64,000 bases of DNA from Cliona cf. orientalis (Eukaryota > Porifera > Demospongiae > Clionaida > Clionaidae). Shown here piece after piece: positions 1 to 64,000 of this stretch (position 1 is the stretch's first letter; each line of letters starts with the position of its first letter). The notes beneath the pieces were generated by a model. It ran no database searches. It saw only the letters and a list, made by a program, of their open reading frames with translations, and was not told the DNA's origin. The DNA lies in NCBI GenBank assembly GCA_963930775.1, contig OZ005707.1, positions 5,394,001 to 5,458,000 on the forward strand, written 5' to 3'. A program made the translations under genes and the position numbers.

Positions 1-754
1 GTGAATGAGCATATGAAAAATGGTTAGGTAGTTGCTGGGTCAGCATGTTTCATGGGAAAGGCATCCAGCTATGGTATGGAGGGAACACTCACCAAACATT
101 CCCTGACATTTGGTTAGCATGGGAACACACATTCTGGTTACCTTGTTGAAAGTCCTGCTGCTGGTACAATCCCCCTCACCCTACTTTCCCAGAATATTTC
201 TCAGAAGGCCATGCTTTGTAGGAGAACATGTAGCTTAAGTTAATTTATGAGTGTTTTGCTAAAGGTTTTTCTAGAAATTTTTTACCAATAAATAGTTCCC
301 TATTTTGCAAAATACAAGGTAATCAATGACCTCATTGGATTTTTCAGTGAATTCATGATTATTTTCGTGCTTTCCCTGTTTCCCAGTAACAACATAGAAA
401 CTGCTTATGTGTGTCTGCCTTAATTAATTAATTATTAACTGGTTCTTCCCCCTTGTGGTATAAACATTTCCTGCTTCAGTTTCCATACCTAGGTGCATGC
501 TTTGCTGAATTTGTGAGGGCTTTGGTTTAATTAAATTACATGTAGGACTTATCCCCTTGTAATTGGAGTGATTCTCAGCAAGGCTTTTAGGCTCTACCTA
601 TACTTCCATATCAAAGGCCATTGTTTGCATTGCCATGGTTTAAGATGTGGCAGGATTGAGTTTGCAAAGGTGCTACAAATTCCCCCTCTTGAAATATATA
701 CATGTATGTATGTGGTACCGCATTATTATTTTTTTTATTGTTGTTATTTTACAG
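1..754. other. Intron or upstream sequence of the docking-protein gene
   Basis: AT-rich non-coding sequence. It ends in a polypyrimidine tract and an acceptor AG at 753-754, just before a long coding exon that starts with a split codon. At least one upstream coding exon is therefore expected, probably to the left of the window. I could not find a coding exon here. A methionine at 702 is in frame with the exon, but its codons would run through the acceptor tract and encode a leucine/phenylalanine stretch, so I read it as intron. Confidence 0.6.
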
Positions 755-3700
755 ATCCCTTACTCGTCCAAAGACTAACTCCACGGGCAGCATGCCCACT
801 CCCCCTCCTCCCAGTGGCAGCAGCACAAACAAGCTAACTAAACAACAAACAGCACCTTCTCTCTCGCAGAAACCCTCCGTCCCACCGAAACCTCCCGTCG
901 CACCAAAGCCAGCCGCTTCACCAAAGCCTGCCACTTCACCAAAGCCTTCGCATCCACAACAGAACAAGCAGCAGCCGCCACCTCCCATAACAACATCCAC
1001 GCCCCAAAACGGTCAATCACCCAGCTCCACTCCAGAACAACTAAGCCAAGAAGCTTCCACGAGTGAAGGAGGGGGTAGCACTAGTGGCACTCCCGAGCCT
1101 CAGCTATTGTCTAGATCTGCAGCTACGAGTGGTACGACATCTCCAATTCCCGATTCCACTGATCTGGATCACATTCCACGAAGCTCTCCGACTGTTATGA
1201 GGAGCAATCGACCCACACTTAAAGGGCGACAGTCGCCAGTGGGCAAGCTCACAAAATCAATAACTACACCCGCTTTGAGCTCGGAGACTTACGATGTTCC
1301 TAAATCGCTTCAGACCCAGTTGAGCGCTGATGATGGAGGAGGGAACATTTACAACAACGTGTCTCTCTCTTCCTCCGGAGAGAATCCGCACGAACCCGAA
1401 AACACGTACCAGGTCCCTCGCCCGACCGTGGACAGCGAGTATCGCGTCCCGAGGCCGCAAGACGACATCTTGAATGAGCAGCGCCACTACCATCACCCTA
1501 AGCCTGCTGATGAAGTATACAAGATACCCACGTCTCGACCGATGTCTGGCACATACAGTTCTCTCCTAGGTCGTACCCCAGACAATTTGTATAGCAGTCC
1601 TAGACCCCCTCCCCATGGCACAAGGAGCCCCCAGGGCGTCTATTATAGTAACCCATCGGATGCTGATGATACAGCTAGTACTAGTGCTGCTGATAGTGCG
1701 ACCACTCAGACTAGTATTGTACCTGATGGTCAGCTGTATGGGAATGTGACTGTAGGTGTTTCAAACGAAGCCGGAGAGGCTGAGGAGAATTTCTACAACG
1801 TTCCACGTCCTGGGATTGAGCGACAAAAATCGCTAGAAAAACAGCAACAAGTGCAGTCTGAAGAGAAGGACGGTGTGGCAGATGGGCTATACAATATCCC
1901 TCGCTCATTAAGTGACAAACGACCAGGGGAAGTCCCTGAAGCGGAGGAAGGTTTGTACAAGGTACCGAGAAGTTCTGCAGGAGGGAGCAGCGATCAAGAA
2001 GGGCTGTACAAGGTACCACCACGAGCCGTGAAACAGTCAGGCTCCGAATCCCCACCTCCAAAGAATCCGTACGAGATGATTGACTTTGACGAGCCGCGAA
2101 GACTGCGGCCAGCCAGGAGCTTAGAGTCGCTGCATCGTGTTAAAACACTGCCTCCTCGAGGCAAAGGAAATAGCTACGTCGGCTTAAATGTTGACAAACC
2201 TTCCGGGCACCCTGTACCCACTGGGTGGATCCAGAAACAACCTCTCCCTCCCAGACCTACACAGCAAGCCTCCAGTGCGGCTGCCGATAATGTTTACGCT
2301 GAGATTCCCGAAGACCTATTGGCGAAGCACCGCATGGCTAAGGCTAATGGTAGGTGGAGCCCACCTGCCAGAGGTGAGAAAACTTTCGATAATCTTTACG
2401 TGTCTGGACCGGATGTGGCTGATTCCACTCAACAGCCAAATCGCTCCCTTTCTCCGTATGACAAATTGCCTCCTCCCAGAAGACCGAGTCCCGAAGTTGT
2501 AGCCAGCGAAGGGGTAGCAAAAGCCAAGGAGCTTGCAAGACAGGGCTACGAGTTGTGCTTGCCATCAGGAGAGGACCCCAGAACCTCAGCAGCAGGGGGG
2601 AGGACCCCTCCAATCAGCATGCCACCGAGAAATATCCCAAGAAAAAACTTTGATGTTGGGATAAGAGCTCAGAGAAGCATGTCTAGTAGTATGTCGGGCA
2701 GCGTACCCAAAGAAGGCATTCTTGGGACATCCATACCTTCAGACAGCACCACACCTAATGCAGACGAATATGTCATCATTACAAGATCTGACACTCGACT
2801 GAAATACACACAAACACTACCAAAGAGCACTTCCATTGGCCAAGTGCAGCTCGAGGGTTCAGCAAGTGCAGTGCCTTTACCGGAGGGCGATGAATATGAA
2901 CAAATGAACTCCATCAAATCGCAAGTTTGGTTGAAACAATCGTTGCACTATAGCACACCAAATCCATCCCTCCATCATAGCAATGGTGCTAGTACAAGTG
3001 TTACTACTACACAATCCACGGTCATATCAACGGGGGCGGAGTCAGGAGTGGCAGGGGGTGGAGCCAACCATCTCTATGGCAACATGGAATCCACGGACAA
3101 AGACTTCTCCGACCTAGATAGAGTCACTCGACCCACTGTCCCCAGCAATGAGCCATACTTTGCGAGATCAAAAACTCTCCCTCCTCGAAGAAAGACGGTG
3201 AGCTCATCGAGTGCCGACAGTGACGTGTTTGTCACCACTACAAGCCATAACTTTCAGGGGCCAGCGTCCATTCCCGAAGACCAGAAGACATTTGTACCAG
3301 TTGCTACTCATGACTTGGGAGGATCATCTGAGCTTAGGTGAGCCATTATGTAAATGCATAGTGTCTGTATTATAATAGTGCCTGTCCTCTAGTCCCAATG
3401 TTTTGCATTGGCCACAGTAAGATTGTGGCAATACCTAGCTCTCTAAAACTGATACTATATTAATCCAGCCTATTAAACAAATTTAGAGTTCCTTTACAAA
3501 TCATGGCAAGATCACAATAATTATTTATTGCTGGTATATATTATACAGATTGCGAAGTTGTTCAATGGATGACATTCTAGACAACGTAGCTGCCAAGCCC
3601 AAGAGACACTCCTACGTCAATGTCTCCAGCGACAGCTCCACTACTGAGCCAATCGCAAGAAGCAACAGCAGTGAACAAAACAAGCCTTCTCCTCCCACCA

Positions 3701-3825
3701 CTATTGCTGAGTCAGCAGCTGTAGAGCCGTCGTCAACACAACAGGGACCACCCAAGAAGCCCAAGCCATTCCCTCGCAACTCTCTACTGAGAGTGGAATC
3801 TGCTGAGGAGCAGAAAGAACAATAA
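755..3825 (+). CDS. Multi-tyrosine docking/scaffold protein (Gab/Dok/Cas-like), 3'-terminal exons
   Basis: Two coding exons, 755-3337 and 3549-3825, joined across a 211 bp GT-AG intron (donor AG|GTGAGC). The split arginine codon stays in frame and the stop is TAA at 3823. The protein (about 950 residues here, N terminus missing) is proline- and serine-rich and probably disordered. It carries about eleven YxxP motifs (YDVP, YQVP, YRVP, YKIP, YNVP, YNIP, two YKVP and others), the classic Crk/Nck SH2 docking signature. YEQM and YGNM are p85-type, and YVNV near the C terminus is Grb2-type. Polyproline runs at the N-terminal side (APKP and SPKP repeats) would suit SH3 domains. No folded domain is visible. 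Gab, Dok and IRS proteins put a PH or PTB domain in front of such a tail, so one may lie upstream. Role as a phosphotyrosine hub is inferred. The family assignment among Gab, Dok, IRS and Cas is not settled. Confidence 0.8.
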
Positions 3826-4220
3826 TTTTAAGGAAAACTAATAGCCAGCCGGCTGGACTTAAAATTAATATTATAACTTACTGTCACATTTTGTTGTGCT
3901 GCTGTCCGACTGATTTGTGTGCTTGCAAGCAGGTAGAATGTTAAGCCACTCGTGCCACTAATAATTATTACAAATTTTTGTTTTCTTTTGTGTTATTGTC
4001 TGTTTGATTTTGTTGTTTTACATGTAACATTCCGTTCACAGTTCCATCATTGTCTTTACCAGTATAATAATATTTGGCTAAAAATGTCATACTTATAGCT
4101 AGGGTGCATTCTCTGGATAAACGTGGGCGTGGATCGCTGCATGCGCCGACCAGCCCCTCCCACTTTGTAGGTCAAGTGGTTGGCGCGCGAGACTATTTGC
4201 GGACCAACTGAAGATTCAAT
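3826..4220. other. Intergenic, 3' UTR and promoter region
   Basis: AT-rich sequence after the docking-protein stop codon. It turns GC-richer from about 4110, just before the next start codon, which fits a short promoter. I see no coding potential or RNA gene. Confidence 0.5.
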
Positions 4221-4571
4221 ATGTCAAATTACGAAGATGATCCTGCGTATCAGAATCACCCCCGGCTCCAGCAACCTGATCCTGATGCTCACAATGGACC
4301 CACTACCAGATTGTTTCATATTAATACCTGGCCAAGAGTGATCAAGTGGGGCGTTATCTCTGTTGTTTTTGTGGGCGTATCATGTGCAGTTTTGTACAAA
4401 CTCCATTCTCTAAAGAGCTCCATCGAAGCATTAAAAACCACAGTTGAAACTGAAAGCACTCGAAACTTAACTATGCTGACTGGACTTCAGGATAAGATGA
4501 TGAATGAACTGAAATGGATTGAGGAACTCGTCAAAGAAATTGATTCAGATAAACTTGTCAGATTGGAATGA
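4221..4571 (+). CDS. Small single-pass membrane coiled-coil protein (116 aa)
   Basis: Single-exon frame from ATG 4221 to TGA. A soluble N terminus of about 38 residues is followed by one hydrophobic segment at about residues 42-60, then a charged helical tail rich in Leu, Glu and Lys, likely coiled coil. The sequence around the membrane segment and the following SSIEALKTTVE stretch closely matches the protein at 7792-8385 (SSIDALQNTVE), so the two are paralogues. This copy is shorter and lacks the C-terminal EKQxGxAV segment that the 7792 and 25316 proteins share. The function is unknown. It looks like a membrane-anchored oligomerisation module. A further exon downstream is possible but not needed. 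Confidence 0.7.
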   Translation: MSNYEDDPAYQNHPRLQQPDPDAHNGPTTRLFHINTWPRVIKWGVISVVFVGVSCAVLYKLHSLKSSIEALKTTVETESTRNLTMLTGLQDKMMNELKWIEELVKEIDSDKLVRLE

Positions 4572-4743
4572 AGTTAGCATATTAAATTATAGTTTTATAA
4601 ATCAGGTGAAAACATCACTGGCCTTTAATATTTGAAATTGAATTAAATATAATATAGACTCTATTATATTGAAGTGACTATCTAAGTTCTATTATTAAAA
4701 CAACAGTCGAACCAATACGTGTATCGGATGGTACTGAATACTA

Positions 4744-4755
4744 TGCGCATGCGCA
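4744..4755. promoter_or_regulatory. NRF1-like palindrome in the CARD-SH2-PTB gene promoter
   Basis: A perfect 12 bp palindrome, TGCGCATGCGCA, matches the NRF1 consensus. It lies about 100 bp upstream of the ATG at 4854, in otherwise AT-rich DNA. Similar motifs precede the genes at 25316 and 27209. Confidence 0.45.
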
Positions 4756-4853
4756 CGTAGAACAATGTACCACTCCGCGCACGCCCTGCATCAATAGTTT
4801 TACGCCTCGTCGCTACTATCAGACTACTCCCCAATCATCTCAGACCATAGACC

Positions 4854-7510
4854 ATGGCCAGGAACACGGAAGAATATCTTGCGATGATCAAAGCCACCAG
4901 TAAACTTACGTGCGCGGTGAAGAATGATCTTGTATGGCTAAGTGCAGAGCTGGTCTCGAGTCAGCTTATCACTGCTGACCAAGGAGCAGAACTGAGAAAC
5001 GGAAAAATTGATGAGTTGGAACGAGCTGCACACGTTGTGAAGCTCATCACTGACAAAGTGGAGCAGGATAGAAAGAATTTTCGTCTCTTTATCAGACTTT
5101 TGATTGAAAACCGGAGTGCGTATGCTGATGTACTGAAATGCCTTGAGCCAGTCTACATCAATACAGGTATGGTATCTAATAAAGAGGACTAGTAGCACTA
5201 CTATGGAGATTGGAACCTCCTACTAAGCTATATAAATTGAGCTGAATACCATGCTGGCTTTGCAATTGTCTGATGTATGCACATGTTGGGCCCTCGAGTT
5301 CCCTGTGCATGTACATTAATAGTTATTAAGTGAAGCTAATCTTTATTCTAGCTAGCAGCTAGCTTCAGCTTGCTGAAATTGCACTCAAAGTGGCTACGTA
5401 TACTAATTTTGCAGCGTCTACTGTGTCTCTGCATGTTTACATGTCATGCGCATAATAATACTAAACCCTGTGTTGTGTATGAGTGTCCAGCTTGATGTGA
5501 TTGTGTGCCTATATATAACATCACTGTTGTGATGATGCCTGATCACATGTTATGAATTCATAGCCATAATTAGTACATCATGTCTTCCTGTCTCAACGAG
5601 TTATGGTGAATCTATCACAATCAAATTTATTACAATGCATGATGAAATACAAATATTGTGTCCCAAATCCAAAATTAATTATAGCTATGCCTGAATCAGC
5701 ACTAGTATATTATGATATTGTGGACTTGTATGGAAAATGATGCTCAGTCCAAGCATCACTACAATATAAATACAGTAACGCATGACTCAATTGATGCATG
5801 ATCAGTGTGTGGTAAATACTGACCGTATTTGCTATAATATGGGCATAGAATTATGATCCAGTGAGACAATTGTTATACAAGCATACCTTATACTGACCCA
5901 TGATTTTTTGTTTCAAGGAGGTCATGTTTACAACAGGGGTGCTCCTGCTGTACTAACAATCACCCAGCCATGGTATCACAAGAGATTATCAAGAGAAGAT
6001 GCAAATAAACGATTGAAAACTATGAACACAAATAATTCTTTCCTTGTCAGAGAGAGTACCAAGGAGTCTGGAAAGTTAGTGCTCTCAGTAAAGAACTGTG
6101 ACAAATTTTATCATTTCCATATCGAGCGTGGTGTTGGGTCCTATCAGGTGGAAGGAACTGATGAGCCATTTTCATCAGTGGTTGAGTTGGTTGATCACTA
6201 CAAACAGTTTGGTCTTCCCGAGAGTGACAGTGGGAAAGTGATACTTCTTGAGTTGCCATGTGTTCATGATGATTCTCCCATCGACAGTAAGTACTACAGT
6301 CTATGAGATTTGAAAACAGTGTTTGTCAATTGTAGCAAATAATTAATGTTAGATGCTCCTGCCCTATACATGTACTAGTTGATAAAAAATTTAACTAATA
6401 ATAAGCCAATACTCAGCAATCAAATTTTTATAATAATAATCTTGACTCACTTACTACTGTATCCATGTATCAGGATTTGATGCCAATGCTACTGGCTTCA
6501 ATGGAAGTTTCTCTGGTCCTTGCACTATTTGTCTTGATCATCAAGCTATCACCATCATTTATGAACAAGATGAAGCTGAGATAGCCACGTGGCCCTATAA
6601 ATTCATCCGCAGCTTTAATTTCAATGAACCTGGCAAATTTAGCTTTATATCAGGAAATCAAGGTCCTTTTGGAGTGGGAGAGTACACCTTTGAAGTTCAC
6701 AATGTCAAAACACTTGAATACTCACTCAAAAAATTCATAGGAAATCAGATATGTCGGAGTAGGGCAAAACCACAACCATACTATTACCCTCAGTGTCATT
6801 GCACAGAAGAAAAGAAATACCTCTCTGACTCTGTTGATAGTAAATCTGTGTTTGTATCCCATGGATTTGCCAATAATAATATACATTCTTCACCTCATAT
6901 TAAGCCTCCTGGTCCCACAAGAGATTGTCTTCATTTGTCCACAGAGGTCGATGATCCTCTGAGCTTGACTGGAGGTGGTTTTCCATTGAGACATTCCTTC
7001 TCCACTGGTGACCTCCTTGAGTCTAGTTCTTTGTCCTCTTATCCTCCACGGCAAGTATCCCACAAGACACATGTACGTTTGTTTGTGTCTTTGAGTGGTG
7101 AAGGTCCTTGCATAGTTGAAGATGACCAGCACCAATCGAACTCAACACAATGTGCATGTACTTCTGGTAGCGTTCTCCTAGCTCATCCAAAAGCCGATTC
7201 TAACGTTGGAAGAGTACTACCCACTCCTACTTCCTCCAGCAGCAGTGGCACATCTACCAGCTCCAACAATCCAAAGAATATTAAACAACAAACACGTGTT
7301 TTACCAGCTTATTCAAACAGTCAGCCACCTTCTGAGATGCTGGATTTGAGTGTCACTCCCAAGCAAGCTACACCGGATGATGTACCACAAATTGCCGCTG
7401 ACGTCAGCAATGTAGGATACCTCCCAAGGAGTTCTCCACTAGTTTCAAAGAATTCTTATCTTAAATTTAAGTCTAAGTTGAAATGTGACCATCTCAATAA
7501 TTCACGGTGA
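4854..7510 (+). CDS. CARD-like - SH2 - IRS-type PTB adaptor protein (572 aa)
   Basis: Three exons, 4854-5166, 5918-6286 and 6474-7510. All junctions are GT-AG and phase-compatible (phase 1 at both). The start has a Kozak-like context (accATGg) and an in-frame TAG just upstream. Residues 1-104 form a helical death-fold module resembling a CARD: the hydrophobic pattern, LITADQ after helix 2, a central ELERAAHVVKLI, then NFRLFIRLL and ADVLKCLE. Residues about 123-215 are an SH2 domain beginning PWYHKRLS, with the phosphate-binding arginine in FLVRES (about Arg149) and YHFHIE. Residues about 237-320 match an IRS/Dok-type PTB: WPYKFIRSF, then GKFSF and GEYTFEV. The tail is Ser/Pro-rich with GYLPRS and NSYLKF tyrosines. 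The likely job is to couple a death-fold assembly to phosphotyrosine signalling. It lies between two coiled-coil membrane genes. The first PTB strand is not obvious. The CARD call is by pattern only. Confidence 0.8.
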
Positions 7511-7791
7511 GGTTTCAGGATGGAGGGATAGAATAACAGTGCAATTGAGACAAGACTAGCTGAGTAGCTATTAAAGTGAGTTCAAGCTGGAGCTGCATGC
7601 AGTACCATTGAGGGAAGTCACAGTGTTGACTGCAGATAAAGTTTTTGTTAGTCAGTTTTGTGATATTATACCATTGCTGATGAAAATTCATGTCACTGTC
7701 ATTAGTATAATATAGTAGTGCGAAGGTTTTAGAAAGTGGGCGGTACCGGGTGGGTGGGGCTCAATAAGGCCAGACTACTAGGGGCAGGGAT

Positions 7792-8385
7792 ATGAGTTCC
7801 GGGGAAGAAGTCGTGCTTGTTACCGAGCCTGATGAGCGAGAGGAGAGAACGTTCCTTCTCAGTGTGTCTAGATTCTTTTCATCTCCGAGAGTGATCTCTT
7901 TCCTCAAATGGACCGTGATTTCTGGCGTTTCGGTGGGGGCGTGTGTGATCGTGATACACTGCTACGTCCGATATCAAAGAAACACACTGCGCGATGCTCT
8001 CAAGAGCTCCATCGATGCTCTACAGAACACCGTTGAAGCCGAAAACACTATACTGATCAGAACGATCGAGAATCAAAACAGAATAATCGAGGCCGAACAC
8101 CAAACCATATCCACCCTGATCCATAAGAGGGCGGAGCTTGAGAGTGAGACAGTAAAGAAACTTCTGGAAACTATCGGTCAACTCACGCAGCAGAATGCAA
8201 AATCGATTGAACAACTGTCTCACCAGCAGGAACTTACAGCTGATGTCATCAAGACGACCGCTCAAAAATCAGCAAGTCCCAGCACAGCAGCAGGAGATAC
8301 TTCGATAGAGAAGCAGATTGGATCTGCTGTGACGTACTGTGTGGCAAAGGGTGTAGGGGCAGTAAAGTATCTCTTTGGATGGTGA
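7792..8385 (+). CDS. Single-pass membrane coiled-coil protein (197 aa)
   Basis: Single-exon frame with GC-richer codon use than its surroundings. An acidic N terminus (MSSGEEVVLVTEPDE) is followed by a hydrophobic segment at about residues 43-63, then a long Glu/Gln/Ile-rich helix of roughly 100 residues that should form a coiled coil. A short C-terminal segment, IEKQIGSAV, recurs almost unchanged in the 25316 protein. The region after the membrane segment matches the 4221 protein. There is no signal peptide, and which end faces the cytoplasm cannot be told. Function is unknown. Placement next to the CARD-SH2-PTB gene suggests, but does not show, a shared pathway. Confidence 0.75.
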   Translation: MSSGEEVVLVTEPDEREERTFLLSVSRFFSSPRVISFLKWTVISGVSVGACVIVIHCYVRYQRNTLRDALKSSIDALQNTVEAENTILIRTIENQNRIIEAEHQTISTLIHKRAELESETVKKLLETIGQLTQQNAKSIEQLSHQQELTADVIKTTAQKSASPSTAAGDTSIEKQIGSAVTYCVAKGVGAVKYLFGW

Positions 8386-8837
8386 CATTACTTTTTTGGC
8401 ATAGTATTTCTGATGTGCACTCTATCGATAATTAATTTTCAAATAGCTAGGTATTTATGATGAAAATGTGTTGATGAATGCTTGTCAGTGATTGCACAAC
8501 TTGTCGTTGGTCAATGATAATTTAGGCCAATGTAAACATATTTCTCATTCAGGGCTTAGTAGTTAAGCATGCGGGTGCACAGGTGGTTACCTTTTCTTTA
8601 TTTTTCATAGCCGCAAGGATACACAGAATCTAATAATAAAGACTGATATAGCCATACAACATGATGATAAGATACAGAGATTCACAATTTTACAGGTGGT
8701 TACCTACAGACACAACATGCATTTATTATTGCTGGATCATAAGGACATGCTGTATTATGCTAGTAACTCAGTATCACAATATCAGCTTGACCTAACATAA
8801 ACTGTTCATGTTGAGATTAAGCTTTATTCTTCTGTCT
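8386..8837. other. Convergent intergenic region
   Basis: AT-rich sequence between the convergent coiled-coil gene and astacin A. I see only 3' UTR-like DNA. A short GCATGCG motif lies near 8569. Nothing coding is evident. Confidence 0.4.
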
Positions 8838-10727
8838 TTATTCTGTTTTGAATTCAAAGTGGTAGTCAAACAGCACGTAGCCACTATATGCCTCCATCTC
8901 CACAGACGTCTGAGAGGTATGCGAGTCGAGGAAATAGTTGGTCCAATTGGAGAGTGAAATAGCACGAGGGGTGCGGCTCCTGTCCCAATCATAAACCCTG
9001 ACCTTGATCTGGAACCACTCTCCAATACCAAAATCCATATTATAGTTCCACCGAGGACTTAGAATTCTGTTAGCAGCATATGTAGCCCGACTTACTCTGG
9101 AGTTGCTGTGTCTGTAGGCAATCACATTCACATAGGGTGACACAAATGAACCATCAGCTCGTCTCGGGAGATCAGTAGCATTTCGAATGAAAACACGAAG
9201 TCTGCCTTTAGCATGCTTGCACTGACGTCCTGTATAGCCAACTGGACAGTCACATGAGAAGCTGGATATGAGATCATGGCAGGTGCCGTTATTTCTGCAT
9301 GGATTAGGGTTGCATTCATCTCCATCAGGCTTCAAATTAAAGTCAAAATGTATGAATGAATTACAGCGATAGTCGCTGCAATGGAGGAGATCTTTGTGGA
9401 AGCCTGAGTTAAGAGAGAATGACTGGCTTCTTGTAATCCGTGAATCACCACCTGCAACATTGAGAACATGACGGGAGCCTGGGGACGAGGCTACTTCAGC
9501 CACACTCCACACACTGATGGTCATGTACTGCCACGAGATTCGACCACCGAAATCTATCAGCTCATTCCATGTAAGTGTTGTATTTTTAGCTGTTGTGATG
9601 TTGGTAGTTTTAGTCACATTAGAACCTTGATCATCTACGGCAGTCACTAGGACATACATGCGATTATTTCCACCATTAGTGTTCAAATTTGTGGTGTTCT
9701 TAATTAGCACTTGAAGTCTACCGGGTACTCCACTTCCTGGACAATTGTACATTCGATTGAGTTGAGTGATGTCACTATCGCTCAGACCATTTCTCTGGCC
9801 AACTTTTGGTCGCCCTTGCCAAATGTACGCCGCTTCATTTGTGACTTCAATGGTACGTAATCCTGAACTCTTTCTGAAAGCCGTGAGACTGTAGTGCATT
9901 ACTGAATTGTAGTCATACCCTTCTCCATGATAATCAATTTGATATGAGTTCCTTTTCCAGAAGTTATGTCTATGACGATCTTTGATGTTATCAGTAATGA
10001 TACGGATGTATTCATCTCTGTCTGGCCTACTCTGTTCATGCCATATACCAAGAGCGTGGAGAAGCTCATGTAAGACTATCCCGACCGAGAAACAGCCTCT
10101 ACCCAGTTTGATGGACTGTTTCCTGCCCCTTCCTAGCCGGCCAACATAGGAGGAACAGCCACTGCCGTTTGTAAACTGAATCCGATCACCATAGGTACGA
10201 AGCTGAAACTTCACACATGTTTCTTGTTCAATGATTCCCATTGTGTAATTGATTATTCTGTGTTGTGAGGAGCTCGCAATGGATGGATGGAAGTCATAGT
10301 AGACAATTCCATTTGGCCAACGATATTCTCTATCTCTTCTGACACCGCGAGTTGGCCGATCAGTCTGGAATTAAAAATATAATTTTGTATATGAATGTCC
10401 ATCTCACCACATACAGTTGGTATAACTTTTTAGTCTTACATGTGCATGTGTGTTGTTTTGTTTGCCATAATAGAGTTCTATTTCCTCAGGAGAGATGATT
10501 ATATCTCCTTCAAAGAGGTCTGAATTTTCTAGCGGTCTCTGACTTTCATCGAATTGGGCCTGGGGGATGTCTGAATTCAGCAATTCCACTGCACTATCTT
10601 CAGAGTCTGCGAAATCCGATCTGGGAAGCTGAGCGTCTGGTGTAGGAGTGGACTGAAGAGGAGTAGGCAATGCAGCTGTTAATGTTGCAAAGCCTAGCAA
10701 GGCAATGCAGAGAATCACGATCTTCAT
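8838..10727 (-). CDS. Secreted astacin metalloprotease A (astacin - C2-like - EGF - C2-like), 604 aa
   Basis: Two exons on the minus strand: 10727-10440 (signal and propeptide) and 10364-8838, with a phase-0 intron. The start at 10727 is chosen because MKIVILC opens a signal peptide shared with astacin B; an upstream in-frame Met at 10778 gives a basic extension. The propeptide contains LFEGDIIIS, the FxGD aspartate switch that latches astacin zymogens. The catalytic domain carries the zinc site [13 protein letters not shown] (from about residue 195), RPDRD, and a Met-turn SVMHY. It is followed by a C2-like beta domain, an EGF domain ([21 protein letters not shown]) and a second C2-like domain ([18 protein letters not shown]). 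About 15 extra residues in the first C2-like domain coincide with a repeat-derived 43 bp segment. Likely an extracellular matrix or defence protease; substrate unknown. Confidence 0.92.
9453..9495 (-). repeat. Transposon-related segment inside the astacin A coding exon
   Basis: Read on the minus strand, these 43 bases are identical to 15254-15296 in the repeat nest. Both begin with the terminal-repeat motif TAGCCTCGTCCCCAGGCT that recurs in small inverted-repeat elements here. In astacin A the segment encodes most of the run VASSPGSRHVLNVAG, where astacin B has a single Glu and astacin C is also short. The net insertion is 14 codons and keeps the frame. Confidence 0.85.
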
Positions 10728-11653
10728 TTTCCAGTAGTGTGGTTTGCTTCTCCTGCAGGGGCTAGATCTAGCCAGCAATGGTTGGTAACAGCTGTATCAC
10801 TGCATGCATGCATGCTTTTTATATCCATGCTCAAGACTTTTGCAATTTCATTTATTATTATTGTTAGAGAAAAGTGTCAGCTTCGTGGGGGAGTTTAGGT
10901 CATCCTCAAATAGAGGATGTGGTACCGTGGCACCCACAAACACCTCAACTTCACTTTCAGCATGGAAACCTTGCCGCCAGATTTTTATCAGAGAACCAAG
11001 GTCCGGTAGATTCCCCTGCGTTGTAATAGTATCTTGCATGCACCATCAGCATTATATTATATTATACATGTAGGATTAATTGTAATGATAGTAATAATAT
11101 TATTTATATTATTGCTGAATCATAGTTACTGTATTATTATGCTGTAGCATTAAGGCTTGTAAAATACTTCTGGGTATAGAGAAGGTAGCTATGACATGCA
11201 GGTTTTTGTTGCAGTCTCTGAGTCAGTGATTTCTCTATGAAGTTGGGCAAAATATGCCTAGCAGCATCCTAAGGCCCCAGTGCCCCACACATTTGTCTCA
11301 GTTTGTGGAAAATAGCTCCTTTCTAGCATTATGGCTATACAACTCCCCCCCCCCCCCCCCCCCCCCCCAGGGTGGAGTTAACATCCAAGAGTCTAGCAAG
11401 AGGGATGATTCCTAATGCTGAATTTTATTTGCATGTCATAAATATTAATTTCATACTTCAATCATGAAAAGATCTACCGATAATAGCAAGAGTAAATGAG
11501 TAAATATGTATGTAAGTATGAGTAAATGAATAGGCACATGGCATGCATAATAATTATCACAAACATTATCATGGCAGGATAAACTGAAAGATAGTGCAAA
11601 CCAGCTTGACCTAACATTAATTGTTCATTAGCTATTATAATAAGATTGAAATT
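10728..11653. other. Intergenic region between astacins A and B, with a C homopolymer
   Basis: Mostly AT-rich. A 24-base C run sits at 11345-11368. On the minus strand 10848-11039 holds a 63-codon open frame (LPDLGSLIKIWRQGFHAE, EVEVFVGATVPHPLFEDD) with protein-like composition but no recognised family, perhaps a broken exon. No other gene is visible. Confidence 0.5.
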
Positions 11654-13492
11654 TTATTCTGCTTCAAAATGATAGTCAAACAGCATGTAGCCGCTATCTA
11701 CCTCCATCTCCACAAATGTCTGGGAGGTATGCGTGTTGAATATATAATAATCGGTCCACCTGGAGAGTGAGATACCACGAGGGGTGCGGTTCCAATCCCA
11801 GTCTATAACTTTGATTCTGATCAGGGACCACTCTCCAATACCAAAGTCCAGCACACGGTTCCACTGAGGACTTGCAACTCTGTTAGCAAGGTTTGTAATC
11901 CGACTTACTCTGGAATTTAAGTTGTTATTTCTGTAAGCAATCACATTCACATAGGGTGACACAAATGAACCGTCAGCTCGCCTCGGGAGATCAGCAGCAT
12001 TTCGAATGAAAACACGAAGTCTGCCATTAGCATGCCGGCACTGAGGTCCAGTGTAGCCAACTGGACAGTCACATGAGAAGCTGGATATGAGATTGTGGCA
12101 GGTGCCGTTATTTCTGCATGGATTGGGGTTGCATTCATCTCCGTCAGGCTTTAGGTTGAAGTCAAAATGTACAAAAGAATTACAGCGATAGTCGCTGCAA
12201 TGGAGGAGATCTTTGTGGAAGCCTGAGCTAAGAGAGAATGACTGGCTTCTTGTAATCTGTGTATCACCCTCTTCAGCCACACTCCACACACTGATGGTCA
12301 TGTACTGCCACGAGATTCGACCACCGAAATCTATCAGCTCATTCCATGTAACTGTTGTACCATTAGCTGTTGTGATGTTGGTAGTTTTAGTTACATTAGT
12401 ACCTTGGTCATCTACGGCAGTCACTAGGACATACATGCGATTATTTCCACCATTAGTGTTCAAATTTGTGGTATTCTTAATTAGCACTTGAAGACTACCG
12501 GATACTCCACTTCCTGGACAATTGTACATTCGATTGAGTTGAGTGATGTCACTATCGCTCAGACCATTTCTCTGACCAATTTTTGGACGTCCTTGCCAAA
12601 TGTATGCCGCTTCATTTGTGACTTCAATGGTACGTAATCCTGACCTATTTCTGAAGGCTGTGAGACTGTAGTGCATTACTGAATTATAGTCATACCCTTC
12701 TCCATGATAATCAATTTGATACGAGTTCCTTTTCTGGAAGGCAAACCTGTAGCGCTCTTTGATGTTATCACTAATAACACGGATGTATTCATCTCTGTCT
12801 GGCCTACTCTGTTCATGCCATATACCAAGAGCATGGAGAAGCTCATGTAAGATGATACCGACCGAGAAACAGCCTCTACCCAGTGTGACGGACTGTTCCC
12901 TGCCCCTTTCTAGCCGGCCAACATAAGAGGAGCAGCCACTGCCGTTAGTGAATTGAATTCGATCGCCATAGGTACGAAGCTGAAACTTCAAACATGTTTC
13001 TTGTTCGATGATTCCTATTGCATAATTGATTATTCTGCGTTGTGAGGAGCTCGCAATGGATGGATGGAAGTCATAGTAGACAATTCCATTTGGCCAACGG
13101 GTTTCTCTGTCTCTTCTGACACCACGAGTTGGCCGATCAGTCTGGAATTAAAAATAATGTAGATAGATATATATGTCATTCAGAATGCACATTATTATAT
13201 CAAATTAGTAAGGGCATCTTACTTTTGTGTTGTTTTGTTTGCCATAGTAGAGTTCTATTTCCTTAGAAGAGATGACTATATCTCCTTCAAAGAGGTCTGG
13301 ATTTTCAAGTGGTTTCAAATCTTCATTGGATTGGGCCTGGTCTGAATTCAGCAATTCCTCTTCAGAATCTGGAAAATCCAGTGGAAGCTGCTGGGAAGTG
13401 TCTGGTGTAGGAGTGGACTGCAGTGGAGTAGGCAATGCAGCTGTTAGTGTTGCAAAGGCTAGCAAAGCTTGGCAGAGAATCACGATCTTCAT
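11654..13492 (-). CDS. Secreted astacin metalloprotease B (astacin - C2-like - EGF - C2-like), 585 aa
   Basis: Two exons, 13492-13223 and 13141-11654, with a phase-0 intron at the same place as in astacin A. The signal peptide is [18 protein letters not shown] and the propeptide switch is LFEGDIVIS. The zinc motif [18 protein letters not shown] and Met-turn SVMHY are intact, so the enzyme should be active. The C2-like, EGF ([12 protein letters not shown]) and C2-like order is unchanged. Nucleotide identity to astacin A is very high over the catalytic exon, including synonymous positions, which implies recent tandem duplication or gene conversion. It lacks the 14-codon insertion of A, which fixes the ancestral state. 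Confidence 0.92.
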
Positions 13493-13792
13493 TTTCTAGT
13501 AGTATGTTTTATTCCTCAGAGGCTAGATCAGATATAGCTAGCAAGTTTTGGACTGCTGTAGCTGTGCCACTGCGTCCTTTATATACCCATGGCATGCTTA
13601 AAACGTTTTGCACTATAGCTAATCATGAATAAATATTATTATCCTTAGAAATTAGTTATCTCAACCTAGGCCTAGGTTCACAGTTTAGTAGTTACTGTAA
13701 TTTCAATACATTATTGGGATTAGATCAGTGTGCTGTAACTACCATCACTACCGATTCTAGACCCCAAGATAATTAAGTGGCTAGCTAGCTGA

Positions 13793-14069
13793 CATCATGA
13801 CAGCGCAAAGGTCATCACCTAGCCGGCTAGTTGCCATGCCAGTGGCCAGATCTAAACAGGATATTACGATCAGGCCAGGAATGCATGATTAGCCCGTGCG
13901 CATGCGCAAGGGGTAAAGTCCGGCCGGGGCCGGGGTCCAAGTGAGGGCTCAGGGGGCTGGTAGCTCCTATCCTAGTATGGTATGCATCATGACAGCACAA
14001 AGGTCATCACCTAGCCGGCTAGTTGCCATGCCAGTGGCCAGATCTAAACAGGATATTACGATCAGGCCG
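13793..14069. repeat. Duplicated about 85 bp segment (192 bp spacing)
   Basis: The segment beginning CATCATGACAGC at 13793-13877 recurs with few changes at 13985-14069, and a third diverged copy starts at about 14786. The copies flank the 661 bp inverted-repeat element, so they mark pre-existing target DNA. A GC-rich stretch with the palindrome TGCGCATGCGCA at about 13899 recurs at about 15566. Confidence 0.7.
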
Positions 14070-14074
14070 GGTGC

Positions 14075-14735
14075 TAGTCTCGTGCCCAGCCTCTTTATCG
14101 CACGCGGAAAAAGAGTCTGGTGAAACGCGTATTCAATTTTGGTTCCGCGCGGTGAGATTGGCCGCGTCCAATCAGATTGCAGAACGGTGTCACGTCATCA
14201 AGAAAAGATTGCGATGCTTCACCGTGTACTTGGCACTTTTAATAATACTTGTAGAAGATGGCTACATGTAGTTGTTGGACAGCGAAACTGACATTCAGCA
14301 AGCGATCATCGAAACTATCCCATGTTTGAATCATGCTAGTGTCTGTGAAGTTTAGGCGAAAGTGGTAAGCTACATTTTAGCCAGCAAGAATGTGTTTATC
14401 TCTCTTAGTCTACCAGGAGAAATTTTTTCCCTGTTTTTGAAAGCTTACCGCCGTCCTTTTGGGTACAAATCAGGCAACGAGACAAGCATAGCACTCGGAC
14501 TCCACTGTCCAAGGATCCCGCTGGCGCCATAGCCTACGGTGGGGACGAGGCTACGGTAGGTGCTTTTCAAACACTTTGCGCGAATAATAATATTAAACAG
14601 TGATTGCGCCATCGCTTATAATGACATTCATTGTGCCTGTGTCAGAATACGTCACGTACGTATGGAACCAAAATTGAATACGCGTTTCACCAGACTCTTT
14701 TTCCGCGTGCGATAAAGAGGCTGGGCACGAGACTA
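14075..14735. mobile_element. 661 bp element with 72 bp perfect terminal inverted repeats and 9 bp target duplication (MULE-like MITE)
   Basis: Positions 14075-14146 are the exact reverse complement of 14664-14735. The termini read TAGTCTCGTGCCCAGCC. The element is flanked by a perfect 9 bp direct repeat GCCGGGTGC at 14066-14074 and 14736-14744. Long TIRs and a 9 bp duplication are characteristic of Mutator-like elements. There is no transposase frame inside, so it is non-autonomous. The perfect TIRs and TSD imply a recent insertion. Confidence 0.88.
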
Positions 14736-14878
14736 GCCGGGTGCAGGGTGAGCATGAGGGGGCTGCACTGGTAGATTCTAGTATGCATCATGACAGCACA
14801 AAGGTCATCACCATAGCCAGTTGCCATGCCAGTGGCGCAGATCTAAACAGGATAATACTAGTGTCATGCAGGGCCTGT

Positions 14879-15524
14879 TTGGGGCGAGCCTGAGCTGAGC
14901 CTCTGAATGTCTAGCTGAGCTGCGACTAGAAAACTTTAATAAAGCCATAGCACGATAGATCTTGAAGACCACTGATACAGATCCAAGCAAACAATGACAG
15001 ACAGTCTCATATAGTGTCGTGTAGGCCTGTAGGTCTACAGCTGTACGATAGACTATTCCCCTCCATCCTACAGTGCCGACTGCCTCTGTTTTCAGAGTCA
15101 TCAGCAGTGAGCAGCACGTCTAATCTATCTTTATCGCGTTCTTTAATAGCTGGTCCCGTTGGGCTGTTGAGCTGATAACGAGCTCTGCCTCGCTTTCTCC
15201 TCTTTTGGAGCCTTCTCTTAGTACGACGCAGTACACGTACGGTACCGGTACTGAGTAGCCTCGTCCCCAGGCTCCCGTCATGTTCTCAATGTTGCACGCA
15301 CTGAGCTTGCTTGATCAATGCAAGCACGAGTGTAAATTTGCAATTCGCTAAATCAAAACGACGTATACGGCCCGTGTCCCAAGCATGAGAATGCGCAATA
15401 GAATATTTCGCGTTTATGCCCGTAGAGATCACTGGGTATATAATTTCGCGTGACGGACGTACCATACATAATAATATGCGAGCGTTCATCTCGTCTATGT
15501 GGGGCTCGCTCAGGCTCGCCCCAA
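14879..15524. mobile_element. About 646 bp inverted-repeat element, uninterrupted copy
   Basis: It begins TTGGGGCGAGCCTGAG and ends CTCAGGCTCGCCCCAA, inverted termini of about 16 bp. The interior matches both ends of the larger copy at 15839-19488. It contains the 43 bp segment (15254-15296) that is also found in the astacin A exon. No transposase is visible. Confidence 0.75.
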
Positions 15525-15676
15525 TTATGACGATCAGGCCAGGAATGCATGATTCGATTATCCCGTGCGCATGCGCAAGGGGTAAAGTCCGGCCGGGGCC
15601 GGATGAGGGGGCTGATAGATCCTAGTATGCACTTTTATTCTTAGAAAATGTTATCCGAGACTCGGGAGTTCTACAA

Positions 15677-15820
15677 CCGTCACAGATCATCCGTGAATCG
15701 AGGATATAGAGTCTACATGTAGCCACCACCTGCACCCTGGTCTCACCCACACACCCACGCACTCACTTTAATAAAATTACTCAGGGCTGTGCGGAAAACT
15801 TTGATTATATGATCTAACTA
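15677..15820. repeat. Solo partial copy of the 197 bp tandem-array unit
   Basis: About 140 bp matching the unit arrayed at 19491-20343 (the hydrophobic-looking TCACCCACACACCC block, then ACTCAGGGCTGTGCGG). It lies just left of the larger inverted-repeat element, as the array lies just right of it. The element may therefore have inserted into this satellite. Confidence 0.65.
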
Positions 15821-15991
15821 GTGACATGCAGGGCCTGTTTGGGGCGAGCCTGAGCTGAGCCTCTGAAAGTCTCTGTCAGTAGCTGTGACTCAAAAACTTT
15901 AATAAGCCATAGCACGATATATCTTGAAGACCACTGATACAGATCCAAGCAAACAATGACAGACAGTCTTATAGTGCCGTGTAGGCCTGTA

Positions 15992-18268
15992 CACTGGAAA
16001 AAATGCACACTAAATGTTAGTAGAAAAACTACCAATTTTTAGTGTTTTTGCTGCTCACTGTCACAAGCCATGGTTTGTCTAGATTTTAGTATGCCTTTTC
16101 TAAATTTTAGGAGCCATGTTCTTACTCTTAGTGGTCGATACACACAACTTTGTCCCACTAATTCTTGGATACACGGTACTTAATTATAGTAGATTGTATC
16201 TTATTATTAGTTGTCTCTGCTACAGTTTCATTAGCAGAATCCACTCTCAAAATTAGAAAAATGATCTTATTTTTAGTTATTATAAACTAGTACATAGATT
16301 ATATACACCACTTAGTCTTAGTGTCACATACTTAAGTATAGCAATTTTACCTCCAACAATTAGAAATAAACAACTCAATACTAGAATGCAAAGATAACAG
16401 ACAAAGAATAACTGTCAGTAGACTATGGTCCATAAATAACAGCAAATAAAGCACTGAAGGTCAGTATTAATAGCAAGCTGTTCAACAAGATCCAGTTTGT
16501 TCTATCCTCACCAATTATTTCTCTCCCTCTGCGAATCAAGTTCAGATGGTTTATCCCGTTCAATCGATGAAGCTGTTGAATAATCATATTGTTTGCCTTG
16601 ATAGGGAACTGGTGGAAAATAACAAGTATGTCAAAGAGTGCTATTAGCCATGACAACAAAATTATCTTACCTTTATAATTTTCGTTCCCTTATAAGTTCA
16701 CATGCAGTCAACATGAATAGCATATGATCGAATTTTGCCAAAATTCGGTGCCTTAATGAGAAATTGCAACATCAAATCTGTCAAATAAGTGCTACTAGAA
16801 ATGAAGATGAATCTACCTTATCAAGGAATCAACTGTTACTGTTGATATCTGTGCCGTGTGCAAATTAATGAAAACAATTAATTTTAAATTTGATATACAA
16901 CACGTCAGGCTTAAACACAATTGTCTAACCTTTTCTTTTGTCTTAGCCTTTTACAAAGAAAATTTCAGATGATGTGCTGCCAGCCAAGTAGTCAAAATTC
17001 TATGGTCAACTGTTTGGAGAGTAAAATACCACTGACGGAGGGGATTCCTAGTTATCAGAGTATCTAAACTTACCAGGACCAGAAATAGCAGGTGTACACT
17101 CTAGCTTCACTGCATAAAGCCCAACAGGAGGAAGGATCCACTATTACCTGAGGCATCACAACCCATAGGTTAAACTCCACGGGTTCAAACCCAAGATAAA
17201 CTCACTTTTGGCGCGTGCACATCAAATTGCACTTCTAGATTCACATCCATGATCACCAAAAGCCTTCCTTTTCTGAAGTAAAAGCCTACTAGCCCGAGCT
17301 GGAGTCCATTAGCAGCCGTGGCAGCAGCAGCCAACACGAGCGCACCCAGCAGCCACTTCAGTCTCCTCGTGCATGCTTCTTAAATTTTGAATTTCTGTCA
17401 CATGTATATCACGTGTATGCAGACCGCCGTTTTGGCCCCGCCCACTAGATTAGTGCAAGATACTAGGATTTAGTGTCTAGCTCTAATAATAGTATACTTG
17501 CACTACACTTTAGTATGCATGCACTGGAGTCTGTAGTGGGAGTGGTACTTGATAATAGTTCGTGATATCATGTACTCTAGCTCTTAGTGCAGTGGAACTA
17601 CATTTCAGTGCAAGTTAACTCTTAATACTAGTACATAGCACAGCATACACTTCTAAATTTTAGTACCTAGAATACTTTAGTAAACATGTACTGCAATATA
17701 GCACACATACACTACTGTCTAGTAGGAACAGTACTTACTTTAAGTATGCTGTAACTAGTGAAATCAAACATCAATATACACGCACTATTCATAAGTATAC
17801 ATGTACTATAATCTAGTAGGAAAGGTGCTTAAATTTAAAGCATATGGAAGTGAACACTAAAGCATAGTGCCTGCAGTCTAGGTACAGAATAGTATTAAGT
17901 TAAGATACTAAACATTAGTGTGAAGCTCTAATTTAGAGGCTTATAAGCTACTATTTAGATTTTAGATTCCTACTAGTTTTTAGAAGAATGTCCTACTTTT
18001 AGACTCTAGCTACTAATTTTAGTATTACACACTTCTAATAAGCATGTACACTTCTAAAGAATAGTCCAAGTCGCTTTAATTTAGATTTATACAGTCTTAA
18101 AAAAGTACGCTTGTCCTTAAAAAAGTATGCATGTCTTAATACTAGTGTGGCATAATCTATGTCCAGGTCGTATTGCACTTGAGTTAAGTGCATGCTCAAA
18201 ATTTCTAGAAGATACTTGTCTATTTTTAGTGCGATTAGCATGTTTTTAGTGCTGCATTTTTTCCAGTG
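15992..18268. mobile_element. Nested 2.28 kb element with CACTGGAAAAAA termini and TA target duplication
   Basis: It starts CACTGGAAAAAATGCA and ends with the inverted TGCATTTTTTCCAGTG. TA flanks both sides, and the uninterrupted homologous site near 15025 has a single TA at that point. The interior is AT-rich and full of degenerate TTTTAGT/ACTAAAA words, and contains gene-like minus-strand segments. No transposase was recognised. A TA duplication suits Tc1/mariner-type or related elements. Confidence 0.65.
16516..17378 (-). other. Possible spliced gene fragment of unknown family inside the nested element
   Basis: Three minus-strand segments look like exons. Up to 17206 an open frame encodes a basic then hydrophobic, signal-like run (RRLKWLLGALVLAAAA) and ends at a good donor GTGAGT. 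17140-17074 encodes VGLYAVKLECTPAISGP before donor GTAAGT. About 16605-16516 encodes a basic helix (LIRRGREIIG) between a CAG acceptor and a GTGAGG donor. No in-frame start codon is found for the first segment, and I recognise no family. It could be a captured host-gene fragment, a small resident gene, or chance. Confidence 0.25.
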
Positions 18269-18360
18269 TAGATCTAGCTGCATGATAGTCCCCTCCATCC
18301 TTCAGTGCCCGACAGTCAATACGTACAACGTTTTACTATTGCCTCTGTTATCAGAGTCAT

Positions 18361-18638
18361 CAGTGAGCCTCAGCAGCACGTCTAGTCTATCTTTATCGTG
18401 TTCTTAGCTGGTCCTTGCGCTATTGAGCTGATGACAGGCTCTATCTCGCTCAGAGTCTCCTCCTTTGGAGCCTTCTGCTTACTTCTGTACCGCGCGGTAC
18501 AGTGAGCCTCAGCAGCACGTCTAGTCTATCTTTATCGTGTTTTTAGCTGGTCCTCGCGCTATTGAGCTGATGACAGGCTCTATCTCGCTCAGAGTCTCCT
18601 CCTTTGGAGCCTTCTGCTTGCTTCTGTGTACGGCGCGG
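18361..18638. repeat. Tandem duplication, unit about 139 bp
   Basis: The block starting CAGTGAGCCTCAGCAGCACG at 18361 is repeated from 18500 with few differences. A diverged single copy lies near 15106 in the uninterrupted element, so the duplication happened within this copy. Confidence 0.75.
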
Positions 18639-18821
18639 TACGGTAGCTTGCTTGTTCCAATACAAGCTCGAGTGTAAATTTGCAATTCGCTAAATTAGAA
18701 CGGCGTATATACGGCCCGTGTCCCAGGCACGAGAATGCGCAATAGAATATTTCGCGTTTATGTCCGTAGAGCATCACTGGGTATATAATTTCGCGTGACC
18801 GACGTACCATAATAATAATAT

Positions 18822-19426
18822 ATACATATGAAGAAGTTTAGGCTGAAAAAGGAACTTTTCACACTCGTGCAGGGTGTGAGATATTTCAAAGTGTACTGCG
18901 ATTAACACTTCCTTGCACTATTGCTGATATTGGCTTAACATAGTAGAATGCACACACATGATATGCACAATGTCATAAACCAAAAATGACGCAGGTTAAC
19001 TTCAATCTTTTCATAAGCTTCACATGTCAACTAGTTGGAAATGAAGCCAGTTTTCTAACTGTGGGTAGAAAAAAAGTAATACTGGGCTTCCTGTAGTTGC
19101 TACAACTCATTTTAGGAATGAGCCCCAACTCTCTATGGGGATTTCGCACAGGGCCAGGCATGAGTATTGAAACTTCAGGGCAATTTTGACACAAGAAGAC
19201 TATCAGTAATAATAAAAATGTGGTTATCTATGAGTTGCAAAAGGATTAAATTTTACTTTTCTGATTGGAAAAAGATGCTACAACAAAGAGATAACAAATA
19301 AAAAGGAAAAATAACCAAATTTCTGGTGATTTTTGTCTACTTTTACCATTACACTATGTGTGACTAGGTGAAGACTTTCACTGTATTGTATGAATAGCAA
19401 AGTTCCTCTCACTTCTTCATATGTAT
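18822..19426. mobile_element. Nested about 605 bp inverted-repeat element (MITE)
   Basis: The inverted termini are ATACATATGAAGAAGT (18822-18837) and ACTTCTTCATATGTAT (19411-19426). It interrupts sequence that is continuous in the 14879-15524 copy. The interior is AT-rich and non-coding. Confidence 0.6.
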
Positions 19427-19490
19427 ATATATATACAATTCGCGCACAGCTGTACCGTTTATGTGGGGCTCGCTCAGGCTCGCCCCAATA

Positions 19491-20343
19491 ATGACTCGGA
19501 ATAGCAACGGATCCCTTTCCCTTCCCAGAATACCCTGAAACTAGCTAAATTCACCGTCACAGATCATCCGGATATAGAGTCTACATGTAGCCACCACCTG
19601 CACCCTGGTCTCACCCACACACCCACACACTCACTTTAATAAAATTACTCAGGGCTGTGCGGAAAACTTTGATTATATGATCTAATAATGACTCGGAATA
19701 GCAACGGATCCCTTTCCCTTCCCAGAATACCCTGAAACTAGCTAAATTCACCGTCACAGATCATCCGGATATAGAGTCTACATGTAGCCACCACCTGCAC
19801 CCTGGTCTCACCCACACACCCACGCACTCACTTTAATAAAATTACTCAGGGCTGTGCGGAAAACTTTGATTATATGATCTAATAATGACTCGGAATAGCA
19901 ACGGATCCCTTTCCCTTCCCAGAATACCCTCAGTGAAACTAGCTAAATTCACCGTCACAGATCATCCGGATATAGAGTCTACATGTAGCCACCACCTGCA
20001 CCCTGGTCTCACCCACACACCCACGCACTCACTTTAATAAAATTACTCAGGGCTGTGCGGAAAACTTTGATTATATGATCTAATAATGACTCGGAATAGC
20101 AACGGATCCCTTTCCCTTCCCAGAATACCCTGAAACTAGCTAAATTCACCGTCACAGATCATCCGGATATAGAGTCTACATGTAGCCACCACCTGCACCC
20201 TGGTCTCACCCACACACCCACGCACTCACTTTAATAAAATTACTCAGGGCTGTGCGGAAACTTTGATTATATGATCTAATAATGACTCGGAATAGCAACG
20301 GATCCCTTTCCCTTCCCAGAATACCCTGAAACTAGCTAAATTC
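19491..20343. repeat. Tandem array, about 4.3 copies of a 197 bp unit
   Basis: Units begin ATGACTCGGAATAGC at 19491, 19688, 19885, 20086 and 20282. They are almost identical: one copy carries a 4 bp insertion and one a 1 bp deletion. The last copy is cut off at 20343. Near-identity indicates recent unequal exchange or amplification. Confidence 0.92.
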
Positions 20344-20616
20344 ATGCTAGCTAGCTAATCTACACACTAACTTTCCCTAGACTGGCGCCAGATAGCCGGG
20401 TCCATCGAGCTCCCACGCAGCGTTTGATTCAGGAAACACTGCTAGTTTTAAAACGTTGCAGATCTGATGGAGCTGGGACTGGCCCCATGATAGGACTATC
20501 GTCATAATAATATTATTAAGCGCAGCAGATCCGATGAATATAAAAGCAACCCAGCAAAATCACATACAAGAAAACTGTGACAAGAATAATAGCTAATATT
20601 ATAGCTATTAAACGCC

Positions 20617-22477
20617 ATGCTGAAAATGAATGATGTTCAATTCCACTGTACCCTTTGCCAAGCATTGCTCCTACTTACTGTAACACTAATCAACGCACGG
20701 CCGTGGCCCACTTCTCTTCAACCCAATCCTGTACACATGCCGGCGGACAATTCTCAGCTGCCTCTTCCAGGGAATCTAAATGGTGGAGTGGAATTTCCAG
20801 ATCCAGACCAGAAACCTCTTGAAAATCCAAATCTCTTTGAAGGAGATCTGCTTATCTCTTCTGAAGAGATAGAACTCTACTATGGCAAACAAAGTGACAT
20901 TGTGACACATGTACTAATCAGTCTAAACCAATAATAATTATTAGCTATTAAATGAATCAATTATTATTATATTGTTTTTTCACTAGAATCGGCCAACTCG
21001 AGGAATTTTACAAGATAGGGACTACCGCTGGCTAAATGGAATCATCTACTACGATTTTGATTCATCCATTGAGACTTCCTCGCATAGAATCATCAAGTAT
21101 GCAATGGGCGTAATTGAAAAAGAAACATGTTTAAAATTCCAATTTCGTACGTTTGGTGATCGAATTACATTTATCAACGGTAGCGGTTGTTATTCTTATA
21201 TTGGCAGACAAGGAAGGGGAAATCAGACAATTTCATTAGGTGTAGGTTGTTATTCAGTGGGAACAATATTACATGAAATTCTTCACGCTCTTGGTATGCA
21301 CCATGAACAGAATCGCCCAGACAGAGATGATTATGTCGGTATCAAAGTTCAAAATGTCAAGGAGGGCTTTGAACACAATTTCTGGAAAAGAAAGCCAGTT
21401 GAGATTGATTACCATGGAGAAGGGTATGACTATAATTCAATAATGCATTATGGTCTCTCAGATTTCAGTAAAAGTTCAGGACTACGTACCATTGAAGTAA
21501 TAAACAATGCTGAGTATATCTGGCAGGGTCAACCAGACATTGGACACGTACAGAAAAAGGCTCTGAGCAAAAGTGATATCACTCAACTCAATCGAATGTA
21601 CAATTGTCCAGGAAGCGGAGTACCCGGTAAACTTCAAGTGCTGATTAAGAATGCCACAAATTTGATTGCAGGTGAAACATTGAATGAAACTTTTGGTGTA
21701 TATGTCCGAGTGACTGCTATTGATGAACAAGAATTAAATGTGACTAAAACAACAGTAACTGTTACAGTTACTCAAAATATAACTTTCAATAATACTATAA
21801 CTTGGAATGAGTTGTTGGATTTTGGTGGTAGTAGCTCATGGCAGTACATGACAGTCAGTGTCTGGAGAGTCAGTATGAAAGGTGATTATGAAATTACAAA
21901 GAGCCAGGCATTCTCTCTTTCTTCAGGTGCTCATAAAAATCTTCACCACTGCGGTGATTCAAGCTGTAATGCACTAGTGCAATTTGATTACAAGTTAAAG
22001 CTTGATAGAGAAGAATGCAGCCCTAATCCATGCAAAAATAACGGCACCTGCCACGATCTCATATCTAACTACGTCTGTGACTGCACACCTGGATACAGTG
22101 GCCCTCAGTGCCAGCATGTTACAGGAAGACTTCGTGTTTTCATACGAAATGCCGTTGATCTCCCGAGGCGAGTGGACAATCAACTTCCATCACCTTATGT
22201 ATATGTGATTGCCTATAGGCTTGATGATTCGTATCAATATCGGTATACTTATACTGCCAGAAGAATTCAAAATCCTCAGTGGAACTATGAGATGGATCTC
22301 GGTGTTGGCGAGTGGTTTAGGATTTACGCCATAGTCTATGATTGGGATGGGAGTCAGGGTACTCCAATCTCCAAGTGGGCTTCCTACTTTCTCAACTCGC
22401 ACACCTCCCAGGCGTTTGTGAAAATGGAGGCAGACAGTGGCTACGTGCTGTTTGACTACCACTTTGAAATAGAGTAA
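20617..22477 (+). CDS. Secreted astacin metalloprotease C (astacin - C2-like - EGF - C2-like), 594 aa
   Basis: Two exons, 20617-20910 and 20987-22477, with a phase-0 intron at the same position as in astacins A and B. A hydrophobic signal segment follows a short N terminus; MLKM at 20617 or the Met three residues later could be the start. The propeptide has LFEGDLLIS. The catalytic motif is HEILHALGMHHEQ, RPDRD, with Met-turn SIMHY. The C2-like, EGF (CDCTPGYSGPQC) and C2-like domains follow. The first C2-like domain has no TE-derived insertion. It is clearly more diverged than A and B are from each other and lies in inverted orientation beyond the repeat nest, so it is the older duplicate. 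Confidence 0.92.
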
Positions 22478-22807
22478 GCTGTAAGCTATGATCAGTGACA
22501 CAACACTTTAAATACATAACAATAAATTAAATTTTTTAAATACTGTTTGAATGATTAATTATATGTTTTAAAGTATCTTCCAATTATGTTATTTCTTTTT
22601 TTGTGTTTGTGTCACAAAAATAATAAGATTTGCTGAAGACAATGATTCCTCAACCTATAGCGCTGTGCGCAGGCGCGGTATTTTTTTATATATGATATAT
22701 TTATGCATAAATACAAAGGATACAATGAATAGTGCAAAAAAAAGCACTAGTACTTAAGCATGTACCCATGATAACTTAGTGTGATTATAATAATAAATTA
22801 ATAGCTA
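22478..22807. other. Intergenic, AT-rich
   Basis: The 3' flank of astacin C, up to the end of the minus-strand LINE. Poly-T and poly-A rich, with no gene seen. Confidence 0.4.
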
Positions 22808-25264
22808 TTAGTTAGTGACATGATGCAGCAAGTGATATTTGAACGAGACAGTTGAGGAACTTGAAGTTATGTGAGATGGAGAGTTCCAAAATGAAATTGT
22901 ACGGGGGAAGAAAGAGTTTTGGAGCAAATTTGTACGAGACTGAGGTACCACGAACGTGTTGGTTGACTGTAAGCGTGTGAAATATGTTGTAGTATAGGGT
23001 ACAAGGGGAGCATTTGGAAAGACACAGTCTTCATTGACAATTTTATAGAGAAGACCAAGGCCAAGACATTTTCTCCGTATCTTAAGCTCAGGCAGGTTAC
23101 ACTTTTCAATGAGGTCAAGGTATGATACATCCCACTGTTTTGTGCATACTCTGAGAGCAAATTTTTGCACGTTTTCTAGTTTATATATGTCCTTGACAAG
23201 TTCAGGACTCCACACAGGAGCAGCATATTCCAGGTGCGGTCTTACTATGGTTGTATAGAGTTTAGTTAGAACTTCAGGATCTGACCATCGGTAAATTTTG
23301 TCAATGTGTGGCGTCCATGAAAGATTGGAGGAAAGTACAACTCCCAGGTATTTGTATTCAAATACTCTTTCAAGCGGTTGACCATAGAGGTGCAGCATAG
23401 GCATTTGGTTCCCCTTCGTTCTGCGTCTCGAGATTAGCATAACTTTACATTTTGCAGAATTCAAGCGGAGATCGTTTTCAGCCACCCACCTTCCAATGTT
23501 ATCAATCCCTTGTTGGACATTAATGAAATCTAGTGGGCAGTTGATCACTCTGTATAGTAGCATGTCATCTGCATAGAGAGTAGTGTGATTTCCATCTAGA
23601 GCAGTGGACTGGATGGAGTCATTGATGTACATTAAGAAAAGGAGAGGGCCAAGAACTGACCCTTGGGGAACTCCTGAGGTAGCATTACATGCAGATGACT
23701 TTTCTCCATTTAGGACAACATACTGTTTCCTGTTCATCAGGCATGAACATATCCATCTTAGGATGTACGGGTCCAGATCAAAAATCCGGAGTTTATCCAG
23801 AAGGGGCCTATGGGGTACTGAGTCGAAGGCCTTCTGTAAATCAAAAAATACTGCACATACTTCACTGCCTTGATCAAGGGCACTACACCAGTTGTAGGTG
23901 ATGTCAGCAAGGGCTGCTACCGTGGACTTTTTGGGTTGGAAGCCCCACTGCTGCAGTGCAATCGGGTGATGTTCATTCAGGTGATTGAAAATTAGGCTGT
24001 GAATGTGTTTTTCTAGCATTTTGCTCACGATTGGAAGCAGAGAAATCGGCCTGTAGTTGTTGACACTTGTGTGGTTACTCCCTTTAGGAACTGGGACAAC
24101 CGAGGATATCTAGGTAATTTGCCCGAACGAATGGACGTGTTCATAAGTTTTGTGATCCCAAGGGCAATGCTCACTGCAGTTTGTTTTAGCATTGTAGCGG
24201 ATATGCCATCCGGTCCTCTTGACTTAGTTGTGTCCAGTGACAACAGCATCTCCAGGACATCATCTTCAGTACAAAGTAGCTGTTCAGGACACGAATCTTG
24301 ATCAGGCAAATTGAGTTTGTTATAATCTGATATGTTGAGTGCGCGGTGGTTGAGCATCATTAAAGCAGGATGAGAAAAATTCATTTAGGAGAGTAGCTTT
24401 CTCAGTGTCATCGTGAATTGCTTTCTCTTGAGAATCCTTCAAGATTGGGATGGCAGATGTTTATTTTGATAGACATTTAACTAACTTCCAGAAAGTTTTT
24501 GGATTGGATGGATTTAGCTGTTTAAAGTACCTTGACTTCGCATTCTTTATCATATTTGCCACATTATTGCGCTTTTTCTTGTAGTCATTTTGATGGTCTG
24601 GCCTTCCTGTCCTTTTGACACGTCTGAATGATAAAATTCTCGCGCAAATTGCCTTAGTTATGTCTTTATTGATCCATGGAGCTTTCGAGTCAGCCTTCAG
24701 CTTGGTGGCAGGTATACACTGATGCATAATGGCCATAAATCTATTCTCCCAGGTAGTCCACATTTGATCAATGTCTCCATTCAGCAGGTCCTCCCAGTTA
24801 ATTTCATCTAGTAGCTCAATAGCTCTGTCAAAGTCAGCTTGCTGGTATCTCCAGATAGTCATTTGCGATTTATTCTTCTTCTTGCTAGGCCTTGAGGTGC
24901 TACATTGATGTGTTACACTTAAGTGGATACAGTTATGATCTGAAGTGCCTAAAGGAGGAGTCATACAGCCGCCTGCTTAAGCAGTTGAGGGTGGGACAGA
25001 AAGGCAAGATCTATGAGTGTATGATTTCCGGCAGACGAGATATGAGTTGCCTCAGTCACCACTTGGGTAAGCATAAGTGAATTACAAAAATTAGTTAAAT
25101 CTAGACATCAAATGATGACCAGTGTTATAAAAATCAATATTAAAATCACCTAACAAAATGAAATTAGAATACTTAACAATATTAAGTGATTCAACAGCAT
25201 TACAAAAAGCATCAAAATAAGCTACATCAGATGACGGTGGTCTATAAAAATTTACAATAATATG
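22808..25264 (-). mobile_element. Decayed non-LTR retrotransposon (LINE, CR1/Jockey-like), 5'-truncated
   Basis: Reading on the minus strand, 25264-25091 encodes the end of an apurinic-type endonuclease (FYRPPSS, ILLGDFNID). 24964-24461 encodes the usual linker (WINKDITKAICAR, NPKTFWKLV). 24384 to about 24100 and 24028-22808 encode reverse transcriptase, with DGISATMLK, AVFFDLQKAFDSVPH, GVPQGSVLGPLLFL and catalytic LYADDMLLY. The frame breaks near 25090, 24400-24460 and 24080-24110, so it is a dead copy. The 5' part of the endonuclease and any ORF1 are missing, as in typical 5'-truncated LINE insertions. Its 5' limit lies about 50 bp from the start codon of the divergent gene at 25316. Confidence 0.9.
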
Positions 25265-25274
25265 ATGAGCCGTC

Positions 25275-25285
25275 TGCGCATGCGT
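25275..25285. promoter_or_regulatory. NRF1-like motif upstream of the third coiled-coil gene
   Basis: CTGCGCATGCGT lies about 40 bp before the ATG at 25316, between the truncated LINE end and the gene. It matches the NRF1-type half-site palindrome seen at 4744 and 27476. Confidence 0.4.
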
Positions 25286-25315
25286 AGCACAAACTGACCT
25301 TGCGTTCCAGGAAAA

Positions 25316-25915
25316 ATGGCAGATTCTGATCCATCTGATCACAGGCACTTGGAGCAGCGATCTACAGCTAATAGATCCGTAGCTTTATACACCGGTGTAC
25401 GCCAAATTATTTCTTCACCACGATTCAGGCGCGCTACTGTACGTGTATGGTGTGTACTGAAGGTGATCATCTATGCTGGTGTCATCTTTATATTTCTGAC
25501 AATCTGTCGATTGGTGGTGCACAACCAAGCAATACTAGCGAGCCAACAAGCAATGCTGGTGAACTTACAAGGCACAGTCCAAGAATTGAGCAACAAACTT
25601 GACGCTCTGAGTGCCTTCGTGAAGACTCAGCAGCAAGCATTACTGAGCCTCCTAAGCAAGTTTGAATCAACACAGGACAAGAATACTCAAATGCAAGAGC
25701 TGGTTGAAAGTGTCAAGGCAGTTCAGCAGATGTCACAGAGCATAGCACATGCACAGAGTCAGAGACAAGCTGTGGCAAAAGGAGGTGCTCTTGAGAAACA
25801 GGTGGGTAAAGCTGTAATTGGTCTTGGACAAGTGATTGCCCCCTGGCCTTTCAAAATTGTGATGTCAGGTTACGATTTGCTCACTGGGCTTAGTACCCTG
25901 GTCAAGAAAAAGTGA
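25316..25915 (+). CDS. Single-pass membrane coiled-coil protein (199 aa)
   Basis: A single-exon frame. A polar N terminus of about 40 residues precedes a hydrophobic segment at about residues 43-65 (VIIYAGVIFIFLTICRLVV). A long Gln/Leu/Ser-rich helix follows, which should be a coiled coil. The C-terminal segment LEKQVGKAVIGLG matches IEKQIGSAV in the 7792 protein, and overall order and length (199 and 197 residues) agree, so the two are paralogues despite divergence elsewhere. The final 30 residues contain a second weakly hydrophobic stretch. Function is unknown. The decayed LINE directly upstream may have replaced the older promoter flank. Confidence 0.75.
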   Translation: MADSDPSDHRHLEQRSTANRSVALYTGVRQIISSPRFRRATVRVWCVLKVIIYAGVIFIFLTICRLVVHNQAILASQQAMLVNLQGTVQELSNKLDALSAFVKTQQQALLSLLSKFESTQDKNTQMQELVESVKAVQQMSQSIAHAQSQRQAVAKGGALEKQVGKAVIGLGQVIAPWPFKIVMSGYDLLTGLSTLVKKK

Positions 25916-26118
25916 ATATTACCGCGTTATGACTCCTACATTTAATCATAGCAAACGATTTTTGAAATAATAATAAAAATTAATTGTCTATCATCCCCCT
26001 CTACATTAATTTTGTTAATGAATCAAAATTTGTGACTTTGGATTTTGTAAACAACGTCCAATGCACACTGTGTGCCACAGTAATATGCACGAACACAGAT
26101 AAGTCTGCATTGAAGTGT

Positions 26119-27209
<1,091 letters not shown>

Positions 27210-27416
27210 ACTGCAATAAAACGAATAATATAGCTTGATCTTACAATTATTCAAACTCCCCCCCCCCCCCCCCCCCCCACACACAAGATCGATCAGAGCT
27301 TATTTTGCCTAAAATGATAGTGCAACGGGTAATATACACGTTCATGTATTGGTATGGAACCGTAAAATGGGATTTTTAATGTGAGAGAGACACGATTAAG
27401 GTGGATTTAAACTCAC

Positions 27417-27486
27417 TCTGGTACACGCTGTTCCTTGTCTTTGATGGTGCTGTCCAAAAAGAAAGACAGTCTTCTACGCATGCGCA
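27417..27486 (-). promoter_or_regulatory. RPS14 promoter, TOP-type transcription start and 5' non-coding exon
   Basis: On the minus strand a pyrimidine tract CTTTCTTTTT begins at about 27465, the usual 5'-TOP start of ribosomal protein mRNAs. A donor GTGAGT lies at 27416, giving a first exon of about 49 bp. The NRF1-like motif ACGCATGCGCA at 27476-27486 lies about 11 bp upstream of the predicted start. Confidence 0.6.
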
Positions 27487-29328
27487 CAAAATCGGGGCGG
27501 GTCCGATCCGAGGGCGTAGTGCGTGAGCGGAGCTGCACGAATGGAAGTATACGGAACTATTCATGCCCCAGCTCAGCTTTTGGATGATCAAGGTCAAAGC
27601 ACTCTACACTTGTTTCGTTTTGAAAGTTTGTAAGGAGTTGGAGGGGCGTATTTTAACCAGCTGGCGGACTACCGAAGGAACAAATTTCACGTAAAAACTC
27701 TCGTGTAAGTCGATACCTCAGCCTTTTGTATGTTTAACCCCAAGCCACGGCGAGGTTCTAGCTACTGTACCAGCTCGCCCCGACCTCGTGAGTTTGTAGT
27801 AGTCAGCAATTTTTATAAATAGGCGGCTCTGCTTAATAGCAGAAATTGGAATTCGTGCACTTATGATCGAGAGTGAGAGAGTTTATGTGAGTGTATGTAC
27901 AGGATGTTGTATGTTCAACTGCCCATGAATCGGATTTAGTAAAAAAAAAAATCATTTTCTCAAGTGTTTTTCATACTATCAGTACATGCTCAGTATTCCC
28001 AAAAGCACTCCATGCTGTACAGTAACAATAGTGTAATAGTCAAATTATTTAAGGCCATCAAATGATAAGCATGTGACATAGTGACCTCAGGGCATTATAC
28101 TCGGATCAATCGAACTCGTGTGTGTGTGTGTGTGTGTATGTATATATTTGAATGTCCCTGCATGCAGTAGCCATGCCTACACATGGTTATTTAATAGTAT
28201 AAGATAATCAGTAACCAGAGCCCATTGTATGAAATACTGTATGCAGTTGCATTGTTCGTGGGACACAATAATTCCCATTGTTTTCTCTTTAGCTCGTTAT
28301 GCATTGTTTTAGTTGTCATAGACGGTCCAACGTGTAGGCTTGCTGCATAATAGTGGTATTTTGTCTTTCTTGAATTTTTTTGTAAAGCCCTTGTGATCAG
28401 TAAAGCTGTATAGAACTCTTCCCTGCCTTCTTTATAAGAGCTTGTTGCCTCACCCCTGGCCCCTCCCTTCTCCCAAGTCCCATGTATATAGGGTGGGGTC
28501 TGGGACTTGCATTGCATGTGGGCCACCCTTAGTGGTAAGCCAATGGTGTATTTACAGAGAGAGAGAGAGAGAGAGAGAGCGAGTGTGTGTGTGTTGGGGG
28601 AGGGGGGATGGGGTGGGGGAGCTCTTGTGTGTGTGTCCATTGGTGTGATTGTGAGGACTAGCTAAGGTTAGAAGATTAATATGACGTTTTATGTGTGTTT
28701 TGGTTTACCTTGCATGCCTCCTCTAAGTGTGGTCGACTTTCTTTATCCTCTATAACTTTGGCGACACTACCACACGTACACACACACACACACACACACA
28801 TACATTAGTGTAGACACGCTATGTGCAAACAATACATAGAAGTTTTTTCACTGAAGATGTCTGCATACATGTGTTCCTGCTATCATTTATGTTGCTGTGA
28901 AACTAGGCCGTTTCACGTACATGTACGTCCTAGTCCATATGCATGTACGTATATACATATATTATTATATTTTAAATAGTTGTGTACATGCTCGATATGT
29001 GGCTGCTTGCTGTGTACCAGTGGGTAGCAAAAGCAAGTCATATCTCCTGTGTAAACTCCATGGCCAGTGGCATCCAAACAAGCGAGCGTGTGTGCATTCA
29101 TCTGTTTTTATTTGAATCATTGAGTCATTCCAAGAGTTGTGCCGTAGTTTAAACAGTTATCAAATTTTAGGGGTTTTGGATAAATCAAGAGACTTGTGTG
29201 GTGGTGCCTGTGCTTTTCTGTAAACTGTTTTTTATAAGTGTTTGGAGAGTTTAGGCTATCACAGAATTCCCCATCATTTTGTTTGTATAATCAACACCCA
29301 ATCCAGCCGGTCAACCTGGCTAGAGTGT

Positions 29329-29605
29329 CAACAACAAGAGAGAGGGAGGGAGGGAGAGAGGGAAGGGAGGGAGGAGAGAGACAGATAGAGAGGAGGAGAG
29401 AGAGGGGGAGGGAGGGAGGGAGAGAGTGGGATAGAGAAGGAGAGACAGATAGAGAGAAGGAGAGAGAGAGAGGAGGGAGGGAGGGAGAAGGAGAGACAGA
29501 TAGAGAAAAGGAGAGAGGGATAGAGAAGGAGAGATAGAAAGAGAGAGAGGGGGAGGGAGGGAGGGAGAGAGGAGAGACAGATGAGAGAAAGAGAGATGTG
29601 GAGGG
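29329..29605. repeat. GA-rich degenerate microsatellite (GAGA/GGGA)
   Basis: About 275 bp made almost only of G and A on the plus strand, with interspersed ACAGATAGAG units. Long open frames across it are low-complexity artefacts. Confidence 0.85.
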
Positions 29606-31120
29606 AGCGCAGGTGATTCAATATTGATCTTCTAATCATGTGAACTATTCCAGCTTCTAAACAAATTTGGAAGTATCACTACACCATACCTTGGCTTCTA
29701 CCAGTGTGTAGCTGCTACACAAACTTACCATAAGGGTTCTGGACGTCACTCGACTATTGTTGTACCTTCTCAGTCAATCCAGAGATGTTTACCACTTGAG
29801 TGACTTCCCTCCCCCTCCCTCTGTCTCTCTCCCTCCCTCCCTCCTCTTATTCCATTCCCACATTTATACATGCATAATTGGAGCGGTGCCATAAAATTGT
29901 TGCCATATTATTACTCATTTTAAGTCCTTGGTTGAAGCATTTATTGTACATTATTCTTTTGTGTGCCCATAGTGTACATGTAAACATTGTTTCACCACTG
30001 CTTAACCGATTAAAATTTCTATTAAATTTGCATATCTCCTATGTCATAATATTTGACCTGCATAAACTCTTCAGAATTTCCACCCCCTCTCTGTCTGATC
30101 TGGGGAGTGAGTGGGGTCATGCACCCCTCCCACTTGTGCACTCTATAGTGATGGCCCCGCCCCCTGAGATGAGGTCATGGTTATTGTAGTTGATATCAGT
30201 TCCATGCATGCATGCTGCTATACAGTGATTTATATCTCCTTATGATCCCAAGTATGCACAATTTGACATGAACTATTTATCGACGGTTTGCATACATACA
30301 TTGTATGTATGTACTTATATGTGGTACAGAAGGTGTGAGAAGGAATATGAAATAATTATTATCCATTTATTTACTATCTGTAGCGCATACTATGGGCAAT
30401 GTTTAGTATTCCATGCATAGCTCATCGGCAACTATGTTGTCCATAATTTGCGTGGCATATTGGTCTACCAACTACCTTGCTACAATGCAACCCAGCTGCT
30501 AAGACATCAGAGTAATAGCTATGCATTGGCCACATGCTCTTTTTTCCTAACAAAGCAATGGTTTCAACACACAACTCAATTCCCAGCATGACTTCACCAC
30601 CGCTGTGATTCTTGCAACATCCAGGGCAATATCCTCTTTTGGTGTATTGTCTGGCTTTGATTTTTGTGAAGTCTGCTTCCATTTTTAAGTGCAGTGTAGC
30701 TTCATAGAGCTTCCAGAAAGTTCCGGGATTGTATACATGTGTGTATTCTTGATAATAATATTATGTGAATATATGGTTAGCAAGTCTGATTATTGTATCA
30801 ACAAGGATGCAGGATACAAGGGAAAGGAATTTAATAGTCTAATTCCAGGGAGTTAGAATTGCTTAATCAATTAGTGTAGGAGTCTATTTCCTTATTTGAA
30901 CTAGTAGCAATTATTAGTTGCTTGATTGTGTGCACTATACATTGTGCCTACAATGTGTACAGTTGTATATACATGTGTATGTGACTGTTTATTCCAGATA
31001 GAAAGTAATTAACTTTCTCTTGTGGAAACCCCCCCCCCCCCCCCCCCCCGGCAGTGACGATGCTGTCACTGTGGCTCTCGGCTAGATACACTAGCCATCA
31101 GGCCTAACTCATCAATAATT

Positions 31121-31222
31121 CATTCCTGTAGTGCTTGTATACAAGTCTCAAGTCCTGAGATTTTCTTTCAGGGAAAAGAAAATCTCAGGACTTGAGACTT
31201 GTATACAAGTGCTACAGGAATG
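31121..31222. repeat. About 102 bp near-perfect palindrome (hairpin)
   Basis: 31121-31168 is the reverse complement of 31175-31222 with about two mismatches, leaving a loop of about 6 bases. Either strand would fold into a stem of about 48 bp. It is flanked by ordinary AT-rich DNA; no coding frame is involved. Confidence 0.9.
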
Positions 31223-31477
31223 TATTCCAGATAGTCTCAATTAGGAGCATGTACATGTGTATGTGTATGTGTGCCTATGTAGTGATATATCTCATCCTCA
31301 ACGTTGACCGCGTGTTCTAGTTGAACAATGTCCTCCTTGACCCTATCTGAACCCATGGAATCACTTTGCATTATTCCTGGTCGATGAAGGGATGATTTAA
31401 TTACATGTATACTCTGTTATAATAATCCTTATTTAGTGATTTAGTACTGGGGGATATCATTACAAGTACAAATACCG

Positions 31478-31625
31478 TGTTTGTGCTAATATGTAAAAAT
31501 GCATGATCTAATTAGCGCAAGAAAATTCGCGTTCTAGGATTTTTCATAGTGTATCTTAATAGACCAGAAAATCGCACGAATTAAAAATTGTTTTTTAGCT
31601 TGCGTTCTCTTAGCATAAACACGGT
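31478..31625. mobile_element. 148 bp MITE with TACCGTGTTTGTGCTAA termini
   Basis: The terminal inverted repeats are TACCGTGTTTGTGCTAA and TTAGCATAAACACGGTA. The interior matches, in inverse orientation, a second copy at about 35213-35380. Likely a Tc1/mariner-type MITE with TA included in the termini. Confidence 0.7.
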
Positions 31626-32039
31626 ACTAAATTTAGTGTCCTCTCTCCTTGCTTTCTTATCTTTACTTTATTCTGTAACTGAAACATGTCCGAATCAATG
31701 TATTATAACTATGACCAAATGGAGGCTCACTACAAGCTTGGTAGTGTTAGGCTATAATAGGCACTACAATGGGTATACATGATGTACATGGGCTTTTGTT
31801 GGTAATTGTGTGTATGTATGATGTGTAGGAAGTGGCTTTGTTGAGTGCCAGGTGATTTTCCCCTGCTGGACTTAAAGAGCTGCTGTTGTCTCAACATGGC
31901 CTCCCAGTAAAGGTCTGTGTGTTCTCTAGACCTGTGGGACCCTGCTCTTTAGTGTGGTACCTGTAGCTACATGTATAGGCTCAGTCTTGCCACTGGCTAT
32001 GATGGCTTTGTTCAATGAGAAGCTCTCACAGCCTAGACT

Positions 32040-32043
<4 letters not shown>

Positions 32044-32114
<71 letters not shown>
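32044..32114. repeat. (GT)n microsatellite
   Basis: About 35 uninterrupted GT units. Apparent frames on both strands across it encode only Val-Cys or Thr-His repeats and are not genes. Confidence 0.95.
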
Positions 32115-32116
<2 letters not shown>

Positions 32117-34261
32117 TGGTCCTAGCCTGGTTCCAGGAAAGCATGCCCTATACATTACCTTGATGTAGGTCCCTCTAGTGGTATTAGCACACCCTTGTGT
32201 GTGTGTGTGTGTGGTGTATTCTCTATGGATTCCTGCTGTTGGCTTGCTGGCCGATTCCTACATAGTCCAATATGGTTAGCGACACAAGTATTCATGATGC
32301 AAGAGAACATCAAAGAGCTTAGGGCTGACATTATTCCCATAACCTTTCTCCTTTCATTGAAGCACCACCATAATGCTTTACCAAGTAACTAAAACCCTCA
32401 TACGATAATTATAGGCATGCGTGCTTCTGTTGAAGTTATAATTATGCAGCTACACGCATCCGAGTCTGGTGCACGTAATACCTTTACCTTTGTCAGTGTT
32501 AGCGACGACCCCATGGGCACTTAACTACAAAAGGGCACATCGAGCTAATGAGTTGGGTATTTTCTTCCCCTTTAACTCCCAGCTTGCTTAAGCCCATTGG
32601 TGGTGCCTTATGTCTTCTGGCTGGCCCACCTGGTACTGCACTGCACTGACGAGGTCCAATTAGGCTGAAACAGCTGTTTGCAATTGCACTTTTGGCACCT
32701 ATGTTTTGATGTTTCATGTAATCTCGTGCCCAACCCTATTCCCAGTTTTTCAATATTGCATACACTTTCATTACGCAACGTTATCAAAGCTTGGAATGGG
32801 AATGGGACTGTCAATAGTACCCCTCCGTCAGTCCTGTTCTTGATCTTTGGATATTGATGGTTTTAGCCTACATGTACATGTATGAGTATACATAAGCTGT
32901 TTGGGGTGATGTAGAGTGTCCCATGGGATAACCACTACATGTAGTCCCTGCAGTACCACCCCTAGCTTGCTGGCCGATTCGTGATGGATCTATGTTATCT
33001 TGCATGTAGACTTTCATATTCTGCTCTGTCTACTTTACAAGGCTCTTTTAGACCTACATCTGCAAATCTGAAGAAGATGAGTGTTTTTGTAGATACATAA
33101 TACATGTACATAACATGTACACTCACACTAGTGCAAATGTACGCTTTCTTTTGTACTTCTCTGTAAATATGATTTTTTTTATGCATCGCTATGTATACTT
33201 TTTCTCTTTTACATGTACATACATGTATGTACATGCAACATGTACATGTACATGTATAATAATATGCATGTACATGTAGCTGGGCCCACAGCCAGCGCTT
33301 TGAGGAAGAGGTGTCCTTACTTTACGTAGGGGTGCCACTGTATCCCACAAGATAGGGTGTGTGTGTGTGTGTGTGTGTGTGGTTTTGCTAGTGGAGTGTG
33401 ATATTGAATCAGAAAGAGGGTTTTTGGGGGGGCTAGATGGATGGGAGTTTGTAGCCCATTTTCCTGTTGTTTGCCTCGTGAAGGGGCTGTTTTGATGCAG
33501 TGCCACCATTGTTTATCAACCGTTGCAGCCTACTCGAGTCAGCAACAGCTCCACTAGAAGAGAGTAGAAAGATGAGTACAGTTTAGTATATTGATAGTTT
33601 ATGTAATAGGTCGATAGTAGAACTATCGAAATATAGTGTGTGAAATTATGCAAGTGAGAATTAAACTTGATGAGCTCCTCTCCGTGTCCATAGCTTGTGA
33701 TGTATGTACTGGTATATGTATATATGTATCTGTTTCGAGTATACAGTGTCTGTTGTGGACCTCTGAAATAGGGATACCCCTCTAATCAGGACACTGCCCG
33801 TTGTCCCAGCTAGCAGCTAAATAGGAGAGGTGTACAAAACAACCTCTGAAGACAAAGGGGCCTCTTTATTTGACATTTAATCAATTTGGTCCCAAGGGTA
33901 TTATATCAGGCAATCCTGTAACAGAGAGCTTCCATGTATGTTACCAATGCTAGGCACCTAAGTGCCCCTTAGGTTTAGGATTGAGATAATTTTCATGTAA
34001 GGCAGTAATGAAATGCCCAACTGTTGCACAGGGAGCAAGTGAGGAGGATGCACTGTAGGTCTCTGAAATAGAAATGTAGTCATGTACATTGTATGTGTGG
34101 TGTCCTTAGTATAGATAAACTTTCATAGATGATGTTTTGTAGGCAGCATGTTAATGTTTAGGCAAGCTCATAGCTAATGTCAAGAATAATATACTCTTGC
34201 TAATATTGACTATAAATATTTTTCAATAACTTTTCTGGGCTTATGATAATATATGTATAAT

Positions 34262-34310
34262 TTGGGGCGAGCCTGAGTGAGCTCTGAATACACAAGAAAC
34301 TAGAAGCGGT
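34262..34310. mobile_element. Solo end of the GGGGCGAGCCTGAG element family
   Basis: TGGGGCGAGCCTGAGTGAGC followed by CTGAATACA and AGAAGCGG matches the terminus of the family at 14879 and 15839, and an inverted fragment at 53758-53806. I did not locate the partner end nearby. Confidence 0.5.
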
Positions 34311-35212
34311 GTATACAGTGTATATATTACACATATATTTATGCGTGATCTTGCATGGCAACGACTCAATGTGCATGCTCAGACACCACGTGTTAGACTT
34401 TACCGTGACTGGTAAAGGTCGTCATCAACGCAGTCGGTCGATCGAAAGTCAGACTTGCGATAGTGCAGTGTGGCTTGAGCTCAAGGACGATAAAAATGTG
34501 TGTCATGGAGCGTGCTATTGGGTAACTTTCGACCAGGGCTACTTATTTATCTCGAGTTAGAACCATGGCAGTGGCAATCATTCACGGTTGGCATACCATC
34601 AGTGATGATATTCACTAACTAGCTGTACCACATCAAAATGACTGCACCATTCTCCAGCTCATTGTAAGCTTTAATATTAACGTACTCAAGGATGTCAAGA
34701 ATCATGCCATGGCCAAACTGAGAGCCTGGCTGCTGGTTATTTGTATGCTTGGCACTGCTCTAAGCGGCTGCATACTAGCCATGCTATGGTAGGAGACTCG
34801 AGTAGACTTCCTGACTTAAAAACCCAAGGTATTCCAACACTATGATTACAAATAAAGCGCTGGAGTACAGCTGATGCCATGAGTGAAGGTTCACACCACC
34901 TGATGGTATCATCTTCCTAGTATTAATGATGTCAGTTAATTGCTAATTGCTGCAATTGGCTTGGGTGGTGTGCATGATAATTAGATTGTGGGAAATTGTA
35001 TTTTCTGGTGTACTGCGGTATGCTAATTAGAGTGGGCGTCGGCGCACATAAGTACAGGGCGCCCACTCGTGTTGGTCACGCTACAGGATGGCTGGCATTG
35101 CTGAGCAGTGCACATTAGATTTTATCAGTGAGGGACTAGCGAGTATTTTTAAAGATGTATGCACAGCCTAGCATTCCAGGTATAGTCGAGTTCCAAAAAT
35201 GGATGAAAAATT

Positions 35213-35380
35213 AATACCGTATTTATGCTAATAGAAGGCAAGCTAAAAAATAATTACGATTTTAAATTTTGCGCGATTTTCTGGTAGAGATCGTCACGCA
35301 CTCCATTAAGATACACTATGAAAAATCCTAGAACACGAATTTTCTTGCGCTAATTAGATCATGTGTTTTAAACACAGTAG
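35213..35380. mobile_element. Second, inverted copy of the 31478 MITE
   Basis: It begins TACCGTATTTATGCTAA and contains the reverse complement of the 31478-31625 interior, for example CATGATCTAATTAGCGC on the other strand. It is somewhat diverged and has an insertion relative to that copy. Confidence 0.65.
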
Positions 35381-35865
35381 TCAATACTAGCTAGCGATTT
35401 GCTACAGTGTCCTTCACTTGGGGATCTATGATACCCTTGGGCTGACTGAGTAGCCAGTTTTGCGATTGGTTCCTTTACAATCTTCTGTTAAGATCACACT
35501 GGTACAGTTGCACGGGAGCTTTGAAAAGTGACTGCAAACTTTAGGTATCTCTGTCTCAGTGTTATGATGAGATACATATTATGTGTACAAGGTCGTACCC
35601 ACACTGGTGGTTTTGATATTTTTGTTGGTTCTCGAGAGTGAAAGTGTGCAGCTGAAAGTAGTATTATCTACACAGCTTTTGCAAGCCAAAAAGTACTCAA
35701 AACTGTGCTTATTTTAAGTGGCTGTGTCACTGTTGATTGATAATGGTGGTGATTGTGATCTACATGTACATGTTGTACAATCTAGATACATGTACCACAC
35801 ACTCACATTCACCCCCCCCCCCCCACACACACACACACACTCCTGCACCAACAGGGTAGGAGAGA

Positions 35866-47708
<11,843 letters not shown>

Positions 47709-48400
47709 TGCCGAAAATGAAAACTGGGGCACTCACTTGTCCAATGTTTTACACGTTATCTGTTATTCTATGTATGCTTTACTAGTGTCTATTATTATAC
47801 AAGTTTCTAAAGCCATTATTATAAAGGGATATCATTATTGTGGCTCAGTTTTAGCTTTTCTGGCTATCGTTTAATATCGGTGTTTATCTGATATCTTTTG
47901 ATTGATTTAAGTGGCTCATTAATTTGATGGGGACTTTGCTCTTGATTCCATAATAATATTATAGCCTAATTTTTTTGTTTGTCCCTTTTTAATCCGTTCA
48001 ACAGTATTATCATTGACAGCGACACTGATGCAGCTAGTATAGGCTATGAGATATCTTCCACTGACAAGAGGTTGGATTATTATAGTACAGACATAATTAT
48101 TATAGTTTCTTATTATTACGAGTAATGAGAATATAAACTTCTGTTTCATCATGCAATTGGTCACATGGCATAGTAGGCTACATAATAGTATAAACTTGTA
48201 GAGAGTTGTACTGAAATCTTGCACAAGATTTACATTTGCAATTGTGAAAATAATTATTATACCACAAGGAGTAAATTATTCAGTGTGTGTATAATAATTA
48301 TATTATTACATGATAATATATGTCAATTACAATTATAGCAGGTAGCAAAATAACTTTCTTCTAATAGAATAATAATAATAATATTATGTCGAAGTTAATG
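47709..48400. other. Convergent intergenic region between EFA6 and JIP3/4
   Basis: About 690 bp of AT-rich sequence holding both 3' UTRs. AATAAT-type words are abundant and several could serve polyadenylation on either strand. No gene is visible. Confidence 0.5.
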
Positions 48401-51400
48401 TTACGAGCTAATTTCCCAAACTATGACGTAATTCTTTTCGCTGATGATAGTCGCTGGACTGGGTAGACCTGACTCGCCGGCATCCTTGGCTAGCAGCGTC
48501 TGCATGACCTTGTCGGCTGTTCTCAGGTCAAGGTGACCCTCCCCACAGCTTATCACGAACAAGGCCGGCTTCATCTGAGCCTTGTCCTCACTGCCAACTA
48601 CTATGCCGCCACCAAGAGGCTCATATATCGACGCTGGATGGACGAATAGAGGGATGACCATAATAATAATAATTATTGTTCAAGACGGGAAAATATTATT
48701 TTGCTTTGCATACATAGCACTGTAACAATCTGGTAAGGGGTCGTCTGTCTACAACTGTGCAAAATCCAAGGCCACAACAAGGGGGCATGGTTTGGGGCAA
48801 ATTGCAGCCTGTAGCCACATCAAAAGCTTTTGGGTTACCCCATTCCCACATCAATAGGAATTTAATACTGAAGATTGGTTGGGCTGTACATATAATATTA
48901 TTATTATGAAGAACGCTATTAATAAATCCCACCAATAGACTTACGATCTTTTGCTACTTGTCCCGGAGCACAGACAAGCGTCTTGACAGAATTGATGTGG
49001 CAGTGGATGGAGAGCTGCATCCCGTCCACGCTGCAGAAAGGATTGAACATCTTCTTTGGTCTGTCGGCTGCCTCCATCTGCTTCAGCTTCTCCTGAGATT
49101 GCTGCTGCTGTTGTCTCTGCTGAGCTGCTCCCCTGGCTGAGGAAGAGGAGGAAGGAGGGAGAGGGGACTCGGATGAATCACCACTTCCACCACCACCACC
49201 ACCTCCTGGGTTGAATAGATACATGAAATTTCAGCTTCTACTGCCAATCCCAAACCTAAGGGGGCAACCATCCCATTGCTTAAGTGGCTCTACCTCTTGC
49301 AGGAATTAGGTTTGCCTGAGCAGGTACATGTACCTAGCCTTGAGAAACTAAGGGTGTGTGCGTTTCTTACATTATTTTTCAAGCTATGATGGCCCCTTAC
49401 AGACCATCCAGGAAAGAAAGATGATTCAGAAACTGCTTTCACAATGTGCCTAATAAACCTTAACATTGGATGTTATTAGATCTAAATGTACATGTAGCTT
49501 AGTCACCGTTGGATACGCCAAGTTCAGCTCCCACTTCGGTTGCTTCATCATAGGTGAGTGCCCTTGCCTCCACAGCGTGCTCTGTTCTCACATCAAACGG
49601 CTCAGGAGCTGAACTATTACCAACTTCTGCCTCCTGCATACATGAGAGACAAGAAATTCAAATTGAAAGTCAAGGTCAAAGATAATGCATTTGAAAATTA
49701 GCGTCATTTCCAAACCTATCCAAATACATGTACCTCATTAAATTTTGTGCACAAACCAGGTAGTCTAAGAATACATGTATAATATTATGTACATGACATA
49801 AGGTAGGAGCTAATGACAGTTGTACATGTACACATGTATACAGTACATGTAGGCTCAAAACTGTACACTAGCTGAACAATACAAGATGTGTTACATGCAG
49901 CTGACCTTGATGAACTCCCAGCCCGCCTCCTCGGCCACCATGGTGGGCACTGTGAAGGGAAATGACAGAAGAATTCCGTTCTCAGTCCCCACCCACAGGG
50001 CATTGTGGGCGGGGATTAGGGTCGACACTTGGATAGGCATATGCCTCTCATTCCCAAATGCTGCATACATGTGTGTGTGTATTTAGAGAAAGATAGGTCG
50101 GGGGGGGGGGGGGGGAAGTTCATTAGTGAGCTAGCCCTTCCTCAGTTAAAGGATAAACGATCTCAAAATATTATTCTACATAGTCTCATTCCCAGCTGTT
50201 TAATGTTGGACGCTTGCTTTTCTGTCTTACATTGAAAAACCGGGAATGGACCTACATAGCTGGGAATGATGCTACAAGAAACTACTGCTCATCCAAATCA
50301 AATACATACATGTAATTATTCTGCAATATACTATATGGACTGCACTCACCCAGTATCCTTTGGACCGATGGGCCAATGTCAAGGTCTTGCATACACGTGA
50401 GTGTAGTGCCATGGAAGAGACGAAGGGTGGAGTCAAACTTGAATGATATCCACACCCCATCACCAACTGGAACCATGTGAGATACTTCAGCCTTCTTAGC
50501 AGCGTGCACTGAAAATGTGGACTGGAGAGAGAAAGATACACGTACTTGTAGGTAGCTATGAAACAGAGGAGAGGGAAAGAGGGAAGGAGAAAGAGAGAGA
50601 GAGAAGGAGGAGGGGGAGAGTGAGAGAGAGAAAGATACCTCCTTCTTTAAGAGGTGAGAGTGCACCACATGGATCATATTCCCAATGGCACACCAGACAT
50701 TGAAGTGGACACCTGCTAGACAAGTGCACTTGAAGTCACGACGCTGGGATGTTTCAAGCACCACCCGGGAGTAGTTATACCAGTCCCAGTCCCCATCTGA
50801 CATGGGAATGGAGAATGAAAATTTCACAATCACGTACAAGCACAAGTCAATCTTACCAGGAAATCTTCTAAAGACTGCCAAGTGGGCATTTCCAAGGAAA
50901 ATAAACACCTTTCCCTTCATGTATCTGAGGGACAGAAGCCACGAGAAAGATCCTAACAACATTCTTAGTTTAGTTGCTCAGAGTCATGCAAGCTTCATCT
51001 TACATGATGTCGTGGATGGCAGCAGGTAGCTTATCAGCATGGATACATTTTTTCCAGTTACTCACAGCAGAATGGACATACAGTCTGGGGAAATGAACAC
51101 ATAAATCAATGATATTGGACATACATGTACGTACATTGTAATATTATTTGTACACATAAAGATACCACAGGTGAGCGAGCTAGGTGCAAGCTACATGTAC
51201 ATGCACATGTACATTGTATATGCATACATGTATATGTACATGACATTGTATACAGTGGAGTCCCCAATAATTACAATCCTTGAATGAAAAGAGCACCTCC
51301 AATTTCATACCACATTGTGTACATGTACATGTACGTTACTTACTCTCCAGACTCTGCGCCCATCCACATGGTGGCAAATTTGGAGGAGGGTCGGACCTCG

Positions 51401-54400
51401 GCTGGGGTACTCTTCTTACGAGCATTTGATAGGCCTACAAGTACATTAATAGAAGCATTAATTAATACACATGTACACGCATACATGACATTGTAATTAA
51501 TAGGAGCTTACTCGTCAAGACGTCAGGGTCATTCTCATTGAACCCCGGCACCGTGGCGATACAGTGTATGGGGCTTGCACAGACAGTGAAGGTTTCGATA
51601 GCCTCGCCCATGGCAGCTGCATCTATCACACTCACCTGGGTGGGAGGACAACAATATACTGTCCCAATTCCATCTTTTTTGATCTGGCAGCAGAACGGGG
51701 AATGGGGGATATTCGCAAGTATATGTTAAAATTTTTGTATCTATAGGGCAAGCTCAATGACAAAATACATGTACAGTGTGCGATCTCTCTCCGTTTCCTT
51801 TCCTTTCCCCTCCCTCTTTCACTTGCCACCCCTCCCTCCCCCCCTCTCTCTCTATCTCTCTCCCGCACTCACATACATTGTAAATATGTACATGTATATT
51901 CAGCTTACATTCATCTATTAAGTGAGTACATGTATGTCAGTTACATGTATATTGTGTACCTTAGTGATGCTGGTTGCCCCAGAGACCACCCAGACTAGAC
52001 TGGTGCTAAAGTTATCCGGCTTGGCGTCAGGCTGAGGGGTGGAGCTCTTCAACACGGCCACAGCGTTGCGATTGTCCTCTATGAACATAACTGGATTCAC
52101 AGCAGCTGCACACAACACCTGCAATGAAGTAAGGTACATATACCAGCTTGAATTATCGAAATTAATGGTGGGAGGGGGGGCTGGGCTTGTAGTGTAACAA
52201 GCCACTCCCATGCTTAATCACTCAATTAACACTAAATTAATGTGTATTAAGAGACAGAAGGCAAGATAAAGATATCGAGTTTCGTAGAAATCATGCTGAT
52301 GTACATGTACATGTAAGCAGTCTAGCTACTATAAATTTTTGTAGCCCCATCCCAACATTTTCAATGTTTTGCGTGTAACATTGAAAATATTGGAGTACAC
52401 ACAAAATGATTGGGGAAGAGGCTAACTATTCATATGCATACGATTGTGTACCTTGGCTCCGTCCTCCTGGTAGGTCATAGGTCGACAAGTGTTGATGTTG
52501 GGGGCACCAGCCGGGCCACTGGATGCAGCTCCGTGGTGGTCCATCAGAGCAGGGATAACCCAGCTGATTGATGTCATGTATAGCTCATCTGGAGGGGGTG
52601 AGGGGAGAGGGGGGAGAGAGAGAGAGAGAGAGACAGAAAGTGAGAGAGTGTGTGTGTATGTGAGTGAGAGAGACAGAGAGAATGAGTAAGAGTGGAAGGA
52701 AAGATAGGGCCAAGTGTAGCTACATGTACATACCTTGCTTTCTTCCTGCTTTCCTGAGCACTGGTATGACTCCAGTATTGCAGTAGCCAGCCGCCAGAGC
52801 TAGAGGCACTCCTCTGTCTACCTCGTCCAGCTCCCGGCCGGGGGAGTGGCGTCCCAGGATTGGGGGTCGTCTCGGGGTACTGTCCTGGGTCTCCATCTGG
52901 CGACGCTTGGCCGGACTAAACAGAGCTGCAAAGCTAAAGGAAGAGAACGGAAGGAAAGATGGTTAACATCCCTATTCTTGAATTCCCATCTTGCATGATG
53001 TATTGCTGATTTTTTGATACTAAATCGTGCTACTAATGAATCTTTGACATAATAATATTACATGTATGCATGTATGGCAGTGTACTCACTAGTCAACCCA
53101 ACGAGACTTCTTCGACTTTGACTTGAAGAGAGACAGCTCATCACTCATCCTAAACAAAGAAGTGAAACTTAAAATAATTTATTAAATCAGTTCATAAAAT
53201 CTTCAGAAGGGGGGGGGGGGGATCAGATACATGTTCCTGTACTTTAATACTAGTGCTGATGAAAATCATCTGTGCGGGCGAGCCTTCGCAAAAGTCAAGA
53301 TCTCTTTGAAGGCATAAAGGCATGGAGCTGGTGTAGTATCACGGTCAGTCAGTTGCACAAGTAATACCATAGCTAGGCCTAAAAGCTACCTTGAGAGTGA
53401 AAGCATTATAGATTGCTAGGTAGTCCAACAATGTACTATAATAGTGTAGTCTACAATGTCATGTATGCCATAACCATCATGAATCCTGTAGCCAGGTCCT
53501 GTAGACTACACTCCATGCAGTCATCTTCATACTCAGAAAAGTAGATCTACATGTACCAGTGATGTTAATTGTGTACCTGAGCCATCCCCGTGTATTCCAG
53601 CACTTATCTTTTCCAGCATCATGCTTTGCCTACACTGGTCAAGTCATCTCAACCCGCAGATCGAGTGTGCGCGCATGCGCGTGGCGACCATTACCTAACG
53701 CTTTAACTCTCTCCTCACTGAAATGATCACCCCACAAACATACAAGAAACCGCTTCCTGTCTCTCGTGTATTCGGGGCTCGCTCAGGCTTGCCCCGAATT
53801 ATTTTCTAGGGATGGGAAATCCCTCTGCTCCCCATACCCACCTAAATAAATCCCTGACAGTGGTAAAATGATGGACACACATGCACATGACATTGTACCT
53901 GATCTGCTCTAGCAGTGAGAGATACTTCTCCTTGTACTCGTTTCTCTCCCTGAGGACACGGGCCACCTCGATGCGGGTGAGCCCATCGGTCCCTACGGCC
54001 GTCTCCTTCTCCCTCTCCTCCTCCAGGTCCTGGTGAAGCTTCTTCACTGTTCCCTCCAGCTCCCCCACCTTAGTGGTCAGGCTCTTGTTCTCCTCCTTCA
54101 GGGCAGTAAGCGAGGATTCGCTCAGTTGGGCAGTGCTGAGAAGAGAGAATCGAATAAATTTCATATAACATTTTCCCAAGTTATCCCCTGCACCCAGGTC
54201 ATTTCTCACATTTATTTTTTTGTGTAAAATACTGAAAAAAAAAACAAAAAAACACGGCAAATATCATACATGTACAAAAGATCTGACTTCCCACACCAAA
54301 CAATACATGCTCCCTTCCTGCCCCCATTCCAGCTCTCACTCCTATTCCATTGAATAGATACATGTACATGCATGCACACACGCCGTGCAGTACTGATATT

Positions 54401-57400
54401 ATATACATGTACAATGGGTATAGGTGGCAGACCTCTGTGAGTCTCTCAGCTGAGATAGTAAGTCCTCTACTTCTCTGGACAGCTCATTCCTGTCGGAAAA
54501 CACAAAAAGGTGGTAGTGGAATGGGACCATTCAGAATGAGAAATCTCACTTTTCTGTGATGAGTTTTTCGTTCTCTGTGATGATTTGGTCTATCCCACTG
54601 GCAGTCTGGAGCTCGGCAAATAGGTTCTCTTCATTGGCCACCTCCTCACCAAACTGTTTAATGACAGGGTCCTCCTCGGGACTGTGAGAGGAAAAGATAG
54701 AGAGAGAGAGAGAGGGAGAGAGAGGTAGGGAGGAAGGGAGGGAAGGGGAGAGAGGAAGAGAACGAGAGAGAGGGATGGAGGAATAGAGTACACGTAGGAG
54801 ATGGAGGGAGCAAGGGAAGCATGATTGTTAGCTTCTAACCAACACAATGCTATATGCCCTTCCTTACCTAGTAGTTCTTCCTTCATCTTCGTCTACAGCA
54901 GCTTGCTCCTGCAGCTGCTCCTCATGAAAAAAGCTTTGATAATTTGGATCAAACTGGGCATGCTGAGTTCCACTGTATTCAGGTGAATCAGGACGATTGG
55001 CAGGGGTAGTGCCCAGGAAGAGCATCTCATCTGATGGGAGGGAAGGAGAGAGAGAGAGAGATTCGGTACATGTAAAAACATCTCAGCATGTGATAAATCA
55101 ATTCTCCACTCACTCTCTGGCTCATCCTGGCTAGTGGCTCTGTCCCTTGACCTTGGAGCTATTGGCAGCTGTCTCTTCTTCTTGCTAGCTCCCTTCAGGG
55201 GAGCAATGAAGTCTTGAAAACCACCAATCTTCGTCACGGGTGACTCTGCCATCTCCTTCCTGCTCTCTGCTGCAAGCTTGGCCGCTTTCAGGGCATCTAT
55301 TTTACCTGTAAACTCTTTAACTTTCTGTGAGAGAGAAAAGGGAAGACGTCAACTTACTGGCTGGATCTAAAAACAAACAATGAGGAACTACATGTAAAAA
55401 CACACATACATACCTCGATATACTTGTTGTGAAGTTCAGTGTTTTCTTTCCTAATGTTCTCATTCTTATCCTCTAGTCTATCAACTGAGAGAGAGAGACA
55501 GAGAGAGAGAGGTACATGCATATTATGTACAATCAGACAAGTACACTGCATTGTATATACCACACAACACTGGATGAAAGAAGAATGCATTGTATCACTA
55601 CTGTGCAATCTCAAAAGCTAATCTAATTAGCCATACACAATGTACCAATCCATTACACAAACAAAAGCTCACTGCACAAAACACCCTCAATATGCGAGTC
55701 GGTAGGGGTTAATTAAGACCGTAAAAGGAGCTTACTTTGTTCCTTCTGTATCTTGACCTTGGATGAGAGGTTTTGGTTCTCCATGCTGACCCTGGACAGC
55801 TGCTCCTTCATCTCCCTCACCTCCACCTCATTAGCATCCTCCTGGAGCATTGCTTTCTGCACAAAGCAAAGAGTAAGCCCCTTTAATCAAGCACAGGTAA
55901 CACTCACTCATGTACACACACACAAATAATAGAGGATCATATTATGTACAATGTAGATGAATACTACCAAACTTACATGACTTTGTACCCTTAAAGCGAA
56001 TACATAATCACATCTTTACTTCAAATATGACTCAATTGACACAAATTTCTTTGGAAAATTCAATTTCTTACCCCCAAGCAAAACAGACTAGCTAAGCGTG
56101 TTCCATCGACTCTCAGTGTCAACATTATCACTCTCTCACCAGGGGCGTACCTTAGTTGTTTCCTCGTTGCCCGGAAACCCCCCTTGGCAGTCAGATTCAG
56201 CATTATCTTAGTATGACTTAGCTGCTATAGGAAACACCCTTGGTTTCCAGATTCCATCTGCAGGCACTAAAATCTCTTAAATCTTAGCTTAGAACTCTCC
56301 TCTGGTGTTTTCCTTGTGTTTCTTTGCTAAAATCTTCGAGAATCTGGCAAACTGTTACTAAAATATGCTAAACGGCGATCGTTAATTAGAGGGCGTGGCC
56401 CTAAAAGTGGGCGTGGTCGCTCAATTTTTCGCGCGCGCTTCGCGCGCAACCACTTAGAAACCCCCTGTATTAAATCCTGGGTACGCCCCTGCTCACGTAC
56501 CTCCTCTACTTCCTTGCGTCGCTGTTTCTCCTTCTCGTACTGCTTCATCAGCAGTTCATTGGTGTGCGTGAACTCTTCAATGGCAGTCATGTGATCCTTG
56601 TTGTCGCTGAGGGCGGAGTCAAGGTTCTCGAGGATGTTAACGACCAGGGGCATCAGGTTGCCGATACTCTCCTGGCCGTACGTGTCCACCATCATCTGCA
56701 GCTCCTCATAGATACCTTGAGCAAGGGACTGAGTGAGAGAGAGAATAGAGACAGTGAATCAGATGAATACAGGAGAGAGGGAGGGAAAGAGAAGAGAGTG
56801 AGAGAGAGAGAAAGGGAGAGGAAGGGGGGAGGGAGGGAGAGAAAGAGAGAGAGAGAGAGAGAGTAAGAAATGTATTCTCCTAGTGCCAGGAATGTGACTA
56901 TGTTCATGTGCAATACAGCCAGTTGTTGTGCTTATGTCTCCCGAGTCCCAGATATGGCCTCATTAGATCCTTCTAGGGGTTGTATTGGCATACCTCACTC
57001 ACCACTGTGTTGGCTACACCTGATGAACAACTCTACCAACTCTCTTACTTATGTTTACATATTTTTGTCCTGTATGCTGTCTAGATCAGATGCAGAGGAA
57101 AGTTTCAACTAGGGAAGGACAGAGGAGGGAGGATTTTAAGCAGCACCACTTCAATAATATTGTGGTATTTGCTATATTTGGTATTGCACATACTAGTTGG
57201 AACCATGTACATGTACGTACTGTAGTAAAAAAAATTCCAGCAATTCTGAATCTGGAATTTGGAAACCTTGCAATCAATGAACTGTGCTATGAACTATGAA
57301 GTGACTTTGTTGTACATATACATTACATGTACATGTATATCAAGAGTAGCTTTTGGTACATGTCATGTACACGTAGTTATATGACTGAATTGGAATGAGC

Positions 57401-57829
57401 TGTGAATGAGGGGATTCTGTAGCTGTTGCTAAAATCAAAACTTTTTGAGTAGTTTTACAAAAGTAGGATAGTTTTAGTTTCAGCACTTTGTTTTTATTCC
57501 ACCGAGTTTCACACACTACTCAAGATAGATATGAAAATGGAAGGGGGGGGGGGCGGTAAGCTGCATACACACACACACACTCTCTTCCCAAGCGACTAGT
57601 GTGTGCACATGTATCACAAATCTCTAGCTCTAGCTAATCTAATATGAGTCTATAGATGGTGATGAGACATGTGCTACTTACATACATGATTGTACATGTA
57701 CATTGTACTATTATTACTAGCATACAAAACTGCTTCAACACAATGTACTACATCGAGGTGTTTGCTGACCTGCACTCGCTCCGAGACAACAGGGTTTCCA
57801 TTTTCCCCTTCCTCTATCACCTCTGTCAT
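48401..57829 (-). CDS. MAPK8IP3: JIP3/JIP4-type kinesin/dynein scaffold (MAPK8IP3/SPAG9, Sunday driver/UNC-16 family), 1101 aa
   Basis: Twenty-three minus-strand exons, all in phase: 57829-57770, 56728-56501, 55856-55736, 55484-55414, 55324-55114, 55030-54868, 54681-54550, 54489-54433, 54135-53899, 53149-53090, 52933-52734, 52588-52452, 52118-51960, 51635-51512, 51434-51344, 51084-51004, 50924-50857, 50796-50639, 50521-50350, 50060-49906, 49633-49507, 49205-48945, 48633-48401. An in-frame TGA lies just upstream of the ATG. The N-terminal RH1 region has VSERVQSLAQGIYEEL and LMPLVVNILENLDSAL. Coiled coils follow. A second leucine-zipper region ends TRIEVARVLRERNEYKEKY, the signature that binds Arf6 and motor chains in JIP3/4. 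The C-terminal half is the WD40-like domain (FATMWMGAESGE, DGVWISFKFDSTLRLFHG, NALWVGTENGILLSFP, YVIVWEISS). It has a poly-Gln stretch in exon 22. It links cargo, JNK modules and motors. JIP3 versus JIP4 is undecidable; probably the single pre-duplication gene. Confidence 0.94.
50181..50274. mobile_element. 94 bp MITE in a JIP3/4 intron
   Basis: The inverted ends are TAGTCTCATTCCCAGCT and AGCTGGGAATGATGCTA. They belong to the TAGCCTCGTCCCCAGG-type terminal family seen at 15254 and in the astacin A exon. Confidence 0.6.
52342..52424. mobile_element. 83 bp MITE of the same terminal family
   Basis: The ends TAGCCCCATCCCAA and TTGGGGAAGAGGCTA are inverted, and the interior repeats an ATTTTCAATGTT palindrome. 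It lies in a JIP3/4 intron 28 bp from an exon end. Confidence 0.55.
53577..53806 (-). promoter_or_regulatory. Possible internal promoter and alternative first exon of JIP3/4, next to a transposon end
   Basis: In intron 9 a GC-rich island contains GCGCGCATGCGCG (about 53669) and is followed on the minus strand by a donor GGCTCAG|GTACAC at 53577. The next exon (53149) opens with an in-frame ATG (MSDELSLFKSKSKK). Transcription from here would give a product lacking the RH1 and zipper regions. The upstream edge (53758-53806) is a GGGGCAAGCCTGAGCGAGC element end. All of this is inference from sequence. Confidence 0.3.
56140..56491. mobile_element. 352 bp hAT-like MITE 9 bp inside a JIP3/4 splice donor
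   Basis: The termini CAGGGGCGTAC and GTACGCCCCTG are inverted and flanked by a 5 bp direct repeat CTCAC (56135-56139 and 56492-56496). CAGGGGCG termini are common in hAT elements, although their duplications are usually 8 bp. It contains a GCGCGCGCTTCGCGCGC palindrome. Confidence 0.7.
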
Positions 57830-60264
57830 GGCTCACTGACAGCTCTGGAGTGGGAGGAGGAAGGAGACCTACTGTAACTGTGGAAAGAGAGAGAGAGTCT
57901 TAATCATTATTGTATATCATCCATACTGAAAGTACATGTATATGTACTATCACACAAAAACTAACATTTTTAGTCATGTAAGAGTGAAACAAAACCCCAC
58001 TACACCACATATATAGGCATGAACATACACAACCTTCCCTTTGAGAGAGAAGAGGAATCATTAACTACTTGTAGGAAAGCTTCTCTTACATGAAGCACCA
58101 AGAGGGGGAAAGGAATGAGGCTACTACCATCAACAGAGCAGCCCTACCAAGCCTCAGTTTACAGGATAGACCAACACTGGTAGGGATGCCATGGTCGCTA
58201 AAAATGGCAAACCAATGAACTGAACCGAACCTATAAAGGTATACAATAAATTCAAAGAGAATATTAAAACCTAGCCTGAAATATAGACTGGGTACACTAA
58301 CACTGGTAGGGATGCCATACATGCATAGGTGTACAAGGTACAAGTACAGTCACTTTCAGTATCACCAAAGAGAACAATTGATAGCTCCTAAAATTGAATT
58401 CTTAGCCTGGCCTAGGCCACTATAATTCTTAGCTCCAACTTACATGTACTGTAGTATTCAGTTACATTGGCCTCCAGGCGCTAGGCCTAGGCTTGGGGAA
58501 TAAATATTGATAATAATACATATGTGCCCGATTGGAACAGTTGTACATGTACACACAGAAAGCACTTGTTTAAAGTAGATACACTGTCTGTGTACATGTA
58601 TGTGTACAAAGATGTACATGTAGCTTAGGTATAGGCTTCAGTTTCACTTTGATGCTGGCAGCAGCCTGCCAACTGGTACGAGTTATGATTAGGCACAACC
58701 ATGAGGTGATCCAAATGGCAGAGAGTGAGCAAGTGAAGGAGTGAGGGAGAAAGTGAGAGAGAGAGAGGGAGGGAGAAAGAGAATGAGAAAGGGAGGGAGT
58801 GAGTGCATAGCAACGACCTCTCACTATGTGTGTGCCAGCAGAGAAGGATAGTGTGTCACTGTCGAAATACCTTTGCCAAAAATTGCTCAAACAGGGGAAG
58901 CCACTAATTACTGTACCAAGCTACTGAATACACCCTGCTCCCTTCCCCAGAAAGTCAGTCAATGTTAACAACATTCGTCACTTTGTTGTTAATTTCTTCC
59001 AGCTTCCAGCTCCACCCTAGAGGTGATAACTGGTGAGATTACGAAAAAAAATTGCTCCAGAATGGCTTCTAATAAGTGGCAAGGTATTAATGAGCAGATT
59101 TGTAATGCTAGCTTAGGGCAGGTGGCTGTCCTACCGAGCATGCTCACCAATGTTTGGTATTGTTTACACGATCCAATACAAGCTTTTGTTGAGCAATCAA
59201 AGGTCAATAAGCTCCACGATCAATGGATACATCGACTGACCTTGCCTCAGCACATGTGTGCTTCATTTAGAAACATAAACACTAAAAGGACCTCATAACT
59301 CTCTACAACTCTTCTGGTGTCTGCTTAGAACCACACTAGTCATGAAATTTTTAGCTTCACAGCTGGAGTACTGACTCTGGCATCCTTTGAACGTGGCAAA
59401 GCCTACCAAAGTAGTAGTCTAACAACACTTCTAATAGACCTAGGTAACCGCATACCCTAATTTGAGCCATATCAACTTATGTCGCTCTTTCCAGAGCCCT
59501 CTTAGTCGCACACTGAGGCGACGTCCACTTTAATCGTGCACCGTAGAAGGTACTGTATCGAATTTCGTGCAATAAACTAGGGGTACATGGGTCTACTTGG
59601 AAACACGATCGCGATCCAACCCGCAAAAGACGCTAAAATCCCCATACATGTGGACAGCTAGGCTAGTCTACAGTAGGTATCACACTTACAAACGTCCTGG
59701 GAAGCGAGTTACTCTCCTCCAATCCTGGAAAGATGCTCTAGTATGAAGAGAAGTTTAGCACGCTGCTGAAGGGGAGACAAATTAGATTCATGGCTGTAGC
59801 CGCGCCCGGCCCACCCAGAGTCATGCAATCGGTGCGGTAGGGGTCGTCACGCGAACCTTGATGGTAAAGGGTCGACTCCCACAACTTTGATGCTGCTACT
59901 TACAGGGCACATGCAGTGGCTAACTGTAAGACTCCAAACAAATACACGAAGATGCAGCATATAGCTAGTACGAGTCTGCAATTGCATGGGTCTGGCATGC
60001 AGTTTACCCACAATGACATAGCTAGCATCAAGCCTTGAACTTGAAGGGCTTGTAGCTAGTCCTTTAGCCTGTGCTATAGGACATTGTGCAGTTTTGTCAT
60101 ATAAAGTCATTGATTGTGTTCTAAATTTGGCTATGTTGATCCTATATACAAGGTATGCTGCACAAGTAGATCTAGATCTAATACAGTCAAGTTTGACGGC
60201 ATGTAGCTAGCTAGCTAGCTAGCTAGCTGAACTTGCTTGAATTTGAGGTAGCAGCTAGCTAAAA
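57830..60264. other. JIP3/4 5' intron and divergent promoter region
   Basis: The JIP3/4 start exon has its own acceptor at 57878 on the minus strand, so a non-coding first exon lies upstream. A good donor GTAAGT at 59689 on the minus strand marks its probable end. The remaining 575 bp up to the kinase ATG at 60265 would be a shared divergent promoter. A CCAACACTGGTAGGGATGCC word is repeated near 58170 and 58300. I see no coding exon; open frames near 59023 have no recognisable features. Confidence 0.5.
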
Positions 60265-63200
60265 ATGACTCTAAAGCAGACTTCAGCTTTAATTGATGTT
60301 CAGCTCTTCAAAGATAAGATCCTTGGCATAGGTATAATAATTATTGTGAGTGTATGTAGTTATCTTCCTGACAATTTGCATTGATTCAGACTTGATGATA
60401 CACCCATAGGTTCCTTTGGGAAGGTCTATAGAGCAAGATACGGTAGTCTTCCCTGTGCAGCTAAAGTCATCCATGAGACACTCTTTGACCCGAGAGCTTC
60501 CAAGAAGAGACCACAAAAAGAGAAGCACAGGCAACCTTTTAAGAGATTCAAGCAAGAATGTGAGGTTCTCCACAACTTGAGGCATCCAAACATCATCCAG
60601 TACCTGGACGTGTACCAAGATCCTGAAACTAAGCTACCTGTTTTACTGATGGAGCTCATGGATGGCAGCTTGACACACTTCCTCGAAGACTCCTTGCAAC
60701 AAATTCCCCTTCATATTCAAGTCAATTTCACCCATGATGTTGCTCTGGCACTCTCGTTTCTTCATGCAAATAAAATCGTCCATCGCGATCTCTCCAGCAA
60801 CAATATTTTACTGATCAGCAACGTCAGAGCCAAGGTGACTGACTTTGGAATGGCCATGCTACAAGAAGCAACCCAAAGTACCCGCACTGTACGTCCAGGT
60901 ACAAATGTCTACATGCCCCCAGAAGCAGTACAAGACAACCCCGTCTATACAGAGAAGATCGACTGCTTCTCTTTGGGTGTCATAATCATCCAAATTTTGA
61001 CCCTGTGCTTCCCAGCACCAAGTGACCGACAAGAAGAATTAGAGACTCTCCCTGGAAGATTGCAGAAAGGGAGAAAGATTATGACAACTGTACCAGAAGT
61101 GGAGCGCCGAAAGAATCACATCGACTTGGTCCAACCAAATCATCCACTTCTCACAATCGCTCTCAATTGTCTGCAAGACATAGAATCCAATCGTCCATCT
61201 GCTCAGGAGATCTGTGAGATGGTGGCTACCTTGAAGGAAAGCACTGAGTACACTGAGAGTGCCAAAGGGGGAGATAAAGAAGAGAAGCATCATAATGTCA
61301 ATGATACAAGCAGCTGGGGACAAGAGGCAGATAGTGAGGAAATTGGGCGACTGAAGGAGTTGATTTGTCAAGCCATAGCAGCTAAAGAAAGAGAAATTGA
61401 GGATCTAAGGAAGCAAATAGTTGATAATACTGAGAGTCCCCAGCAATGGGAGAAGCCACCTCAAGACACTAAAGAGCCCAAGAAAGAGTATTCAAATTAT
61501 CTCACTGAGAAAGATTTTAAAGAAGATCATGAGGTTTAAATTTATTCACAATAATTCTTTCATTGTGCACAATCATGATAACATAAATAATTTAGATGGA
61601 GCAGTTGGGTGAATTTCCTGAAGGTGTAACAGCAATAAAGGTTGAAAAACCCCATCAAGAAGAAGGCCACTCAAAGCCAATGGTCAGACATTAATTAGTA
61701 TTTAAATACTAAATAAGTCTACACGTTCTGATAGTATGGAATATTTATGTGAGAGAATCATAATATTATTATTATTATGCTTACAAGACTGATCTATCTA
61801 TGCAGGTACTCACTGATAAGCCATGGTATCATGGAGTTCTATCTCAACAAGAAGCGGAGAAGAGGATGGTAGAGATGGATATGAACACTTTCCTGGTCAG
61901 AGAAAGCGTACAGGATAAGGGTAATCTATTCCTCTCTGTGAAGAATGGTGACAAGTGCTACCACTTTCCAATCATTGACCATGGTTCTGGTTTAAAAAGG
62001 TACGAGATCCACGGAACTAGCGTTCTATTTCCTTCAGTACCAGAGTTGGTGAAGTACTACCAGCAGCACGGCCTTCCTGAGAGCACTGATGGGAAACTGA
62101 TACACCTGACAAGGGCGTGCTCTTCTGGCACTACTCCTCAGCCTGCTAGGCCACGAAATTTGAAGCAGCATGACTACAACAGTATTGATGGTGATGAGGA
62201 TGCTGATAACGATGACCGTGATATAAAGTACTAAAGGATTGATTTAGTAGTATAATAGGTATAGCTACTATAATTTTGACTTAAACCAATCTACAGCCAG
62301 TTCAAAGTCCAAGGCGATCATACTAATGTCTCAGATGAGCCATTGAGTTCGCCCAGACCACGCCTCAAAGCAGTAGCAGTATATGGTAATCAATAAATTG
62401 TGTAATAGTGAGATATCATTAATAACAATGTCATTATTGACAGGACGTGCACGTGCTCAGTTCATACCACAAAAGAAACATTGCACATCTCAAGCTCCCG
62501 CTGAACAGGTTGGACCTGATGATGTCCATGGTCTTCCTACTCCAGCAAGTCCAGACTCAGCTAGTCATGCCAGTACTTCATTGCAAAAACCCGGCTCTAA
62601 TAAGAGTGAAAGATTCAGCATTTTGGAAAAAACAAAGGTTATTATCGTTATGTTAAAACACGGTTAATATCAAACTGTATGATTGGTAGGTCCCACAAGC
62701 ATAATACTATGAAATCCCATCACCAATTTCAACCAAGAATAATGGGATAGAATCCTCAGTAGGAACATGGAGTCCTATTCTGATATATTATTATTGCATT
62801 GAACACAATGCACTATATAACACAGGTGACAAAAGAACAGATGTATGAATTCTCTAGCTATGAAGTGCCGCAACCTCAGAGTGAACAGATGTATGAATTC
62901 TGTAGCTATGAAGTGCTGCAACCTCAGAGCGAACAGATGTACGAATTTAGCTGCTATGCAGTGCCACAAACTCAAAGCAAATACTCTGATTATGTGAGTG
63001 GCGGCATATCAGAGTCGGATCCATGCATGTCATGTTATACTGGCACTTCTCTTGTTCATGCATGTACCATACTTAAAAAATATAGAATTCTCTTTCCTGT
63101 GTGGAGGAAAACATTTATATGGCTCCAGCTACTGATGAGGATGCACTATACCACCAACTATCACAGAGTGGGATTAAGAATATCTATAGAGATTCTCTCA

Positions 63201-64000
63201 GGTCAGTTAATCATAACTACTGCATGGTATAATATGTCATTTCTGTATCTACGTATAATAATATCATTATCATTATGCAACTATGACAAGGCTATAGTAT
63301 AGATTCAAACTCTTATTAATACAGGTTAATACATTCGATAGGATCAGGTCAGTTTGGTGTAGTTTATCAAGGAGAGTGGATGACCTCAAAATCAGGAGAG
63401 AAGATTGACGTGGCCATAAAGACACTCATAGAAGCAACCTCAATGGAGGATAAGATCAGGTTTCTCCAGGAGGCAGCCATCATGGGACAGTTCTCTCACC
63501 CAAATGTTGTCAAGCTTTATGGTGTAGTTTCAAAAGGAGAACCTGTGAGTGCCATTTATAGCTCACATTATATGATTATACCGTAATTCATTTCTGGGAC
63601 TTATATATATAGATAATGTTGATCATTGAATTTTTGCATAAAGGAGATCTTAGAGAAGTACTGCTTGGCCAGCTACACCCTGAAACTCCGTACGCTTATC
63701 TTATTAGGCATGCATGTATTTAATCTCACACACATGCATGCACGGTTCTGTTTATATCCTTAGAGGATCCAATGAGATTGATACTGACCTTTCCTCAATT
63801 TTGCTGAGCTACACTCGTCAAATAGCCTCTGGAATGAGTTACCTCTCTTCTAAGCTATTTGTACACAGAGATCTGGCAGCTAGGAACATCTTGATATCTA
63901 AAGATGATGTTTGCAAGGTTGTAGATTAGTCTCGATACTAGACCAATTCCACCGTGGAGCTAAAAAAAGAACTAAAAAGGAACTAAATGCTGCTGTGATG
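60265..64000 (+). CDS. TKL-type kinase - SH2 - tyrosine kinase fusion protein (3' end beyond window)
   Basis: Eleven exons join in frame: 60265-60331, 60410-61533, 61596-61682, 61806-62227, 62297-62385, 62444-62637, 62826-62993, 63107-63201 (or from 63086), 63325-63544, 63613-63689, 63764-63917 (about 899 residues so far). An in-frame TAG precedes the ATG. The first kinase (about residues 18-290) has [23 protein letters not shown] (Asp149) and VTDFG (Asp167), so it looks active and TKL/serine-threonine-like. A charged helix ([16 protein letters not shown]) follows. SH2 spans about 432-530, with PWYHGVLS and FLVRES (Arg458). Next come three EQMYEF repeats, NIYMAP and NIYRDS tyrosines. The second kinase starts near residue 750, with [17 protein letters not shown], and tyrosine-kinase-specific VHRDLAARN (about Asp884). 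DFG would lie beyond 64000. The weakest link is donor GAG|GTTTAA at 61534. Alternatively these are two adjacent genes. Confidence 0.8.

Follow-up and report, generated by a model that had tools for sequence, protein, structure and literature searches.

JAKs are cytosolic proteins with an SH2 domain and two kinase-like domains, in which FERM and SH2 precede both of the latter. The first kinase-like domain is a pseudokinase according to the available part of PMC3934975, which also describes Dictyostelium Pyk3 as a protein with two kinase domains, of the TKL group, the first predicted to be a pseudokinase. Dictyostelium SHK1-5 combine a TKL-group kinase and an SH2 domain, in an organism without the TK group (PMC1420674, available part). 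TKL, SH2, and intact TK domains in one protein are absent from the available parts of PMC8662651, PMC1420674, PMC3934975, and PMC4758236, and a literature search of titles and abstract openings, with most subscription journals outside its scope, found no description of a TKL-SH2-TK or TKL-PH-TK protein.

The sequence considered here, referred to as the window, is a stretch of 64,000 nt (C19:5394001-5458000) from the 216.8 Mb assembly of the sponge Cliona cf. orientalis. A preliminary description of its end proposed that a TKL-type kinase, an SH2 domain, tyrosine-motif repeats, and a tyrosine kinase (TK) share a single reading frame, here called gene A, and distinguished the arrangement from both JAKs and SHKs. 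That distinction is correct. Like the SHKs, gene A would combine TKL and SH2 in one protein if it is one transcript, but it has a further kinase, the TK domain at residues 756-1024, whereas the available part of the source gives SHKs without a TK-group domain. Like the JAKs, it would be a cytosolic protein with SH2 and two kinase-like domains, but its first kinase has the CAAK, HRD, and DFG motifs and is intact, as first described, rather than a pseudokinase; its SH2 (residues 433-511) lies between the kinases, not before both; and a Pfam scan finds no FERM. Membership in either family was rejected on these features. Pyk3 is similar in having two kinase domains in one protein, but as far as the available text goes its first kinase is a predicted pseudokinase, no SH2 is named, and its group is TKL, not TK. 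As for Src-type SH3-SH2-kinase proteins, Pfam detects no SH3 in gene A, and its TK falls outside the SH2-TK kinases of its own genome.

Gene structure and domains

As read here, gene A consists of 14 exons on the forward strand (window 60265-64779, the reading having been extended beyond the window end) and encodes 1069 aa. All 13 introns are GT-AG and in frame, with lengths of 58-188 nt, the critical one being 62 nt. The ten within the window had already been described as such, and were confirmed by a splice and frame check; the coordinates given for the junctions 61533|61596 and 62637|62826 are exact. The motifs lie where they had been described, single exons give Pfam matches to the TKL kinase, SH2, and TK, and a domain search of the joined protein, which had been suggested as a check, returns Pkinase (17-292), SH2 (433-511), and PK_Tyr (756-1024) in the order claimed. 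Chance ORFs were rejected as an explanation, the domain E-values being beyond chance.

Exon 1 (60265..60331) carries the start codon and the N-terminal stretch as far as the TKL glycine loop; it matches the N-terminus of a downstream paralogue, B (E 9e-5), and weakly that of a second, C (0.027). Exon 2 (60410..61533) includes the TKL kinase (Pfam Pkinase 2.6e-44), a helical tail, and an end reading NYLTEKDF, directly followed by an in-frame GTT TAA (61534-61539). Exon 3 (61596..61682) is a linker corresponding to an exon of B and C, and exon 4 (61806..62227) contains the SH2 domain, with FLVRES, and an HDYNSID motif (Pfam SH2 5.2e-14). Each of these two has a second in-frame AG, at 61605 and 61788 respectively, which would serve as an alternative acceptor; both score lower in a small splice matrix, and 61605 is the position at which the corresponding exon of B and C begins. 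Two further linkers follow: exon 5 (62297..62385), whose sequence is continuous with SH2 in the foreign predicted protein P0123, and exon 6 (62444..62637), which is Ser/Pro-rich and was placed by frame only. Exon 7 (62826..62993) has three 16-residue repeats, from a 48-nt tyrosine-motif repeat in three copies (62835-62978; pairwise identity 45, 37, and 38 of 48 bases), and aligns with the Tyr-rich juxtamembrane part of the Halichondria receptor kinase P0019; exon 8 (63086..63201), a juxtamembrane-type segment, was aligned to the same protein. The TK N-lobe is in exon 9 (63325..63544; Pfam PK_Tyr_Ser-Thr 2.2e-20), the hinge in exon 10 (63613..63689; placed by frame, the joined-protein Pfam match, and the P0019 alignment), and the catalytic loop, HRDLAARN, in exon 11 (63764..63917; PK_Tyr_Ser-Thr 2.7e-16). 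Exons 12-14, beyond the window end (64088-64180, 64294-64502, and 64590-64779), complete the TK and end in TGA.

Both kinases retain the ATP-site Lys, the HRD Asp, and the DFG Asp (the TKL Lys, in CAAK, was located by eye), and both domains are putatively active. The TKL catalytic loop reads HRDLSSNN. Ser/Thr kinases usually carry a Lys in this loop; because it is missing here, the label “Ser/Thr-type” originally attached to this domain is not established. Searched by sequence against solved structures, both kinases match an EGFR two-kinase construct first, followed by IRAK4 (~1e-22) and CTR1 (3e-21) for the TKL and by FAK, Eph, and IGF1R for the TK; the SH2 domain matches SHP-2, SHP-1, and ZAP-70. 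A structure model of the TKL exon is of low confidence (mean pLDDT 55.9), with a helix at 304-340 of the modeled piece standing out.

One gene or two

Frame compatibility alone is weak evidence for a single gene, because two neighboring genes could show it too, and the joins of exon 3 to 4 and of exon 5 through 6 to 7 are predicted from reading frame alone. Donor and acceptor matrices, which have little power when built from 13 introns, show introns 2 and 3 to be no outliers. The comparative evidence nevertheless suggests that gene A is one transcript, and we consider this quite probable.

The main alternative is a TKL gene next to a cytosolic SH2-TK gene, perhaps cooperating but not fused. 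The first would end at 61539, at the in-frame stop immediately behind exon 2, or at 61694, since exon 3 left unspliced reads to a TAA at 61692-61694 and contains an AATAAA at 61634; the second would start at the ATG that opens exon 3 (61596) or at an in-frame ATG ahead of SH2 (61800). The TKL family moreover occurs without a TK, in TKL-Kelch proteins and in genes B and C. Against this, the TKL stop and exon 3 are only 56 nt apart, and the paralogues suggest that exon 3 belongs with what precedes it. B (from 5459231) and C (from 5482676) follow A in tandem, with TKL domains 68-71% identical. Behind the TKL, each has an exon reading NYMTRE-HLDQQ (B) or NYMTRE-DLDQQ (C, read from the ORF list) and then the LGIFPEG exon, with phase-0 boundaries. 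In gene A the equivalent NYLTEKDF end is part of the TKL exon itself, rather than a separate exon as in B and C, and exon 3 (LGEFPEG) corresponds to the LGIFPEG exon in place, phase, and order. Its homology rests on these (place, phase 0, and order), because the sequence match to B is weak by itself (56.5% over 23 residues, E 0.018). In C, the LGIFPEG exon runs on without interruption into a segment beginning GQRRHSFT, which in B ends a later exon; genes B and C therefore extend beyond the LGIFPEG exon.

Nor is the stop behind exon 2 a constant feature. P0121, a foreign piece of 316 aa that is 92% identical to exon 2 and was the sole match of its search, reads DHE-VCSQ-stop where gene A has DHE-V-stop: the V codon with its GT is retained and the TKL stop is not, so that the stop is not conserved and the GT is compatible with a donor. 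The upstream limit of the SH2 exon was examined in a similar way. Thirty-two relatives of this exon were found and 21 aligned, of which 13 have residues in the column of ATG 61800; none of the 13 has Met there (in one of them, P0141, the alignment is doubtful), and eight have in common a Y-[D/N]-T-x-L motif at this position. The other eight aligned sequences start further downstream, their ends being the gene caller's choice. Two separate genes therefore seem unlikely. The single-gene claim of the preliminary description thus gains support from paralogues, from foreign pieces (P0123, running from SH2 into exon 5, among them), and from the alignment of exons 7-14 with a receptor kinase (below); its domain order and key residues hold, and the join of exon 3 to exon 4 is predicted by frame.

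Origin of the parts

Downstream of SH2, exons 7-14 match P0019 at 51% over 408 aa, covering most of its cytoplasmic portion, including the juxtamembrane part and the C-tail. In tyrosine kinase trees, the gene A TK lies within a clade of sponge receptor kinases that includes Ephydatia P0001, Halichondria P0019 and P0070, and Amphimedon P0005 (support 97/96, and 90/88 in another tree; midpoint rooted, with open forks). P0019 resembles gene A in its juxtamembrane motif and C-tail; it and P0070, the two checked by hydropathy, have a membrane span, where gene A has TKL-SH2 instead. The receptor-kinase ectodomain and span are not present in gene A, and no membrane span was found by hydropathy between its kinases: the 19-residue maximum there is 0.26, vs. 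3.23 for the P0019 span. The TKL tree groups A, B, C, and P0121 with TKL-Kelch proteins (P0011, P0015, and others) in one clade, with support 98/100, although this tree, also midpoint rooted with open forks, carries a long-branch warning. TKL-Kelch proteins differ in having Kelch repeats, of which a Pfam scan finds none in gene A, and in lacking its SH2-TK portion.

The SH2 exon has relatives of its own, both in neighboring genes (window 5857-6306; 5471545, 5502904, and 5510920), at 45-50% identity, and among foreign sequences, at 47-94%, including P0122 (92%) and P0123 (83%). Because the relatives of its TKL, TK, and SH2 domains belong to different families, the most plausible view of gene A is a mosaic in which a Kelch-family TKL, an SH2 exon, and the tail of a receptor kinase have come together. 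The best overall explanation, to which we assign a probability of roughly 0.6, is that it encodes a cytosolic dual kinase (TKL, helical tail, SH2, tyrosine-motif linker, and receptor-type TK) in which the TKL module with the SH2 exon occupies the place of a sponge receptor kinase's ectodomain and membrane span.

The neighboring SH2 genes (window 4212-6306; near 5471545, 5502904, and 5510920) have an upstream helical segment that appears CARD-like by eye, as judged in the window and L010 copies. A CARD assignment was rejected: the window copy has no Pfam match, and the L010 copy is below the cut-off (0.0058). The window copy also has a stretch resembling a membrane span. Adjoining these genes are SH2 domains at C19:5505138 and 5515480, which by eye we take to resemble those of PI3K p85.

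Genes B and C took a different course behind the N-terminal module they share with A. Each has a tensin-like SH2 there (B, 2kno 2.5e-9; C, Pfam SH2 1.5e-7), and no TK exons were found in either before the next TKL by a scan that detected those of gene A; both are apparently TKL-tensin fusions. A PTB domain behind the tensin-like SH2 of B was considered and rejected, with no Pfam match and a PDB search reaching E 0.09 only. For the TKL kinase, dN/dS is 0.27 for A/B, 0.27 for A/C, and 0.19 for B/C, values which, as sequence comparisons, show purifying selection on this domain among the paralogues; for the tail, the corresponding values are 0.68, 0.68, and 0.46.

Gene A could conceivably also be a young chimera, generated by local duplication and transcribed or not, with no selected function as a fusion. 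Its parts do come from different families, no copy of the full order is among the matches listed (below), the tail evolves faster than the kinase (0.68 vs. 0.27), and the region behind APE is odd, the TK being three residues longer than P0019 there and the acceptor of that exon weak. Yet an uninterrupted frame of 1069 codons retains the key residues, and close foreign pieces exist for both TKL (P0121) and SH2 (P0122 and P0123), although these lie on separate contigs of differing size and do not imply linkage of TKL and SH2 there. We regard this origin as improbable. Nearby tandem repeats favor misjoins, but an assembly artefact joining two places in the genome is very improbable indeed, given a contig of 7.2 Mb, the lack of any N across 287.5 kb of inspected sequence, and a paralogue structure that agrees up to exon 3.

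Other TKL-TK fusions

A protein search that scored 8000 candidates of 588-1870 aa gave 4091 matches, of which 120 were listed; none of these 120 is known to combine TKL, SH2, and TK. SH2 appears in the Pfam lists of two of them, P0010, with three TK-like domains, and P0056, named Srms. Named relatives among the matches listed are mostly from Ephydatia, Halichondria, and Amphimedon, with one mammalian. A scan of viral contigs with the SH2 alignment gave 17 pattern matches, none of them a relative. In the sponge's own genome, a kinase scan that scored 119 of 2511 candidates turned up a 2925-aa ORF (C17:2316562-2325288) with ten tyrosine-kinase matches, in which another scan placed one SH2 match.

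The joining of TKL to TK is not unique to gene A: two other ways were seen. The first is an array about 100 kb downstream (C19:5560-5660 kb; 5560096-5659869), with nine units of TKL, PH (Pfam 4.2e-6), tyrosine motifs, and TK, one of them inverted with the same internal order. Like gene A, these have TKL first, then an adaptor domain, tyrosine motifs, and TK last, but the adaptor is PH, not SH2. No PH1 was detected in the first unit or the inverted one. The array also holds three TKL copies without TK, at 5556564 (short) and at 5609353 and 5624747 (both with PH exons). For U2-U6 and U7b, the splice between TKL tail and PH1 was tested, with sites picked by eye and frame checked by script; all six have an AAG|GTA donor, a CAG acceptor, and phase 0 on both sides, with introns of 56-489 nt and no Met opening the PH exon. 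Because U2-U5 are close copies, the six amount to about three lines of independent descent. The count does not include U8b, which resembles U7b at this junction. Between the tyrosine part and the TK, U2, U6, and U8b have a conserved segment reading LADLxQKALFLPRS or similar. Some units are damaged, with stops in the TKL of U5, PH2 of U4, and TK of U7b, and the TKLs of U2-U5 have HCDL in place of HRDL. Alternating separate receptor kinase and TKL genes were considered and dropped as an interpretation of the array, given the shared PH exons and phase-0 junctions.

The second is a group of foreign predicted proteins, P0004 and P0006-P0009 (1418-1476 aa), which like gene A join a TKL to TK-like domains in a single chain. 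They differ in having three TK-like domains each, all 15 of them degraded (without an HRD or DFG motif), and SH3, which precomputed Pfam lists give for each of the five and which was refound in P0004 and P0006. At 4860 bp, the P0006 contig could hardly accommodate introns; for P0004 and P0007-P0009, the single chain is a prediction.

The array TKL is on another branch than that of gene A, as are those of P0004, P0006, P0007, and P0009 (P0008 was not in the tree); the array TK is sister to the receptor clade (99/96). It is somewhat more probable than the reverse that TKL-TK fusion arose independently at least twice, perhaps three times, in sponges, as a recurrent design. Our confidence in this was lowered slightly because the gene A TK, with the receptor clade, forms the sister group of the array TKs, an arrangement which may instead reflect a single ancestral TKL-TK fusion with later swaps.

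Possible function

If gene A encodes a cytosolic dual kinase, its SH2 domain could recruit the protein to phosphotyrosines of docking proteins or activated receptors. Crowding, together with the helical tail, would then draw the tyrosine kinase domains together, and these would phosphorylate in trans both the EEYY of their activation loop and the YEFS and YEVP sites of the linker repeats. The phosphorylated sites may attract further SH2 proteins, including copies of the gene A protein, so that the signal would spread, and the clustered TKL domain would deliver a second phosphorylation output, by analogy to IRAK or RIPK kinases, which signal by phosphorylation when clustered. We propose this order of events only tentatively. 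Elsewhere in the window is an 882-aa ORF (693-3341) with many YxxP motifs, p130Cas-like by eye and without a Pfam match; such a protein would suit as a docking partner. A TKL head, adaptor domain, and TK tail perhaps serve immune or self-recognition pathways.

In animals, TK and TKL kinases are usually seen as distinct proteins brought together by adaptors. Gene A is most likely a single gene in which two intact kinases of different classes are arranged around a phosphotyrosine-binding domain, and the locus is that of a mosaic kinase gene adjoining families that share its parts. A lineage in which TKL and TK were repeatedly wired into single chains, with SH2 or PH at the center, would illustrate another route by which early animals built phosphotyrosine circuits, and the order of a two-kinase relay would become testable in a single purified protein.
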